This document shows, piece by piece, positions 1 through 64,000 of a stretch of DNA of 64,000 bases. Numbering within the stretch: position 1 is the first letter of the stretch; the number at the start of each line of letters is the position of its first letter. The notes under the pieces are model-generated. The model was not told where the DNA came from and searched no databases. It saw nothing but the letters and a program-made list of their open reading frames with translations. The position numbers were made by a program, and so were the translations under genes. The stretch lies in the NCBI RefSeq assembly GCF_000024185.1, contig NC_013790.1, positions 1,263,501 through 1,327,500 on the forward strand. Direction: 5' to 3'. The DNA comes from Methanobrevibacter ruminantium M1 (lineage in GTDB: Archaea; Methanobacteriota; Methanobacteria; Methanobacteriales; Methanobacteriaceae).

Positions 1-54
1 ATCAATCTTTTTTACATGAAAAACTTAGTTTTTCTTGTTTTATAATAAGTTTTA

Positions 55-75
55 AGTATTATATAAATCATAAAT
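55..75 (+). promoter_or_regulatory. TATA-like promoter of priS
   Basis: The stretch around 57-69 reads TATTATATAAATC, a good archaeal TATA box. RNA would start near 90 and give a leader of about 50 bases before the priS ATG at 142. GTGAT just before that ATG is a plausible ribosome binding site. Confidence 0.4.
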
Positions 76-141
76 ATTTTTAAGTTTTTAAGGAAAAAAT
101 CTGTTTTTTTAAAATGAATTAAATTATTAAAGAGTGATTTC

Positions 142-1134
142 ATGTATGGTCCGTCAAGCTTGGCAGAAAGAAGAATATATTACAGAGAGGAATGGTCGGA
201 TAAGGACCTTCCAGACTTCATAGCCCAAGGAATCACCAAAAGGGAATTCGGTTTCGACCATCTTGGAAACGGTCCTAACGACAGATATAAGGTCTTCAAG
301 GGAACAGACACCCTAAGAAGATTCTTAAGATACAAGACACCATTTGCAGCATACATTTCAGTGGCCTTCTATCAGAACCCTAGAAAGAGGGGAGGCTGGG
401 AAAAGGCAGAATACATCTTTGACATAGACGCCAAGGACCTTCCAATCAGATCATGCAACTGCGACGGAGTATGCGAGATATGTCTTGGAGAGGCCTTGGA
501 AAGGGTCAACATAATGCTTGACACATTGAAGGGAGACCTGGGATTGAAGAACATACATCTCATCTATTCAGGCAGGGGATTTCATATAAGGATATTGGAT
601 CCCGATATGATGGAGGCCGACAGCGACCTGAGGGCTGAGGTATTGAAGTATGTTGCTGGAGCTGAGGTTCCAAGGGCACAGTATCCTAACATAGTCCCTG
701 GAGCCAAGCCATTGAACTTCGAGCACTTCTCCATCCCTATAGCATATCCTGCAGTCTTTACAAACAAGGTTAAATATAATATATTCCACCTTAGGGGAGA
801 TGAGACAATAGATGGAATAAACAATAGGCTCCTTAAGGACATAATAAAAAACAGGGAATTTCTTATTGACGACAAGTGGGGACTCTTTAAGGAAAGGATA
901 GGTCCAAGGAGATATAAGGATATGGTGAATGCGATGGCAAGGGTGAACCTTGCCACTATAGATGCAAAGGTTACAATAGACCTTAAGAGAATTTTGAGGC
1001 TGCCGTCATCCCTCCACTCAAAGGTAAGCATGAAGTGTGTGGAGGTAAAGAATCCTGAGACCTTCGATCCATTCAAGCATGCAGTTCCTAAGTTTGTATA
1101 TGAGAGAAAGGATGAGGAGATTGCTCAAAACTAG
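142..1134 (+). CDS. priS: DNA primase small (catalytic) subunit PriS
   Basis: This is the catalytic subunit of the archaeal/eukaryotic-type primase, which makes RNA/DNA primers at the replication fork together with the large subunit PriL. The metal-binding motif FDID (D94, D96) and the SGRGFH motif (143-148) are both present. A cysteine cluster (C105, C107, C111, C114) fits the zinc-binding knuckle of the family. The length of 330 residues is normal. The ATG follows a GTGAT ribosome binding site. No priL lies next to it; a small membrane-anchored protein gene follows after a T-rich repeat tract, so the gene seems to be transcribed alone. Confidence 0.96.
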   Translation: MYGPSSLAERRIYYREEWSDKDLPDFIAQGITKREFGFDHLGNGPNDRYKVFKGTDTLRRFLRYKTPFAAYISVAFYQNPRKRGGWEKAEYIFDIDAKDLPIRSCNCDGVCEICLGEALERVNIMLDTLKGDLGLKNIHLIYSGRGFHIRILDPDMMEADSDLRAEVLKYVAGAEVPRAQYPNIVPGAKPLNFEHFSIPIAYPAVFTNKVKYNIFHLRGDETIDGINNRLLKDIIKNREFLIDDKWGLFKERIGPRRYKDMVNAMARVNLATIDAKVTIDLKRILRLPSSLHSKVSMKCVEVKNPETFDPFKHAVPKFVYERKDEEIAQN

Positions 1135-1138
1135 CTTT

Positions 1139-1362
1139 TGATAATTTTCATTATTATTTTTATTATTTTTATTTATTTTCAGTCTCAATTTTATTATTTT
1201 TATTTATTTTTCAATCTTAATTTTATTATTTTTATTATTTTTTTCATTCTCAATTTTATTATTTTTATTATTTTTTTCATTCTCAATTTTATTTTTTATT
1301 TATTTTCCAATCTCAATTTTATTATTTTTATTAAATTTTTATTTATTTTCCAATCTGATTTC
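1139..1362. repeat. T-rich tandem repeat downstream of priS
   Basis: About six imperfect copies of a 32-34 base unit with the recurring core CAATCTCAATTTTATTATTT begin a few bases after the priS stop. A 76-codon reading frame runs through it, but its product is only Phe/Ile/Leu/Tyr/Asn from T-rich repeats and it has no ribosome binding site, so it is not taken as a gene. Runs of T are archaeal termination signals, so the tract is probably a reiterated terminator. Confidence 0.7.
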
Positions 1363-1467
1363 CCATAATCCTGATTTGGATTTAAGATTATGGAAAATTA
1401 TATTAAATCTTAAATACTTGTTTTGTTATAAATTATAAATAATGAACATTAACTAAGGAGGTTAATC

Positions 1468-1866
1468 ATGGATAATAAAGCGATAATTGGAATTGTAATT
1501 GCATTGATTGTAATTGTCCTTGCATGCTTTGCTTATGTGACATTTAACGGAAATGCTCCAATTTCATTGAATGTAACTGAAAATATAACAAACAATACAG
1601 ATACAAGCGTAGACACTACAGACAATGCCACCCTCGTATCACAAGACCCAAATAATGATTCTGAAGTTAAGGACATTGCTAAGAATGTCTCTGAAAGTAT
1701 ATCAGAGCAAAATAAGGCAGTTGCCGATTCTGGAGACACCTTGCATAAACAGACTTTCACAGTTTCAGAAAACGAAACCGGTCAAAATGAGGGCATGGAA
1801 CCTGGAACCTATGTGATGTATTATACTGAAAATGATGGTCCTATAAAAGTTCAAAAGATAGATTAG
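1468..1866 (+). CDS. small membrane-anchored extracellular protein, unknown function
   Basis: The 132-residue product starts with one hydrophobic helix (about residues 5-26), followed by an outward-facing polar tail rich in Asn, Thr, Asp and Glu with several N-glycosylation sequons (NIT, NNT, NVS). There is no second membrane span, so it is probably anchored by its N-terminus or cleaved as a signal peptide. The start is supported by a strong AAGGAGG site ending 7 bases upstream. I do not recognise a domain. It sits alone between priS and the adhesin cluster, on the same strand, and may belong to the cell surface set, but that is inference from position and topology only. Confidence 0.75.
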   Translation: MDNKAIIGIVIALIVIVLACFAYVTFNGNAPISLNVTENITNNTDTSVDTTDNATLVSQDPNNDSEVKDIAKNVSESISEQNKAVADSGDTLHKQTFTVSENETGQNEGMEPGTYVMYYTENDGPIKVQKID

Positions 1867-2283
1867 TCTCTTTTTAATCTTTTAACCCATCTTTTTATTT
1901 TTTTTTAAACTTTTATTCTTATTTTATTTTTTATTCAAGCTCTTTTTCATTTAGAATTTTTTAGACATTTAAAACTTTATCTGCTTTTTTTTAAGATTTT
2001 TAGTTTTTTTTTAAACAATTTTTTTCACTCATTTCTCAATTTATCCTATTTTTAATATTTGAATTTTGACTTTTTCATTTTTTAAATTATATTTTTTAAG
2101 CTTGTTTTATTGACTAATTTTAGTAATGTATATATAGTGTTATGAATATAGTATAATCAAGTCAGTTTTATAATTTTTAAAATAGTATTTATGGTGTTTA
2201 TTCGAATATTCCATATCAAACATGATTTAATTTTTATAAAATAGATTTGATATGACTTATTTAATAGTTTTAAGGGTGAATTT
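1867..2283. other. gene-free T-rich stretch with adhesin 1 promoter
   Basis: No coding sequence is visible. The first 230 bases are T-rich terminator-like sequence. A TATA-like GTATATATAG near 2126-2136 would give a leader of about 130 bases to the ATG at 2284. That ATG is preceded by AGGGTGA, a good ribosome binding site. Confidence 0.55.
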
Positions 2284-2586
2284 ATGTCTAAAAGAGTTCT
2301 AGTCAGTTTTGCATTAATTTTCATTTGCTTATTTTCTATAAGCGCAGCCTGGGCTTTAGATATGGATTCGAGCGATTTAAATAAGAATATAGGCACTAAT
2401 TTAGAAAATAACTTTAACACAGATTCAAACAACAATTTAGACAGTAATTTAAACTCTAATTTTAACAGCAATTTAAACAGCAATATAGATAATTCCACCC
2501 AAGAATTAGACTTAAGCACTAAAAATTTCAAAGCCCTAAGCTCTAATTCATCAATTGGGGGGGGGCAAATAGCTCTGTTAATTTAA
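2284..2586 (+). CDS. adhesin-like protein 1, N-terminal part (closed by frameshift)
   Basis: This frame carries the start and signal peptide of a giant surface protein. Residues 1-25 are a classic secretion signal (basic start, hydrophobic core, cut near AWA-LD), followed by an Asn/Ser/Leu-rich stretch of short NSN-type repeats. At codon 92 the frame enters nine G residues (2557-2565), reads three Gly codons, then stops seven codons later at 2584. The rest of the protein continues in another frame from the same spot. As it stands, the frame yields only a short secreted peptide of 100 residues. Adding one G or removing two would fuse it to the downstream frame. Confidence 0.85.
   Translation: MSKRVLVSFALIFICLFSISAAWALDMDSSDLNKNIGTNLENNFNTDSNNNLDSNLNSNFNSNLNSNIDNSTQELDLSTKNFKALSSNSSIGGGQIALLI
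2557..2565 (+). repeat. run of nine G inside adhesin 1 coding sequence
   Basis: Nine consecutive G lie in a gene that is otherwise very AT-rich. Upstream codons are in one frame and downstream codons in another, joined exactly here. Ten or seven G would restore one open frame of about 1660 codons. Such tracts are classic slipped-strand mispairing sites, but they are also common places for sequencing error. Confidence 0.9.
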
Positions 2587-5500
2587 GCAGCAATCAAAAC
2601 TCCCAAGACAATTCTATAATTATTGATGACACAAATTATAACACTTTTTTTGATAATCAAGGCTTTTTAAGCAGTGATATTGAAGCCAACTCTCTCATTT
2701 ACTTTGGAAATCTATCAAACAGATACATAAAAATAGACATTCCACTTACACTCTCCTCCTTAAATGAGACTACTATTTTTAATTCCACTATAGAGGTTTT
2801 AATGGATGGATCTTATTCCAATCTAACAAATCTAAACTTTTATACAAATGCAACAAGTGAGAATTCCAATTATCTTACACCAATCTACATCAACGAGGCA
2901 TCAGATTTGGTCATTGAAAACAACCCAATTTATATAGACTATTCTGATGGATGTAACTACAATCTAGCGGGAATCTATGCATTTGGTGCATCCAATAATA
3001 ATATAATAGGAAATAACAGAATATCCATCTATTCAAGGTCTCTAAGCAATACATCAAAACATTACATTTATGGGATAGACTTCTCTTCATATTCCTCAAA
3101 TGCCTATTCTAAAGATAATGCGAAGGGAAATGACATATCATCAAATACAATAGATATCATTTCTGACTATTATGCAAATGCAATTACATTGTCCTGTGCA
3201 GTTGACACCACTCTTGAATCAAACAGCCTCCATTTAAAATCAGATTCATTTGTTTATGGTATGGTTGCAGAGTATTTTGACTTTGGAAATGGTTTGAATC
3301 CATCAAATAACTTTAATTTTACAAAAAACACTATTGAAGCTAGCTCAAATATGGTATATGCCATTCAATTCTTTAATGTATTTGATGTTAATATTAAGGA
3401 AAATACAATCAAAACCAATTCCAACGGTAGTTATGGGATAAGTGCATATGAGTCTTATAATCATGATATAGGATATAACAATCTTTTTGTAAATGGAAAT
3501 GACGTTTCAATGATTGGAACTAATTTTGATGCCATAGGAACTGGCCATAGTGGAATATACTATATGAGGGATTCACATGATTTAAGCATTCATGACAATA
3601 ATGTTTTATCCAATTACTCTCTTGGGGGAGATTATGCAATCAGGTTCGATGCAAGCTCCAGCGAGAATATAAATGTTTTTAAAAATAATTTAAGTTCTAA
3701 TAATGGAAAGTATCTAGGAAATGATGCAGTTAACGGTAATGTGACTGTTTCTGAAAACAATCATTATTATGGAGATAATGATCTTGGCACTAATGATTTA
3801 CGTATTTTTGACATCTATGTTGATTTGAATGGAAATGACAATAAGGGAGACGGCTCTATAGGAAAGCCATTCAAATCCATTAGCAAAGCTTTGTCCTATT
3901 TAAAGAATTTAACTAACATTTATGGTTCTAGTGCTTCATCTAGTTCCACCACTAAAGTAAAAGGCATAATTCATCTAGGTGAAGGTAAATATAATGGCTA
4001 TGGAACTAATTTGAGAATATATATAACAGGTTTGGATGTGGAAATATTTGGATCTGGCTATAATAAGACCATTATTGATGGAGTGTCTTCACACTGGTTC
4101 TTTGATATTTCAGAAGATTCTTCAGTTTCTATAAAAAATTTAAGTCTTGCAAATGGAGTTTATCGTTATAATGATGGAGGATTGATTCACAATAAAGGTA
4201 ATCTATATCTTGAGAATTGTATTTTTGATAATGCAAAGATGTCTCCTAGTTCTGCAATCATTTATAATGATGGCATTTTAAATTTAAAGAACAATTTGAT
4301 GAATATGACTGCAAATGGCTATCATATATATAACAATGGATTTATTGATGGTTTGTATTTGAATTTTATTGGAGACAGCCTTAGTGAAGATGAAAGATTA
4401 TTGAATACAGATTCCCTTAGCTTCATATTAACCGCATATGTTCATGATGACAATGGAAACCCTATAACTGGAGGCTATATAAGATTCTTTATCGAAGGCA
4501 AGGAAATATTGGTAAATTCTAGCCTCATTGAAGGTTTGGCTAAATTATACACATTCTCTTCCTTAAATGGAATCATCAAGATATCAGGATACTATTCAAA
4601 TGCATATACCAATCTTTTTGTCAATATTGGGAAAGTAAACAGTAGCATCATCAGCGATACAATAAAAGTTTATGTTAATTACAGTGCTAATGAATCAAAA
4701 TCAGACGGTTCCTTTGAAAAGCCGTTCAAGAGTATAAATGATGCATTGGATGCTCTCAACACATGTATAGAACCGGTTACTATCACTGTTCTTGATGATG
4801 AAACTACAGAACAGATTGACGATTCAAGATTGAATAGGAATAATGTCATTACAATAGAATCCATTAATAAGACAAACATTTCAACTAATTGGACATTTAA
4901 ATCAGATGCAAATATCCGATTGAAAGGTCTTATTTTTGATGGCTATGGATTAGTTAAGGACAACACTTATTTGACAATAGATAATTGTTTGTTTAATAAT
5001 ACTCCTGCAAGTGCTATAGTGTCTACAAATGGTAGTTTGACTCTTTTAAATTCTAATTTTACAAATAACAATGTAAAGGACAATCACACATTCTACACAG
5101 GCTTTAGCACCCCTGTAATAACTACTTCTCTTTGGGACATTCAGTATGATTATGATAAGGGAGGGGCTGTGGATAATTCCTTTTCCAATCTAACTATTTT
5201 AAATTGTAATTTCGCTTTTAATGAGGCTTATAATGGAGGAGCAATCTTTAACAATCAAAGCGATCTTCATATTTCAAATTCAAGTTTCACATCTAATCTT
5301 GCATTCAGCGGATTTTATGAAAATCCTCGTGCAATAGACTTTTCAAATGCAATGGATAAGGATCAGGACCGTAATGTCGCAAGCAAGGGTGGAGCAATCT
5401 TCCAGTATCTTGGCGAAGAAGTTGTAGTAACCGACACTGGCTTTTTAAATAATACTGCGGGGGGCTATGGGGGAGCATTTTATTCTTCTGGCATCTATCC

Positions 5501-7274
5501 TTATAGGAATGACAGTTCCAGCATCATTGAAGGAATTCCATTCATTGTTTATGAAACAGAAGATGGATTGATGGATAATTTTGGAAATTATGCTGATAAT
5601 CTTTTATCTCCACAAGACATATACTTTATAAACTGTAATTTTGATTCTAATGTGGCTCCAATAAGGGGAGGGGCAGTTTACTGCATTAATAATTCCCAAA
5701 CCCAATATATTTCCTGTAATTTTGGCAATAATCTTGTTTATACTTATAATATGTCCCAACTGTTTGGAGGATTAAATAAGAATTCCCATAGGAAATGGAT
5801 TTTTGAAGATGAATTGGACCAAGTCTACAGCATCTTCTTCACCGCCGTAAACAATGGTGGAGCGATTCATGATGAAAATTTAAAAATTATTGACAGCACA
5901 TTCACTGCAAACACATTGCAATCTGGAGGTTCAATTCTTCTCCCTTCAGTAATCCGCTATTCCGCTGATGTCTATACTTTGCCTAAAAACACTGCAGGCG
6001 CAATCATCACTAATTCAGGCAAAGGGGGAGAATCAGTCTATGTGGCAGACTCTTCATTGCTCACATCTGAAGATTCAAAATATATTGGAATAAATGGATG
6101 GACAGGCACTAGCACAGGAGGTTCAATCAGAAGAATCATCCATGAAAACGGCCAAGAAACTGGCACTGGCGGAAACGGTAGCGGAACAGGAGGTTCTGGA
6201 AATGGTTCAGGAACAGGAAAGGGGGCTTATGGAAATTCATTGTCTTGGAGCGATATATTGTCTGCATTGGGCGGTGACGCTCGAGGCATTGCAATTAATG
6301 GCGAAGGATCCAGCTTTTCTGATTTCATTAGTGGTTTGATAAATGGAAAATCCTCTTCAAATTCAAGTTCTGATAGTCAGGATAATGGTTCTGGCTCTTC
6401 CAATTCTTCTTCTCAAAATCCTGTTAATGGAACAATCCCTTCTAATTCAAGTTCTGATAGTCAGGATAATGGTTCTGGCTCTTCCAATTCTTCTTCTCAA
6501 AATCCTGTTAATGGAACAATCCCTTCTAATTCAAGTTCTGATAGTCAGGATAATGTTTCCAGCTCTTCTAATTCCAGTTCAACAAAACCTATGGATGATT
6601 CAAACAAGACTAATTCCACTTCTGATGTTCCGGCTAATGATACAGTAAATGCCACTGACGGTAGTTCTGACTCTTCAATTTCTGAAAATCCTGTAAATGG
6701 GACTGCTTCTAATGATAATAATTCCTCTGATGTCAATGGCGGAGCTTCTGATATGGATGATGATAATATTTCTAATTTAACAAATAGCAGTTCTGAGATT
6801 CCAGTTGATACTAATATTAATGATACTAACAATTCATCTTCAGAAAATTCTAATTCAACAACTGACTTGGATGATTCTGAAGATAAATCTGATGTGGATA
6901 AGGATGATAAGAGCGAATCTGATGATGTCGGACTTAGCGATAATCCTTTAAATGGAGATGTTTCAGAAAGTTCTGATAGTCCAGATAGTCCAGATAGTCC
7001 TGATAGTTCAGAAAGTTCTGACAGTCCTTCAAGTCCAGATAGTAGTTCAAGTGATTATCAATCAAGTTCTTCAGCGGCATCTCCTGGAGATAGTTCAAAT
7101 AGTCCTTCATCATCATCTTCTTCAAGTGCATATAAGATTTATGAAGAGGAGATTGATGATAATATTTTGGAAAAGAATGTTGACCTTGAAAATCTTTTAA
7201 TAATTATTGTCCTGTTTTTAGGATTGATAATTTTAGGATATTATAAAAAATCAAAAGAAGATGAGGATAATTAA
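2565..7274 (+). CDS. adhesin-like protein 1, main part (beta-helix, stalk, membrane anchor)
   Basis: The frame is open without interruption from the G run at 2565 to the stop at 7274; the first internal ATG is at 2802, but the sequence before it (ANSSVNLSSNQ...) is clearly protein too. It holds many short beta-strand repeats with N-x-F/I and GGA motifs typical of right-handed beta-helix adhesins. Two module starts follow the pattern YV...D-G-S...PFKSI..AL (near 3810 and 4670). Next come a Gly-rich segment, a long Ser/Asn/Asp stalk with 84-base repeats, and a C-terminal membrane helix followed by KKSK, which would anchor it in the cell membrane. The stop lies 17 bases before adhesin 2, so the two are probably co-transcribed. 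Role in adhesion is inferred from architecture. Confidence 0.85.
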   Translation, partial: ANSSVNLSSNQNSQDNSIIIDDTNYNTFFDNQGFLSSDIEANSLIYFGNLSNRYIKIDIPLTLSSLNETTIFNSTIEVLMDGSYSNLTNLNFYTNATSENSNYLTPIYINEASDLVIENNPIYIDYSDGCNYNLAGIYAFGASNNNIIGNNRISIYSRSLSNTSKHYIYGIDFSSYSSNAYSKDNAKGNDISSNTIDIISDYYANAITLSCAVDTTLESNSLHLKSDSFVYGMVAEYFDFGNGLNPSNNFNFTKNTIEASSNMVYAIQFFNVFDVNIKENTIKTNSNGSYGISAYESYNHDIGYNNLFVNGNDVSMIGTNFDAIGTGHSGIYYMRDSHDLSIHDNNVLSNYSLGGDYAIRFDASSSENINVFKNNLSSNNGKYLGNDAVNGNVTVSENNHYYGDNDLGTNDLRIFDIYVDLNGNDNKGDGSIGKPFKSISKALSYLKNLTNIYGSSASSSSTTKVKGIIHLGEGKYNGYGTNLRIYITGLDVEIFGSGYNKTIIDGVSSHWFFDISEDSSVSIKNLSLANGVYRYNDGGLIHNKGNLYLENCIFDNAKMSPSSAIIYNDGILNLKNNLMNMTANGYHIYNNGFIDGLYLNFIGDSLSEDERLLNTDSLSFILTAYVHDDNGNPITGGYIRFFIEGKEILVNSSLIEGLAKLYTFSSLNGIIKISGYYSNAYTNLFVNIGKVNSSIISDTIKVYVNYSANESKSDGSFEKPFKSINDALDALNTCIEPVTITVLDDETTEQIDDSRLNRNNVITIESINKTNISTNWTFKSDANIRLKGLIFDGYGLVKDNTYLTIDNCLFNNTPASAIVSTNGSLTLLNSNFTNNNVKDNHTFYTGFSTPVITTSLWDIQYDYDKGGAVDNSFSNLTILNCNFAFNEAYNGGAIFNNQSDLHISNSSFTSNLAFSGFYENPRAIDFSNAMDKDQDRNVASKGGAIFQYLGEEVVVTDTGFLNNTAGGYGGAFYSSGIYPYRNDSSSIIEGIPFIVYETEDGLMDNFGNYADNLLSPQDIYFINCNFDSNVAPIRGGAVYCINNSQTQYISCNFGNNLVYTYNMSQLFGGLNKNSHRKWIFEDELDQVYSIFFTAVNNGGAIHDENLKIIDSTFTANTLQSGGSILLPSVIRYSADVYTLPKNTAGAIITNSGKGGESVYVADSSLLTSEDSKYIGINGWTGTSTGGSIRRIIHENGQETGTGGNGSGTGGSGNGSGTGKGAYGNSLSWSDILSALGGDARGIAINGEGSSFSDFISGLINGKSSSNSSSDSQDNGSGSSNSSSQNPVNGTIPSNSSSDSQDNGSGSSNSSSQNPVNGTIPSNSSSDSQDNVSSSSNSSSTKPMDDSNKTNSTSDVPANDTVNATDGSSDSSISENPVNGTASNDNNSSDVNGGASDMDDDNISNLTNSSSEIPVDTNINDTNNSSSENSNSTTDLDDSEDKSDVDKDDKSESDDVGLSDNPLNGDVSESSDSPDSPDSPDSSESSDSPSSPDSSSSDYQSSSSAASPGDSSNSPSSSSSSSAYKIYEEEIDDNILEKNVDLENLLIIIVLFLGLIILGYYKKSKEDEDN
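6360..6575 (+). repeat. 84-base in-frame tandem repeats in adhesin 1 stalk
   Basis: Units starting at 6360, 6444 and 6528 encode a 28-residue Ser/Asn/Gly-rich block beginning NSSSDSQDN. The first two are nearly identical in DNA, which points to a recent duplication; the third diverges in its second half. Copy number changes would alter stalk length without breaking the frame. Confidence 0.85.
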
Positions 7275-7291
7275 TAAAAGGAGTAGAGATT

Positions 7292-10200
7292 ATGAGTTAT
7301 TTTAATAAAGGACATATATGGAATATTTTATTAATTTGTCTTCTCATCGGAACTTTGGCTATGATGGGTTCAGCAAGTGCCAGTTCTGCTAATTTAGATG
7401 ATTTTAGCAATCTTGCATGTGACTCTAATTCATATAATGATTTAAGTGTTGGCTTTGAATCTGATGCTAATTCATATAATGATTTAAGTGTTGGCTTTGA
7501 ATCTGATGCTAATTCATATAATGATTTAAGTGTTGGCTTTGAATCTGATGCTAATTCATATAATGATTTCAGCACCTATTTTGAATCTGATTCTAATTCA
7601 TATGATATTTCTGATAGTTTGGTTAATTCTAATTCTGATCGTTTGGTTAATTCTAATGGCTTAATTGAGTTCAATATTTCTGCTCCTAATGACATTCAAT
7701 TAAATGACAAAGCACCTATAAAAAACTCTTTAAAAGAATATGATGAAAGGGTATTTTATGTTTCTTTAGATGGTAATGATTTCAATAATGGATTAAGTCA
7801 AGAAAATTCATTTAAATCCCTAAATAAGGCTTTAGAAAATCTTCATGATGCTAATAAAACAACAATATATGTTTTTGAAGGAACTTTTCTAAGTGAAAAT
7901 AGCTACGATCTATTCTTTGAAGGGGTTGGAAATAGTCAGATGATTTCCATTATAGGTTCTGGGGTAAATAAGACAATATTGGATGGTGAAGGTTTGCATA
8001 GGCTATTTAATGTGGATAATTCTATCAATTTGACATTAAGGGATTTGACCTTTGTCAATGGTTTTGACTTTTCATCTGGCGGAGCCATTTATAATAAGGG
8101 CAATCTGACTTTAGTCAACACTTGCTTTTATAATAATAATGTCTATTCTGAAGATGCATATCAGCATGTGTCTCTGCTTAGCGGCGGAGCTATAGAAAAT
8201 GAGGGATTCCTGACAATTGAAAACTCTTCATTCATTAAAAATAGTGTGGGTTCTGTTTTTAATCAATATGCCTATGGAGGAGCCATTTGCAATCATGGAA
8301 ACTTAACTATAAACAATTCCATTTTCAATAACAACAGCCTTGAGACATATATTGATTTGAATGAGAATTCCTATTTCCGTAAGTGGAACGCTCTTCAAAC
8401 TGGGGGAGCGATAGCAAGTTTTTCAGATGGTGCTCTTATCTCAAATACAGAGTTTTCTAATCATTCAATTTCCATATTGAACAAGTATCCTTTCGTTCAA
8501 AAGACATTCATGACATTCTCAGCTGGGGGAGCTGTTTATATTGAAGGCAATAATCATAATTTCATCAATTGTTCATTCTTAAGCAATGATGCAGATAATG
8601 GTGGGGCTGTTTACTTTAAGGGTAACAATACATGCTTTGACTATTGTGATTTTGACAATAACTCCGCTTTTATGGGTGGAGCAATTATGACAATCGATTA
8701 TAATTTAAATGAGGCTTGGATGCCTACTTTAAAGAATCTGACTTCCAACAAATATTCTAATCTGAACATTTCAAATTCCAATTTCAGTAATAATCATTTT
8801 ATATGCACTGATTTTGGTATAGGATACCGTATTTCTCCTGGTGGAGCTGCAGGATACTTTAAAATAGATAATATTACTATCGACAATTCTAGTTTCACAA
8901 ACAATGGGGTGCTGGAAAATTGCACCATATTCGTTTCATCTAGGTGTGGGGGAGCAGTATTCCTTTATGGTCAAGATTCAAAAGTAAACAATTCTAGTTT
9001 TGTTCACAATAATGTTGAAGTAGGCGGAGCCATAATGAATTATGGATTTGATACAAATGTATCAAACTCTAAATTTATCAATAATTCTGCTTGTTATTCT
9101 GATGGAGGAGCCATTTTCCATTCTATTGGTGATCTTTTGATTGATAATTGTGATTTTGACTACAATAGGGCTGTAAAGAATGGGGGAAGCATTCAAGCAA
9201 GTTATGATTATACAAATAACTATCTCTTTGAGCAAAAATCACTCTATAACAATTCCAGATTTAAAAATTCTGCTGCAGAATATGGCGGTGCAATATTTGA
9301 CATGGGAAATGCGGTTTTATACAATGATTTGGAATTCATTAACAATTCAGCATCCTATGGTGGAGCTATCTATAATCAAGGATTCTCCAATACCTTCAGA
9401 AACTCCACTTTCGTCAATAATTCTGCATTTAGCGAGGATTATTCCAATGGAGGAGCCATCTATAATTATGGTTCAAATGCATTATATGAGTCATCAATCT
9501 TCATAAACAACAGCGCAGATATGGAAGGTGGAGCCATTTCCAATTTTGGTGAAAGCTGTGTTGTTCAAAACAATACCTTCAATCTGAATAAGGCATTTAA
9601 AGGAGGATCTGTTTATTTGAGTGGACAAGGGGGCAGATTCCAAGACAATAATGTCTTTTCATCATTTGCAATATATGGAGGTGGATTATATAACTCAAAC
9701 ATAAATCTCATTTGCCTAAGCAACTCTTTCAACAATTGCAGTGCCAATGTTTCAGGGGGAGCTATCTATAACCTTGTTTCCACACTTGAATTATATTCTA
9801 ATTCAATGAATGACTGTAAAGCTAAACTTTCTGGACTTGGCAGTGGAAATTATGTATTCACCTGTGCCAATATCTCTTATTTGGTCATTTCATTTGCAAA
9901 TAATGGAAGCTTTAATATTGTTGACAATAAGGGTGTTTTGCTAGTTGCTAACATAAGCGACAATATGGGCAATCCTATTACTGGAGGTAATTTTACTTTT
10001 ATCTTGTTTAATCAAACCAATCAGGATATTGATCTAATAGGTAGTTCTGGTTCTTCCAGTTCTAATTCTTCAAATCCAAGCAATCTAGAATCAAGCATCA
10101 TAGGTGTATGTGATGTGGTAGAAGGACAAGCATTCTTAAGATATGATACTTATTTGGAATTAGGCTCCAGATATACAATTTCAGGAACCTATTCATATGC

Positions 10201-13200
10201 AGCCGAACCTGTCTTGACACAAGTGGCTAATTTAAATTCAGTTCTATCCACAAGGATGTACTTCTCATCAAACATTACAGATGATATGGTTAATTTTGGA
10301 GAGGGCTTCAATTATGAAATCATTCTTTTGGATTCTAATGACAATTATATTCCTAATGCTGAAATCTTATTGTATGTTGATGCAGTCTATTCCAAGTCTG
10401 TATTTACCAATGAATTTGGCTATTTGAAGGGTAGTGTCAATAATTTAACTTCAAGCGGAAAGCATTTCTATAGCTTCATTTATAGCGGAGATATTTTCCA
10501 TAATAGGGCAAGCTATGATTTAAACTTTACTGTATTCTACAATAACTCCTACTATTATGATGATGTTTCCATCAGCTTTAGAGATTTGATCTATTCATTT
10601 GTCTATACAAGTCCTAACAGTGAAATTCCTTTTGAATTTTTGATTTCTCATAATGATGGCGTTCCATTGGGAAATGTATCAACGCCTCGTTATTTTGTCG
10701 CTTATGAAAATGGCATTCCACTTGCCAGTTTCTCTTGCACAGATTATTTGGGTGTTTGTAAAGGTCAGGAAGTCTTATATTCAATTATAGAGCTTAACGG
10801 AAAATTAGCTAAAATCTTTAGAACTTCACCTGAAGGTATTTTCCAAATGTTAATAAAGCACTCAGAAAGAGGACTCTATGAGTATAGGATTGCATTTCTT
10901 GGAGATTTGGTAAAGCACTACGATTCTAGCACCCATAATGGCATAAGCAATGAAGACACTTTTTACAATCCTTGCAATATTTCATTTTTAATGCTTGTTG
11001 ATGATGAGCAATCCACTATTCCAACTAGTTTGAATTATAATGGTCCTAATAAGATTACAGAAGTGGATTTTGCTTATTATAACTTTAGCTTAAGTGAAAA
11101 CAGTAAGAATCCATTGGCCAATAAAGAAATCAGAGTTTATGATGATGGAAATTACTTAGGTTCAAGTTATACAAACAGCAAAGGCTTTGCAGAATTCAAT
11201 TTCCCGCAGATGCTTGATAAGGGCAAGCACATAATCAGTTTTGTCTATGTCGCAGATGGGGATTATAAAAGTGCATACTCCATCTTTGAATTGAATGTAT
11301 TGGAAAACCCTTCTAAAGACAATGTATCATTTTTCAATAAAAGTTCTTTAAACATTACTGGAGCTAATAATAATTTTACAGCTCAGATTAAGGATTCACA
11401 TAATAATAATCTATCTGAAATGGTAATAAGGCTATCTATTCTGTTTAATGGTTCTGACAATAAGCCATATATTAAGAATTACACTGCAGTAAGCGATAAA
11501 AATGGTGTGTTTTCTATTCCTCTTGAATTAGGGGCAGGTAGCTATCTGATTAAATGTTCATTTGCTGGAAACAAGCATTATTGGAAATCCAGCAAGACAT
11601 TCAATCTTACTCTTAATAAGGTTCCTACATTATTATTTGGCCAGTCCAGTGTTGAAGTATTGAAAAATGACACTTATCTAACTGTTATATTATCTACAAA
11701 TGATTTGAAAAGTTTATCCGATTCAAAAATCAAGTATTTGGTATTTGATTCAAATATCACTGGCTTGAACTTATCCTATAATGATTCAAGTGAATTAATA
11801 AGGGACATTTCAAACTATGCATACACATTCTATGCATTTACAAATGAGTCAGGCATCTCCAAGCTTAAGATAAATCTTCCAGTGGGCAGTTATTATCTGG
11901 TAAGTTTATTTGAAGGGGATAAATGGTATGATGAATCTAGCCTTATCACCAATCTTACAATCTATGGAAGTTCATCAAGATTGATTGCAAATGAAAATGT
12001 CATAGTTAAAAAATCAGGATATTACACTGTTAAGCTCGTAGATGGCAATGGCAATCCTATCCAGGGTCAGACAATAGAGATTACAGTTTGCAATAAGACA
12101 TACACTAGATTCTCTGATTCCAATGGGGAGGCTCGATTGGCCATTAATCTAAATTATGGAAATTATTCCATCCAATCTAAGTTTAATGGAACTCTTAATT
12201 ATTCATCTTCCATTGTTGCCTCAAGGCTATATGTGGTTGATGAGGATTATAAGTATCCTTCCATATTGACTGTCAATTCATCTGATATCTATAGGGCCTT
12301 TGGCTATTATGATGTGGTATTGTCTGATGTAAATGGAAATCCTTTGCCAGAGAAGAGCATTATTGTTGAAGTGAATGGCACAGGATTTAATATTAAGACA
12401 GATAATAATGGATTGGCTCATTTGGATTATAATTTCACTGTAGGCAGATACAATATAGTTTCCCACTTTGTGGGAGATGGGGATTATCAATATAGCAATG
12501 TCGGTTCCATCTTGAATGTCGTTAATGAAAATGCGGCTAACACTCTGCTAAATTCATCAATTTATTGGGTATTGAAAGGAAAAGGCAATAATTATACTGT
12601 CACTTTGACTGATAAGATTCAAAATCCGATTGAAGGCCAGATAATTGTATTTTCCATTAATGGCAGGGAATATTCAAGAACTACAGATAAGTATGGAAAC
12701 GCAAATCTGGCCATAAACCTCAATCCAGGATCTTATGACATTTATGCATTCTACAGGGGCACTGATGTATATTATTCAAGTGAAACCTATAGTAAGTTGG
12801 TTGTTTTAGCTTTGGAAAATGAAAATGAAGGGTCTAATTCAAGTTCAGCCATTGGCTCTTCCAATTCCAGTTCCAATAATGATTCTGATGTAGATTCTAC
12901 TAATACTTCTAATTCAGGTAATTCTGAGACTAATTTAACTAATGGTTCAAGTTCTGGAGATTCTGGAATTGATAATATTAATGGTTCAAGTTCTGGAGAT
13001 TCTGGAATTGATAATATTAATGGTTCAAACGCCAGTACAAATATTTCTAATTCTACTGGCGCAGGTAATGATTCTTCCAGTTCTGGGCTTGATAATATTA
13101 ATGGCTCCAGTTCAAATATTTCTAATTCCACTGGATCTGATAATAACTCATCTAGTTCGGGTATTGGTGGCAATTTGACTAATGCTACTGTTAATGATGG

Positions 13201-13897
13201 AACTTCTATTTCAGGTAATTCCTCTGTTACTAATGGTTCTTCTAATCTTTCAAATAATGACACTATAAATAAAAGCGACAAACCGGTGATTATTCCTAAA
13301 AGAACTGTAACAAAGATTATTTGCCATAATATGACCACCACTGCAGTTTCTAAAGCAGATGGGAGGGTAGGAAAATACTTTGAAGTAAGTCTTATAGATG
13401 CAAATGGCAAACCATTAGCCAATAAAAGAATCCTAATTGGATTCAATGGAAGAAAATATAACCGTACAACAAATGCTACAGGAGGTGCAAGGCTTCAAAT
13501 CAACCTAGCATACGAAGGAAAATACACCTTTGCAATCGCGTTCCTTGGAGATGATTATTATAGCGGTTCTTTTGAAGTGGCTCTCATTACAGTAAACAAG
13601 CACAGTCCAAAGCTCGATGCATCTTCAAGAGCATATAAGTATAGTGATAAGACTAAATCATTAACTGCTAAATTGCTATCTGCCAATGGAAATCCAATCA
13701 GTGGCAAAAATATAATCTTTACCGTCAATGGCAAGAATTATGCTGCAAAAACAGACTCAAAAGGACTTGCAAGGGTAAATGTTTCCTTAAATAAAAAAGG
13801 AACTTATACAGTAAAAATTAAATTTATGGGGGACAGTTCATATAAATCCGCTTCCAAGAAAATAAGCCTTAGAATAATCTCCCCTAGCGAAAGATAA
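7292..13897 (+). CDS. adhesin-like protein 2 (beta-helix plus Ig-like repeats)
   Basis: This 2201-residue secreted protein has a signal peptide (residues 1-30, ending SASA). Then come four copies of a 14-residue block (SYNDLSVGFESDAN) and one beta-helix start motif (FYVSLDGND...). A long run of GGAIYN / NSSF strand repeats forms a right-handed beta-helix up to about residue 830. From about residue 860 come Ig-like or carboxypeptidase-regulatory-like repeats with GNPI and DSNG turns, then a Ser/Asn/Gly linker (about 1840-2000). The two C-terminal Ig-like domains match the C-terminus of adhesin 3. There is no C-terminal membrane helix, so attachment is probably to the pseudomurein wall through that conserved tail (inference). 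A GGAG site precedes the ATG; it follows adhesin 1 by 17 bases. Confidence 0.88.
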   Translation: MSYFNKGHIWNILLICLLIGTLAMMGSASASSANLDDFSNLACDSNSYNDLSVGFESDANSYNDLSVGFESDANSYNDLSVGFESDANSYNDFSTYFESDSNSYDISDSLVNSNSDRLVNSNGLIEFNISAPNDIQLNDKAPIKNSLKEYDERVFYVSLDGNDFNNGLSQENSFKSLNKALENLHDANKTTIYVFEGTFLSENSYDLFFEGVGNSQMISIIGSGVNKTILDGEGLHRLFNVDNSINLTLRDLTFVNGFDFSSGGAIYNKGNLTLVNTCFYNNNVYSEDAYQHVSLLSGGAIENEGFLTIENSSFIKNSVGSVFNQYAYGGAICNHGNLTINNSIFNNNSLETYIDLNENSYFRKWNALQTGGAIASFSDGALISNTEFSNHSISILNKYPFVQKTFMTFSAGGAVYIEGNNHNFINCSFLSNDADNGGAVYFKGNNTCFDYCDFDNNSAFMGGAIMTIDYNLNEAWMPTLKNLTSNKYSNLNISNSNFSNNHFICTDFGIGYRISPGGAAGYFKIDNITIDNSSFTNNGVLENCTIFVSSRCGGAVFLYGQDSKVNNSSFVHNNVEVGGAIMNYGFDTNVSNSKFINNSACYSDGGAIFHSIGDLLIDNCDFDYNRAVKNGGSIQASYDYTNNYLFEQKSLYNNSRFKNSAAEYGGAIFDMGNAVLYNDLEFINNSASYGGAIYNQGFSNTFRNSTFVNNSAFSEDYSNGGAIYNYGSNALYESSIFINNSADMEGGAISNFGESCVVQNNTFNLNKAFKGGSVYLSGQGGRFQDNNVFSSFAIYGGGLYNSNINLICLSNSFNNCSANVSGGAIYNLVSTLELYSNSMNDCKAKLSGLGSGNYVFTCANISYLVISFANNGSFNIVDNKGVLLVANISDNMGNPITGGNFTFILFNQTNQDIDLIGSSGSSSSNSSNPSNLESSIIGVCDVVEGQAFLRYDTYLELGSRYTISGTYSYAAEPVLTQVANLNSVLSTRMYFSSNITDDMVNFGEGFNYEIILLDSNDNYIPNAEILLYVDAVYSKSVFTNEFGYLKGSVNNLTSSGKHFYSFIYSGDIFHNRASYDLNFTVFYNNSYYYDDVSISFRDLIYSFVYTSPNSEIPFEFLISHNDGVPLGNVSTPRYFVAYENGIPLASFSCTDYLGVCKGQEVLYSIIELNGKLAKIFRTSPEGIFQMLIKHSERGLYEYRIAFLGDLVKHYDSSTHNGISNEDTFYNPCNISFLMLVDDEQSTIPTSLNYNGPNKITEVDFAYYNFSLSENSKNPLANKEIRVYDDGNYLGSSYTNSKGFAEFNFPQMLDKGKHIISFVYVADGDYKSAYSIFELNVLENPSKDNVSFFNKSSLNITGANNNFTAQIKDSHNNNLSEMVIRLSILFNGSDNKPYIKNYTAVSDKNGVFSIPLELGAGSYLIKCSFAGNKHYWKSSKTFNLTLNKVPTLLFGQSSVEVLKNDTYLTVILSTNDLKSLSDSKIKYLVFDSNITGLNLSYNDSSELIRDISNYAYTFYAFTNESGISKLKINLPVGSYYLVSLFEGDKWYDESSLITNLTIYGSSSRLIANENVIVKKSGYYTVKLVDGNGNPIQGQTIEITVCNKTYTRFSDSNGEARLAINLNYGNYSIQSKFNGTLNYSSSIVASRLYVVDEDYKYPSILTVNSSDIYRAFGYYDVVLSDVNGNPLPEKSIIVEVNGTGFNIKTDNNGLAHLDYNFTVGRYNIVSHFVGDGDYQYSNVGSILNVVNENAANTLLNSSIYWVLKGKGNNYTVTLTDKIQNPIEGQIIVFSINGREYSRTTDKYGNANLAINLNPGSYDIYAFYRGTDVYYSSETYSKLVVLALENENEGSNSSSAIGSSNSSSNNDSDVDSTNTSNSGNSETNLTNGSSSGDSGIDNINGSSSGDSGIDNINGSNASTNISNSTGAGNDSSSSGLDNINGSSSNISNSTGSDNNSSSSGIGGNLTNATVNDGTSISGNSSVTNGSSNLSNNDTINKSDKPVIIPKRTVTKIICHNMTTTAVSKADGRVGKYFEVSLIDANGKPLANKRILIGFNGRKYNRTTNATGGARLQINLAYEGKYTFAIAFLGDDYYSGSFEVALITVNKHSPKLDASSRAYKYSDKTKSLTAKLLSANGNPISGKNIIFTVNGKNYAAKTDSKGLARVNVSLNKKGTYTVKIKFMGDSSYKSASKKISLRIISPSER
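7430..7597 (+). repeat. 42-base in-frame tandem repeats near N-terminus of adhesin 2
   Basis: Four units begin at 7430, 7472, 7514 and 7556. The first three are practically identical and the fourth is diverged (STYFESDSN in place of the usual ending). They lie just after the signal peptide, and near-identity at the DNA level suggests recent expansion. Confidence 0.9.
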
Positions 13898-13940
13898 AAC
13901 AGTCAGGAGCTAAATAAACTGAAATCTAAAAATCATTAAA

Positions 13941-14017
13941 GAAAACATATTCGGAATTCTCATAATCATGTTTCATAAAAGGAAACATATTTGGAATTTC
14001 ATTAACATGTTTTCAAT
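13941..14017 (+). terminator. paired hairpin repeats after adhesin 2
   Basis: Two 40-base direct repeats (13941 and 13981) each contain the inverted arms GAAAACAT / ATGTTTC, so each can fold into a small hairpin. T-rich sequence follows. They lie 45 bases after the adhesin 2 stop and probably end that transcript. Confidence 0.5.
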
Positions 14018-14628
14018 CGATTTTAAACTTCTATTATTTTATTTATTATTTTTATAAACAAGTTTTTGGTAATTTAAGCTTGTTTATAAAACTAATGATA
14101 AAAAAAGCAATTTTTTTTGAAGTTTTAAAAAATTCAACTTTGTTTTATTATATATAAAATAAATTTAATGATTTAATTTTATTAAATAATGGAATAAGGC
14201 AGTTTAAGACTATTTTATTAATTATTTGATTTGATTGAATAGAAAATAAAGTAGTTTAAGACTATTTTGTTCTTTTTTGATTTAATTAAATCATCATTTT
14301 AAAAAATTGTAAGACCTTTAAAAAAGCTATTTAAGCATTGTTAATCTAGCTTTTAGAGTTATTCGTAAAAAATAATCTCTTTTATTAAAATTATTTAATT
14401 AACATCATATATGGATAAAAAAATGAAAGTATTAGATTACTCAATAGTTCATCTTTGTTTAATTTAAAAAAACTTTCATAAATCTTTATCTCACTTATTT
14501 GGTTAATTATTAGTTTGAATATTCATAAACCTCGTAACTTTAATAAATGATGTTTAAATGCTTTTTAATGATTTTTCAATTATTAGAAATATTTAAACTA
14601 TTTAATTAATTGAGGTGAAAATATTTTA
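14018..14628. other. gene-free leader region of adhesin 3 with direct repeats
   Basis: No gene is visible. The 16-mer AGTTTAAGACTATTTT occurs at 14201 and again at 14253, each preceded by AATAA and followed by a TTGATT segment. These look like duplicated control sequence upstream of adhesin 3. GAGGTGA at 14612 is the likely ribosome binding site for the ATG at 14629, with rather long spacing. Confidence 0.5.
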
Positions 14629-17600
14629 ATGAAAAACAAGGCAATGTTTTTAATATCTGCATTATTGATAGCAGTTATTCTATCTCTCAGTGCTGTAAGT
14701 GCTGCAGATGATGCTATTGCTGCAGATATTGATGACATTGACGATTCAATCGAAGTATCTTCTGTAGATCTCTCTGCAGACACAGAGGATATAAGCTATA
14801 CGGACGTCTCTTTTAATACAAGCAAGGATAAGAATACATTATCCTCAAATATTGTAGAGGAGGGAGATGGTTCATGGTATGTAGACAGTAAGGTTGAAAC
14901 CACTGGTGATGGTAGTCAATCAAGCCCATATAAGACCATAAAAGAAGCATTTGATGCGTCTGGTGGTAATGGTACTATCTATTTGGCAAGCGGTGTATAT
15001 AACACCACCAATGATAGGAGTTTTTCATTGGCTTTGGATTCAGGTAATAATCTGTCCATTATTGGTGCTGGCAGCGATGAGACATTAATTGATTTATTAT
15101 CTCTTTCAAATAATTTTATAAACGTTAGAAATGGAAATAACTTCTATTTGTCTAATGTGAAGCTTATACGTTCTGGAACTACTGCAATTAGTGGAGCCAA
15201 CATAACTATAGAGGACTCCGTATTTGCCAATTCTTATTATTACGGCGGAGCACCGATTTTGTCTTTAGGTGGCGGTGACAACACTATAAGAAATTGTGTG
15301 TTTGTTAACAATTCCGCTGGAAGCTGGTATGGGTCAGGTGTTGCAATTTTAAATGGAAATGCAAATGTATTATTTGACAATTGTCTATTTAAGAATAATA
15401 CCAACACTAACGGAGGTTCAGTATTCTATACCACTTCATCTAATATCAAGTTGACTTTAAACAATTGTAATGTTACAGAATGTCCTGTAGCTTTCTATGC
15501 TTCCTATTTTGGAAATGTGGTATTTAACAATTCATATTTCTATAATAATGATGTGACACGTTTAAACAATAGGTATTGTGCCGTTTTCTATTCAACCGAT
15601 CCAGGTAATCTAACTATAGATTACTGTAAATTTGAAAACAATACAGGAGTCGATAGTGCTTCTATCATTAGCGCTTATAGCAGTAACCGACCTTTAAATT
15701 TAACCGTCACTAATTCTGAGTTCATTGACAATAAGATGGGTAAGAATAGTTATGGCTATTATACTGTCTTCAATAATATCTATATGGGTTCTTGGGGAGG
15801 TAATTTATATTTAAAAAACAACACTGGTTCATTTGGAAATTTATCATTTGTTTCAATTAGCTCTGCAAACATTAATTCAGAGATTAATTTGATTGTTCTA
15901 GATAATACAACATATGACATTAATGCAATTGAAATAAATGTTATCGGAACTTTAACTGATGATATGGGAAACCCTATTAATATGAGCGGTTTCGATTTAT
16001 ACTTTAACGACACTTTAGTTGGTTCTCAATTAACTTTTGACTCTGGTGTGAATAATTACACATTCAAGGAAGCATTAAGCGGTTCCTATCTTGTGAAATA
16101 TGTCTATAACTCCACAGCTAATTTCACTAACTTCAATCAAAAGACTTCAGTTATGAACATATCTCCATTGGAAAACATTGATGTATATGTTGCAACTGAC
16201 GGATCTGATGAAACAGGTGATGGAACAGAGGCAAATCCATATGCGACAGTTGAAAAGGCATTGGATGTTGCTTCAACTGCATTGAATGCAAATGTCTATA
16301 TTAAAGCTGGAACATACAAATACTATAGATACAGAGCAATAGACACTGCAAATGGTATTTTAAACATTATTGGCTATGACGGTGACGTGACTATTGATAT
16401 GAATAATGAAACCGCATTTTGTAATGTTTCAAACAGGTCTAATGTATTTATTTCCAATGTAGACTTTGTAAATGGATATTCCCAATATCTTGTAGATAAT
16501 TATGGAATTATCAACTCCTTTGGTAATTTAATTCTTAGTGAATGTAAATTTAGTGATAATAATGGTTATTATTATATAATTTCTGGTCAATCAACAATTG
16601 ATTCATGTACATTTGAAAATAATAAGTTCCAACAACAAAATTCTGCTAGGATTTTATTCAATCCAGCATATGTTAACAATGTAACTTTCTATAACATCAC
16701 TGCCATCGGATTCAGTGCCAATAGCTTGAATCAAAAATATGACTTGACTATAGAAAATTGTAAGTTCTATGATAATGCCAGGATATTAATTTCAAACGGT
16801 AATGTGACTATAAGATCTTCTGAATTTGCAAATCTTTCTAATCAGAGAGCATTGGAAACTCAAGGTGTAGTTGTCTTGTCAATAGATGATTGTACCTTTA
16901 AAGATTCAGATCAATCAGTAATTTACTTATATGATTATGCCTCCACTACTATTGCAAACATAAGCAATTCCAAATTTATCAATATCACTCACGAAAATCC
17001 TGTTTATGTGGGCAATGGTCAGGAAATATATTTAGAGAATAATGAGGTTTCAGATTTGGCTGCTCCTTATGTTTATATAAGAAGCGGTTATGTTGCAAGC
17101 CCTATAACCATTTTGGTTTTAAATAATGAAACCATTGAACAGGAAAGCTATGGTGCTACTTTAAAGGCAAAAGTATTGGATGATAGCGAAAATGCAATTT
17201 CATTAAATAGTTTCGTATTTGATTTCAATGACGAACAAATCAACGGAAAATTGGTATATGATGAAATGGTAGCTAAATCCATGGGCATTTATGATGGCAC
17301 TTATTTGGTTAGTGCAAGTTCCACAAATCTTTTAAACCCAATTCTTAAAACAGGTGTTTTAATCATCACTCCATTAATGAATAAAGAGTTATATGTTTCA
17401 ACTGGAGGATCAGATGAAACAGGTGATGGAACCGAGGTAAATCCATATGCTACACTTAAAAAAGCAATGGATGAAGCTGTCGCATTTAATAACACTATCC
17501 ATGTAGCAGAAGGAGTATATGCTATTGACACTGCATTGGAAATCGACACCAACACTGCAATTGTAAATATTGTGGGAAGTGGTGAAAATACAGTATTTGA

Positions 17601-20600
17601 CATGAATAATGAAATTAACTTTATAAATACCATTTCTGCAAATTCCATCATTGAATTAAAAGATTTAACACTTGCAAACGCTAAGTCCCCTGCAAATGCA
17701 AAAGGAGGATTTATAACCAACTTAGGTAATTTAACTGTAAACAACGTTAATTTCATCAATTCCACTGCTAATAATGGTGCTGCCATTAGAAGCAGCGGTA
17801 ATTTATCTGTAACTGATTCATACTTCGAAAATACTGTTGCATCAAGTAATGGTGGTGCCATTTGGAGTAATGGCGGAAATAATTATGTATTGAATTCTAT
17901 TTTTAATAAGACAAGCGCATCAAATTATGGAGGTGCCCTTTATAGCAGAAATTATCTTTACATTAAAGATAACACTTTCATAGATACAAGTGCAAGTGCA
18001 GCGAAAAATATATATGTTCAATCTAAAGTTGAGGGAGGAGTTGTTTTAACAGTTATGGATAATTCTACTTGGACTATAAGTACCAGTTCAGTAACTTTCA
18101 ATGCAACTTTAACTGATGAAAATAATGACCCTATTTATGCATCAAACATTCCAGTATCATTCTATTTGGATGGAATTAAAGTCGCTTCCTCCAGTATTAA
18201 TGGCGAAAAGGTTACTGCAAACGCCAATTTAAAGATGAATGGTGAACATATTGCATCTGCTAGCTTAGGAACTGCAGAAGACATAACTGTAAAAACAGCA
18301 ACAGTGAGCTTTGTAAATGATGCAGTCGCACATGACGTATATGTCTCCGCAAACGGGGATGATGAAACCGGTAACGGTACTCAAGAGAACCCATATGCAC
18401 ATATCTCCAAAGCTTTAACTGTAGTTGAGTCCTTAAATGGTGTAATTCATATAATGACCAATCTCACTAATGTACCGGTCAATTCCATTGACGGTTTCTA
18501 CAATTTAACCATTATGGGTGAAAATAATGAGATATTCATTAAGAACAGTACATCAGGATTTGTTATGCTTAATTCAGGTTCCTTAAACTTGCTTAACTTG
18601 AGATTCACTGAAGCAAATTATCCTACTTACTTTATTTTCACCAGAGCAGGATCCAGCTTGTCTTTAGAAAACTGTAGCTATGAAAATGTATATTATCCAA
18701 AAGACGGATATTATCCAGTATTCATTGACAGCTCAAGCGATTTCTTAAGCTTGAAAAATTGTAAAGTAATTAATAATGTATTTAATCTTTCAGATTTATC
18801 AAGTGGTGTCATACGTTCAAAATCAAACACCACCTTTGAAGACTGTGTTTTCGCAAATAACTCTTACACAAATAGGAATGGTGCTTTAGGCGGAAACTTC
18901 CTCTTATTCTCTAATAATCAGAAGGTCTTCTTGAAAAACTGTATTTTTGATAACAACACTGCAAGATTATTGAATTTCCAATCAACATCTGTAGTGGATA
19001 ATTGTTCATTCACTGAAAACAATGGAACTTTGATTACTGCAAGTTATCCAATTAATATAACTAATAATAACTTTACTTCAAATGATTTGGTAAGTAGTTT
19101 GATTGGTGTTTCAGGCAATGCAGAAATTACAAACAACATAGTTAAAGAAAACACTGCAAGTGCATTTGTATTTGCATCTGGAAGTGCTATAGTCAATATT
19201 CATGACAATACTCTCAATTTGGGAGACATGCCATATGTAAACTTAACTGGTAACACTAAAATCACAGGTTCCACATTTACATTGACTGTAAACGATAATG
19301 ACACTTATGAGATTGAAGGTCTTAACCTTGCGTTCAATGCAAGCTTGGTGGATGCTGATGGCAATATAATTTACGGACCATTGGTATACTTCACCTTAAA
19401 CGGCAGTGACATAATCTCTGCTAATTTAGTCCCTATTGCAATTGCAAACACTAAATTTGGTGGAGAAGGCGAATTCATTGCATCTGCACGTACTGATGCA
19501 ATGTATGACTCAAGCGAATGGACTATAAAGACTTCAGTATTCAACATCAAGCAAATCGCTGAGAAAATCATATATGTGGACATTTTAGGAAGCGATGAAA
19601 CCGGTGACGGTTCTGAAGAAAACCCATATGCAAGCTTGGAAAGAGCAGTTCAAGATGCAGGTGGTCTTAATAATATCATATACATCCAACCTGGCGAATA
19701 TGATAATATGACTTTAGGCAGCCAATATGTATTAATCGACGATCAGACATTATCCATCATTGGTCTATCCAACGAAGTTGATAAGGTCATTATTAAAAAC
19801 CTTGATAATACATTTGCAGACATTGCTTATGAATATGGAAAATATTCTAATGACCAATTCACATTGGCAAACATTGAATTTGTTGACTCAAGCTTAAGCA
19901 CTGATTTAATCAGAACCAATTATGTAAATGCTGTTTTAGTTGAAAATGTTGTCTTTGACAATATAACTGTCTCTAATTTAATAAGAGGGGATTCAACTAA
20001 TCTTGTATTAATCAATTCAACCATTAATGCAATATCCAGCAGTTGCGTACTCAATACAGAAAACATCACTGTTTTGGATTCAGTAATTAGCAATGCATAC
20101 GGATACAGAATTTTCACTATAGGTGCTCGTCATGCTGCAGATTTAACAATTTATAACTCTGCATTAATCAATAACTCTTACATAGGTGCCTTGATCTATG
20201 AGCAATGGACTTCCACCAAAACTCTTGAAAACAACTGGTGGGGCTATAACACCACTGAAGATGATTTAATGGCTTTCACCAATGTGGAAATTACTAACTG
20301 GATCGTAGCAGAAGTAACTCCAAGCAGTGACAGCATCAACATCGGAGACAATGTCCAATTCGACATCCTATTAAAACTCAATGATGGCTCTGAATTAACA
20401 GATGTTCTCCCAACCCGTATTGTAACTGCTATTGCAGAAAATACCGAGTTTGATGAGGATGAAGTAGAAATAATAGACAACCAAGCTACTATCACTGGAA
20501 CCGTAACCGGAACTGGTGACATTACAATAACCATAGACGAACAGGACTTTGTATTCCCTGTCAACGGATATGTTGCATACCTTACTGTAGACAATCTTGC

Positions 20601-23382
20601 AGTAAATGTGGGAGATCCTATAAACGTATGTGTCCTATTGCAGGATGAGTTCGGACCTCTTGCAGGTGAGCTTGTAACAATATGGGTCAATGAAGTTGAG
20701 TATAACGATACCACCAATGATGACGGTATGGCTATCTTTGAAATCGATGGACTTGAAAAAGGAAACTACATTGTTACCGCTTCCTTTGCAGGAGATGAGC
20801 TCTATGACGGAACAAGCGCTGTCGGATTGATCATGGTATCAGATGCAATCCTATCCATAGACATTCCAGCTGTTGACTATGGCAGCCCTATCACTATCTA
20901 TGCAACTGTGGAAGACAGCGAAGGAAACCCATTATCCGGTTTGGTCATTGCCACCCTTGACGGTGTCGACTGCAACATCTATGTGGATGCTGGAGAAGGA
21001 TCCATCACAATCCCTAACGAGCTCTTTGCTGGCGAATACTTGGTAACCGCTAAGCTCTTAGGTGAAAACAATGCTATGGACACTGCATTGCTTGTTGTAA
21101 ACCCAATTGAAGCTGAACTTATTGTAAGCATAGACAACATTACCTACAATAATCCTGTTGAAGTAGAATTGTCCTCTGAATATGCACTTGACGGAATTGT
21201 CATCCTCACAATCGATGGCGTAGACTATGCAATCGAAATCGAAGATGGCGAAGCCATCGCTCTATTGCCTATCCTGCTTGACTCAAAGGATTATGAAGTG
21301 ACTGCAAAATTCATTGGCGAAAACTTTGACGTTGAAGACGCTACCACAAGCTTTACAGTTGAAGCGATCGAAACTGCATTGACTCTTGAACTTGAAAACA
21401 GCACAATCACCTATGGCGACTTTGCCATAGTCAAGGTCTCACTTGTTGATGAGTTAGGAAATCCTATGGACGGTATTGTCACCCTCACTGTAGGAGATCA
21501 AACAGGCTCCCTTGCTGTAGTTAATGGAGAAGGCACTGTTTCTGTTCCATATCTTGCTGCAGGCAACTACACTGTAACAGCCAAATTCGAAGGCTCTGCA
21601 AACTTCATTTATGATGAAGACAGCGCAAGCCTTGAAGTCACTGCAGACGACAATGTCCAATTTGATATGGACGTAATCGGAAACAGCCTTGTAATAAGCC
21701 TCGTTGATGGCAACGACAACCCAATGGATGCAACCGTAACCGTCACAATCGACGGCGAAAGCCAAGATGTCACTGTTGAAAACGGAATAGGATTTGTCTA
21801 TGACCTTGAAGCTGGAGACCACACAGTAAGCCTAGACTATGATGGAGATGCAGACCACGCCTCTGCAAGCATGGAAGATGAAGTTACAATACTTCCAGAC
21901 CCTGTAGTTCCTGTATCTGCAAACGCAACCATCGAATTGGCTGTTGTGGGAGACTATGTTGAAGTCACCTTAAAGGACCTTGACGGCAATCCAATTGCTG
22001 GCGCTGATCTTGAAGCTGACTTAAATAACTTCTTACTATCCACAGTCACAACAGACGATGACGGTAAGGCTCTTGTAGACTTGTATGGAGAACCTAACTT
22101 CAACTTCACAGTTACTGTAGTCTACACAGATGACTTAGGCTCCAGCGTAAGCGCAAGCCTCAACAACATCTATGTTGAAAACGAAACAACAGTCATCATC
22201 TATGAGAATGTCACAGTTCCTGTAACCGCTAACGGATCAATGTCTGTAGAAGCAAGCGAAGATGCAATAACCGCAACACTCACTGACAGCGACGGAAAAC
22301 CATTAGCAAACGCTACAGTCACCGCTGTAATAGACGGAGTCGAAACCAACTTCACAACCGATGAAAGCGGCAAATTGACTGTACCTATAGATGAAAACTC
22401 CACTGTAGAGCTAAGCTACACCGACGACAACGGCGCATCAGTGACCTATACAACCAAAGTGGTCACCAACGAAGTGCCAGTCCCAGTCCCTGTACCTGTC
22501 CCTGTAACCGTTAACGGAACCATCGCACTTGCAACCGAAGATGGCAAGTCAATCGTTGCAACACTCACAGACAGCGACGGAAAAGCAATAGCAGACGCAG
22601 AACTAACCATCAGCGTAAACGGACAAGAATCCACAGTAAAAACCGACGCAAACGGTAAGGCAACAGTAGACGTAGAAGGCAACACAACAGTTGTAGCCAC
22701 CTACAAGGATGCAAACAACCTCACCGCAACCGGATACATGAACCTAGTGGTCATAGTAAACGAAACAATAATCAACGAAACCATAATAGTAATCCCTAAC
22801 AGAACAGAAACTGTAATCGATTACCAAAACATGACCACAACCGTAGTCGCAAGCGCTGACGGAAGAATAGGCGAATACTTCACAGTAGTCTTAAGAGACG
22901 ACAAAGGAAACGCATTAGCAGACAAGCCAATCAAGATAGGATTCAACGGAAGAGTATACGACCGTGTAACAGATGAAAACGGTAGCGCAAAACTCCAAAT
23001 CAACCTAGGATACAAAGGAACATACACCTTTGCAATAGGATTCCTCGGAGACGACAACTACACCGGAGCATTCGAAGTGGCAAAGATCACAGTCAATCTA
23101 CAGACTCCAAAACTAAGCACTTCATCTAAAACCTATAAGGCAAGCGCTAAGACAAAAGCCTTAACTGCAACCCTTAAGACAGTAAACGGAAACGGAATAA
23201 GCAACAAGAAAATAAGCTTCACCGTAAACGGAAAAACCTACAGCGGAACAACCAACGACAAGGGAGTCGCTACTGTAAAGGTAAGCCTTTCCACAAAAGG
23301 AACCTACAGCTTCACAGCCAAATTCGCAGGCGACGACCAATTCGCTAAAGTGACTGCAAACGGAAAATTAACAATAAAATAG
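14629..23382 (+). CDS. adhesin-like protein 3, giant multi-module surface protein
   Basis: This 2917-residue secreted protein has a signal peptide (residues 1-25). Five beta-helix modules each open with a motif like YV..GSDETGDGTEENPYA (about nucleotides 14880, 16180, 17380, 18330 and 19565), each closed by a short Ig-like segment. From about 20300 the protein is a chain of Ig-like repeats of roughly 90 residues, and it ends with two domains homologous to the tail of adhesin 2 (DGRIGEYF...IGFNGR...LGDDNYTG). There is no membrane anchor. Base composition changes sharply near 20290: upstream codons are AT-ending, while downstream codons prefer C/G endings (AAC, GGC, ACC). Adhesion, wall binding or inter-species contact is inferred from architecture; no ligand can be read. 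Confidence 0.88.
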   Translation: MKNKAMFLISALLIAVILSLSAVSAADDAIAADIDDIDDSIEVSSVDLSADTEDISYTDVSFNTSKDKNTLSSNIVEEGDGSWYVDSKVETTGDGSQSSPYKTIKEAFDASGGNGTIYLASGVYNTTNDRSFSLALDSGNNLSIIGAGSDETLIDLLSLSNNFINVRNGNNFYLSNVKLIRSGTTAISGANITIEDSVFANSYYYGGAPILSLGGGDNTIRNCVFVNNSAGSWYGSGVAILNGNANVLFDNCLFKNNTNTNGGSVFYTTSSNIKLTLNNCNVTECPVAFYASYFGNVVFNNSYFYNNDVTRLNNRYCAVFYSTDPGNLTIDYCKFENNTGVDSASIISAYSSNRPLNLTVTNSEFIDNKMGKNSYGYYTVFNNIYMGSWGGNLYLKNNTGSFGNLSFVSISSANINSEINLIVLDNTTYDINAIEINVIGTLTDDMGNPINMSGFDLYFNDTLVGSQLTFDSGVNNYTFKEALSGSYLVKYVYNSTANFTNFNQKTSVMNISPLENIDVYVATDGSDETGDGTEANPYATVEKALDVASTALNANVYIKAGTYKYYRYRAIDTANGILNIIGYDGDVTIDMNNETAFCNVSNRSNVFISNVDFVNGYSQYLVDNYGIINSFGNLILSECKFSDNNGYYYIISGQSTIDSCTFENNKFQQQNSARILFNPAYVNNVTFYNITAIGFSANSLNQKYDLTIENCKFYDNARILISNGNVTIRSSEFANLSNQRALETQGVVVLSIDDCTFKDSDQSVIYLYDYASTTIANISNSKFINITHENPVYVGNGQEIYLENNEVSDLAAPYVYIRSGYVASPITILVLNNETIEQESYGATLKAKVLDDSENAISLNSFVFDFNDEQINGKLVYDEMVAKSMGIYDGTYLVSASSTNLLNPILKTGVLIITPLMNKELYVSTGGSDETGDGTEVNPYATLKKAMDEAVAFNNTIHVAEGVYAIDTALEIDTNTAIVNIVGSGENTVFDMNNEINFINTISANSIIELKDLTLANAKSPANAKGGFITNLGNLTVNNVNFINSTANNGAAIRSSGNLSVTDSYFENTVASSNGGAIWSNGGNNYVLNSIFNKTSASNYGGALYSRNYLYIKDNTFIDTSASAAKNIYVQSKVEGGVVLTVMDNSTWTISTSSVTFNATLTDENNDPIYASNIPVSFYLDGIKVASSSINGEKVTANANLKMNGEHIASASLGTAEDITVKTATVSFVNDAVAHDVYVSANGDDETGNGTQENPYAHISKALTVVESLNGVIHIMTNLTNVPVNSIDGFYNLTIMGENNEIFIKNSTSGFVMLNSGSLNLLNLRFTEANYPTYFIFTRAGSSLSLENCSYENVYYPKDGYYPVFIDSSSDFLSLKNCKVINNVFNLSDLSSGVIRSKSNTTFEDCVFANNSYTNRNGALGGNFLLFSNNQKVFLKNCIFDNNTARLLNFQSTSVVDNCSFTENNGTLITASYPINITNNNFTSNDLVSSLIGVSGNAEITNNIVKENTASAFVFASGSAIVNIHDNTLNLGDMPYVNLTGNTKITGSTFTLTVNDNDTYEIEGLNLAFNASLVDADGNIIYGPLVYFTLNGSDIISANLVPIAIANTKFGGEGEFIASARTDAMYDSSEWTIKTSVFNIKQIAEKIIYVDILGSDETGDGSEENPYASLERAVQDAGGLNNIIYIQPGEYDNMTLGSQYVLIDDQTLSIIGLSNEVDKVIIKNLDNTFADIAYEYGKYSNDQFTLANIEFVDSSLSTDLIRTNYVNAVLVENVVFDNITVSNLIRGDSTNLVLINSTINAISSSCVLNTENITVLDSVISNAYGYRIFTIGARHAADLTIYNSALINNSYIGALIYEQWTSTKTLENNWWGYNTTEDDLMAFTNVEITNWIVAEVTPSSDSINIGDNVQFDILLKLNDGSELTDVLPTRIVTAIAENTEFDEDEVEIIDNQATITGTVTGTGDITITIDEQDFVFPVNGYVAYLTVDNLAVNVGDPINVCVLLQDEFGPLAGELVTIWVNEVEYNDTTNDDGMAIFEIDGLEKGNYIVTASFAGDELYDGTSAVGLIMVSDAILSIDIPAVDYGSPITIYATVEDSEGNPLSGLVIATLDGVDCNIYVDAGEGSITIPNELFAGEYLVTAKLLGENNAMDTALLVVNPIEAELIVSIDNITYNNPVEVELSSEYALDGIVILTIDGVDYAIEIEDGEAIALLPILLDSKDYEVTAKFIGENFDVEDATTSFTVEAIETALTLELENSTITYGDFAIVKVSLVDELGNPMDGIVTLTVGDQTGSLAVVNGEGTVSVPYLAAGNYTVTAKFEGSANFIYDEDSASLEVTADDNVQFDMDVIGNSLVISLVDGNDNPMDATVTVTIDGESQDVTVENGIGFVYDLEAGDHTVSLDYDGDADHASASMEDEVTILPDPVVPVSANATIELAVVGDYVEVTLKDLDGNPIAGADLEADLNNFLLSTVTTDDDGKALVDLYGEPNFNFTVTVVYTDDLGSSVSASLNNIYVENETTVIIYENVTVPVTANGSMSVEASEDAITATLTDSDGKPLANATVTAVIDGVETNFTTDESGKLTVPIDENSTVELSYTDDNGASVTYTTKVVTNEVPVPVPVPVPVTVNGTIALATEDGKSIVATLTDSDGKAIADAELTISVNGQESTVKTDANGKATVDVEGNTTVVATYKDANNLTATGYMNLVVIVNETIINETIIVIPNRTETVIDYQNMTTTVVASADGRIGEYFTVVLRDDKGNALADKPIKIGFNGRVYDRVTDENGSAKLQINLGYKGTYTFAIGFLGDDNYTGAFEVAKITVNLQTPKLSTSSKTYKASAKTKALTATLKTVNGNGISNKKISFTVNGKTYSGTTNDKGVATVKVSLSTKGTYSFTAKFAGDDQFAKVTANGKLTIK

Positions 23383-23398
23383 ATTAATTGACAAGTTT

Positions 23399-23428
23399 GT
23401 AGATTTTAGACCAATGTCTAAAATCTAC
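23399..23428 (+). terminator. strong terminator hairpin after adhesin 3
   Basis: A perfect 13-base-pair stem (GTAGATTTTAGAC / GTCTAAAATCTAC) closes a CAAT loop 16 bases after the stop codon. Outer arms TTGACA / TGTCAA can extend it. It is placed as expected for ending the giant adhesin transcript. Confidence 0.75.
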
Positions 23429-24220
23429 TGTCAATCTTGTAAATGAGGATGTTTTATTTGGATGATTTTCTAGGAATTTTTAAAAAACAAGTTCTTTTTT
23501 AGAAGGTGATTGGTGATTATAGATTGCCTTCTTATTTTTTTATTTTATTTTAATAAATTTTAAGCTTTTAAATGTATTAATTGATTTAACTATTTTTAGA
23601 GTATTTATTCTATTTATAATCTATTTTGGACTTTTTTTAGACTATTTAATTATTTTTAATACTTTTTCAACAATTTTTTGCACTGTTTTTCATTCACCCC
23701 TCCCTAGAACTATTTTTTCCAATTTTAAATTTTTTCACCATATTTTCTCAGTTTTTCAGCTATTTTTAGGACTCTCTTTTCCAATTTTCAATCATTTTAA
23801 AAAATTTTACAATATTTTTCCCTAATTTTTAAGCTGTTTTTTTTTCAAAGATTTTTACACCAAATCATAATCAATTTGCAAAATTTCCATCATTTTTCAC
23901 CATATAAAAAAATCAGCATTTTATCATCCAATTATTATTTTAATTCATTTAATAAAATAAATCAAATTTTGCCTTTTATATTAACTTAAAACAATCAATA
24001 TTCAATACCCAATCAATACATCACTTCTAAACAGCCATTCCACTTTTAAGTCAATATTGTTTTCATATCAAAACAATTTACTACTTTCAAGTCAATTTCA
24101 TATCCTTAGGTCAATTTCACATTATCACATCAATATTGTTTTGATTTCGCTATAATTTACTATTTTCAAGTAAATTTTGATTTAACTGTGTTAAAGTTGT
24201 TTGATTTAAGAATAGATAGG
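23429..24220. other. gene-free AT-rich stretch with inverted repeats
   Basis: No gene is visible in about 790 bases. T-rich terminator-like DNA is followed (24040-24180) by several copies of TCAAGTCAATTT-like and TCAATATTGTTTT-like motifs, including the inverted pair TTGTTTT...AAAACAA. These could be binding sites for the downstream nuclease gene. Confidence 0.45.
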
Positions 24221-24247
24221 TTTAAATACTTATTTGTACAAAATAAG
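24221..24247 (+). promoter_or_regulatory. promoter with overlapping inverted repeat before the Rpn-like gene
   Basis: The TATA-like sequence TTTAAATACTTA is followed by the inverted repeat CTTATTT-gtaca-AAATAAG (24229-24247). It lies where RNA polymerase would start, 40 bases before the ATG at 24286. The arrangement suggests repression, perhaps autoregulation (inference). Confidence 0.5.
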
Positions 24248-24285
24248 ATTACTTGAAAATTTTTGAAAAATATGGAGTCAATAAA

Positions 24286-25128
24286 ATGTCTAAAGGATAT
24301 CCCAATTTTTATGATAGGATGATGAAGAATATAGCATCCTATGATTTGAAATCATTCTTTTTATTCTTTGGACTGGATTGCATTCCATATTTTTCAATAG
24401 CCAATGAGGTAGTTGACGGAGGTTTGAATCTAAGCTTATTGGATTTGCCTGTTTGCACTTCAAAAGGAATTGTAAATTTTGAATTTCAATTTGATAGGGA
24501 TGAGGCGGATGATAGGAGATTTATAAGATATGGCGTTCAATTATATGAGAAATATGGATTTCCAGTTATGTCTGTAGTGATAGACTTTAAAGCCCAAGAG
24601 GATGAGCCTTTTCCAATTGAAATAAGCAAGGGATGCGTGTTTACTATATATGTCAAATCGTTAAACGAAAGAAATCCGGACATAGTTTTAAATAATATAA
24701 ATGATAAACTCGCAATTAATGAAAAACCTTTAGGTAAAGATCTCACAGGTCTAAAATTGCTTCCTTTTTTGGATTTGGATAGAAAAATAGAATTGTTGGA
24801 TAAGGCTACTGAAGTCTTATTTTCCTTAGATAAGAATTTAGTTGGCTTACGTGAGATAAAACATCTTATGAGGGTTATAATGTTTTATTCCCATCAATGG
24901 AATTATGAGGAGAATTTGGATAGATTAGGGAGATGGTCAATAATGGTTGATGATTTAAGTCAGGATGCTGTTGTTCATTTTGGTAAAGTTAATAGAAAGA
25001 AAGGTAGAGAAGAAAGGTCTTATGAAGTTGCAAGATATATGATTGATGATGGCTTTTCAGCAGAGGATGTTTCTAAATATAGTCGTTTGGATCTATCAAT
25101 TGTAAACCAGCTAATGCTAATGAAATAA
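24286..25128 (+). CDS. Rpn-type PD-(D/E)XK nuclease / transposase-like protein
   Basis: The protein resembles the Rpn (recombination-promoting nuclease, PD-(D/E)XK) family. A central NFEFQFDRDEADDRRFIRYG block matches the family's E-x-Q ... R..Y signature, followed by a hydrophobic strand (PVMSVVIDF). The C-terminus has the typical helical tail seen after this nuclease core (ARYMIDDGFSAEDVSKYSRL). Members cut DNA and some stimulate recombination or transposition; the target here is unknown. I start at the ATG at 24286 because GGAG lies 8 bases before it; an upstream in-frame TTG at 24253 has no such site. The gene stands alone between two gene-poor regions. Family assignment is moderately sure, function is not. 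Confidence 0.65.
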   Translation: MSKGYPNFYDRMMKNIASYDLKSFFLFFGLDCIPYFSIANEVVDGGLNLSLLDLPVCTSKGIVNFEFQFDRDEADDRRFIRYGVQLYEKYGFPVMSVVIDFKAQEDEPFPIEISKGCVFTIYVKSLNERNPDIVLNNINDKLAINEKPLGKDLTGLKLLPFLDLDRKIELLDKATEVLFSLDKNLVGLREIKHLMRVIMFYSHQWNYEENLDRLGRWSIMVDDLSQDAVVHFGKVNRKKGREERSYEVARYMIDDGFSAEDVSKYSRLDLSIVNQLMLMK

Positions 25129-25443
25129 CTTTTCTATTCCTTTATCTTTTTAAAATCATTTTTTTTTTAATTTTTCTAATTTAATCTTTTTTTATAATGC
25201 CCTTCTTTTTTTTAATTGTAATATACAATAATTTTTATTTATTTTTAATAAAAATTATAATTTATGATTTATTTTATTTTAACATACATTAAGATAATTT
25301 AAATAAATAATAATTAATTAATAATAATTATTTCTATTTTTAATACATTTTAATCTATTTTATTAAATCATATCCTTATCATAAATTTTAATATGTAATA
25401 ATTTTATAGAAAGATTTATATAATATTATTACAATAATATAAA

Positions 25444-25555
25444 TTGTAGCTTGAATCGAAAGATTCAAACTCAAAACATATGTAATGGGTGACGTAAAGA
25501 GGGTGAATATGTATTGATTATATATTTAGTCTCTTGACTAGGCTTTTAATTTTCA
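25444..25555 (+). ncRNA. candidate structured RNA A
   Basis: A clear TATA box (TTTATATAAT, 25416-25425) predicts an RNA start near 25444. Three helices follow: TTGAATC-GAAA-GATTCAA (25451-25468, GNRA-type tetraloop), ACATAT / ATATGT (25476-25512) closing a G-rich loop, and TAGTC-TCTT-GACTA (25527-25540), then a T-rich tail. No convincing reading frame is present: an ATG after GAGGGTGA gives only two codons. I do not recognise a known RNA family. Its first bases (ATTGTAGC) match those of candidate RNA B. Confidence 0.45.
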
Positions 25556-25618
25556 TGAGAGTTATATTTAGAATAAAAAACTTCATTTTGTTCTTTATAA
25601 TTAAGTTTAAATATCCAA

Positions 25619-25627
25619 CCCCCCCCC
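25619..25627. repeat. run of nine C in gene-free DNA
   Basis: Nine consecutive C lie in a region below 20 percent GC. No reading frame on either strand is meaningfully joined across it; the minus-strand frame that spans it is 67 codons of low-complexity sequence. It lies about 70 bases after candidate RNA A. Confidence 0.85.
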
Positions 25628-26081
25628 ACTTATTATTTAAATTTAATATAATCTCATGAAGATTATTAGTTTTATTTATTACAAAATGCATTTTTTTATA
25701 GAAAAGATTATTTTTACTCAAACTTTAGTCTTTTCATATCTAATTTCTTCATCACATCATCATTTCAATTCAATTCATTGGCTGAGCATAATTTTTTCGT
25801 ATCTAATTTCTTCATCATCATTTAAAATTCACATATTTTCATAAAAAATATTAGTTTGCTAATGCTCTCTCACTTCATTTATATATGAAAACTATTATAA
25901 CATAATATAATCAAAAGTTCATTAATTTTTAACACACTTATTTGTCTAAACATATCAAATAATTAATCGCACTTTTAAATAAATCAATAGAAAAAAGTCA
26001 TTATTTTATTAAGAAAAATTTTAGGCATAAAAGAGTCAAGATAATTATCAAATCAACATTAATTTTAAATAAATAAGAGTC
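25628..26081. other. gene-free stretch with a 63-base-spaced direct repeat
   Basis: The sequence TATCTAATTTCTTCATCA occurs at about 25737 and 25800, within similar 30-base blocks. TATA-like TTTATATATG near 25878 may serve the helicase gene at 26082, which would then have a long leader. No gene is visible. Confidence 0.45.
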
Positions 26082-29000
26082 ATGTCAAGAAAAAGCAAAG
26101 AGAAATATGAGTGGGACTACAGCACCTACTCAAAGGTGGATCCTAAGGTAAGAAGCTACTTTCCGTTTGCCAAGGCTAGGCCTCAGCAGCTTGAGACAAT
26201 CTCAGAAATCCATGAGGCCATAGAGAAAGGATACAAGTACATAGTACTTGAGGCTGGAACAGGTACCGGAAAGTCTGCAATTGCAGCCACCCTTGCCATG
26301 TGCTACGGCGATGCCTACATACTCACCATGACCAAGCAGCTTCAGAGGCAATATACAAAGGACTTTGAGGATTATGACTTTGCCCTTGTGAAGGGCAGAA
26401 GCAACTTCGATTGCCTGAAGTATATGGAAGAGGCAATAGAGGAAAGCTGTGACATGGGAAGATGCGTCCTTGAGGGGCATAAGTGCAGCTATAAGGTGAA
26501 TCAGTTCAATCTCTATAAGAAAGACCCTGGGGAATGCTGCCCATACTTCCATCAAAGGGCGATAGCCCTGAATTCAGACATAGTCATCACAAACTATTCC
26601 TATCTCTTTGCCGAGCTTAACTTCAACAACGACTTCAAGGCCAAGAGGCTTCTCATATGCGACGAGGCACATAACCTTGAAAGCAAGATAATGGATCTGA
26701 TTTCCCTTGAGTTCACAAGACGCCAGCTAAAGGATGAGGTTGGAATAAATCTCTCTAAGGAGACTCTGAAGGACCTTGATGAGAAGGGCTACACATCCTG
26801 GCTGCAGTTTATAAAGAGGGTCTGTGAAAGGTATGGGGATAAGAGCAAGGAAACAAAGAAGGCATTAGGCAAGCGAAAAAGCCTAACCCTTCACAGAAGG
26901 TCTGAAAACCTAAAAAGAAGACTTGAGGACTTTAAGAGGTTTTCAAATTACATTGCAATAGACCCGGACAATTGGATTATGGATTATGACCCCCACAGCC
27001 AAAAGCTTTCATTCAAGCCGATAAGGATTGACAAGTATGCAAGCGAGGTCCTCCTTAAGCATGCAGATGTCTGCATCTTCATGAGCGGAACCATCCTTAA
27101 CCATCACCAGTTTGCAAAATGGCTTGGAATCGAGGAGGATGAAATCTATCCCATACGTAGAAAGTCTCCATTTGATATTAGAAGAAACCCAATCAGAACA
27201 TACTCAGGCTTTGACATGACCTATAGGAACCTTGGATCATCTGCAAAAAGGTCAGTTCCTGTGATAAGGGAGATATTGGAAAGGCATAATGGGGAGAAGG
27301 GAATAATCCATACCGTCAGCTATCAGTGCAAGGAGTTTCTAAAGAAGGAACTCAACAATCCCAGACTTTTGGACCATGAGACAAAAGACAGGGAAAAGGT
27401 TTTGGAAAAGTTTAAAAAGTCAGATGAGCCTTTGGTATTAATAAGCCCATCCATGAACGAGGGAGTTGACCTGCCGGGAGACCTGTGCAGGTTCCAGATA
27501 ATCTATAAGATACCATATCCTAACATTTCAGACAAGCAGACTAATATAAGAAGAAAGAAGGAAAAGATTTGGTATGACTATCAGACTGCAATCAATCTTG
27601 TGCAGACCTATGGCAGGGGAATGAGGTCAGAGGATGACTATTGTACTACATACTTCATTGACAGCAGGATAAAGAGTTATTTGAAGAGGGACAGCATTAG
27701 GAATAATCTGATTCCAGACTTCTTTAAGGAGGCTGTTGATGTGGAGGCAGCTGAGATTGAGAAAAATCCAATTAGAAAGGCTTCTGATGCCTCTGCTATT
27801 GCTAAATATGAGGGGTCAGAATTTTCTGATGGTTCTGATAATGATAAAAATTTAAAAATAGATGATTCCACTTCTAAATCTCAAAAGGACAGTAAAAACA
27901 CTTTCAAAAAGTCTGATGTGAGAACAAAATATGCTTTAATGAAAAAGGGAAAAGACCTGGCAAGAACAAACAAGAAGGAAGCAATCGCATTTTACAAATC
28001 CCTATTAATGCATAAATGCTTTAAGAATGATTATTATCCATATAGAAAGCTTGTTGTCCTTTATGACAAGACAAAGGACTATAAAAACGAATTGGGACTA
28101 ATCAAATTCTTCTTCAATAGGGGAATCCACTGTCCAAGACTCTACTATTTCTGGTTTTTAAACAAGCTTTTAAAGCTATCTGAAAGAGGATTGATTACTA
28201 AAGAGGAAATTAAAGAGCTTGAAAAAGAGTATATGTCAAAGGGATTTAAGAACAAATCCGTCCAAAGCAGCTCTATGATAATTGCAGATAGAATCGAACA
28301 TTACTATGGAGATACATATGTGCTCTCAGAGCATAAGTTCAACAATAAGTTAAAGTCTAAGGAGATTATAGAAGAGGGAAAATACTTTGAGAGAACCGGA
28401 AACTACCAAAAGGCAATTGACTTATATTCAGAGGCAATATTCGACAGGCATTTCAATAATTACTCATTCTATCAAAGGATATGCTTCTCTTTGGAAGAGC
28501 TGGAGGATTATGAAAGGGAATTGGAATACATTAATTCTTATTTTGACAATGATAGTATCAAAAAGTCTGAAACCAGTGAAAAGTGGTTTAATAAGAGATT
28601 GGATAAGGTCAATGGGCTTTTGGAACTTAAGAATAATGAGAAAAACATATCTTCTGAGGTTAAATCTTCCGATGAAGATTCAATTTTAAACCCATCCAAT
28701 ATTGATTTAATGGAATACGATGATTCATTAAGTCTGGAAGACAATATCCAAAGAAAGATGGAACTTAAAGAGCATGCAATGGAACTTAGGAGAAATAAGA
28801 ATTATTCAGAATTAATCTCTTTTTTAAATGCACTGACTAAAAACTCCTATTTTGAAAACGACTATTATCCATTCAGGCATCTATGTTCAATATATGAGCA
28901 AATCAAGCATTACTCTTCAATGAAGGATTCAATTAAGGACATGCTTTATGCAGATGTTTATTTAACTGACTATCAGCTAGTATGGCTAAAGAGCAAAAGG

Positions 29001-29456
29001 GAAATAGTTGATGCTCAGATAGGCCTTGATGATGTCCTATTCAATCAATGGATAGACCACTACAAGAGCCATGGGGCAAGAAACAAGTCAAAGGCCAACT
29101 CTCCAGTGCCTCTTGCAGACAGACTAATCAAAAAAGATGAAAATTACAATGTTTCAACTTCTGAGGAATTCGATTTCACCCAGAAGAAATATGAATTGAC
29201 TGAAAAGGGAAGATCTTTAGAGAGAAAGGGAAGATATGAAGAGGCTGCTGAGTTTTATATGGATATAATTAAAGAGAAGAAGTATCACCATTATGACTTT
29301 TATAAAAGGCTTTGCTTCTCCTTGGATGAGATACCTGATTATGAAAGGGAATTGAAGGCAATCAAGTTGTATTATACCTGCCCTCCAATCTTTACAGATG
29401 ATACCAGTGACAGATGGTTTGAAAAGAGGTTGGAAAAGGTCAATTCTAAAATCTAG
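26082..29456 (+). CDS. DinG/XPD-type Fe-S helicase fused to TPR-like repeats
   Basis: Residues 1-540 form a superfamily 2 helicase of the XPD/DinG/Rad3 kind. Walker A is EAGTGTGKS (57-65), an iron-sulfur cysteine cluster follows (C111, C123, C128, C135, C152, C153), and the DEAH box is at 194-197. Motif VI is GRGMRSEDD (about 514). Such enzymes unwind DNA 5' to 3' in repair. After an acidic Ser-rich linker (about 570-610), residues 620-1124 hold helical repeats of a TPR-like kind, with three or four related blocks (GKDLARTNKKEAIAFYKSLL; GKYFERTGNYQKAIDLYSEA; GRSLERKGRYEEAAEFYMDI). Usual members end after the helicase part, so this is a long fusion that may bind protein partners. It is monocistronic. 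Confidence 0.88.
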   Translation: MSRKSKEKYEWDYSTYSKVDPKVRSYFPFAKARPQQLETISEIHEAIEKGYKYIVLEAGTGTGKSAIAATLAMCYGDAYILTMTKQLQRQYTKDFEDYDFALVKGRSNFDCLKYMEEAIEESCDMGRCVLEGHKCSYKVNQFNLYKKDPGECCPYFHQRAIALNSDIVITNYSYLFAELNFNNDFKAKRLLICDEAHNLESKIMDLISLEFTRRQLKDEVGINLSKETLKDLDEKGYTSWLQFIKRVCERYGDKSKETKKALGKRKSLTLHRRSENLKRRLEDFKRFSNYIAIDPDNWIMDYDPHSQKLSFKPIRIDKYASEVLLKHADVCIFMSGTILNHHQFAKWLGIEEDEIYPIRRKSPFDIRRNPIRTYSGFDMTYRNLGSSAKRSVPVIREILERHNGEKGIIHTVSYQCKEFLKKELNNPRLLDHETKDREKVLEKFKKSDEPLVLISPSMNEGVDLPGDLCRFQIIYKIPYPNISDKQTNIRRKKEKIWYDYQTAINLVQTYGRGMRSEDDYCTTYFIDSRIKSYLKRDSIRNNLIPDFFKEAVDVEAAEIEKNPIRKASDASAIAKYEGSEFSDGSDNDKNLKIDDSTSKSQKDSKNTFKKSDVRTKYALMKKGKDLARTNKKEAIAFYKSLLMHKCFKNDYYPYRKLVVLYDKTKDYKNELGLIKFFFNRGIHCPRLYYFWFLNKLLKLSERGLITKEEIKELEKEYMSKGFKNKSVQSSSMIIADRIEHYYGDTYVLSEHKFNNKLKSKEIIEEGKYFERTGNYQKAIDLYSEAIFDRHFNNYSFYQRICFSLEELEDYERELEYINSYFDNDSIKKSETSEKWFNKRLDKVNGLLELKNNEKNISSEVKSSDEDSILNPSNIDLMEYDDSLSLEDNIQRKMELKEHAMELRRNKNYSELISFLNALTKNSYFENDYYPFRHLCSIYEQIKHYSSMKDSIKDMLYADVYLTDYQLVWLKSKREIVDAQIGLDDVLFNQWIDHYKSHGARNKSKANSPVPLADRLIKKDENYNVSTSEEFDFTQKKYELTEKGRSLERKGRYEEAAEFYMDIIKEKKYHHYDFYKRLCFSLDEIPDYERELKAIKLYYTCPPIFTDDTSDRWFEKRLEKVNSKI

Positions 29457-29553
29457 ACTTCAATTTTGAAGACTAATGTTTTTTTCTTCTGATTTTTCAT
29501 CTGAAATTTTTAAGGGAATAATTGATTTTTTTATTTTTTTTATTAAATTTACT

Positions 29554-29591
29554 TGTTCTAAATTTTTAGAACACAAAGTTTATATACTTTG
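29554..29591 (+). promoter_or_regulatory. palindromic operator next to a TATA box
   Basis: A 20-base near-perfect palindrome, TGTTCTAAATTTTTAGAACA (29554-29573), abuts a second inverted repeat, CAAAGT-TTATAT-ACTTTG (29574-29591), whose centre is the TATA box itself. This is what a tightly repressed archaeal promoter looks like. No obvious gene follows for 400 bases; the first is the zinc-ribbon protein at 30008. Confidence 0.6.
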
Positions 29592-29809
29592 ATACATATA
29601 ATATAATTGTGGATAAAAAGTGTATGAAATTAATTTTAACTATATTTTCATATGTCTTTTTTAGAAAAAAATAAATAAAAACTTTCAATTTAAAATTTTA
29701 TCAATAATTTAACAATAATTTTCATTTTTGGATAAATTTTTATTGATTAAATTTTTATGGTTTTTATTATATTTTTTTCAATAACAAATTAAAAATGTCA
29801 TTGTCCAAT

Positions 29810-29850
29810 GAAGAAAGAACAAGTTTATATACTATGAAGTTCAATATAAT
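29810..29850 (+). promoter_or_regulatory. second promoter of the 29.5-30.0 kb region
   Basis: AAGTTTATATACTATGAAGTTC near 29820-29842 copies the core of the promoter 240 bases upstream (AAGTTTATATACTTTGA). It probably drives the zinc-ribbon gene at 30008 with a leader of about 150 bases. That leader contains two 30-base near-repeats (from 29868 and 29904). Confidence 0.5.
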
Positions 29851-30007
29851 ATTGTATAAGAAAATTAAAATTTAGGAATAAAAATTATTTGGATTGATTG
29901 TATAGAAAAATTAAATTTCCGAATAAAAATAATTAAAATTTCAAAATATCAATAGAGTAAAAGCAATTAAAGTTTCAAATACGATTTAAGATCAATGGTG
30001 TGATAAG

Positions 30008-30085
30008 ATGTTTTGTCCGAATTGCGGTGGCTGGATTGATGAAGGGGATGTGATCTGTCCCCACTGTGGAATCCAGGTTCGCTAA
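30008..30085 (+). CDS. 25-residue zinc-ribbon micro-protein
   Basis: The short frame encodes MFCPNCGGWIDEGDVICPHC followed by GIQVR. Two CPxC knuckles 14 residues apart make a complete minimal zinc ribbon with almost nothing else. GGTG lies 8 bases before the ATG. Zinc ribbons of this kind usually form the N-terminus of larger proteins (membrane or regulatory), so it may also be a detached fragment; no continuing frame is seen downstream. Good start, complete motif and higher GC than its surroundings argue that it is real. Function unknown; nucleic acid or protein binding is possible. Confidence 0.7.
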   Translation: MFCPNCGGWIDEGDVICPHCGIQVR

Positions 30086-30271
30086 TATCAATTTCATAAA
30101 GGGGGTTAGTTTTATAAATTATCTTATATTCTAAGGGGGTGGAATATAATTTAATTTATAAAATTTTAATTACATCCATAATAATTTTCATTGTATCATA
30201 TTTTCATTCTTGGAAGGTCCATTCATTTTTATGAGTGGATTTTCCCAAAAAAACAATTGAGGGGGTTTAAG

Positions 30272-30769
30272 ATGGGAAAGATAACAAATAGAAAAGAGGC
30301 ATTAAGCAAGAGAGACCAGATAGAAAAGCTTCAAGGGGAATCTTTTGAAGGTGACGACAACATTGACTGGTTTGGCAGAATCGAGGAGATAGTGATTGAT
30401 GACGATTACTGCATCTATCAAATCGGCAAATATTCAAAATTATCTAATTATTACTATGATGACTTTGAGGAATATTCTAAAGAGTATGGCCAAGAGAATC
30501 CATTGAATCTTTGCTTTGAGGAAATAATTTCCTATTTGTCTAAGATCGTTCTCGGCGACTTTGGAGACAACGTCAAAGCCGAATGCATTGGCAAGGGAGG
30601 GATAGTTGAAGTGAATGGATTGAACTTCCATCCTGTTTCCCGGATAGACATTGCTGATTTGAATGGAGAAAGCTTTGTATATCTTTATGATGACAATGAT
30701 CTCATTGCAAGAATTCCATTCTTTGACATAACCAGCTATAAGATAACTGCTCCTGAAGAGAGCGTTTAA
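30272..30769 (+). CDS. acidic protein of unknown function
   Basis: The 165-residue soluble protein is strongly acidic (many Asp/Glu, clusters such as GDDN and IDDDY) with no signal peptide or membrane span. I chose the ATG at 30272 because GAGGGGGT precedes it with good spacing; an upstream in-frame ATG at 30191 would add an unrelated hydrophobic stretch and lacks a ribosome binding site. The C-terminal half (GLNFHPVSRIDIADLNGESF) looks like a compact beta-rich domain. I do not recognise the family. It lies between the zinc-ribbon micro-protein and the DUF2080-like gene in a patch of small unrecognised genes. Confidence 0.7.
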   Translation: MGKITNRKEALSKRDQIEKLQGESFEGDDNIDWFGRIEEIVIDDDYCIYQIGKYSKLSNYYYDDFEEYSKEYGQENPLNLCFEEIISYLSKIVLGDFGDNVKAECIGKGGIVEVNGLNFHPVSRIDIADLNGESFVYLYDDNDLIARIPFFDITSYKITAPEESV

Positions 30770-30845
30770 ATCATTTTATGGATTTTTCAGGGGAAAAAGT
30801 CTTAAATTATGATTATAAATTAAAATTATTCAAAATAAAACGAAA

Positions 30846-31010
30846 TTGGGGGTTAATTGCATTAGAGTTGTAATAGACAATGCAGAAGAAAGTATAACAA
30901 AGGTGGCTAAGGCCCATGGAAATGGGGCTTTGGTGTTGGTTCCAAAACGATGGATCGGCAGGAAGGTACAGATAACCTTGCTGGAGGAAGAGGACAAACT
31001 GATGTTTTAA
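30846..31010 (+). CDS. DUF2080-like transposon-associated protein
   Basis: The frame encodes about 50-54 residues ending HGNGALVLVPKRWIGRKVQ followed by a short acidic tail. The GNG..VLVPKRWIGRKV block matches DUF2080, a small archaeal family often found beside transposons and related in fold to AbrB/SpoVT swapped-hairpin DNA-binding proteins. The start is unclear: a TTG at 30846 has no ribosome binding site, while ATT at 30861 sits 6 bases after GGGGGTT. No transposase lies beside it here; the nearest is 9 kb away. It could be a free-standing small regulator or a relic of a lost element. Confidence 0.65.
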   Translation: MGVNCIRVVIDNAEESITKVAKAHGNGALVLVPKRWIGRKVQITLLEEEDKLMF

Positions 31011-31119
31011 TTAAAAACAAATTGATGTTTTAACTAAAAAAATATTCTAAAACAATAAAATAATTATTTGATCTCAAATATCCTTTTAAAGGAAAAAATT
31101 ATAAGAGGGGGAATTTATT

Positions 31120-31722
31120 ATGAACAGTTGTGCTGTTGATGTAAAAGAAAATAGTATTGAATCCGCAATGGGCATCAATACAAGTGAAAGCGATAGCTTT
31201 CAATTAAACACTATCAGTTCCGTTGATATTGGAGATAAATTCAAATCAAGCGGAGCAACAAACTATCTTGAAAGCATTAAAGCTTGGAAAAACATTGAAA
31301 AGATTATCGATTGCTTAGTCCCATCTGATTTGGAGGAAGTGTTTTCAATCTCTTCAAATAATAATTTCAAGATCAATTGGGATGAAAAGGCATTATATGA
31401 TGTATTATACACAAATGAATCTTCCATATTTGTCCCATTAGGCTGTATGGAACAAGTAGGCAATGGATATTATATCATGAACCATAAGGATATGGTCTAT
31501 TCTAATCCAGATGACTTCATCCATGAAAATGGTGTTTATGGATTGATTATCAGATTCGACAATAATATGATTCAATCCGAATATGCATATTGCGAATATA
31601 ATTCCGGACTTTCCTTAGACGGAGAAAATTGTGACTTCGTTAAAATGGACTTTATATCAGGGGAAGACACCGTAGAAAATTATATTTTCGATTCTTTGAA
31701 TGGATTTAATCTTTTTAATTAA
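31120..31722 (+). CDS. acidic protein of unknown function
   Basis: The 200-residue soluble, acidic protein has no signal peptide or membrane segment. The first 45 residues are Ser/Asn-rich and look unstructured; the rest alternates aromatic and acidic residues (NWDEKALYDVLY, GLIIRFDNNMIQSEYAYCEY), suggesting a compact alpha/beta fold like many small immunity or adaptor proteins. That comparison is only impressionistic. GAGGGGG precedes the ATG. It lies 110 bases after the DUF2080-like gene, on the same strand, and ends before a long AT-rich promoter region. Confidence 0.7.
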   Translation: MNSCAVDVKENSIESAMGINTSESDSFQLNTISSVDIGDKFKSSGATNYLESIKAWKNIEKIIDCLVPSDLEEVFSISSNNNFKINWDEKALYDVLYTNESSIFVPLGCMEQVGNGYYIMNHKDMVYSNPDDFIHENGVYGLIIRFDNNMIQSEYAYCEYNSGLSLDGENCDFVKMDFISGEDTVENYIFDSLNGFNLFN

Positions 31723-31912
31723 CTTTTTATTTTTTTAATTCTCATTCATTTTTAATTCTTGTTTTTTATTTAAATTATTTTTAATTTTAACACTTATTTT
31801 TCATTTTAACTTCATAAAATCTTATTTTATAAATTCAACTCTTTTTATTAATTCTATATTAATTTAAACAATAATTCATAATATTTCTATTTAAATAACA
31901 ATTCTCCTAATG
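31723..31912. other. AT-rich spacer
   Basis: T-rich sequence after the stop at 31722, with repeated ATTTTTAATTC blocks, probably terminates the upstream gene. No gene is seen. Confidence 0.5.
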
Positions 31913-31995
31913 GTTTACTATTTATTATAAATATAAAAACGATTTTCCTTACGGTTTACTATTTATTAACAATGGTAAACCGTTTATATATGGTA
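31913..31995 (+). promoter_or_regulatory. GTTTACTATTTATT repeats and operator before the 138-aa gene
   Basis: GTTTACTATTTATT occurs at 31913 and 31954, exactly 41 bases apart, inside longer similar blocks. The second copy forms an 8-base inverted repeat CGGTTTAC (31952) / GTAAACCG (31975). A TATA-like TTTATATATGG starts at 31983, directly after that operator. The same 14-mer with the same 41-base spacing recurs at 45.07 kb. Confidence 0.7.
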
Positions 31996-32145
31996 ATATA
32001 TTGTAAACTCTTTTTATAGAGAATTTAGACAATTTTTCATAGTTAATTTTATATATAAAGAAATCTAAATAATAATTTACGAATTAATTGATAAAATGAA
32101 TTGAAATTAAAAGGGTCGATAAGTAATTGAAAAAGGTGTATTTCT

Positions 32146-32562
32146 ATGTATTATTATAAATTAGAGTCTTTTGACTATGATGAGCATTGGACGGCATTCT
32201 ATGTTTCAAATAAAAAGTATTCCGACGATGAATTCAAAAAGATAGTTAAGGATGCTTATATTGAAACTTGCAAGCATATTTCAGAAAATCAAAAGCCAGT
32301 ATCAAAATTTAACTATATGATTGATTCTGTCATTTTTGATATCTTGCAGGAAAGCGATAAAGATAAGAGTCAGCCATGCCACTATTTCAATAGGATATTA
32401 AAAGACAGGCACGATTTAATTAATTTGGACGATTGTTTAGATTCTAAATTGGAATTTGTTGAACAAAATGGCGGTAATGATAATTTGAGGGAGTTTTATG
32501 ACAAAAGAAGTGAGTATATTCTTGTGGGTATATCAGATGATGATAATAAGGGATACATATAA
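32146..32562 (+). CDS. acidic protein of unknown function
   Basis: The 138-residue protein is soluble and acidic, with no membrane span or signal. AGGTG stands 7 bases before the ATG. The sequence (YYYKLESFDYDEHWTAFYVS, FKKIVKDAYIETCKHI) suggests an N-terminal beta hairpin followed by a helix; no family is recognised. Its promoter region carries a striking GTAAACC-type operator and a 41-base-spaced repeat, so its expression is probably controlled. It is the last of the small unrecognised genes before sstT. Confidence 0.7.
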   Translation: MYYYKLESFDYDEHWTAFYVSNKKYSDDEFKKIVKDAYIETCKHISENQKPVSKFNYMIDSVIFDILQESDKDKSQPCHYFNRILKDRHDLINLDDCLDSKLEFVEQNGGNDNLREFYDKRSEYILVGISDDDNKGYI

Positions 32563-32819
32563 TGAATAATCCTTTATTATTTTTCCTTATCTGGAGCAAT
32601 TTTAAAAATATCTAATTTAAATAAAGTTTAGGGGCATTAAACTTATTTAAAGCTAAAATAACATTTATTAATTCAAATAAATCCAGACTTTCTAATGTCC
32701 AATTAACAAATTCTTAAAATAAAAATTTTAATTATATATATTATGAAAAATAAAAATTTAATTAACTTAATTAATTAAATCTCATTATTAATTAGAATTA
32801 TTTTTATTTGAGGAATTTT

Positions 32820-34076
32820 ATGAACAAATATATTAAAAAATGGACAGAATCAAGTCTGATTTTAAAGATCATCGGTGGTTTGATTATCGGATCCGTATTA
32901 GGAATCCTTGTACCTCAATATAAGTTAATTGGACTTCCAGGAGAGCTATTTGTAACTGCTTTAAAGGCTATTGCTCCTATTCTTGTATTTATTTTAGTGG
33001 CTTCAGCTCTATCTAGGGCAAGCGAAGGAATAGGCAGTCGTTTTAAAACAGTAATTGTTTTATATTTATTTTCAACTTTCCTATCTGCTATGGTAGCTGT
33101 AACTGGAAGCTATCTCTTCCCAGTTGGCATGCATTTGACAGACGCTAGTGATGTGGCAGCACCTGGCGGATTGGGGGAAGTCATAAGTTCCATGCTTCTT
33201 AAGATCTTTGCAAATCCTTTGCAATCCTTATCTCAAGGGGATTATTTGGGAATTCTCTTTTGGGCTATTGTAATAGGACTATGCTTAAAGAAAATTGCTA
33301 GCGACAGCACATTGGATGTTTTCTCCGACTTGGCAGATGCAACCAGCTTGGCTGTTAGGGGAATTATTCAATTTGCCCCTATAGGTATTATGGGGCTTGT
33401 ATTTAGTGCTGTATCCGAAAGTGGATTAAGCATTTTCATCCAATACGGTCAATTGGTCTTATTGCTTGTTGGATGTATTGCAACGGTTGCATTTGTAACA
33501 GACCCTATCATTGCAGCATTTGCCTTAAGGCGCAATCCTTATCCTCTTGTTTTGACTTGTCTTAAGGAAAGCGGAATAACTGCATTCTTTACAAGAAGCT
33601 CAGCAGCAAACATTCCTGTAAATATGAGGCTTTGTGAAAGATTAGGCCTTGACAAGGACTTCTATTCAATAAGTATTCCTCTAGGTTCCACAATCAATAT
33701 GGAAGGTGCTGCTGTTACAATCACAGTTATGACCTTGGCAGTATGCCATACTTTAGGAATCAGCGTTGACTTGCCTACAACAATTGTTCTATGTATCATT
33801 TCCACTTTGGCGGCTTGCGGTTCCTCTGGTGTAGCAGGAGGTTCTTTGCTCCTTATTCCAATGGCATGTTCCCTATTTGGAATACCTTCAGACATTTCAA
33901 TGCAGGCCATAGCAGTGGGATTCATCATTGGAGTTGTTCAGGACTCATGTGAAACTGCCCTTAACTCAAGCGGAGATGCATTATTCTCTGCAACAGCAGA
34001 ATATCATGACAGAGTCAAAAGAGGGGAAGATATGAACTTCCTAGGTGAATTTGCTAAAGATAAGGCAAAACAATAA
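32820..34076 (+). CDS. sstT: serine/threonine:sodium symporter SstT
   Basis: This is a dicarboxylate/amino acid:cation symporter of the SstT branch, importing serine and threonine with sodium. Eight or so hydrophobic segments are visible. The family hallmarks are a serine-rich loop (TRSSAANIPVNM), the SIPLGSTINMEGAA motif and the C-terminal GVVQDSCETALNSSGD. The start is set at the ATG at 32820, 6 bases after GAGG; an in-frame TTG at 32808 is less likely. The length of 418 residues is typical. Single gene with its own promoter region. Supplying serine and threonine fits a methanogen living in an amino acid-rich gut. Confidence 0.93.
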   Translation: MNKYIKKWTESSLILKIIGGLIIGSVLGILVPQYKLIGLPGELFVTALKAIAPILVFILVASALSRASEGIGSRFKTVIVLYLFSTFLSAMVAVTGSYLFPVGMHLTDASDVAAPGGLGEVISSMLLKIFANPLQSLSQGDYLGILFWAIVIGLCLKKIASDSTLDVFSDLADATSLAVRGIIQFAPIGIMGLVFSAVSESGLSIFIQYGQLVLLLVGCIATVAFVTDPIIAAFALRRNPYPLVLTCLKESGITAFFTRSSAANIPVNMRLCERLGLDKDFYSISIPLGSTINMEGAAVTITVMTLAVCHTLGISVDLPTTIVLCIISTLAACGSSGVAGGSLLLIPMACSLFGIPSDISMQAIAVGFIIGVVQDSCETALNSSGDALFSATAEYHDRVKRGEDMNFLGEFAKDKAKQ

Positions 34077-34320
34077 AATTTAACCTTTTTTATTTTTTTA
34101 TCCATTTTTCTATTTTTAATCGTTTTTTATTTAATTAAAGAGTTTTATGATTGTTTTAATTATAATAAAATTAGAACAGCAACTATTCCACTTATACATA
34201 AAATAATGAATTACTTATCTTTAGAACAATAAATCTCTTAATTTTTATAAGAATTTTTCTAAAATTATAAAACTAATAAGAATCATAATTTAAACTAGAT
34301 AAACTAAAGGAAAAATTACA

Positions 34321-35793
34321 ATGAACTATGAATTTATACTAAATGATTTAAGGCCATCTCAAGAGGAGATTGATGCAGTAAACAAGACAACAGAAAAAGT
34401 GATAAGCTTTTTAAATAAGACCTGCAAAGAGGAAAATATTCCAGCACAGGCTTTTGCAGTAGGTTCAGTTGCTAAAAACACTTGGTTGAGTGGCAAATCA
34501 GATATAGACATATTCATACGTTTTCCTTTAAAAACTGATGAGGCAGTGCTTAAGGAAAAGGGCCTATATCTTGGATATAAAACAAATGATGCATTAAAAG
34601 GAAAGGCATCAGAGCATTATGCCTCACATCCTTATCTGACCTGTTTAATAGATGGAATCGAAGTGGATATAGTTCCTTGCTATTGGATTGAAGATGGTAG
34701 CCAACTTAAATCAGCAGTGGATAGAACCATCCTCCACACCAGATATATACAGAAACACTTAAAGAAGTCCCAAGAGGATGAAGTATTGCTTTTAAAGAAA
34801 TTCATGGATGCCGTTGGCACATATGGCTCTGAATTCAAGACAGGTGGTTTTGCAGGCTATCTATGCGAATTGCTCATTCTAAAATACAGCACCTTTGAAG
34901 AGACCCTTAGACAGGCTCAGGATTGGAAGTTCCATACCAAAATCGATTTGGAAAACTATGGAACCTCAGACAATAAGCTCTTTAAAAATGACCCTCTTGT
35001 TTTCATTGACCCAACAGACAAAAACCGTAATGTAGCTGCAGCTTTAAGAATAGAGAGAATGCTTGATTTTATAATAGCCTCTAGAAACTACATCAATCTA
35101 ATTGACAGCTTAGAGGATGCCGATGAGAACATAATAAAAGAAAAAGTCTTAAAATACTTCAGCCCACTTCTTAAGGAGAGATTCCAGGACAAATCAGTTA
35201 AAGAAATATCAGATGACATATTGGATGAGTTTAAAGACCGAGAAACTCAAACTTTAGTCATCAGTTTCCCAATTCCAGAAATGAATGCAGATGCTCTTCA
35301 TCCTCAGCTTTTAAAGACAGTTGAATCAATATCCCATAAGCTGGAATCTGAAGACTTTTCAGTTTATAGCTATGACTATTGGACTGATGAAAAAAATCTC
35401 GTCATCTTCATAATTGAGCTAAATGTATTCAAGCAAAGCAAATATTACGTTCATGAAGGTCCTAAGGTTTGGAATAAGCTTGCATTTAATAACTTTTCAG
35501 CCAAATGGTCCCAAGAGTCTCTATATCATAAAGGGGAATTCATTGTCTTTGACAGGGAGCGTCAATTCGTTACAGCTAAGGAATTGGTTAAACACTTGCT
35601 TGAAAAGGATAATATTCATGAGATTAAGGTTGGAAAGAATTTAAGAAAAGCTATTAGCAGCACCCATACCCTTTGTGAGATTGATGAGTTTTTAGAAAAT
35701 ATTGATCAATTCATTTGTGATGAAGCAGATCAAAGGGAGTTTTTAAATACTTTAGATGATTTATTAAGGCCAGGCCAGTATCTTAAAAGGTAA
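34321..35793 (+). CDS. cca: CCA-adding tRNA nucleotidyltransferase (archaeal class I)
   Basis: The enzyme adds or repairs the 3' CCA end of tRNAs without a nucleic acid template. The N-terminal nucleotidyltransferase core shows GSVAKNT (48-54) and DIDIF (61-65, metal-binding aspartates), with the third carboxylate in IEVDIVPCYW. This is followed by the class I central and tail domains. At 490 residues it is slightly longer than the usual 440-460. AAGGAAA precedes the ATG. It is monocistronic here. Confidence 0.94.
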   Translation: MNYEFILNDLRPSQEEIDAVNKTTEKVISFLNKTCKEENIPAQAFAVGSVAKNTWLSGKSDIDIFIRFPLKTDEAVLKEKGLYLGYKTNDALKGKASEHYASHPYLTCLIDGIEVDIVPCYWIEDGSQLKSAVDRTILHTRYIQKHLKKSQEDEVLLLKKFMDAVGTYGSEFKTGGFAGYLCELLILKYSTFEETLRQAQDWKFHTKIDLENYGTSDNKLFKNDPLVFIDPTDKNRNVAAALRIERMLDFIIASRNYINLIDSLEDADENIIKEKVLKYFSPLLKERFQDKSVKEISDDILDEFKDRETQTLVISFPIPEMNADALHPQLLKTVESISHKLESEDFSVYSYDYWTDEKNLVIFIIELNVFKQSKYYVHEGPKVWNKLAFNNFSAKWSQESLYHKGEFIVFDRERQFVTAKELVKHLLEKDNIHEIKVGKNLRKAISSTHTLCEIDEFLENIDQFICDEADQREFLNTLDDLLRPGQYLKR

Positions 35794-36031
35794 TCAGTCT
35801 TAAATGTTTTTTTTTTAAATTCAATGGCTTTTAAATATCTTTTAAAGTCTATTTAACCCATATTCTTTTTTTTAATCTAATCTTTTAAAGTCTATTTATC
35901 TTTTTTAAGTTTAAATCTTTAAATTTCTCTTTTATTTTCCCTTTTTTATCTTTTTTTAAGCATCTTTTTTATTTTCATCTAAGTTCTTAAATGAGTTATT
36001 TTTAAATAATTGATTAAATATATATTAATTG

Positions 36032-36496
36032 ATGAATACTGAAAAAGAATTTAATACGACTGTTTATAATTATGACCGTTTAGGAGACCTTTTGTTTATT
36101 TTTCAAAAGAACCATAAGACCTATCTTAATAATCTCTTGGCAGAGTATGACTTAAATTTGATACAGGTATTGTGCATTTTAAAAATAGATAGTGAAGAGA
36201 ATCTTAATCAAAAGGACTTATCAGATAGTTTATATCTAACAAAAGGAGCCATAACCAAAGCCATAAAGAAATTAGAATCTAATGGCATAGTCATAAGGGA
36301 GAAATCCCCTATCGATAAAAGGCATAATGTGCTTGCTTTATCAAAGAAAGGAGAGGATCTTATTCCAATCATAAATGACATAAATCAAGATTGGGAAAAG
36401 AGAATGGGTTTGGATGAGCTTTCTCCTGAGTTTTTAAAGACTTTTAAGGCCTTGGCTTTTAAATCAGCTGAGTTGAATAATGAAAAATTAGTTTAA
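36032..36496 (+). CDS. MarR-family transcriptional regulator
   Basis: The 154-residue protein has the winged helix-turn-helix of MarR regulators: LNQKDLSDSLYLTKGAITKAIKKLESNGIVIREKSPIDKR is the recognition helix and wing (written here as adjoining parts LNQKDLSDSLYLTKGAITKA and the following IKKLESNGIVIRE). Such proteins bind palindromic DNA as dimers and are released by small ligands. I start at the ATG at 36032; no good ribosome binding site is present, and an AT-rich box about 27 bases upstream suggests a leaderless message. The next gene is a small repeat protein, 180 bases downstream; a regulatory link is possible but unproven. Confidence 0.85.
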   Translation: MNTEKEFNTTVYNYDRLGDLLFIFQKNHKTYLNNLLAEYDLNLIQVLCILKIDSEENLNQKDLSDSLYLTKGAITKAIKKLESNGIVIREKSPIDKRHNVLALSKKGEDLIPIINDINQDWEKRMGLDELSPEFLKTFKALAFKSAELNNEKLV

Positions 36497-36677
36497 ATAT
36501 TTCCTTCTTCATTTCAGTTTATTTTTGATTTTTAACGATATTTTTATTCTTTTTAATTATCTTATAATTTATATCCTTTTTTTAATTAATTATTAAATTA
36601 ATACTTAACGAAATTTAGAAATGTTTATTTTTTAGTTTATTTAAAAATAGTACTATAATAATTAAGGAGGAAAATCA

Positions 36678-37091
36678 ATGAAATTTAACAAGAGTTTAAT
36701 TGCAATTTTTGTAATTTTGATTGTTGCTTTCAGTTCCATATCTGTCATTGCAGCGGAAGATGCAGAAGATGACAATCCTTATCATAATGGTGCTGTAATG
36801 AATGAACAGGAACCTGGATCTGGTGAAGATGATGACAATCCTTATCATAATGGTGCTGTAATGAATCCACAGGAACCTGAATCTGAGGATGATGACAATC
36901 CTTATCACCACGGTGCTCTTATGAATCCACAGGAACCTGGTTCAACAGATGATTCTCAAGCAGCAGGTTCATCTCAAGCAGATAGTTCAAATAAAGTAGC
37001 TCTTAGCAAATATCCTACTGGAAATCCATTAGTAGTTTTATTAATGTCCCTTTCCATCATTGGACTTGGTACTTTAAGAGTTAGAAAATAG
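36678..37091 (+). CDS. small secreted repeat protein with C-terminal membrane anchor
   Basis: The 137-residue protein has a signal peptide (residues 1-25, ending VIAA), then three tandem copies of an acidic block (D/E)DDNPYHNGAVMNPQEP (about 24 residues each), then a Ser-rich spacer. It ends with a C-terminal hydrophobic helix finished by RVRK, resembling a surface anchor. The repeats carry conserved Asp, Tyr and His residues and could bind metal, but this is a guess. AAGGAGG lies just before the ATG. No known domain is recognised. It follows the MarR gene on the same strand. Confidence 0.8.
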   Translation: MKFNKSLIAIFVILIVAFSSISVIAAEDAEDDNPYHNGAVMNEQEPGSGEDDDNPYHNGAVMNPQEPESEDDDNPYHHGALMNPQEPGSTDDSQAAGSSQADSSNKVALSKYPTGNPLVVLLMSLSIIGLGTLRVRK

Positions 37092-37397
37092 GTTTATAAT
37101 CTTTTAAATCTATTTTTTTTTATTTTTTTTTATCTTTTTTTGATTTTATCTTATTTTTCTGTTTTTTTTCTATTTTGAATATAACTTATTTTAATTCAAT
37201 TTCAATTTTAATTCTTAAGTCTTTTTTTTAGCATATAATATGTTCATTTAGTTTTTTCAAATATTTATCTAATTTTATTCAATTATTTTAAAATTATTTA
37301 ATAAGATTTAAATATTTTAATCAATAAAATAGTATACAAGTAAACTAATATATTTTAATAAATAGCATAGTTTATTATTGATTTTCTGGTGATTTAA
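37092..37397. other. T-rich spacer with promoter of the dehydrogenase gene
   Basis: T-rich terminator-like sequence lies at 37100-37240. A TATA-like AAGATTTAAATATTTT is near 37301-37318, upstream of the ATG at 37398. GGTGATTT precedes that ATG. Confidence 0.45.
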
Positions 37398-38336
37398 ATG
37401 AGCATAAAAAAAGTAGTTGTAGCTGGTGGAGGAGTATTAGGCAGTCAAATTGCTTATCAATCTGCATTCTGTGGATTTGATGTAACAGTTTGGCTTAGAA
37501 GCGAAGGTTCAATCGAAAGGGCAAAACCTAAGTTTGAAAGGCTCTTGAACATCTATTTAAGTACACTTGAAGCAATGAAGACTGATAAGTCTGCATATTG
37601 CAGAGGTTTAAGCAAAACAGCAGACCTAAGTGATGAGGAAATTGACAGCTTAAAGGAGCAGGCTCAAAAGGCTTTTGATAGCTTGACACTTACTACAAGC
37701 TATGAAGAAGCAGCTGATGATGCAGACCTTGTCATTGAAGCAATTGCAGAAGACCCTAATCAAAAGATAGCCTTCTATGAGGAATTGAGAAAATACCTTC
37801 CAGAAAAGACAATTCTGGTAACAAACTCATCTACCTTGCTTCCAAGCATGTTTGCTGAACACACAGGACGTCCTGAAAAGTATCTTGCATTCCACTTTGC
37901 AAATAACATCTGGGCTCAAAACACTGCTGAAGTGATGCCTCATCCTGGAACCAAACAGGAATACTTCGATGCAATTGTTGAATTTGCAGAGGACATCAAT
38001 ATGGTTCCGATTAAGGTATTGAAGGAACAGCCAGGCTATGTATTGAACTCTTTGCTGGTTCCATTCCTATCTGCAGGTCAGGCATTATGGGCAAATGAGG
38101 TTGCAGATCCTGAAACAATCGACTTGACTTGGAGGCTTGCTACAGGTGCACCTAACGGTCCTTTCCAAATATTGGATGTCGTTGGGCTTGTAACAGCATA
38201 TAATATTGTAATTATGGATCCTAGGTCAAATGACCCTGAGACAACCCAGGGAAAAATAGCTGCAAAGCTTAAAGAGAAAATAGATGCTGGTGAAACAGGT
38301 ATCAATGCAGGAAAAGGTTTCTACGAGTATGGATAG
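37398..38336 (+). CDS. 3-hydroxyacyl-CoA dehydrogenase-like protein
   Basis: A Rossmann N-terminus with GGGVLGSQIA (about 10-19) binds NAD; residues 110-180 hold the family's catalytic neighbourhood (LVTNSSTLLPS and the active-site-type histidine in LAFHFANNIW). The C-terminal helical domain (GYVLNSLLVPFLSAGQALWA) completes the fold. Bacterial relatives oxidise 3-hydroxyacyl-CoA to 3-ketoacyl-CoA; some act on other 3-hydroxy acids. At 312 residues it is a stand-alone single-domain enzyme. No thiolase, crotonase or acyl-CoA synthetase lies nearby, so the substrate in a methanogen is unclear. GGTGATTT sets the start. Confidence 0.85.
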   Translation: MSIKKVVVAGGGVLGSQIAYQSAFCGFDVTVWLRSEGSIERAKPKFERLLNIYLSTLEAMKTDKSAYCRGLSKTADLSDEEIDSLKEQAQKAFDSLTLTTSYEEAADDADLVIEAIAEDPNQKIAFYEELRKYLPEKTILVTNSSTLLPSMFAEHTGRPEKYLAFHFANNIWAQNTAEVMPHPGTKQEYFDAIVEFAEDINMVPIKVLKEQPGYVLNSLLVPFLSAGQALWANEVADPETIDLTWRLATGAPNGPFQILDVVGLVTAYNIVIMDPRSNDPETTQGKIAAKLKEKIDAGETGINAGKGFYEYG

Positions 38337-38344
38337 GCCTTTTT

Positions 38345-38620
38345 ATTAATTTTTTCTTTTTTTTAATTCTCTTTTTTTATAATTTTTTTCTTATTTTTTT
38401 TTCAATTCTTTTTTTCCTTTTTTTAATTCTCTTTTTTTATAATTTTTTTCTTATTTTTCTAATTCTCTTTTTTTATAATTTTTTTCTTATTTTTTTAATT
38501 CTCTTTTTTTATAATTTTTTTTCTTATTTTTTTAATTCTCTTTTTTTATAATTTTTTTCTTATTTTTTTAATTCTTTTTTTTTAATTTTTTTCAATTCTC
38601 ATTTTTTATAATTTTTCTTC
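38345..38620. repeat. T-rich tandem repeat after the dehydrogenase gene
   Basis: About six copies of a 36-40 base unit with the core AATTCTCTTTTTTTATAATT follow the stop codon. They are almost pure T and A on this strand and probably act as multiplied termination signals. The rest of the gap to 38979 is AT-rich with a TATA-like ATTTATAAATATTTTC near 38897. Confidence 0.8.
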
Positions 38621-38979
38621 TTAATTTTTATTCTTTTTATATTTTTTTAAATAATTATTACTCATTTGTTTAAACTATTGATGATTTTTATTCTATTGGG
38701 ATTTTGCTAATAATTATATCGATTTTATTAAACTGTCCTATTTTTTTCTAATTTAATGACTATATTATTTTTTTTCAAATATTAAATTTTACAAAATTAT
38801 ATAAAATTAATAAAATATTAATCAAATGTTCATTAAAACTTATTTTTTACTAAACATTACAAAGTTAAACAATAAAAAATTTAAATAAAAAGAAAGATTT
38901 ATAAATATTTTCTTATATAAATAAGAATAACGAATTTTTATAGATTTTATATAAATTCTGATATTTTAGGAGATATACT

Positions 38980-39663
38980 ATGATAGTTAGTGTAATTGGT
39001 GGAACTGGTCCACAAGGTTTAGGAATTGCTCTTAGATTAGCAATTGAAGGTGTAGAAGTTATTGTTGGTTCTCGTAAAGAAGAAAAAGCATTAGATGTTG
39101 TTGCAGAAGCAAAAGAAAAATATGCAGACTATGACTTAAACATAAAAGGTTTAGCTAACGAAGATGCAGCTAAAGAAGGTGACATCTTAATCCTTACAGT
39201 ACCTCTTGCAGCACAAAAGCCAACTGTTGAAGGAATTAAGGAATTTTGTACTGACAAGATTGTATTAGATGCTACTGTACCTTTAGAAACTGCAATCGGA
39301 GGTAAACCATTCAGATTCATAGACCTAATGGAAGGTTCCGCAGCAGAACGTACTGCAAGCATTCTTGATGGAACCGGAGCAAAAGTTATCTGCGCATTCT
39401 GTAACATAAGTAACTCTCACTTATCCAACATTCCAGAAGACATTGACTGTGACTGTTTGATTGCCGGAGATGACAAGGAAGCTAAGGAAATTGCAGCAGA
39501 GCTCATCAACAAGATTCCAGGTGTCAGAACAATCGACACAGGAATTTTAGAAAAATCCAGAATCATTGAAAAGATCACTCCACTTTTAATTGGATTAAAC
39601 ATAAAATACAAATCCCATTACGGTGGTCTTAGAATTACTGGAATTCCTAAATTGGATGAATAA
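38980..39663 (+). CDS. npdG: F420H2:NADP oxidoreductase
   Basis: The enzyme moves hydride between reduced coenzyme F420 and NADP, supplying NADPH for biosynthesis in methanogens. The N-terminal GGTGPQGLG motif (8-16) and GSRKEEKA bind NADP; the conserved LTVPLAAQ and DATVPLE segments are present, as is the C-terminal NIKYKSHYGGLRITGI typical of this family. The length of 227 residues is normal. AGGAGAT lies before the ATG. It is monocistronic; an insertion sequence sits 130 bases downstream. Confidence 0.94.
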   Translation: MIVSVIGGTGPQGLGIALRLAIEGVEVIVGSRKEEKALDVVAEAKEKYADYDLNIKGLANEDAAKEGDILILTVPLAAQKPTVEGIKEFCTDKIVLDATVPLETAIGGKPFRFIDLMEGSAAERTASILDGTGAKVICAFCNISNSHLSNIPEDIDCDCLIAGDDKEAKEIAAELINKIPGVRTIDTGILEKSRIIEKITPLLIGLNIKYKSHYGGLRITGIPKLDE

Positions 39664-39795
39664 GTCAAACTTTTAAAAAAAGTTTGATTAAAATTTTTAT
39701 TTATTCATTCTTTTAATTTCTTTTTTTTTATTCATTTTTTTTATATTTTAATTTACAGGTCTAATTTTCATAATCAGTCTTTTTTTCTTAATTAT

Positions 39796-41584
39796 GGGTG
39801 TCCGCCAAAATAAAATTTTGACAACACCAGTTAAAATATGGTTGCTCTGACCTCTAATTTCTCTTGGACAGAAATTTTCTCACAGAAATCAACTATATCT
39901 TCTTTATCATTTTTTATTTCTTGTTCTAAGTTAAATAATCGTATTAAATTATAAGCCACGGCATCTAATAGTATTCTTTCTTCTGTCTTTGTTTTTCCTA
40001 TCACTACTTCGCTTTCTATATGGAATTGTTCCTTTAAAATGCCAAAAGGTCCTTCGACAGATGACCTTTTTGCATATTCTTCCTTATATTCCTCTGTTTC
40101 CATTTTTTCCCACATTGCTTTCTTTAAACTTCCGCCATATTCGGTGATTGTTCTGTGGGTTTGGGTGGATGAAAGGCAGTTTTCACGGCAATTGCAAGCC
40201 TTACAAGCACCATAATTGGAATATAAACGCTTAATTTTGTCTGGCTTGTCCAAATCATCATTTTTTTCAGTGTATTTGTTGAAAAAATACATTATTTGGC
40301 CTTCTGGACATTCAAATGCATCAATTTCAGGGAAGTATTTGAAGTGATCCTTGTGATATGGGTTCTTGTTCAATCTTCCGATTTTTTCCTTGGATTGCTT
40401 TCTATCTGGTATAACTCCATTTATTTGATTATCTGCAAGATATGATAAGCTTTCTTCATTCAGATAGATTGTATCTGCCAATACGAATCTTGGTATTACG
40501 TTTGTGTTGTTTATTGCCTTATCTACGATTTTTGGCAATTGGTAATGGTCTGTAGGGGCTTGTACGACGTTTATTGCACAAATCATTTTTGTATCGTAAT
40601 CGACTGCAGATTGGATATTATAGCTTATTTGTGAGTTTCCTTTCTTGCTTTTCATCCAACGTGCTTCTATGTCGGTTACTGGCACTGATTTTTGACCAGA
40701 CAGTGTGAATTGTGTTTTAATGTCATCCAAGAGGTATAATTTTTCTTGGTTGCTGATTTTTTTATTTTCAAGAATCTCTCGGGCCGGTTTATGGAGTTTA
40801 TCTAGCTCTTCCTGACTTACACGGCCTCCTTCGAAGTAACGGGTTAATATTTCAGTTTCTTTTTCTGTGATCACTTTATTTTTTGAATTGTATGCTTTTT
40901 TGATGGTTCCGTCAATGGAAACTTCGTTGAAATCAGTGTAATCCACATCTGAAGCTTTTTTTAAGGTTGCTTTTAACAATTCATTGTAATATTTGCCGTA
41001 TTTTTCTCTGTATCGTTGTAATGATCGTTCTGAAGGACAAATTCCATTTCCAACGAATTTATATACGTCATGATATTTTACCATGTCTGCTAAGAATCTC
41101 ATACTATCAATATGCTCGATTTTAGCATAAATAAGCAATTTTAACATCTCTTTCACAGGAAAACTGTCACGCCCTTTCTTCTTTTTATTTTCTTTGATTC
41201 CTAAAAGAGGATAATATTCGTCAATGAAATCCACAACAAAACGAGAAATATGATCCTCTGGAATGTTAAAATCTAAAGTTCTAATGCCTAATTTTATTTG
41301 TTCTTCATCAGGAATTCTTTTAACCATAAATAACACCAAAATATTAACCCTTTGTTGATATTATTTATGTTTAAAGTAGTATATAAAGTTTACTATAATA
41401 TTATTGCTTTATTTCATATTTAAAGAATAATTAACAAGTAAAAAATTTTTTCAAGGTGCAAGCACCAAAATTAAAAGAAAACAATAGAAAAAACATCGAA
41501 TTTTAAAAAAATAACTAAAATAAATAACTTAAAAAATTGAAAATTTTAAACTTTTTTAAAAAAATAGCTTTTTGGCGGACCCTC
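39796..41584 (-). mobile_element. IS1182-type insertion sequence
   Basis: The element carries one transposase gene read from the minus strand. Its ends form imperfect inverted repeats: GGGTGTCCGCCAAAA at 39796 and, inverted, GAGGGTCCGCCAAAA ending at 41584. TTAT directly flanks both ends (39792-39795 and 41585-41588), which fits a 4-base target duplication. Size about 1.79 kb. Because ends and gene are intact, the copy may still be active. Confidence 0.85.
39831..41327 (-). CDS. IS1182-family DDE transposase
   Basis: The 498-residue transposase has the N-terminal helical DNA-binding region of IS1182/IS1380-like enzymes (FPVKEMLKLLIYAKIEHIDS...). A DDE core follows, with EVSIDGTIKKA, VLADTIYL and the late ERSSVEGPFG-type glutamate region (KRSSVEGPFGILKEQFH). 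A cysteine cluster (C.AC.CRENC) matches the zinc finger near the C-terminus of this family. The start ATG at 41327 is preceded by GGTG; four further upstream codons beginning with TTG are less likely. No frameshift or stop interrupts it. Confidence 0.9.
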   Translation of the reverse strand: MVKRIPDEEQIKLGIRTLDFNIPEDHISRFVVDFIDEYYPLLGIKENKKKKGRDSFPVKEMLKLLIYAKIEHIDSMRFLADMVKYHDVYKFVGNGICPSERSLQRYREKYGKYYNELLKATLKKASDVDYTDFNEVSIDGTIKKAYNSKNKVITEKETEILTRYFEGGRVSQEELDKLHKPAREILENKKISNQEKLYLLDDIKTQFTLSGQKSVPVTDIEARWMKSKKGNSQISYNIQSAVDYDTKMICAINVVQAPTDHYQLPKIVDKAINNTNVIPRFVLADTIYLNEESLSYLADNQINGVIPDRKQSKEKIGRLNKNPYHKDHFKYFPEIDAFECPEGQIMYFFNKYTEKNDDLDKPDKIKRLYSNYGACKACNCRENCLSSTQTHRTITEYGGSLKKAMWEKMETEEYKEEYAKRSSVEGPFGILKEQFHIESEVVIGKTKTEERILLDAVAYNLIRLFNLEQEIKNDKEDIVDFCEKISVQEKLEVRATIF

Positions 41585-41679
41585 TTATTTTTTGTTTTTT
41601 AGGTTTTAATCTATTACAGATTCAAGGATTCATTAATTTATTCAAAACTTTTATTATCCTCTTTTCTTAAACTAATATT

Positions 41680-42582
41680 ATGAATATTATAAAAAATCTG
41701 CCTTTGGCAATAACCGGATTGATATTGGCCATTCTTTCACTTGGAAAGATATTCGCTGATTTCAGCGCCATATTCTTCATAATCGGCTCTATTTTAATAT
41801 TTATGGTATTGCTAAAGCTTGTTTTTCATTTCAATGACTTTTTCAATGAGCTGAACAATCTGATTCCATTAAGCACATTCGGTACATTCTCAATGGCTCT
41901 TATGCTTTGGAGCACATATCTAAAGCCCTTATTCCTGCCATTGTCACAAGATATTGCCTTTGTGATATGGATTTTAGGAATAATAATTCACCTATCCATT
42001 ATTTTGTTCTTTACAAACAACTATGTGCTTAACAATTTCAATATTGAAGATGTCTATGCAACTTGGTGGATCGTCTATATTGGAATTACCATGGCTGCAA
42101 TTACAGCTCCAGCCCATGGCCTCTCAAAATATGGATTCATTTTCTTTGGAATAGGATTTATATTGATGATACCAACATTGGTTCTGGTCTCCTACAGATA
42201 CATTAATTTTAAACAAATAGACGATCAAAATAAGCCATTCATTTGCATTTATGCTGCAATTTTATCAATCCTTATTGTAGGATACGTGAATGCTATGACA
42301 ATAAACGGCACTTTTCTAAGCATTATCTACATAGGGGCAGTTATTTTTTATATTTTTGCAATAATTCAAGCATTCAAGTTTATAATAATTGAAAGATTGA
42401 AGTTTATGCCAAGCTTTTCAGCCTTTACATTTCCATTTGTAATAAGCGCAATAGCTACAGGGGAGGCCTATAAGTTCTTTGGACTTGATATTTTGAATTA
42501 TCTCTTTTATATTCAAGCGTTTATAGCTTTGATTTTAGTAATATTTGTATTGTATAATTATTTGAAGTTTTTAATGAACTAG
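41680..42582 (+). CDS. TDT-family (TehA/Mae1-like) membrane transporter
   Basis: The 300-residue protein has about ten membrane-spanning segments and the family signature near the end (MPSFSAFTFPFVISAIAT). This is the tellurite-resistance/dicarboxylate transporter family, which includes anion channels and dicarboxylate or sulfite exporters; the substrate here cannot be told. ORF begins at an ATG with no clear ribosome binding site, and the promoter lies close to the insertion sequence end 95 bases upstream, so the IS could affect its expression. Confidence 0.85.
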   Translation: MNIIKNLPLAITGLILAILSLGKIFADFSAIFFIIGSILIFMVLLKLVFHFNDFFNELNNLIPLSTFGTFSMALMLWSTYLKPLFLPLSQDIAFVIWILGIIIHLSIILFFTNNYVLNNFNIEDVYATWWIVYIGITMAAITAPAHGLSKYGFIFFGIGFILMIPTLVLVSYRYINFKQIDDQNKPFICIYAAILSILIVGYVNAMTINGTFLSIIYIGAVIFYIFAIIQAFKFIIIERLKFMPSFSAFTFPFVISAIATGEAYKFFGLDILNYLFYIQAFIALILVIFVLYNYLKFLMN

Positions 42583-42677
42583 GAGAGTTAAAATAAATAA
42601 AATAAATAAAATAAGTTAAAAGTTAAATTAACAAAACAAGGGCTATTATTTCTTTGATAAAATTTTAGGGTGTTTAA

Positions 42678-43187
42678 ATGAATGCAATATTTAAAAGAAA
42701 AAGCATAAGAAAGTTTTTAGATAAGCCAATAGAAGATGAAAAGATAGAAAGGCTTCTAAGGGCAGGAATGCAGGCTCCATCTGCCATCAATTCACAGCCA
42801 TGGGAATTTATTGTGGTCCGGGATAAGGATTCCATAAAGACAATAGAGAATATGAGCCTCTATTCAAAGCCTGCCAAAACATCAACCTGCTGCATAATCA
42901 CATTATTCAACAAAAAATACACTGATAAGTTTGATGATTACTGTTGGGTTGAGCAGGATATGGGAGCATGCACTGAGAATATACTATTGCAGGCAGTTGA
43001 AGAAGGCCTTGGGGCTGTATGGCTTGGAACATATCCTAATGAGGAAAGGGTGAATTATCTTAAAGAGCATTTTGATATTCCAGATAATGTTTATCCTTAC
43101 TCTGTCATTGTTTTAGGATATCCTACAGAGGATTATCATGGAGAAAGTCGTTTTGATGAAAGCAGAATACATTATGAGACTTATTGA
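42678..43187 (+). CDS. nitroreductase-family flavoprotein 1
   Basis: The 169-residue FMN protein opens with the family's phosphate-binding RKSIRKFLDKPIEDEKIERL and continues with LRAGMQAPSAINSQPWEF; GLGAVWLGTYP and IVLGYP are the late FMN-site strands. Such enzymes use NAD(P)H to reduce nitro compounds, quinones or flavins; the true substrate in methanogens is unknown. AGGGTG sets the start. It forms a tandem pair with the next gene (65 bases apart). Confidence 0.92.
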   Translation: MNAIFKRKSIRKFLDKPIEDEKIERLLRAGMQAPSAINSQPWEFIVVRDKDSIKTIENMSLYSKPAKTSTCCIITLFNKKYTDKFDDYCWVEQDMGACTENILLQAVEEGLGAVWLGTYPNEERVNYLKEHFDIPDNVYPYSVIVLGYPTEDYHGESRFDESRIHYETY

Positions 43188-43252
43188 TGGTTTGTTTATT
43201 TTTAATAGCTTATTTTAAGAAAATAATTTTATTTTATAATTAAGGTGATTTT

Positions 43253-43774
43253 ATGGATTTATTAGATGTGATGCTTAAAAGAAGAAGTGTAAGAAGATAT
43301 ACAGATGAAGAGATTCCGGAAGAAAAGCTAAATAAAATATTGCAGGCAGGTATGCTTGCTCCAACAAGCAGAAACAGAAAGCCTTGCAGTTTTCTTCTTA
43401 TAAATGATAAGGATTCCTTGGTGGAATTGGCAAATTCTAAAGAGCATGGTGCAGAGCTCTTAAAGGGTGCAAAGCAAGCTATAGCAGTAATTGCCAATCC
43501 AAATGTATCAGACACTTGGATTGAGGACTCCTCCATTGCACTTGCATTCATGCATCTAATGGCTGCAGAGCAGGATGTCGGAAGCTGCTGGGTTCAGATG
43601 CATCTTAGAAAGTCTAAGGATGGCCAGTGGTCTGAGGAACTTGCAAGAGAGATTCTTGGGCTTGACGACTACTTTAGAATAGTTGGCATATTGGCTCTTG
43701 GAATGGCTGATGGCCAGCCTAAGCCACATAGCCTTGATGAAATTGACTTAAATGATGTGCATATCTTGCATTAA
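43253..43774 (+). CDS. nitroreductase-family flavoprotein 2
   Basis: This 173-residue paralog of the preceding gene has RRSVRRYTDEEIPEEKLNKI and LQAGMLAPTSRNRKPCSF as FMN-binding elements, and VGSCWVQMH in place of the usual GLG-W motif. The pair arose by old duplication, since identity is low outside the motifs. AAGGTGAT precedes the ATG. The role is probably reduction of a small molecule; not further defined. Confidence 0.92.
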   Translation: MDLLDVMLKRRSVRRYTDEEIPEEKLNKILQAGMLAPTSRNRKPCSFLLINDKDSLVELANSKEHGAELLKGAKQAIAVIANPNVSDTWIEDSSIALAFMHLMAAEQDVGSCWVQMHLRKSKDGQWSEELAREILGLDDYFRIVGILALGMADGQPKPHSLDEIDLNDVHILH

Positions 43775-43867
43775 AATTAAAAATTATGTTATTAGATGAA
43801 AATAAAGTAAATTTTGACTTTTTCCAAGTCATCTTTTATTTTTTAACAGATTTAAATTTAAATTGAC

Positions 43868-44443
43868 TTATTCCAAGTCAAACACTCTTATATTCTCATA
43901 AATAGGTCCTTGAGGTGTCAATGTGCTCTTTTTAAGACATACCCTATTCACTGTCATGGATCCTATTTTTATATTCTTATTCTTTTCAATCACATCCCTT
44001 ATCTCATTCTTGTTTTTAGGGCTTTTTACCCTTCCTATTGTAAGATGTGAAATGTAGTTTCTCTCCTTTTTGAATCCAAGCTTTTTAAACTCTTTATCAA
44101 GCTCCTTTTGAAGGTCTGTTATCTTGGAATCCTTATCTATTCCAAGCCAGAGAACCTTTATTACCTTCTGATTTGGAAAGCATCCGCAGTTTTCTATCTT
44201 AAGTTCAAATGAAGAATAGTTCTTTATTATCTTTTCAACTGCACCACTTATGTCCTCTACTATATCCTCATCGATGTTTCCAAAGAACTTTAATGTAAAA
44301 TGCATGTTTTCAGCGGGAACATACTTGATCTTGGTGTCTGTCTTTTTAAAATCCCCTTGAACGTCTAATATTGGTGGCACTAGGCTTTCGTCAAGTTCAA
44401 TTGCTAAAAAGCTTCTGATTGTCTCTTTTTCATTTGCTTTCAT
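43868..44443 (-). CDS. thpR: RNA 2',3'-cyclic phosphodiesterase (LigT/ThpR)
   Basis: The protein belongs to the 2H phosphoesterase family; its two catalytic HxT motifs are HFTL and HLTI. Members open 2',3'-cyclic phosphates on RNA ends and can join tRNA halves in vitro. The start is placed at the ATG at 44443 with GAGG 6 bases before it, giving 191 residues; an ATG four codons upstream overlaps that site. It is transcribed leftwards, convergent with the nitroreductase pair and divergent from the aroA' region. Confidence 0.93.
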   Translation of the reverse strand: MKANEKETIRSFLAIELDESLVPPILDVQGDFKKTDTKIKYVPAENMHFTLKFFGNIDEDIVEDISGAVEKIIKNYSSFELKIENCGCFPNQKVIKVLWLGIDKDSKITDLQKELDKEFKKLGFKKERNYISHLTIGRVKSPKNKNEIRDVIEKNKNIKIGSMTVNRVCLKKSTLTPQGPIYENIRVFDLE

Positions 44444-44649
44444 CAAATTCCTCATTTTTCTTTTTAGATATCTATATGTTTGTTTTAGTTTAATAATCTA
44501 TATGTTTTGTTTATCGTATTTTTTCTTTTTTAATCTTGATTTTCCTTTAAAATTATTTTGAACAAATATTTTTATATGATTTCTAATTTCTTTTTATATT
44601 TTATCTTTTTTTCTTAAAAAGCGAATATTTATATATAATAGAAGAGAAA

Positions 44650-44880
44650 TAAAAAATCAAAGGAGAGAATTAGTCTCTCCATTTGATTTGGAGATACAAA
44701 CTAATTGTGCTTATCATCAATGAGATAATAGGCATTAGAGTTTGTATCTCTTTCTCCGCTATAATATATATCACCCCCTATAACAGTTTTAGGATAAATT
44801 CCTTGGAAAGTTCCCTTTAGGATTTAATCCCTTAGGAAAGATTCTTCAGAAAAAATCCATTCTAAACTTGCTACAATATT
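44650..44880 (-). ncRNA. candidate structured RNA B with terminator hairpin
   Basis: Read on the minus strand, a TATA box (CATATATAAA, about 44904-44894) predicts a start in AATATTGTAGC near 44875. The RNA then has two 28-base imperfect repeats (44845-44789), an isolated GGGGGTGAT, a long hairpin with 12-15 paired bases (44750-44739 with 44702-44691), and a 15-pair hairpin (44689-44654, loop CTAAT, one bulge). The last is followed by TTTTTT, like a terminator. On the plus strand a second TATA box (44626-44640) also faces the hairpins, so the strand is not certain. One minus-strand frame of 40 codons ends in the long hairpin but has no proper start. Confidence 0.5.
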
Positions 44881-44951
44881 ATTCTGTTTTTTTCTTTATA
44901 TATGGATTTTGAGAGCATTTGAAAAGTATTATTGGCTAATTTTAATGTATA

Positions 44952-45139
44952 GTTTACTATTTAAAATTTTAAGTGTTTTGGTTTACTATTTATAATATAT
45001 AGTTAATTTACTGCCTTTTTTTAATCATTTTTTTACTATTTATTCCATATGGTTTACTTTGGTTTTGGTTGGTTTACTATTTATTTTATATAGTTTACTT
45101 GGATTAGGGTCAGTTTATTATTTATTTCATAGGGTTTAC
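44952..45139 (+). promoter_or_regulatory. phased GTTTAC array upstream of aroA'
   Basis: GTTTAC-like hexamers stand at 45031, 45052, 45072, 45093, 45113 and 45134, spaced 21, 20, 21, 20 and 21 bases, with two more at 44952 and 44981. They are arranged as three 41-base units each opening with (G/T)TTTA(C/T)TATTTATT. The spacing equals two turns of DNA, so a protein could bind all sites on one face. The same motif and 41-base spacing occur at 31913. Confidence 0.75.
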
Positions 45140-45265
45140 TTTAATTTGAATAATTTTTTTCTTTTTCCATCATTAGATTTATATAATAAAAACTATAAAT
45201 TATATTCATAGCATAAAAAAATACAACAATGTATAAAAATATACATCAGATAACATTTTTTTATA

Positions 45266-45304
45266 GTTTTATCACCGGTTTTAAAATAAAAAACCGGATA
45301 AAAC
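45266..45304 (+). promoter_or_regulatory. strong stem-loop before aroA'
   Basis: GTTTTAT-ca-CCGGTTTT pairs with AAAACCGG-ATAAAAC around an AAAATAA loop, giving 15 pairs with a two-base bulge. Two TATA boxes are possible for aroA': TTTATATAATA near 45179 (hairpin inside a 190-base leader) or CTATATAATTT near 45326 (hairpin upstream of the promoter). Only the first would allow an RNA-level role. Confidence 0.6.
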
Positions 45305-45395
45305 AATAGTTTTAATAAAGATTATCTATATAATTTAAAATGTTATAAAAATTTTAATATAATTATTTTATAAAAAAATATAGGAGACTAATCTT

Positions 45396-46196
45396 ATGAC
45401 AACAAATATAGGTAAAAGAATTCGTTTAGAAAGAATTTTCAATAGAAAAACCGGAAGAACCGTAATTGCTCCTATGGACCATGGAGTGTCCAGCGGACCA
45501 ATCAAAGGTATCATAAATATGGATAAGACCATTGAAGAAATCTCCCAAGGTGGAGCCAATGCAGTATTGATGCATAAGGGTATTGTAGAGCAAGGACACA
45601 GAGGATACGGAAAGGACATAGGACTTATTGTCCACTTGTCAGCAAGTACCTCCCTCAGCCCTGATCCAAACAATAAGGTAACTGTAACAACTGTTGAAAA
45701 GGCAATTCAGCTTGGAGCAGATGCAGTGAGCGTACACGTTAACATAGGCTCTGAAAACGAACCTGAAATGCTAATGGAACTTGGAGAAATCTCTGAAACC
45801 TGCAGCTACTGGGGAATTCCTCTTCTTGCAATGATGTACCCAAGGGGACAGAAGGTAGAGAACGAACACGATGTTGAAATGGTAAAGCATGCTGCACGTG
45901 TAGGCTCTGAACTTGGCGTAGACATTGTCAAGACCAATTACACCGGTGACCCAGACTCATTTAGGGAAGTTGTGGAAGGAGCATTGGTTCCTGTAGTAAT
46001 TGCTGGGGGTCCTAAGATAGACACTGATAGGGAACTTTTAGAAATGGTAAGAGATTCTCTTGAAGTGGGAGGAGCAGGTGTAGCATTCGGAAGAAACCTT
46101 TTCCAAGCTCAAGAACCTGGAAAGATCACTAAAGCAATTTCTGAAGTAGTTCACAATGATATGGATGTAGAAGAAGCTTTAAAAATCCTCAAATAA
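45396..46196 (+). CDS. aroA': 2-amino-3,7-dideoxy-D-threo-hept-6-ulosonate synthase (ADTH synthase)
   Basis: This class I aldolase-like enzyme makes the first intermediate of the archaeal route to dehydroquinate, replacing DAHP synthase. The signatures are [10 protein letters not shown] near residue 25, the Schiff-base lysine region [11 protein letters not shown] and the phosphate-binding VVIAGGPK. The length of 266 residues is normal. AGGAGAC precedes the ATG. The next gene, aroB', takes the following step, so the two act as a pair with a 174-base gap. The long upstream region holds the GTTTAC array and a stem-loop, which suggests regulation of aromatic amino acid synthesis. Confidence 0.95.
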
Positions 46197-46282
46197 ATTT
46201 ATGGATTGAAATTAAATTTAGATTTTAAAATTTCAAAAATTTATGGATTGAAATTAATTTAATTTTTTATTTTAAAACTTCT
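46194..46282 (+). repeat. 43-base tandem repeat after aroA'
   Basis: AATTTATGGATTGAAATTAA occurs at 46195 and again at 46238 in two similar 43-base blocks that start at the aroA' stop codon. A small hairpin (AAGACT / AGTCTT, about 46293-46312) follows and may be a terminator or processing site before aroB'. Confidence 0.65.
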
Positions 46283-46370
46283 TAAATAATTTTAAGACTG
46301 AAATTTAGTCTTTATGGAATTAGAAATTAATTTATATTTATTTTTTATAAAAATCAAAGGAGATTAACCA

Positions 46371-47501
46371 TTGCCAAATAAATTCGCTTGGATTATGTCC
46401 CCGAAAACATCATGGGACGATAAGAAAGAATTAATCACAACTGCACTTGAATCAGGAATAGACCATGTTCTTGACCTTGAAGACAGTGAAAACATTAGAA
46501 AGGTAGGTAACTTTAACATCATTTCCACAGAGGAAGACGCTGATGTATATTTAGTTGGAATAGACGGTGAAGGAGACGGCACCCTTGAGCTTAAAGACAA
46601 TCTAAATGAGTCATCAGACTTAGCAAAAGCAAAGGAAGCTAAAAACAGTGGAAAGACAGTATGTGCCTATATAATCATTACAGACAAGCTCCATGAGCAA
46701 TTGGCTGTAGTCTTAGGTAAGGTTGTTGATTATATAATCCTTGTTGGAACAGACTGGACTGTAATTCCTCTTGAAAATATCATAGCAGATCTTCAGAAGG
46801 AAGACGTCAAGCTTCTTGCTGCTGTTAGCAATGCAGATGACGCTCAAGTTGCAATGGAAACATTGGAAGTGGGCACTGACGGTGTCATATTTGAAGCACG
46901 TGACTTTGCACAGATAAAGGACATTGCAGGTCTGATAGACGAGCTTTCAACTGAAAGCTATGAATTAAAGGACTTGACAATAACCAATGTTGAGCCTGTA
47001 GGCTCTGGCGATAGGGTCTGCATCGATACAACAACCATGATGAGACCTGGAGAGGGAATGCTTATCGGCTCATATTCAAAGGCTATGTTCTTCATCCATA
47101 GCGAAAGCCTTGAAAGCGAATATGTGGCATCAAGGCCTTTCAGAGTGAATGCAGGTCCTGTGCAAGCTTATGTTATGGTTCCAGGTAACAAGACACGTTA
47201 TCTCTCTGAGCTTGTAACTGGCGATGAAGTCTTAATCGTTGATAAGGATGGAAAGACCAAGACATCAATTGTCGGCAGATCCAAGATAGAAAAAAGACCT
47301 TTGCTCCTTTTGGAAGCGGAATATGATGGCATGAAGATAAAGTCATTAGTTCAGAATGCTGAAACCATAAGATTAGTCGATGAGAATGGAGAGCCTATTT
47401 CTGTTTCTAATTTGGAGAAGGGAATGAAAGTCAAAGGATTTATTGACGACAGCGCCAGACATTTTGGTATGGCGATTGATGAGCAGATTATTGAGCAATA
47501 A
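46371..47501 (+). CDS. aroB': 3-dehydroquinate synthase II (archaeal type)
   Basis: The enzyme oxidatively deaminates and cyclises ADTH to 3-dehydroquinate, using NAD. It starts at a TTG preceded by AAAGGAG with 7-base spacing; the first residues after the initiator (PNKFAWIMSP) fit the family N-terminus. Later hallmarks such as GSGDRVCIDTTTMMRPGEGM, GSYSKAMFF and RPFRVNAGPVQAYVMVPGNK are all present (given as separate short motifs). Its 376 residues are the usual length. It works directly after aroA' upstream. The stop codon is followed within three bases by the conserved 3'-end hairpin element. Confidence 0.95.
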   Translation: MPNKFAWIMSPKTSWDDKKELITTALESGIDHVLDLEDSENIRKVGNFNIISTEEDADVYLVGIDGEGDGTLELKDNLNESSDLAKAKEAKNSGKTVCAYIIITDKLHEQLAVVLGKVVDYIILVGTDWTVIPLENIIADLQKEDVKLLAAVSNADDAQVAMETLEVGTDGVIFEARDFAQIKDIAGLIDELSTESYELKDLTITNVEPVGSGDRVCIDTTTMMRPGEGMLIGSYSKAMFFIHSESLESEYVASRPFRVNAGPVQAYVMVPGNKTRYLSELVTGDEVLIVDKDGKTKTSIVGRSKIEKRPLLLLEAEYDGMKIKSLVQNAETIRLVDENGEPISVSNLEKGMKVKGFIDDSARHFGMAIDEQIIEQ

Positions 47502-47503
47502 AC

Positions 47504-47551
47504 TCAAGCTTTTCCGGGCCTTCGGCCGCAAACCTTGACCAAAATTTTTAT
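47504..47551 (+). terminator. 3'-end hairpin element, copy 1 (after aroB')
   Basis: CAAGCTTTTCC-GGGCC-TTC-GGCC-GCAAACCTTGACC and then AAAATTTTTAT lie right after the stop. It is the most diverged copy, with a weaker stem, but the flanks CAAGCTTT and CCTTGACCAAAATTTT match the other three copies. Confidence 0.75.
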
Positions 47552-47587
47552 CTCTACTTTGCTTTATATCGTCTTTTCTTTTTTTAA

Positions 47588-47745
47588 AACTTTATTAGAA
47601 CTTATTTTTTTTAAATATCTATTTTATTTTTTCTTTTTTTATTTAACTTTATTATAACTTATTTTTTTAAATATCTATTTTATTTTTTCTTTTTTTATTT
47701 AACTTTATTATAACTTATTTTTTTCATAGGTTTGCCCTCTTTTTC
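47588..47745. repeat. 56-57 base T-rich tandem repeat
   Basis: Units starting at 47588, 47645 and 47701 share AACTTTATTATAACTTATTT followed by a T-rich stretch. The remainder of the gap to 47868 has a TATA-like AAAATATATAAATC near 47797 that probably drives hemL. Confidence 0.8.
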
Positions 47746-47868
47746 TTTTTTTATAACTATTTTTATGTATACGAACAAAATATGCCACAATTAATTAAAA
47801 AATATATAAATCAATAAAACTAAAAATAAGATTAATTAAAACTAAATTAAATTAAAGGACTAAATATC

Positions 47869-49134
47869 ATGAATCCTAAAGAATTATTTGCTGAATCTAA
47901 AACTATTATTCCAGGAGGGGTTAACTCTCCAGTGCGTGCATTTGAACCTTATCCATTTTTTGTAAAAGAAGCTAAAGGCTCTCATATCATCGATACAGAA
48001 GGAAACGACTATGTAGACCACTGTTTGGCATATGGGCCTATTCTATTGGGCCATAGCGACGATGATGTGATGGCAGACGTATATAATCAGATGAAGATGG
48101 GAACCGCTTACGGAGCTCCAACTGAAAATGAGGTCAAATTGGCTAAGGAAGTTATCGACAGGGTTCCATGTGCCGAGATGGTTCGTTTTGTAAACTCAGG
48201 GACTGAAGCCACAATGGCAGCCATTCGCCTTGCAAGAGGATTTACAGGCAGAAATAAGATTGTCAAGTTCGAAGGGTCATATCATGGTGCTCATGACTAT
48301 GTCCTTGTAAAGTCTGGTTCAGGCGCTGCATGTCTTCCTGATTCAGCAGGAATTCCAGAGGACACCACTAAAAACACCCTTTCAGTTCCATTCAATGATG
48401 TTGAGGCATTAACAAAGCTTATTGATGAAGAAGGGGAAAACATAGCTTGTATTATTGTAGAGCCTGTAATGGGAAATATCGGCTGTGTAGAGCCTAATGT
48501 TAAATATTTAAAGTTCCTAAGGGAAATCACTGAAGAAAACGACATCCTTTTAATATTTGATGAGGTCATCACAGGATTCAGGGTCTCCCGCGGAGGGGCT
48601 CAAGAGTATTATGGAGTAAAGCCAGACCTCGTTACCTTTGCTAAGGTTCTTGGCGGAGGATTCCCTATCGGCGCATATGCAGGTAAAAAGGAAATCATGA
48701 GCTTGATTGCACCTGCAGGGCCAGTCTATCAGGCAGGAACCTTCAGTGGAAACCCTATATCCATTCAAGCAGGTCTTTCCACCCTTAATAAACTGGATTA
48801 TGAGTTCTATGGAAACCTTGCTCGAAAGGGAGATTATTTAAGAACAAACATATCAGATATTGTTGAAGACTTGAATCTTGACCTTCAGGTAGTGGGGCTT
48901 GCTTCAATGTTCCAGATCTATTTCAATCCAGAGCCTGTAGTCAATTATGAGATAGCTAAAAAGTCAGATGCAAAGAGATTTCTGGTTTACTTCAGAGAAC
49001 TTTTAAAGAATGGCGTATTTATCCCACCTAGTCAGTTTGAGTGCAATTTCATATCAGGTGCTCACACAGAGGAGGATTTGGATAAGACTGCTCAAGGGAT
49101 AGAAAATGCGTTGAAGGTTGCTTGGCAACTATAA
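47869..49134 (+). CDS. hemL: glutamate-1-semialdehyde 2,1-aminomutase
   Basis: This PLP enzyme converts glutamate-1-semialdehyde to 5-aminolevulinate, the entry to tetrapyrroles; in methanogens it feeds factor F430, cobamides and siroheme. The start [11 protein letters not shown] and the PLP motif [16 protein letters not shown], with the Schiff-base lysine at 259, are diagnostic, as are the DEV at 231-233 and the SGTEA motif. The length of 421 is typical. AAAGGAC lies upstream of the ATG. The conserved 3'-end hairpin follows the stop without a gap. Confidence 0.96.
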
Positions 49135-49182
49135 CCAAGCTTTTTTGGCCTTCGGCCAAAAACCTTGACCAAAATTTTTTTT
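49135..49182 (+). terminator. 3'-end hairpin element, copy 2 (after hemL)
   Basis: CAAGC-TTTTTTGGCC-TTC-GGCCAAAAA-CCTTGACC then a long T run. Inner stem about 9-10 pairs, and outer CAAG / CTTG can add four more. It begins one base after the stop codon. Confidence 0.85.
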
Positions 49183-49388
49183 TATTCTATGCTTGTAACA
49201 GGATATATATTACAAGTGGTTAAATCTTAATTAAGTCCTTTTTTTCAAATTTAAGCTAATGGAAAATAATATATTGAATAAATTTTAAATATAAAAACAG
49301 TAATATTTTTGATATACATTTTAATGTATAATTTTTTTATGAATCATATTTATTGTTCATATTCTTAAAATTAACAAAGGGAGAGATT

Positions 49389-50102
49389 ATGAATCGAAGA
49401 TCAAAGTTAATAATTGCGATTTTAATAGTTATCATAATAGGTATTGCCGTTATTCTTTTCGGCAGTATGTTTGGTGGTGAAAAATTATCATCAGGTGATA
49501 AAGACATTTTAGTTTGTGCAATTGACGAAAGTGAGCCTCGACCAGGAATGGGGGCAGTTGATATGGCCTTTTTAGTACATATGAATGATGGAGGAATTAC
49601 TAATTATACTCCGATTTATCCGCATGGAATGGTCCATCCGTCTATAGCCGAACCGGAAGAGTATCAGGCTATGGGTGCAGGGGAAAAACTGCTCTTGCAC
49701 GATTGCTTCTATTGGGAAGACAAACAGCAGTGCATGCAATATGCAAAGGAGATTCTTGAATATAATACAAATTATTCCTGTGATGCAGTTATTGCAGTTA
49801 ACAGTCAGGCCATTGATAACATCATCTCAGCTGCAGGTACCTTAAAGTATAACGGTGAGGAAGTCAATGCATCCGGTATTGATTTCATCAGGGAAGAGCA
49901 GAATACCATGGGAATGACCAGAGGAGACTCTGTAATGGTTATTGTAAATGCATTGATGCAAGCGGCTAAAGACCCTGATAAAAGGGATAAGATGATTAAT
50001 GCTGCTGTAAGCGAATATACAGCCGGAAATATTGCAATGTATCCTGAAGGGTCTTTTATGGAATTGCTCGCTTCTAAAGGCTTGCAAGCCATGTTTGGGT
50101 AA
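49389..50102 (+). CDS. DUF4012-like (LytR-CpsA-Psr-related) membrane-anchored protein 1
   Basis: The 237-residue protein has one N-terminal membrane helix (about residues 7-28) and an extracellular domain. ILVCAIDESEPRPGMGAVDM is like the start of DUF4012, a family related to LytR-CpsA-Psr wall-attachment proteins; the later CDAVIAVNSQAIDNII segment also fits. The start is the ATG at 49389, after GGGAGAG. The close paralog at 62144 shares the anchor, the YTP(I/V)YP-GM-HPS motif and the C-terminal TAGNI-M-P(E/K)GSF region. A role in pseudomurein or surface polymer attachment is inferred; family match is moderate. Confidence 0.65.
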   Translation: MNRRSKLIIAILIVIIIGIAVILFGSMFGGEKLSSGDKDILVCAIDESEPRPGMGAVDMAFLVHMNDGGITNYTPIYPHGMVHPSIAEPEEYQAMGAGEKLLLHDCFYWEDKQQCMQYAKEILEYNTNYSCDAVIAVNSQAIDNIISAAGTLKYNGEEVNASGIDFIREEQNTMGMTRGDSVMVIVNALMQAAKDPDKRDKMINAAVSEYTAGNIAMYPEGSFMELLASKGLQAMFG

Positions 50103-50262
50103 TCTGATTATTTAGATTGCTCATAACTTTTTTTTTTATTTTTTATTCCATGTCTAATTTTATTTTTTTATTATTTGAACTGATTTTTTTATACATTTTT
50201 TAATTATTCTCATATAATATTTTTAATTTTAAAAAATTATTACTTAAATTAGGATTGATTTA

Positions 50263-50901
50263 ATGAACCAAAAGGACTATTGGAACAGCATAGCAGATAA
50301 AAAGGAATTTACAACTCCATTTCATCCTGAAATATTGGAAAATTATCTAAATAAAGATGATTTTATTGTGGATATAGGCTGCGGCTATGGCAGAACCTTA
50401 AGGGAGCTAAAGGATAACGGATATAGAAATCTTAGAGGCTATGACATTTCAGAAAAGATGATAGAAAGGGGAAAGAATGAAAATCCTGATTTGGATTTGA
50501 GAATAAAAGATCCCGACACAATCGATCTTGATGATGACAGCGTAGATGGAATCATTCTATTTGCAGTTCTAACTGCAATTATAGATGATGAAGAGCAAAA
50601 GGCTCTCATTGATGAAATATATAGGGTATTGAAGCCTGGAGGCATATTATATCTGAATGATTTCCTATTGAATGATGATGAAAGGAATCTGAAGAGATAT
50701 GATGAATATAAAGATGAATTGGGAGTTTATGGTGCTTTCAAGCTTCCAGAAGGAGCTACTTTACGCCATTTCGATGAATCTTATATCTTTAAGCTATTTG
50801 ACTCATTTGAAAAAAGGGAATATGAGCGTCAGATATATCCTACAATGAATGGACATACTTCCAATGGCTTTTATTATATTGGAGAAAAGAATATAGGTTA
50901 A
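50263..50901 (+). CDS. class I SAM-dependent methyltransferase
   Basis: The Rossmann-type methyltransferase shows motif I VDIGCGYGRTLREL (about residues 33-46), motif II (GYDISEKMIERG) and a post-motif VDGIILFAVLTAI. An RVLKPGGILYLNDF segment is typical of the UbiE/Methyltransf_11 group. The substrate is unknown. The 212 residues are complete; AGGATTGAT lies before the ATG. It stands alone between the DUF4012-like gene and the transporter. Confidence 0.9.
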   Translation: MNQKDYWNSIADKKEFTTPFHPEILENYLNKDDFIVDIGCGYGRTLRELKDNGYRNLRGYDISEKMIERGKNENPDLDLRIKDPDTIDLDDDSVDGIILFAVLTAIIDDEEQKALIDEIYRVLKPGGILYLNDFLLNDDERNLKRYDEYKDELGVYGAFKLPEGATLRHFDESYIFKLFDSFEKREYERQIYPTMNGHTSNGFYYIGEKNIG

Positions 50902-51107
50902 TATTCTCATCCAATAGTTTTTTTTTTTTAATCAGCATGAAAAAATTTTTTAGTTATTCAATTTCTTTATTTCTATTTTTCTAAATTTTATTTATTTTCA
51001 ATAATGAATAATCATTCTTTAATTTGAATAAAAATAAATAATACATTTTACTAAAATATACATAGTAATAATCTTTTTTTTAATTTTTAAACTATAGGTG
51101 TAAAATT

Positions 51108-52346
51108 ATGTTAATGAATGAACAGACAAAGCTTTCTAAGGATCATTATATGATTTTTGGCTTAAGTTGGGCCGGTTGGGTCTTTGATTTCTATGACCTT
51201 GTCCTATTTACCTTTTTGATTTCACAGCTTCAATCCAGCTTACATATAAATGCCGAAATGCTTGCATTATGCTTAGGATTGTCCCTATTTGCTACAGGAT
51301 TAGGGGGAATCATTTTTGGAGCATTAGGTGATAAGTATGGTCGTAAGAAGGTATTGGAATGGACAATTCTTGTCTATTCGATAGGGACACTGCTATGTGC
51401 ATTCTCATGGTCATTCTATTCTCTGGTTCTATTCAGATTCATCACTGGATTGGGAGTCGGAGGAGAATGGGCTACAGGCCAAATCTATATAAGCGAGACA
51501 TTCCCTGATAATCTAAGGGCCAAGTTTGGAGCTTTCATGCAATCAGGAGCTCCTGTTGGAGTCATATTGGCTTCAATAGTAGGTGGAATGATAAGCCCTA
51601 TTATTGGCTGGAGAATGACATTTTTGGTTTCCATCATTCCGGCAATCACCATTATCCTTATTCGAAGATATCTTAAGGAATCCGATGTCTGGATTAAAAA
51701 TAAGGATGATTTTGTAAACAAGAACATATTTCAGGAGTTCAAGCAACTTGTTTCAAAGGAATACAGAAAGATATTCCTTATATCCTTGGTATTGTGCATA
51801 TTCGGTATGTCTGCATATTGGTTTACCTATTCCTGGCTTCCAACCTATCTGGCAGAGGAGAGGGGCCTTGCAATGGTTACAACCTCCCTTGGAATCATAC
51901 TGATTCAGTGCGGTGACTTTACAGGATACACAACATTTGGTTTTGTAGCTGAAAGAATAGGAAGGCGTCCTGCATTCACTATCTACAGTTTCATCATGGG
52001 AATAAGCATTGCAATGATAACAATATGCTGGAATCAGATAGATAAGGTCCCAGACCTTATAATGGTATTCATGTTCCTTACAGGATTCGGAACAGGATTC
52101 TTTGGAGGATTCGGTTCTCTATTCTCAGAGCTATTCCCTACAAAGATAAGAAATACTGGAGTTGGAACTGTGTTTAACCTTGCAAGGGGAGTTCAATTCA
52201 TCACTCCTATGATAATCACTTTCGTTGGGGCCTACTATGACTTAAGTTATGGAATCGCAATAGCGGCAATATTCGCGTTCCTTGTTGGAATTTGGATATG
52301 GGTATTCCCTGAAACCAAGGGAACAGCCATCAATGATTTGGATTAG
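51108..52346 (+). CDS. major facilitator superfamily transporter
   Basis: This 412-residue protein has twelve predicted membrane segments. The MFS loop motif GALGDKYGRKKVL lies between segments 2 and 3, FRFITGLGVGGEWATGQIY in segment 4, and VAERIGRRPAF mirrors it in the second half. The sequence is closest in feel to the sialate/aromatic acid/metabolite:H+ symporters (an early WAGWVFDFYDLVLF segment). The substrate cannot be named; an organic acid is plausible. AGGTGT precedes the first ATG; an alternative ATG two codons later exists. Confidence 0.9.
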   Translation: MLMNEQTKLSKDHYMIFGLSWAGWVFDFYDLVLFTFLISQLQSSLHINAEMLALCLGLSLFATGLGGIIFGALGDKYGRKKVLEWTILVYSIGTLLCAFSWSFYSLVLFRFITGLGVGGEWATGQIYISETFPDNLRAKFGAFMQSGAPVGVILASIVGGMISPIIGWRMTFLVSIIPAITIILIRRYLKESDVWIKNKDDFVNKNIFQEFKQLVSKEYRKIFLISLVLCIFGMSAYWFTYSWLPTYLAEERGLAMVTTSLGIILIQCGDFTGYTTFGFVAERIGRRPAFTIYSFIMGISIAMITICWNQIDKVPDLIMVFMFLTGFGTGFFGGFGSLFSELFPTKIRNTGVGTVFNLARGVQFITPMIITFVGAYYDLSYGIAIAAIFAFLVGIWIWVFPETKGTAINDLD

Positions 52347-52580
52347 CTGATACTGAATAAAGAAAATGATATTTTTTCTTGAAAGAAAGTTATTTTGAAT
52401 GGTGGTGAAAGTAGTTATTTTAACTATTATTAACCCCTAATTAAACTTAGCTCGTTTAAAAATGTTTTAAGTTTTGAAAAGACTTATAAATAAGCTAAAA
52501 TAAATATTATAATAGTTATTTAAATAATAGATTATTTTTTTCATTATTTAAATATTATTTTACGTTTTGGAGGATTAAAA

Positions 52581-53123
52581 ATGAAAATTATAGCATTATT
52601 GGCAAGTCCACGTAAAGGTGGAAACTGTGACGTCCTTATGGATGAAATGATTAGAGGAGCAGAGGAAAACGGTCATGAAGTAGTTAAATACTTCCTTGAA
52701 AAATGTGACATCGCTCCATGTAAGGCATGCATGTTCTGTGCTGAAAACCCTGACTGCGTACGTGAAGACGACGGAAATGAAATAATCAACGCATTGGTAG
52801 ATGCAGATGGCGTAATCTTTGCAACCCCTATCTACTATGGTCAAATGTCCGCTCAAGGAAAACTCATTATCGATCGTTTCTATGCAATCGGACAAAACCC
52901 TGATAAGAGTCTTGGAGGCAAAGCAGCACTTATCTTCACTGAAAACCAACCTGAAGGCACTTACAAAGACTATATTGAATTAACCAAATTCTCCCCATTC
53001 ACCTTTATGGGATATGATGTCATCGGTCATGTAGATGCTGGAAGCGCTGGCCCTGCAGGTATAGTCGCTGAAGAGCAAAAAGACAAATTAGAAGAAGCTT
53101 ATGAGTTAGGTAAGCTCTTCTAG
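52581..53123 (+). CDS. iron-sulfur flavoprotein (NADPH-dependent FMN reductase family)
   Basis: A flavodoxin-like fold protein of 180 residues, beginning with the FMN phosphate loop LASPRKGGNCD and carrying the compact cysteine motif CKACMFCAENPDC typical of archaeal iron-sulfur flavoproteins with a 4Fe-4S cluster. These pass electrons, perhaps to oxygen or peroxide in methanogens. GGAGG lies close before the ATG. The hairpin element starts at the base after its stop codon. Base composition and codon choice suggest good expression. Confidence 0.92.
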   Translation: MKIIALLASPRKGGNCDVLMDEMIRGAEENGHEVVKYFLEKCDIAPCKACMFCAENPDCVREDDGNEIINALVDADGVIFATPIYYGQMSAQGKLIIDRFYAIGQNPDKSLGGKAALIFTENQPEGTYKDYIELTKFSPFTFMGYDVIGHVDAGSAGPAGIVAEEQKDKLEEAYELGKLF

Positions 53124-53171
53124 CAAGCTTTTTTGGCCTTCGGCCAAAAAACCTTAGACCAAAATTTTTAT
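53124..53171 (+). terminator. 3'-end hairpin element, copy 3 (after the iron-sulfur flavoprotein)
   Basis: CAAGC-TTTTTTGGCC-TTC-GGCCAAAAAA-CCTTAGACC then AAAATTTTTAT. The stem has 10 perfect pairs and starts directly at the stop codon. Confidence 0.85.
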
Positions 53172-53364
53172 TTAGGTAATGCTTTACCTAAAATCTATTT
53201 TTTTCTTTCTATTTATTATTTAATCATTCTTTTAATTAAATCTCTTATTTCTTTATTTTTATTTATTGTTAAATCATTTTTCTTTAAATAATTCTTATTT
53301 TCAATTATCAGTTTCTAATTATTTTCATAAAACTATAAATCAAATAATAAATAAATCAACTATT

Positions 53365-54153
53365 ATGATTAATATAGTAGCAGGCTTAGGTGAAAATGAA
53401 AACATCATATTGGCCTCAAGGCAACTGGAATCAATAGATGACTTAAATATCCAACTTGTAGACAATGAGGATGACTTATTTGATGCATTTAAAGATTCTA
53501 ATGTTGGTGCGGTGGTAAGAGGCTCTCTAAAGGCTTCAAAAGTAATCAAATTAATAAAGCAATATAAGTCTGACTGTGAAGTAAACAGAGCCACTTATGT
53601 AAACACATCCAATGACCCTAACTTTAATGACTCCTATGAGTTTTTGCTTTCTCCTGTTGGAATAGATGAAGGCAAAAACATAGATGAGAAGATCACTTTA
53701 GCCATCCAGTCTGCCAATTTTATTCAATCTCTTGGAAAGACTCCAAAGATAGCTGTTCTTGCTGAAGGGAGAAAGGATGACTATGGAAGAAGCGAGAGAA
53801 TAGATAAAAGCCTGAAGGAGTCTGAAGAGCTCACTCGACTTTTAGAGGAAAGATTCAATTCCCTTGACAATTTTGACAACAGCAGCGAGGATGTTTCTAA
53901 AAACTACCAGATAAAAAACTATTATATTCTCCTTGAGCAGGCAATCAATGATAAGTTCAACATACTCCTAGCAGGTGATGGGATTTTTGGAAATATAATG
54001 TTCAGGGCTCTTGTTCTTCTTGATAAATGGCCTAGCTATGGCGCTGTAACACTTGGAATAGATGAGATATTTATTGATACAAGTCGTGATCAGACTGTTG
54101 AAGGCTATAAAAGGAGTTTGGAGTTGGCATATAATCTTGCTAAATTAAAATAG
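53365..54153 (+). CDS. mtxX: methanogenesis marker protein 4, MtxX
   Basis: This protein is found throughout methanogens and resembles phosphotransacetylases or methyltransferase-associated MtxX. GAVVRGSLKASKVI, RATYVN, LLSPVGIDEG and the late LLAGDGIFGNIMFRALV and KWPSYGAVTLG motifs mark it. Its reaction is not known. I start at the ATG at 53365 (262 residues, normal); the longer frame from 53266 adds an AT-rich stretch with no ribosome binding site. It is an order-level marker for a methanogen. Confidence 0.88.
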   Translation: MINIVAGLGENENIILASRQLESIDDLNIQLVDNEDDLFDAFKDSNVGAVVRGSLKASKVIKLIKQYKSDCEVNRATYVNTSNDPNFNDSYEFLLSPVGIDEGKNIDEKITLAIQSANFIQSLGKTPKIAVLAEGRKDDYGRSERIDKSLKESEELTRLLEERFNSLDNFDNSSEDVSKNYQIKNYYILLEQAINDKFNILLAGDGIFGNIMFRALVLLDKWPSYGAVTLGIDEIFIDTSRDQTVEGYKRSLELAYNLAKLK

Positions 54154-54182
54154 TCTGTTCAGTGATTTAAATCATTAGATTT

Positions 54183-54290
54183 ATAATCTTTTTTTAGTAA
54201 TTTTTTATTCTTAGTTCACATTATATCTATAATCTTTTTTTAGTAATTTTTATTCTTAGTTCACATTATATCCTTCATCTTTTTTTAAAT
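54183..54290. repeat. 46-base T-rich tandem repeat after mtxX
   Basis: Two units from 54183 and 54229 share ATAATCTTTTTTTAGTAATT followed by TATTCTTAGTTCACATTATA. They occupy the terminator position. The gap on to 54511 is otherwise AT-rich, with a TATA-like box TCTATATATATTATT near 54372. Confidence 0.75.
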
Positions 54291-54511
54291 AATTTTTAAT
54301 TTTAATTTCTTCTTAATCTATCGAATACTTTAATTTTTCAAAAGAAATATAAAACTATTTAAATTTATTTGTCTATATATATTATTAATAAAAATATTTG
54401 ATTGGGAAAAAATTAACAATCAATCGAAATATAATAAGAACTGTCCTAATCAAGTAATATCTAATAAAATCAAATAAGAATTTAATAAATCAATTTTTTC
54501 GAGGAATCATT

Positions 54512-55276
54512 GTGCCACCACAATTTTTATATAAGATTTATGAAAAGCGCCTAATGAATGAGCTGGATCCAGATAGAATGCCTAGGCATGTAGCTATCAT
54601 TATGGATGGAAACAGAAGATATTCCAGAATGAAAGGTGATATGGAAGTTATCAAAGGCCATGAATTAGGAGCAGACACTTTAGAGAAGGTTTTGGACTGG
54701 AGCATAGATTTGGGAATAGAGATAGTCACTGCATATGCCTTTTCAACTGAAAACTTTAACAGGCCAGAGCATGAAGTGGAAGGCCTTATGAGGCTTTTTG
54801 TTGAAAACTTCAAAAAGATCGTAGACCATGAAAAGATTCACAAGCATAAGGTCCGCGTCAAGGTTGTAGGCAGAATTGAGCTATTGCCAGATGATGTTCG
54901 AGAAGCGATTAAGGAAGCTGAAGATTCCACTAAGCAGTATAATGAAAGACTGTTCAACTTGGCAATCGGCTATGACGGCCGTCTGGAGATAGTTGATGCA
55001 ATCAAGAAGATCTATAAGAAAGTGGAGGATGGAGAGATTTCCATTGACGATATAGATGAGAATCTTGTCAGCGAAAACCTATACACTGCAGGTCTTGAAG
55101 ACCCTAGCCTTATCATAAGGACAAGCGGAGAGGAAAGGCTTAGCGGTTTCCTCTTATGGCAATCATCTTATTCAGAGCTTTATTTCTGTGATAGCCTATG
55201 GCCTGAGCTTAGGAAGGTAGATTATCTTAGGGCCATCAGGGACTATCAGGAAAGGGATAGGAGGTTTGGTGTATAG
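54512..55276 (+). CDS. uppS: (2Z,6E)-polyprenyl diphosphate synthase (UppS-type)
   Basis: This cis-prenyltransferase makes the long polyprenyl diphosphate that carries glycan or pseudomurein precursors across the membrane. [12 protein letters not shown] (catalytic Asp at 32), the conserved [16 protein letters not shown]-like segment (here [16 protein letters not shown]) and the C-terminal [20 protein letters not shown] and [13 protein letters not shown] are diagnostic. The gene starts at GTG, with GAGG 7 bases upstream. The conserved hairpin follows the stop. Confidence 0.95.
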
Positions 55277-55277
55277 C

Positions 55278-55327
55278 TCAAGCTTTTTTCGCCTTCGGCG
55301 AAAAAACCTTGACCAAAATCTTATTTT
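55278..55327 (+). terminator. 3'-end hairpin element, copy 4 (after uppS)
   Basis: CAAGC-TTTTTTCGCC-TTC-GGCGAAAAAA-CCTTGACC. Compared with copies 2 and 3, one G-C pair of the stem is replaced by C-G, a compensatory change that keeps the helix. Starts two bases after the stop codon. Confidence 0.85.
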
Positions 55328-55492
55328 TGAACTCTTGTAATAGGATATTTAAAGTTTTTTAGACTTTTTTTTAAATTTTTTCACTAGTTTTCAATGCATT
55401 TTTTTTAAAAATAACGAGTAAAAACTATTTTTTCTTATAGTTTGGGATAAAGAATCAGATATTATTATTTTACAGCTTAAAGGGATGAAATT

Positions 55493-56254
55493 ATGATAGA
55501 TACCCATTGTCATATAGATTTTGAAGAATTCGACGAAGATAGGGAAGAGCTAATCAAAAGGGCTCAAGACAAGCTTAATGCAGTAATCAACTCAGGATAC
55601 AGTGTGGAAAGCAACAATAAGGTTCTAGAACTTTCAAAGGAATATAAGGATTTCATCTATCCTACATTTGGCTTTCATCCGGTTTCCTCTCAAAATTCTC
55701 CTGAAGAGGAGATAAGTGCAGCCCATAATCAGATCGTCACCCATCTGGATGATATTCTTGCTGTTGGAGAGGTTGGAATGGACTTCTATTACTGTACAGA
55801 CAAGGCCCTTAGGGCTCGCCAGCAAGAGATATTCATGGGATTTGTAGAGATTGCAAATGAATATAATGTTCCTCTATTAATCCATGGACGGGACTGTGAG
55901 AGAAAAATCTTCAATCTCCTAAATGACTATGATGACATTCCTAAAGTAATTTTTCACTGTTATGGAGGCAGTCTGAAGGTAGCAAAGAGAATATTGGATA
56001 AGGATGACTATTATATGAGCTGTTCAACCATGGTATGCTATAGCAAGCATCATCAGGAGCTTTTTAAAAACATTCCTCTAGAGAGGATTCTTACAGAGAC
56101 AGACAGCCCTTACCTTGCAATGACAAAGGAGGAGAGAAACGAGCCTGCCAATGTTGTCTATGCAGTTGAGAAATTAGCAGAACTTCATGAAACTGATGTA
56201 AGTGAGGTAGATGAACAGACTGAAAAGAATGCAAGATATGTGTTTGATATATAA
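55493..56254 (+). CDS. TatD-family metal-dependent hydrolase
   Basis: The amidohydrolase-fold enzyme of the TatD family has DTHCHID at the start (two metal histidines), GEVGMDFYY with the metal glutamate, LIHGRD, FHCYGGS and TETDSPYL with the final aspartate. Family members are 3'-5' exonucleases or general metal-dependent hydrolases in DNA repair. Length is 253 residues, as expected. AAAGGGATG precedes the ATG. It is followed by arfC after 133 bases and may be co-transcribed. Confidence 0.93.
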   Translation: MIDTHCHIDFEEFDEDREELIKRAQDKLNAVINSGYSVESNNKVLELSKEYKDFIYPTFGFHPVSSQNSPEEEISAAHNQIVTHLDDILAVGEVGMDFYYCTDKALRARQQEIFMGFVEIANEYNVPLLIHGRDCERKIFNLLNDYDDIPKVIFHCYGGSLKVAKRILDKDDYYMSCSTMVCYSKHHQELFKNIPLERILTETDSPYLAMTKEERNEPANVVYAVEKLAELHETDVSEVDEQTEKNARYVFDI

Positions 56255-56387
56255 TTTTAAAGTAAGGATTAATTAAATTGATAAGTGTTAATTATAATTA
56301 ATTTATTTACCTCTGAAATTAAGAATTGGTATATGATTTTTTGTTTATTTTTTTCTACGGATTAACAGATATTTAAGGCATGATAAT

Positions 56388-57068
56388 ATGAAACCTTATG
56401 TGATTTTAAATGCGGCTATGACATTGGATGGAAAGATAGCCACAAAGACAGGCAGCTCTGAGATTTCAGGCAAAGAGGACCTTGAGAGAGTTCACGAGAT
56501 AAGAAAGAAAGTTGATGGAATAATGGTAGGGATAGGAACTGTCCTTGCAGATGACCCAAGGCTTACAGTCCATAAGATTAATGCAAGAAAGGAAGATAAT
56601 CCAATCAGGATAGTTGTGGACAATAAGGCAAGGACTCCATTGAACTTCAGAATCTTGAATGATGATGCAGAGACTATCATTGCAGTGTCTTCCATTTGTG
56701 ATGAGAGAAATGAAAATTGTGATGAAGAGGCTGTAAAAAGAGCTAAAGAGCTTGAAAAAAGAGTGAATGTATTTTATTCTACAGGGGAAACTGTTGATTT
56801 GGTAGAATTTATGGAATATCTCTATGATTATGGAATCAAGTCAATAATGCTGGAGGGAGGATCCACCCTTAACTTTTCAATGATTCGTGATGGTTTGATA
56901 GATGAAGTTAAGATATGCATTGCTCCTATGATTGTTGGAGGAAAGGATTCTAAAACTTTCTTTGATGGAGATGGCTTTGATTATATGAAAGACGCTGTAC
57001 AATTGGAATTGATTAACAGCTTTCCATTAGGCAAGGACTTTATTATGGAGTATAAGGTTTTAAAATAA
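56388..57068 (+). CDS. arfC: 2,5-diamino-6-(ribosylamino)pyrimidinone 5'-phosphate reductase
   Basis: This archaeal RibD-C-type reductase takes the second or third step to riboflavin, FAD and the F420 deazaflavin, using NAD(P)H. The start MTLDGKIATKTGSS, the DGIMVGIGTVLADDPRLT loop and the IMLEGGSTLNFSMI NADPH-binding segment are diagnostic. 226 residues is the usual size, without the deaminase domain of bacterial RibD. Its last codons (encoding YKVLK and the stop) are copied four more times directly downstream. Confidence 0.93.
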   Translation: MKPYVILNAAMTLDGKIATKTGSSEISGKEDLERVHEIRKKVDGIMVGIGTVLADDPRLTVHKINARKEDNPIRIVVDNKARTPLNFRILNDDAETIIAVSSICDERNENCDEEAVKRAKELEKRVNVFYSTGETVDLVEFMEYLYDYGIKSIMLEGGSTLNFSMIRDGLIDEVKICIAPMIVGGKDSKTFFDGDGFDYMKDAVQLELINSFPLGKDFIMEYKVLK

Positions 57069-57270
57069 GTAAAAAGTCTATTGTTAATTTTAATGAAGTA
57101 TAAGGTTTTAAAATAAGTAAAAAGTCTATTGCTTAATTTTAATGAAGTATAAAGCCTTAAAATAAGTAAAATGTCTACTTTATTAATTAATGAAGTATAA
57201 AGCCTTAAAATAAGTAAAATGTCTACTTTATTAATTAATGAAGTATAAAGCCTTAAAATAAGTAAAATTT
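57047..57270 (+). repeat. 48-49 base tandem array made from the arfC 3' end
   Basis: Copies begin at 57047 (inside the gene), 57095, 57144, 57192 and 57240. Each contains GAAGTATAAGGTTTTAAAAT or its variant with AAGCCTTAAAAT, which is the last codons plus stop of arfC, followed by AAGTAAAA-GTCTA. The first two are nearly identical, as are the third and fourth. Confidence 0.9.
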
Positions 57271-57908
57271 TAAAAAATTGTGATAAAATTAGTAAAATAA
57301 GTAAATAGTAAATAATAAAAATAAAATTACGATTTTTAAGGTAAAAGCAAACAGTATTGTGTGTTGTGTTTGCATTTTACCCTTTTTTGATTTTTTGATT
57401 TTTTAATTGAGGTATCGTTGATTTACTTTTGATTTTTTCACCTCTAATCTTTTTTTCGATTTGATAGATTTTTTTCTTTTTTTTGATTTGTTTAAACTAG
57501 ATTGAGAGATTTTTATTTGATTTGTTAATTTTAGCAATGTTTTGAAAAAGATGATTTTAGTTTAATTGTCCATGCTAAAATATTTTTTTTTTAAATATTC
57601 TCAAATCTTTTTATTAATTTTCAGACTAAATATTGTTTATTTAATCAATATCAAAATTCGACTGCTTAATTAATTAGATTAGGGCTAACTAATACCTTGT
57701 TTTTTTATCGCTTTTTTATCTTTTTTATTTACCTCCTATTTGGAGATATTTAGGAATTTTTTTCTTTTTTTCTTTGGGTCGATAGTATTCATTTTTTACG
57801 AGTCGATTTTCGACGCGTGAGTTATCCTAAATATCAGTTGATTTATTATTTGTTTTAATAGTATATAACTGTTTTGATATATTCAAACATTTTTATATTA
57901 TACTAACA
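57271..57908. other. gene-free stretch with an 11-base inverted repeat
   Basis: No long gene is visible. GATATTTAGGA at 57745-57755 and its exact reverse complement TCCTAAATATC at 57825-57835 flank about 70 bases that also hold GTCGA-TTT-TCGAC (57802-57814). On the minus strand a very basic 18-codon frame (MNTIDPKKKRKKFLNISK) lies inside it, without a good ribosome binding site. Confidence 0.5.
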
Positions 57909-57978
57909 TTTAGGCACACCTAAACATTTATATATGATAAAAACATACTATATGTAAAGATATTTAGGTATGCCTAAA
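57909..57978 (+). promoter_or_regulatory. two DtxR-type metal operators around a TATA box
   Basis: TTTAGGCACACCTAAA (57909-57924) and TTTAGGTATGCCTAAA (57963-57978) are palindromes of the TTAGG-n4-CCTAA kind bound by DtxR/MDR1-type iron or manganese regulators. A TATA box (TTTATATATG) lies at 57927-57936 between them. Binding would block transcription of the small gene at 58102. Confidence 0.75.
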
Positions 57979-58101
57979 TTTTTAATAAGTCGGAAAAAAA
58001 TCAAAAAATAAAATAAGAATACTGTCATTAATCACTCCAAAACAAGGGCTTATTAGATTGCTGCTTAAATAGTCTTTTTAAATAATCTCGGAGGTGAATG
58101 T

Positions 58102-58200
58102 TTGGGAAGAAGCAAAAGTGGTATTTGTGGAAAGAAACAAATTAAACCCAACAAACGCGAAAGAAAAAGAGATCCTAAAGTAGTTTCCTTTAGGAGATGA
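58102..58200 (+). CDS. basic 32-residue micro-protein under metal-type operators
   Basis: The frame starts at TTG, 5 bases after a perfect GGAGGTG, and encodes GRSKSGICGKKQIKPNKRER after the initiator, then KRDPKVVSFRR. It is very basic with one Cys and no membrane segment. The strong ribosome binding site and the DtxR-type promoter upstream support a real gene. Two competing short frames overlap it but fit the ribosome binding site less well. Unknown family; RNA or membrane binding is possible from charge alone. Confidence 0.55.
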   Translation: MGRSKSGICGKKQIKPNKRERKRDPKVVSFRR

Positions 58201-58368
58201 ACTTTTACTGTCCTCTAAATAAAATAAAATATTAAGTATCTTCAGAACAAATCAAATCAAATCAAATCACAACACACATTATCCAAAATTTATTCACTAT
58301 GTATTAGACCAAATCTAATTAGAGGAAAAGTTGAGTTTTTATTCAAATCAAATCAAAATTAATCAGGC

Positions 58369-58398
58369 CAATCAAAAAGAATCGTTTCTTTTTGGTTG
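58369..58398 (+). terminator. 13-pair hairpin after the micro-protein
   Basis: CAATCAAAAAGAA pairs with TTCTTTTTGGTTG around a TCGT loop. It follows a patch of repeated AATCAAATCA and lies 170 bases after the micro-protein stop. No T run follows directly, so its role as terminator is uncertain. Confidence 0.5.
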
Positions 58399-58695
58399 CT
58401 GTCATTGATTATTAGATATTTTTTATAATTTTTACTAATTTTATAATTTTTACTAATTTTACAATTTTGTACTGTTTATTATAATTTTAATTAATTATTT
58501 TATGATTTTAGTCATAATGCAATGATTTAAATAATTTAAGAATCATATATTATTACATATTACATATATATTTAGGAATACATAACTTTTAGATGGCTAT
58601 TTTTAGTCTATTTTAAATTATTATTATGATAATCATTAGTTCTAATTATTATCCGATTAAAAAAAAAGAATTCTTTTAACAATCAAGGTGAAACT
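58399..58695. other. AT-rich spacer before the second micro-protein
   Basis: ATTTTTACTAATTTTATA is repeated at about 58427 and 58444. TATA-like ATTACATATATATTTAGG is near 58552-58573. No gene is visible. Confidence 0.4.
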
Positions 58696-58842
58696 ATGGG
58701 AAATATGGCTGAAGCAAGAAGAAAGATGCATGAAAGAGATGAGAGAATAAAAAAAGAAAATAAGTCTGATGTCAAGAAGATTAGAAATTTCTTCTTCGGA
58801 TGTTGTGATAATAAAGAAAAAAAGAAAGTAAAAGAGCATTAA
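58696..58842 (+). CDS. 48-residue highly charged micro-protein
   Basis: The frame encodes a mostly helical, strongly charged peptide (MGNMAEARRKMHERDERIKK then KKIRNFFFGCCDNKEKKK). A FFFGCC patch near residue 33 stands out: aromatic residues and two adjacent cysteines could bind a membrane, a lipid or a metal. AAGGTGAA precedes the ATG with correct spacing. It is not recognised. It shares the region with the metal-operator micro-protein, but they are 500 bases apart. Confidence 0.6.
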   Translation: MGNMAEARRKMHERDERIKKENKSDVKKIRNFFFGCCDNKEKKKVKEH

Positions 58843-58968
58843 ATTAAACTGAATTAGCTATTTTTTCAAAAACAATTAATTTATCTCTTTTTTAATAAAA
58901 AAATAGTGTTTTTCTTTTTTTTTAAAAATTATTCTTGTTTTAGTAAAAAAGAAAGTAAAATGGCTTAA

Positions 58969-59640
58969 TTAAATTTCAATGCCATTTCTCTTTAATATTT
59001 TTCTTGGATTGTCAATAGTTGCTTTTAGAATTTCCTCTTTGGTCATTCCAGCTCCTAATCCTATTTCAATTGATCTCTCAAAGGTAATAATGTCATCTGG
59101 AGAATGTGTGTCTGTATCTATGACAAGGTCATTTCCAACTTCCCTTGCAATGTTTGCAACATGACCGTTTCCAAGGCAGTGGCCTTTTCTTGCACTTATC
59201 TCTAAAGCCACATCGTTTTTCTTGGCTAACTCTGCTTCTTCTTTTGTTATGAGTCCTGGATGGCCTAAAATATCAATTTCCTTACAGTTTACTGCTGCAA
59301 AGTTGGTCCCTTCAACAACAGGCTCATTCAATGTCTCACCGTGGACTACAACTATCTTTGCACCAAGCTCACGAGCCTTCTCAGCAAGTGCAGGGATTGA
59401 TTCGGTAGGTGCATGGGTTATTTCAGCTCCTAAAACAACGGTAATATCCCAATTTGAATTTATGTCATCAATTGCAGCGCTGATTTCAGGGATTGTGTTA
59501 ATGTTTGAATAGTCAACATGATCTGTTATTGCAATTGCTTCATGTCCAAGTACTAAAGCTCTTCTAGCAAGTTCAGATGGCAATAGCTCTCCATCACTGA
59601 ATAAACTGTGCATATGTAAGTCAATTCTTTTATGAGTCAC
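58969..59640 (-). CDS. PHP-domain phosphoesterase
   Basis: The PHP (polymerase and histidinol phosphatase) fold shows the metal residues in order: [46 protein letters not shown] and [11 protein letters not shown]. Such enzymes hydrolyse phosphoesters such as histidinol phosphate; the exact substrate is not shown by sequence. The start is GTG at 59640, after TAGGAGA. It is transcribed leftwards, divergent from pantoate kinase. Confidence 0.9.
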
Positions 59641-60069
59641 TTATATTTCTCCTAAAGTATTTTTAATCTGTAAAATCTTTATTTAATAATCTTAAATTAT
59701 TATTTTATTTTAATTTTCATTTCTAAAGATTGATTTGAAAATGGTCTTTTTTTTTAAAAAAAATTTTCATTTTAAAAAATTTGATTCGAAAATTATCTTT
59801 TTTTTTTAAAAATTTTTAAATAAAACCAAATTTATATTAGAAATAAGTTAAATATAGTTTATTAGTTAAATAATATAATTTTTATTCTTATAATTAATAA
59901 ATTTATTTTATTACTAATTAAATTAGTTAAAAAATTTATTTATTCATTAATTAAATGAGTTAAAAAATTTAAAAATCTTTTATTGATAATCGTAGAAAAG
60001 TTTATAGAGAATTGTTATAAAAGTCTAAAAGAATTGTATAATTCTATAAAAATTGTTAGAAGTGTTAAA
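59641..60069. other. divergent promoter region with 50-base repeat
   Basis: Two 50-base repeats (from 59712 and 59762) share AATTTTCATTT...GATT(T/C)GAAAAT followed by T and A runs. They lie between the divergent PHP and pantoate kinase genes. No gene is visible; the frame before 60070 is AT-rich and lacks a ribosome binding site. Confidence 0.5.
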
Positions 60070-61128
60070 ATGATTTCCGTATTTGTTCCGTCACATATCA
60101 CTGGCTTTTTTAGTATTCATGACAATCCAGATCCTTTATTGAAGGGTTCCTTAGGTGCAGGTGTCCTATTGGATAAGGGGGTAATTACAGAGATTGATTT
60201 TAAAGAGAATTTTGATTTAGGCGGTGTAAATGATAATGATTTGAATCTTGACTCTTTGAATTCAGATGAGTTATTAATTATAATCAATGGCAAAAGGGAC
60301 GAATATAATGAAGTAATCATTCTAAAAACCATACATCTAATGAAAAAAGCATTGGATAAAGAAGATATTTCCTTGTCCGGTGTGGTCATAAACCAAATAA
60401 TCCAGGTTCCTATAGGATGCGGATTTGGAACTTCAGCGGCTTCAGCACTTGGTGTGGCGATTTCAATCAATGAACTATTTGATTTGGGGCTTTCTCTTGA
60501 AGAGTGCGGCCAATTTGCCCATTTGGCTGAAGTTGAACTTGGAACTGGCCTTGGGGATGTCATTGCAGAGCTGTCAAAGGGAATTGTCCTTAGAACAACG
60601 CCAGGGGCTCCAGGATATGGGGAGGCAAAATCCATAGTTCCTCATGAGAAGACTGGCTTTGGAGTCTTTGAATCATTAAATGCTGATTTTTATATAATCA
60701 CAAAGTCTTTAGGTGAAATTTCAACAGCCTCTATCATAAGTGATCCTAAGCATAAGAAGCTCATTACTCAAGTGGGTGAGAAAACTGCTGAAGAGTTTAA
60801 TAAAAAGGATGATGGAATTGTCATAGGTTCCAAATTTAAAAATAAGTTCAATGTAGCTGTTGACAGCGAATTCAATGAAGAAGAAACCATTAAAAAGTTT
60901 ATGAAATCTTCTCTTTTCTTTGCTCGAAAGACAGGTTTAATCAGTGATGAGCTATTGGAATTGGTTCACAATCTCCATGGAAAGGTCATAGGAAGTTCTA
61001 TGGCAATGTTAGGGAATACATTATTTGCAATTGCTACAGAAGAGCAGAAATTAAAGCTTGAAGCGGAATATTATGGGGAATTTGATTTCTATAAATTAGA
61101 AACCGAAGGAATTCGTATAATCAAATAA
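60070..61128 (+). CDS. pantoate kinase (GHMP family)
   Basis: This archaeal enzyme phosphorylates pantoate on the way to coenzyme A, in place of bacterial PanC/PanK. SVFVPSHITGFFSI is the N-terminal strand, and the ATP loop is PIGCGFGTSAASALG. EVELGTGLGDVIAELSKGIV and RTTPGAPGYG are further family motifs. I start at the ATG at 60070 (352 residues) since the protein before it is not family-like. The start lacks a strong ribosome binding site. A 20-base piece of its 3' end is repeated 60 bases downstream. Confidence 0.92.
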   Translation: MISVFVPSHITGFFSIHDNPDPLLKGSLGAGVLLDKGVITEIDFKENFDLGGVNDNDLNLDSLNSDELLIIINGKRDEYNEVIILKTIHLMKKALDKEDISLSGVVINQIIQVPIGCGFGTSAASALGVAISINELFDLGLSLEECGQFAHLAEVELGTGLGDVIAELSKGIVLRTTPGAPGYGEAKSIVPHEKTGFGVFESLNADFYIITKSLGEISTASIISDPKHKKLITQVGEKTAEEFNKKDDGIVIGSKFKNKFNVAVDSEFNEEETIKKFMKSSLFFARKTGLISDELLELVHNLHGKVIGSSMAMLGNTLFAIATEEQKLKLEAEYYGEFDFYKLETEGIRIIK

Positions 61129-61208
61129 TAAATCTGGAGAATTTGATTTTTATAGGTGTAAACTGAGAAATTTATGTTATTAAGAAATAATAATTTATTT
61201 GGGGTGAA

Positions 61209-61745
61209 ATGATGATAAGATTAAGTTATGATATGCAGGTCTATAGAAAAGACTTAAGAGAAGTCCTAAAAAGAACAGACAATGTAGTTGAATTGGGATG
61301 TCATGTAGGCAAGACCAGTGAGCTTATTTTATACAAATTAACCACTGGCTCTCTTATTGGAATAGACAATAGTCCTGAAGCTGTTCAGCCTTTGGAAAGG
61401 CTTTCATTCCATCATGAAAACTTTACTCACATTATAGGGGATGTTCGCCGTCATGAGGTCTTAAAGGAAGTTACCGAACTCATAGGCCAATGTGATGTAT
61501 TGTCCATTGATTTAGGTGGAGGATATCATCCAGACACTGTCTTTAAAGTCTATTATATTTGGGCGTCTACCTTAAAGCCAAGGGATGTCTTGATTAGAAA
61601 TCAGGGATTGATTGACTTTGTCAATTCAGCAATAACTACAGAAGATATGATTTCAGAGCATGGCTGGCTTGAATCATGTGGAGATCAAGGAATTCCTCCT
61701 CAAATTAAGGAGTTCAGCTTATGGACAGATAAGTTGGATGACTGA
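61209..61745 (+). CDS. SAM-dependent methyltransferase-like protein
   Basis: The 178-residue protein shows a methyltransferase motif I (NVVELGCHVGKTSEL) and motif II (LIGIDNSPEAVQPL), then DVLSIDLGGGYHPDT at the place of the catalytic strand. It resembles small fibrillarin-like or conserved methanobacterial methyltransferases; no substrate can be given. GGGGTGA lies directly before two possible ATGs. It follows pantoate kinase by 80 bases on the same strand and is probably in one operon with it. Confidence 0.8.
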   Translation: MMIRLSYDMQVYRKDLREVLKRTDNVVELGCHVGKTSELILYKLTTGSLIGIDNSPEAVQPLERLSFHHENFTHIIGDVRRHEVLKEVTELIGQCDVLSIDLGGGYHPDTVFKVYYIWASTLKPRDVLIRNQGLIDFVNSAITTEDMISEHGWLESCGDQGIPPQIKEFSLWTDKLDD

Positions 61746-62143
61746 ACATTTATTTTGGTAAACTGTTTTTTAATCCTTTTTAAGATAATAATTTTAAATT
61801 ATTATTTTTTTTAATCAGCCCATTTTTTTATTCAGCTCATATTTTTTTTAATTTTTTTTTTTAATCAAGATACTATTTTTTTTAATTTTTTATTTAACCC
61901 AATCTTAATTTTTTCAATGATTTTTAAAGTTTTTTGCTAAAAAAGGTCAAAATAATAAATACTTTTATAAATTAGAAACTATATATAATTATTTAATATA
62001 TATTTTAATAATTTTTAAAATTAGTATTTTAAATATTTTAAATCGTTCAAAATGTCTGATTTTTAAAATATTTTATAATTAAATTACAAATAAGGTAATT
62101 TTTAATTATTCATTTATTTATGATTTTTATTAAGAGGATTAGC
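61746..62143. other. T-rich spacer before the second DUF4012-like gene
   Basis: Several TTTTTTTAAT blocks at 61795-61900 look like reiterated terminators. A TATA-like AACTATATATAATTATT near 61977-61993 would serve the gene at 62144. No gene is visible. Confidence 0.45.
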
Positions 62144-62860
62144 ATGAAAAGATCAAAAAAATTAATTATAGCAATTCTTGTTGTAATCCTTTTGGGATTA
62201 CTATTGGCAATTGCAGGATACTTCGTTGGTGGTCCTGACTTGTCACAAGAAAATAAAACCATTTTAGTCTTAGCTGCTGATAAATACGAGCAACCTAATG
62301 GTGGTTGTGATATGGCATACCTAGTTCGTTTAGAAAATGGTAGTTTAGCTAATTACACTCCTGTTTATCCTGGTGGAATGTATCACCCTTCACAATCAGC
62401 TCCTGGAAACCTTCAGGGCAATATGCTGCTTCACGATTGTCTGTGGAACGGAGTTGAAGACGGTATGCAATATGCTAAGGAGATTGTGGCATTCCATACC
62501 GGCGTTGAAGCTGATGCTGTTGTAGTCCTTTATGACGAGGGAGTGGACAATGTATTGGATTCCATCAGACCTATTGAGATTGATGGAGAGCCAACCAACC
62601 TAAGCGCAACTGACATCATTCGTGAAAACGATAATTATGCAGGTTATAAGGGTAACGAAGGTGTAACCGGAACCATGTCTAGGGCAGATGCTGTTATGGT
62701 ATTGGTTAAAGCGGTTTCCAAACAAGCTAAAGATCCTGCTAAAAAGAGCGCCATGTTGCATGCAGCTTTAGATGAGTACACTAAAGGAAATATTGTAATG
62801 ACTCCTAAAGGTTCTTTCACTCGTTTGCTTGCTACAAAAGGATTGGAAAGCTTTGCATAG
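62144..62860 (+). CDS. DUF4012-like (LytR-CpsA-Psr-related) membrane-anchored protein 2
   Basis: The 238-residue paralog of the protein at 49389 has the same layout: N-terminal membrane helix (KLIIAILVVILLGLLLAIAG), then ILVLAADKYEQPNGGCDMAY, NYTPVYPGGMYHPS, MQYAKEI, an Asp-rich centre, TMSRADAVMVLVKAV and a final YTKGNIVMTPKGSFTRLLATK. The start at 62144 follows GAGG at 6 bases; an ATG eight codons upstream has no such site. Family and likely envelope role as for the paralog; the two genes are 13 kb apart on the same strand. Confidence 0.65.
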   Translation: MKRSKKLIIAILVVILLGLLLAIAGYFVGGPDLSQENKTILVLAADKYEQPNGGCDMAYLVRLENGSLANYTPVYPGGMYHPSQSAPGNLQGNMLLHDCLWNGVEDGMQYAKEIVAFHTGVEADAVVVLYDEGVDNVLDSIRPIEIDGEPTNLSATDIIRENDNYAGYKGNEGVTGTMSRADAVMVLVKAVSKQAKDPAKKSAMLHAALDEYTKGNIVMTPKGSFTRLLATKGLESFA

Positions 62861-62869
62861 TTATTATAA

Positions 62870-62906
62870 TTCTTTAAAGAGTTTTTAATTCTTTAAAGAA
62901 CCTTTT
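62870..62906 (+). terminator. hairpin terminator after the DUF4012-like gene
   Basis: Two copies of the self-complementary TTCTTTAAAGA (62870 and 62889) can pair around GTTTTT, and CCTTTTTT follows. Confidence 0.6.
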
Positions 62907-63034
62907 TTATTTTTTATTATTTCTATTATTTAATTATCAACTTTTTTTATTAATTTTTATTATTTTTGATTTTCTGTTTTTCTTATTTTATTTAGTTTCT
63001 TATAATACGAACTAATTTATCCTTTAAAAAAATT

Positions 63035-63069
63035 AAGATACTATTTTTAAATGGTTTAAATAGTATCTT
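63035..63069. terminator. perfect 12-pair hairpin between convergent genes
   Basis: AAGATACTATTT (63035-63046) pairs with AAATAGTATCTT (63058-63069). It sits between the rightward DUF4012-like gene and the leftward flavoprotein and could end both transcripts. Confidence 0.65.
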
Positions 63070-63126
63070 TAGGGGTTATTTAATTTATTTTTTGCTTAAA
63101 TGATGAATGTCTGTTTTTGATTATTT

Positions 63127-64000
63127 TTATTCGTTTTTTAAGCTATTAGCAGCCTCTTGACCTGCTAAGTATCCAGTTGAAAATGCTATCTGTAGGTTAT
63201 ATCCTCCAGTAGGTCCAGCTACTTCAAGAACTTCTCCTGCAAAGTATAATCCTTCCACATACTTGGATTCAAGTGTCTTTGCATCTATCTCCTTTGATTT
63301 GACTCCTCCAATGGTAACCTTTGCCAGGTCCATCTCAAGGGATTCTATCTCAAAGACATGCCTTTTAAGGTTTTCAGCCAATTTGTTCTTATCCTTTTTA
63401 GTAATGTTTGCCATAGTCTTCTTCGGATTGATGTCTATCTTCATTAGGAAATAATCAATAAAGTTATTTGGAAGGTATTTCTTCATATAGTTCTTTATTG
63501 CCATCTTTCCATTCTTCGGGCTGTCCTTTGTTATCTGGTTCTTTATATCTTCCTCTGTTAGATCTGGAGTAAAGTCGATTGTAATCCTGTTTGTAAAGAG
63601 TTCCAATTCCTCTATTTCATCTCTGCTCTTTAGGTTTAACTTGTCGTCAAGGACAGTTAAATCGGATTTTTCAAGCAATCTGTTGGACAAATCAATAATT
63701 GCAGGGCCTGTAAGGCCAAAGTGGCTAATCAAGATATCCCCTTTTACAGATATCTTTTTCTTCTTATCCTTAAATGAGACTTCAACATTCTCTAAAGTGA
63801 GTCCGGATAAGGTCTTAAGCAGAAAGTCATCAATATTGAATGAGACAAGTCCCGGCTTGATGTCTGTAATTGTATGATTCATGTGAGATGCTATTTTATA
63901 TCCATCTCCATCGGAACCTGTATTTGGATAGGTGATGCCTCCTGTAGATACTATAATCTTTGATGCATTTAATGATATCTTTTCATTTTCTATTTCAAAT
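63127..64000 (-). CDS. HI0933-type FAD-dependent oxidoreductase (partial)
   Basis: The frame stays open to the end of the window and reads upstream of the internal ATG at 63882 as KIIVSTGGITYPNTGSDGDG, which is the second dinucleotide-site motif of HI0933/YhiN flavoproteins. The C-terminus has GLYFAGEVLEVAGPTGGYNL plus QIAFSTGYLAGQEAA, the family's FAD-binding end. The N-terminal FAD loop lies beyond the window. The biochemical role of the family is not settled. Convergent with the DUF4012-like gene. Confidence 0.9.
   Translation of the reverse strand, partial: FEIENEKISLNASKIIVSTGGITYPNTGSDGDGYKIASHMNHTITDIKPGLVSFNIDDFLLKTLSGLTLENVEVSFKDKKKKISVKGDILISHFGLTGPAIIDLSNRLLEKSDLTVLDDKLNLKSRDEIEELELFTNRITIDFTPDLTEEDIKNQITKDSPKNGKMAIKNYMKKYLPNNFIDYFLMKIDINPKKTMANITKKDKNKLAENLKRHVFEIESLEMDLAKVTIGGVKSKEIDAKTLESKYVEGLYFAGEVLEVAGPTGGYNLQIAFSTGYLAGQEAANSLKNE

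Follow-up and report, generated by a model that had tools for sequence, protein, structure and literature searches.

A nine-G tract, a candidate phase-variation switch, within a split adhesin gene of Methanobrevibacter ruminantium M1, a rumen archaeon

The split adhesin gene and its orthologues

M. ruminantium M1 is a rumen archaeon encoding 105 adhesin-like proteins, whose genome was assembled from Sanger and pyrosequencing data and finished by PCR (PMC2812497). The window, i.e., the whole stretch of 64,000 nucleotides of contig NC_013790.1 that was analysed (1,263,501 to 1,327,500), carries near its start an adhesin gene split into two forward-strand frames. A putative Shine-Dalgarno sequence (GGGTGA, 2274-2279, forward strand) precedes the ATG of this gene. 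Its 5' part (2284-2586) encodes a signal peptide, with the hydrophobic stretch VLVSFALIFICLFSISAA, and then an Asn/Ser/Asp-rich linker. As sequenced, this upstream ORF has 100 aa, from the ATG at 2284 to a TAA ending at 2586, and 91 of its codons precede a G9 homopolymer (2557-2565, forward strand), a candidate slippage switch, just past which it ends. The 3' part (2547-7274) encodes a beta-helix-type body, a Ser/Asn/Asp-rich stalk and a hydrophobic C-terminal anchor (LENLLIIIVLFLGLIILG). This downstream frame follows a TAA (2544-2546), is open from 2547 to its stop codon (7272-7274), i.e., over 1575 codons, and has its first ATG at 2802, without a signal peptide. The next gene (7292-13897, forward strand) is an intact adhesin gene encoding 2201 aa.

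The two adhesin frames share 40 nt only (2547-2586), with the G9 tract inside. Nowhere else are the two frames open together, which confines the frameshift to this overlap. A run changed by +1 gives a single computed ORF of 1663 aa and a run changed by -2 gives one of 1662 aa; nine G are out of frame while ten or seven G are in frame. As in contingency loci, a slippable homopolymer thus lies within a gene and its length dictates the reading frame. An earlier note on this DNA had already described a signal-peptide frame and an adhesin frame meeting at nine G, adhesin-like features on both sides, a downstream frame open back to the tract and the restoration of one protein by ten or seven G. All these points hold, the downstream frame reaching even 2547 instead of 2565, but the stub attributed to nine G is the 100-aa ORF and not a product of 92 residues.

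The gene belongs to the surface class by its signal peptide, its beta-helix orthologue and its C-terminal anchor. In the same way, Methanobrevibacter adhesin-like proteins combine a signal peptide, a body of beta-helix and Ig-like repeats and a C-terminal surface anchor (PMC2812497, PMC11532034), as found here. Pfam gives no match at E≤0.01 for the M1 body; the Beta_helix match is found on the intact orthologue from M. olleyae.

This orthologue from M. olleyae SIG14 (G002, L010/L286) is a single protein of 1464 aa with a signal peptide and no tract, and the adhesin pair formed by the split gene and its 2201-aa neighbour is syntenic in this species. The orthologue from the Methanobacteriaceae MAG 290 (G020) is also intact (1430 aa) and without tract. 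An alignment query gave matches only in these two genomes. A fourth orthologue, from a different genus (G036, a single contig of 1,951,395 bp), is broken about 190 codons in by its own G9, with 196 open codons before the run and 1192 after it in another frame. Two of the four orthologues, M1 included, therefore carry a G9, at differing positions, and the other two have none; judging from the sequences, the runs of M1 and G036 are independent.

Because the M. olleyae orthologue is one intact protein devoid of tract, the two M1 frames belong to one gene, whose reading frame is broken by the tract. The M1 body shares 59% identity with this orthologue over 1368 codons, and its dN of 0.33 against a dS of about 1.8 (near saturation) indicates evolution as a coding sequence. 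The marks of a degraded pseudogene, namely additional stops or frameshifts and a relaxation of selection, were sought downstream of the tract and not found: the frame has 1568 open codons and zero further lesions. Likewise, no shift site conserved across the orthologues was found, as sought for programmed frameshifting or transcriptional slippage. Close relatives or other strains of M1 were retrieved neither by protein search (genome and viral contigs) nor by flank pattern (viral contigs).

G/C runs in the M1 genome

Markov models of order 1 to 4, trained on the window and scaled to the 2,937,203-bp M1 genome, predict 0.3-5 G/C runs of at least 9 per genome, and three are found; about 0.01-0.1 are expected per window. 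The view of the earlier note that a G9 is very unlikely by chance is thus right for one locus, where such runs are rare, but the run is unsurprising genome-wide, and its rarity was discarded as proof of a switch. The non-random aspect of the M1 G/C9 runs is their location, not their number, two of the three sitting exactly at intragenic frame breaks.

The second G9 of the window (25619-25627, reverse strand, read as C9 on the forward strand) is intergenic and lies 454 bp before a helicase-like gene (26082), with no visible effect on a reading frame and no adjoining adhesin gene. The third run (C9, genome position 1985004) splits a SAM-dependent methyltransferase gene (L134:3346-4342, M1 genome about 1984350-1985345), so that its N-terminal part, with a Cys pair, and its Methyltransf_23 domain are in different frames. 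In homologues of G083, G127 and M. olleyae, both parts are in one frame. The neighbouring genes, read by eye, are polysaccharide flippase-like and glycosyltransferase-like, and this split methyltransferase in a surface-polysaccharide cluster is a candidate for a second switch in M1.

More generally, the genus of M1 is poor in G/C tracts (0-3 per genome). A loss of mismatch repair in M1 was considered and dismissed, as a MutS_V match and NucS are present. Elsewhere in M1, an MscS-like channel gene has a C8 run, as read on its coding strand, immediately before a Shine-Dalgarno-like GAGGAG (L001:1501-1508, M1 genome 818119-818126).

Poly-G tracts across the family

Poly-G runs of at least 9 were counted in 139 genomes of the family, most of those other than M1 being MAGs, and listed tract by tract in 75; the fetched stretches yielded 184 distinct tracts. 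Genes from the same neighbourhoods served as controls, and gene-class labels rest on Pfam matches plus reading by eye. Among coding G-runs of at least 9, 14 are out of frame and 6 in frame, versus 2 and 65 for runs of G5-8 (p=7e-10). A looser list, from which three antisense rows out of 31 were dropped by judgement, has 21 of 28 out of frame; this is close to the two thirds predicted by free slippage.

The coding tracts affect genes for DNA methyltransferases, HsdS subunits, adhesins and glycans. For example, in D12 (Dam) methyltransferases from two genera (L171 and L188), the domain is cut at the run, the profile being matched over 1-29 and 41-251 (G11) or 1-29 and 41-253 (G9). An HsdM-type N6 methylase (L242) is interrupted likewise (profile 2-171 and 180-295), as are, according to Pfam, a C5 methylase (L068) and N6_N4 methylases (L144, L190, L233), and the paired recognition domains (TRDs) of HsdS are separated at the run in L230 and L262. 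Restriction-modification genes account for 7/28 tract-bearing genes by a strict count (p=6e-4) and 11/32 by a loose one (p=5e-6), against 2/89 neighbouring controls. Among these genes of gut methanogens, L171 and L188 (Dam), L068 (C5), L230 and L262 (HsdS) and L242 (HsdM), out of frame at G9-11, are candidate archaeal phasevarions. Of 33 Dam genes, only 2 have an uninterrupted G-run where the GGG motif lies. Two poly-G N6_N4 methylase regions, one of them L190, lie 77,099 bp apart on the same contig (G053:C273:42541 and 119640) with identical tract spacing, which could reflect a duplication or an assembly repeat.

The adhesin layout seen in the window (signal peptide, linker, G-run, body) recurs in L283, where a G11 leaves the gene OFF, and in L265, where a G12 leaves it ON. 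Other in-frame examples with G10-12 are L093, L226 and L278. Two pairs of related loci were rejected as proof of switching: the FkbM genes of G030 and G031 (G11/G10) are confounded by flanking indels and by an additional nonsense codon, the G030 gene being decayed beyond its tract, and in the G135/G136 pair (G11/G10), upstream homology stops about 30 bp short of the tract.

Many other tracts are intergenic, and the placement of most of these is not random. The next gene within 500 bp in the G direction is exported and N/S/T/D/G-rich, an adhesin class assigned by a simple rule, for 48/68 tracts versus 13/229 controls (p=3e-27), and for 11/24 (hand count, p=6e-7) when the paralogous copies of G028, G030 and G031 are set aside. 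The Beta_helix profile matches 28 of the 47 downstream exported genes and Chlam_PMP 17. The distance from the tract to a downstream signal-peptide protein is 241-457 bp in G028 and 118-247 bp in G030/G031; in G041, a G12 is located 156 bp before an exported, N/S/T/D/G-rich gene. Nearly every sampled G028 tract precedes an adhesin gene, and dispersed non-coding repeats were ruled out for G028, G030 and G031, nearly all of their tracts being upstream of exported adhesins. In these adhesin families (L135-L159 in G028, L100-L127 in G030/G031), the DNA before the gene is conserved and includes a G10-15 tract, for instance ATGTTTA-G12-14-TAGTCTATGG followed by a TATA-like TTTATATA. It is possible that such tracts act as a promoter-spacing switch common to dozens of paralogues. 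An upstream-tract switch exists for nadA in Neisseria, where the repeat occupies the region upstream of the adhesin gene; the tracts of the family resemble it by their placement before adhesins but differ as poly-G runs located 118-457 bp upstream of archaeal ORFs.

Phase variation and its alternatives

The best reading of the M1 G9, with a probability of roughly 0.6, is that of a contingency tract prone to slipped-strand changes within one gene, which encodes a large surface adhesin of the beta-helix type. Slipped-strand phase variation is favoured because the gene classes, the frame statistics and the preference for the coding strand match those of bacterial contingency loci. Whenever a G is gained or lost at replication, the frame of the body would come to match that of the signal peptide or cease to do so. 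The M1 cells that were sequenced would be in the OFF phase and produce at most a secreted stub of 100 aa, whereas 10 (or 7) G would give the full exported protein of 1663 (or 1662) aa, anchored by its C-terminus. Since the tract encodes Gly in a low-complexity linker, in-frame length changes should be harmless. Switching would be reversible, populations would be mixtures of both phases and adhesion would be affected. Nine G are at the short end of the range for bacterial poly-G switches. The proposal of the earlier note is supported in part: the break of a single adhesin gene at a slippable G-run is backed by the intact M. olleyae orthologue, the purifying selection on the downstream frame and the G036 break, and poly-G switching in archaea, as an idea, draws strong comparative support from the family survey. 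Two of the four orthologues lack the tract, and the chance argument fails at genome scale.

A one-way frameshift, by which a single slip would have left the adhesin dead in M1 with no selected switch, appears unlikely. Intestinal Methanobacteriota are richer in pseudogenes (PMC13135261), two orthologues do without the tract and the G030 FkbM gene combines a tract with an extra nonsense codon. However, the downstream frame of the M1 gene is under purifying selection and has no other lesion in 4.7 kb, a G9 is intrinsically reversible, and random decay would produce neither the gene-class bias of the family nor ON examples with G10-12. A miscount, M1 having in truth ten G and an ON gene, seems more doubtful still. 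The M1 assembly is a Sanger/454 hybrid (PMC2812497), homopolymers are weak points of 454, and undercalls would likewise put two of the three M1 G/C9 runs at frame breaks. Nevertheless, base conflicts were resolved by PCR during finishing (PMC2812497), the same kind of break occurs in the independent single-contig genome of G036, and even with ten G the adhesin gene would keep a long slippable tract. Recoding, in which the G-run would make the RNA polymerase slip or the ribosome shift frame and some full-length adhesin would arise from an unchanged genome, is very improbable: homopolymers can drive slippage, and poly-A frameshifting was reported for a gene cluster including archaea (PMC3711429), but those cases are A/T runs, the tract position differs between orthologues, two of which need no recoding, and other family members occur in both phases.

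Slipped-strand phase variation would make the M1 adhesin one instance of a family-wide use of poly-G in adhesins, DNA methyltransferases/HsdS and surface-glycan genes. Because its relatives bear similar G-runs in or just upstream of such genes, the group probably toggles surface and DNA-modification genes as Campylobacter and Neisseria do. The poly-G/C contingency loci of Campylobacter (PMC539331) also have G mostly on the coding strand, so that Gly and not Pro is encoded, affect cell-envelope or glycan genes, set ON/OFF states by frame and are often strain-specific; in contrast, the hosts are here archaea, switching is deduced from sequence and many of the tracts precede genes instead of interrupting them. 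As for L230 and L262, the NgoAV hsdS gene of Neisseria gonorrhoeae contains a poly-G that, depending on its length, shortens the protein to about one half (PMC6789123), the two loci differing from it as archaeal genes known from sequence data.

Phase variation, frameshifts and homopolymers were searched for in the two descriptions of Methanobrevibacter adhesin-like proteins (PMC2812497, PMC11532034) and are not mentioned there. In a 2010 survey that covered 18 archaeal genomes, poly(A)/poly(T) tracts were over-represented and lay close to gene starts, with poly(C)/poly(G) tracts not significantly closer to 5' ends (PMC2831843). According to a 2025 review, archaea are a gap in what is known of the distribution of phase variation and a matter for future work (PMC11868660). 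Our search of the open-access literature gave no report of poly-G phase variation in methanogens. Within the papers searched, the bacterial contingency-locus pattern has apparently not been described for archaea. Phase variation is reportedly known from the haloarchaeal virus phiCh1 (Klein 2012). This viral system shares the archaeal setting and is not known to rely on a homopolymer within a cellular gene.

Poly-G phase variation is probably a general strategy of the methanogens of this family. With G9-15 tracts ahead of adhesin families, and frame-setting tracts within other adhesins, DNA methyltransferases, HsdS and glycan genes, each cell would draw a random surface and methylome, archaeal phasevarions included. 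If so, gut and rumen methanogens would hedge their surfaces like bacterial commensals, and OFF cells could evade anti-methanogen vaccines based on single adhesins. OFF phases may also underlie some of the genes annotated as pseudogenes. Archaeal phasevarions, if real, could be tested with ordinary long-read methylome data, and the M1 locus is a small case open to direct testing.

Follow-up and report, generated by a model that had tools for sequence, protein, structure and literature searches.

A tandem array of palindromic sites upstream of a putative structured small RNA gene in Methanobrevibacter ruminantium M1, probably its control region

Repeated palindromic DNA sites beside a promoter are known from the archaeal regulator TrpY, whose TRP boxes have the sequence TGTACA. 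Short palindromes dispersed in intergenic DNA are known as REP or REPIN repeats and occur with a RAYT transposase, and short hydrophobic peptides with a charged C-terminus are encoded by the very stable, folded mRNAs of type I toxin-antitoxin systems, e.g. Hok, Fst and AapA. The locus described here lies in a stretch of 64,000 nucleotides of the genome of Methanobrevibacter ruminantium M1 (NC_013790.1, positions 1,263,501 to 1,327,500; hereafter the window, in whose coordinates all features are given unless noted otherwise). Like the TRP boxes, its array consists of repeated palindromic sites beside a promoter. In contrast to them, the site is a 27-bp palindrome, GTTTACTAT...ATAGTAAAC, which occurs in up to several tandem copies and has another predicted factor, and its apparent client is a structured RNA gene, whereas TrpY-type sites serve a biosynthetic operon. 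TGTACA is missing from the palindrome consensus, so the array does not belong to the TRP boxes, and a protein-binding array distinct from them is the best reading; on this point our results agree with the initial annotation, which had proposed a factor other than the TGTACA-box regulator.

The same annotation had recognised an array of GTTTAC sites, in which it saw helical phasing and the cooperative loading of a protein along one face of the DNA. The spacing that it gave holds: positions 45031, 45052, 45072, 45093, 45113 and 45134 follow each other at 21, 20, 21, 20 and 21 bp, in units of 41 bp. The sequence itself holds only in part, as an exact GTTTAC is found at four of these six positions (45031 reads TTTTAC and 45113 reads GTTTAT); two additional exact copies occur at 44952 and 44981. 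A total of six GTTTAC in 188 bp is far above chance, the maximum in 300 Markov shuffles of the window being two. The true unit of the array is, however, the 27-bp palindrome GTTTACTATTTATTATAAATAGTAAAC and not six independent GTTTAC boxes, and the array comprises four copies of this palindrome and one half copy (Table 1). The right arm has GTTTAC in place of GTAAAC in three of the four copies, and therefore each palindrome presents two GTTTAC-like boxes 20-21 bp apart. The step of 20-21 bp is thus the fixed distance from arm to arm within one palindrome, and the regularity reflects mostly the length of the site and not a phasing between sites. Elsewhere in the genome, the pitch of tandem arrays is 24, 33, 38, 41 or 42 bp, at odds with a free helical phasing of 20-21 bp, and because the pitch varies and most copies of the RNA gene described below have a single palindrome, cooperative loading along one face is left without support. 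Identical repeats with unique spacers, as in CRISPR, were not found either: in the 38-bp array the repetition extends over the whole unit, and the units diverge.

Table 1. Features of the array, the leftward promoter and the putative RNA gene, in window coordinates.
Feature	Position	Strand	Evidence or remark
Structured RNA gene: 5' hairpin, then three-way junction (closing stem and two hairpins)	44620..44877	-	Fold z, homologs, covariance-model matches
TATA-like TTTATATATAAT on the 3' side of the RNA gene, directed inwards; possible antisense promoter	44628..44639	+	In 9/9 copies inspected
Candidate small ORF, GTG start, 34 aa MIYIIAEKEIQTLMPIISLMISTISLYLQIKWRD	44670..44774	-	26-codon C-terminal frame open in 9/9 copies tested; hydrophobic span
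TATA box of leftward promoter CCATATATAAAG	44894..44905	-	Position relative to motif conserved in RNA-gene copies
Promoter-proximal motif AATAATACTTTTCAAATGCTCTC	44911..44933	-	Genus-wide 14-mer core; just before TATA box
Half palindrome GTTTACTATTTA, preceded by AATGTATA	44952..44963	+	Exact 12-mer match
Palindrome copy 1 GTTTACTATTTATAATATATAGTTAAT	44981..45007		PSSM 33.2; 3 mismatches vs consensus on minus strand
Palindrome copy 2, right arm GTTTAC	45031..45057		PSSM 22.5
Palindrome copy 3, right arm GTTTAC	45072..45098		PSSM 30.9
Palindrome copy 4, most degenerate of the four	45113..45139		PSSM 13.7

The orientation of the promoter-proximal motif (plus-strand letters GAGAGCATTTGAAAAGTATTATT) and of the TATA box indicates that a leftward promoter occupies 44894-44933 and that the array abuts its upstream side. 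The motif, TTTTCAAATGCTCT, is found throughout the genus: its 14-mer core occurs 36 times in genome G000 (0 in the reversed control) and 10-31 times per congener, and in the other-strand reading a TATA box follows about 10-15 nt on, mostly succeeded by the start of a divergent gene. Its loci form an apparent genus-wide regulon of a putative factor. At loci with a palindrome nearby the orientation of the motif is constant, with one weak exception. However, among 23 motif loci picked regardless of palindromes only one carries a palindrome (score at least 10) on the upstream side, which rejects the motif as a general partner of strong palindromes; tight pairing therefore characterises the RNA gene together with some further loci. 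Each genome has 10-36 motif sites immediately before a TATA box, some of them near DUF763-like or RNase III-like genes. At two loci (L254, 1531-1683; L255, 1363-1497) the motif adjoins the start of tandem repeats of 46 and 30 bp, and a further motif locus (L237, G016:C6) precedes a stretch with a fold z of -6.1 that has only a weak 32-bp match to the minus-strand RNA of the window.

Downstream of the promoter lies what is a previously undescribed, strongly folded, putative small RNA gene, with a predicted RNA of about 258 nt. The minus strand from 44875 to 44620 folds at -86.6 kcal/mol (z = -8.7), and z reaches -10.0 and -9.7 in two further copies. A DNA search in the genus, in which palindromes played no role, recovered, besides a second M. 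ruminantium copy (genome positions 2840936-2841113), copies in G018, G005 (two), G008 and G007, every one of them with a palindrome upstream. A diverged copy in G016 was spotted at a palindrome locus, and covariance models added copies in G002 and a third in G005, which brings the total to ten copies in seven genomes with a shared fold and compensatory changes. In alignments trimmed by hand, 18 of 55 pairs are changed on both sides, compared to 6.1 in shuffles (none of 500 reaches the observed value) and 3-9 in slid controls; the RNA thus has the covarying secondary structure that defines a structured RNA family, although the near identity of the copies in G007 and G008 means that the independent lineages are few. 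The order palindrome, motif, TATA box and RNA is kept in all ten copies, including two found blindly by the covariance models (G002 C23 and G005 C137); any copy that entered the fit of the model agrees with it necessarily, so that these two are the independent ones. The palindromes are degraded in G002 (PSSM 8.7) and G005 C311 (13.4), the motif is altered in G005 C137, and the distance from palindrome to motif varies from about 3 to 85 bp. Outside the genus a two-hairpin covariance model found nothing (138 genomes of the family). No Rfam family reached the gathering threshold in the window, a relaxed threshold returned only a chance-level bantam match (E 0.56), and identity with a known RNA family was rejected on these grounds.

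The palindrome itself is dispersed in the intergenic DNA of this genome and genus-wide. Its 12-mer GTTTACTATTTA occurs 31 times in the 2.94-Mb genome (2 in the reversed control), the whole 27-bp site gives 31 strand-matches with at most 3 mismatches in this genome (0 in the reversed control), and a symmetrised matrix (PSSM) at a score of at least 12 has no match in 424 kb of shuffled sequence. Palindrome-like matches inside genes were weak and were set aside. In a collection of named genomes the exact pattern matched only two contigs, both of uncultured Methanobrevibacter, and none was found in viral contigs; a strong palindrome of another genus, GTAAACTATATATAATAAATAGTAAAC, separates a divergent cytosine methylase gene from an McrB-like gene (L223, G100:C15:23987). 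The word 'palindrome' does not occur in the main text of the M. ruminantium genome paper (PMC2812497). Most palindromes in the genome are at genes without the minus-strand RNA. Several positions recur between orthologous genes; examples, among others, are the position before the MYYYKLES gene (G000, G007 and G008) and, in five genomes, the one separating a TldD-like gene from the adjacent gene. In several alignments of palindrome loci a conserved block extends from the palindrome through the downstream TATA region while the remaining intergenic DNA has diverged; close pairs, e.g. G007 and G008, are uninformative here because the whole region is identical. The palindrome is thus a conserved site at orthologous promoters, as operators and upstream activating sites are. 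We consider it likely that the array serves as the control region upstream of the leftward small RNA gene (44877-44620), composed of palindromic sites, most likely for a dimeric DNA-binding protein, together with the genus motif and the TATA box.

Alternatively, the palindromes might be dispersed repeats of the REP or miniature-transposon type, multiplied in tandem and devoid of a regulatory role, in which case their proximity to promoters would be incidental. Their high copy number in one genome and the differing pitch of the tandem arrays are in keeping with this explanation, as is their placement: of the 69 site groups that were classified, tandem genes flank 41 and divergent genes 19, but 9 are flanked by convergent genes. 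Moreover, palindromes in intergenic DNA flank a mobile-type gene, DUF3800, on both sides at fixed distances in three species, a likeness to REP/REPIN that suggested a RAYT-like partnership. Against this, the palindrome precedes the same motif in all ten RNA-gene copies, the blind ones included, and is the conserved block at orthologous promoters amid diverged intergenic DNA. A DUF3800 relative was found in only four of the 19 genomes of the genus (some of them incomplete), whereas palindromes occur in most of the 19. Two observations weaken the partnership: palindromes are also found in congeners with no DUF3800 match, and in other genera they are mostly missing from the DUF3800 units. Unlike REP/REPIN-RAYT systems, the palindromes thus stand at promoters, without a DUF3800 gene in most congeners, and have no tyrosine transposase; a repeat tied to the protein of a mobile gene in the same genome was not found. 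Overall, we regard a non-regulatory dispersed repeat as unlikely.

The DUF3800 genes deserve a description of their own. Around those bracketed by palindromes (L091, G000:1777580-1779274; L093; L092), the sites lie some 157 bp upstream and some 800 bp downstream of the start codon, at distances conserved in G000, G003 and G013. Within the Methanobacteriaceae, DUF3800 genes are present in 55 of 138 genomes, many of them as fragments. A conserved, apparently structured RNA, GAACCUAUAGCCACCUAAUUGACC...GUCGCC...GACRAGGAC...UAUAGGCU...ACCUUCUAAUCUU, lies 3' of DUF3800 genes at loci L091-L094 and L098-L123 (e.g. L091, 2109-2250) and has no match in Rfam. Some of its copies share sharp ends of about 0.8 kb, as a mobile unit would, and one DUF3800 unit (L107, G097:C9) is flanked by a perfect 22-bp direct repeat, TATCCAAGGTTCTGGAAGTAAA.

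The initial annotation had linked the array to aroA', i.e. to an operator on whose phased GTTTAC boxes a regulator of aromatic amino-acid genes would load. In favour of this link, the array occupies the intergenic DNA preceding aroA', and a bidirectional action is conceivable. However, its last site ends 256 bp short of the aroA' start codon, it adjoins the conserved promoter of opposite orientation and the minus-strand RNA gene, and the other palindrome loci reveal no aromatic-pathway theme. In none of 29 relatives was a palindrome found within the 1.5 kb searched upstream of aroA', most of these loci having a different upstream neighbour; the absence of the site in these relatives led us to reject the operator, which we consider very improbable. 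Least credible of all is an RNA hairpin (terminator or processing signal), as a near-perfect inverted repeat might suggest, because none of 13 arm pairs is changed on both sides among 26 aligned sites, 500 of 500 shuffles pair at least as well, and the array folds as RNA no better than shuffles (z = -0.5).

With no compensatory change between its arms, the palindrome looks like a DNA site bound by a protein, and each half is conserved independently, as is expected of a protein dimer. Under our preferred reading, an upstream control region of the RNA gene, we infer that a putative dimeric factor would bind the 27-bp palindromes immediately upstream of the genus motif and the TATA box and, once bound, would modulate the adjacent leftward promoter, activation and repression both being possible. 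The number of palindromes, four and a half here and one at the second gene copy of the same genome, would probably set the strength of this effect, and the extra palindromes at the window gene probably arose by local tandem duplication.

What the RNA does may be approached from its reading frames. One sense frame ends at a stop in the loop of the last hairpin, and in each of the nine copies tested its preceding 26 codons contain no stop, in contrast to 33 and 10 stops in the other sense frames; the mean amino-acid similarity in this frame exceeds that of column-permuted alignments (p = 0.0005). The predicted peptides, of 26-34 aa, are hydrophobic with a positive C-terminal end, and no Pfam family matched the four searched. 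The RNA may accordingly encode a tiny membrane peptide. A ribosome-binding-like GGGGUGAU pairs with the 3' end of the RNA in a long-range stem of the predicted fold. The window ORF starts with GTG, and a standard in-frame start after the ribosome-binding site is missing in G005 C311, G016, G002 and G005 C137. The TATA-like sequence on the opposite strand overlaps the closing stem, and its conservation is inseparable from that of the stem.

A candidate frame for a hydrophobic peptide, with a ribosome-binding site predicted to be locked, would give the RNA a form resembling a type I toxin mRNA. As in Hok, Fst and AapA, a short hydrophobic candidate peptide with a charged C-terminus would be combined with a very stable mRNA fold (here predicted), a putative ribosome-binding site paired with the 3' end of the RNA, and a TATA-like sequence on the opposite strand. 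Unlike these mRNAs, the gene is archaeal and several of its copies lack a standard start codon. The locus might then be an archaeal type I toxin-antitoxin-like unit, in which a folded mRNA would encode a membrane peptide of 26-34 aa, with its ribosome-binding site locked by the RNA 3' end, a possible antisense promoter, and transcription gated by the tandem palindromes; we put this forward as a tentative and rather doubtful proposal. According to the abstract of a 2025 article (PMC12390103), the type I systems found to date are confined to Proteobacteria, Firmicutes and Tenericutes.

For a genus of rumen-type methanogens, our study adds an undescribed, covarying structured RNA gene with ten copies in seven genomes and no Rfam match, and with it a palindromic DNA site of a putative regulator and a shared promoter motif. 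Provided that the conserved peptide exists, the gene would qualify as a possible first example of a type I toxin-like gene in archaea.
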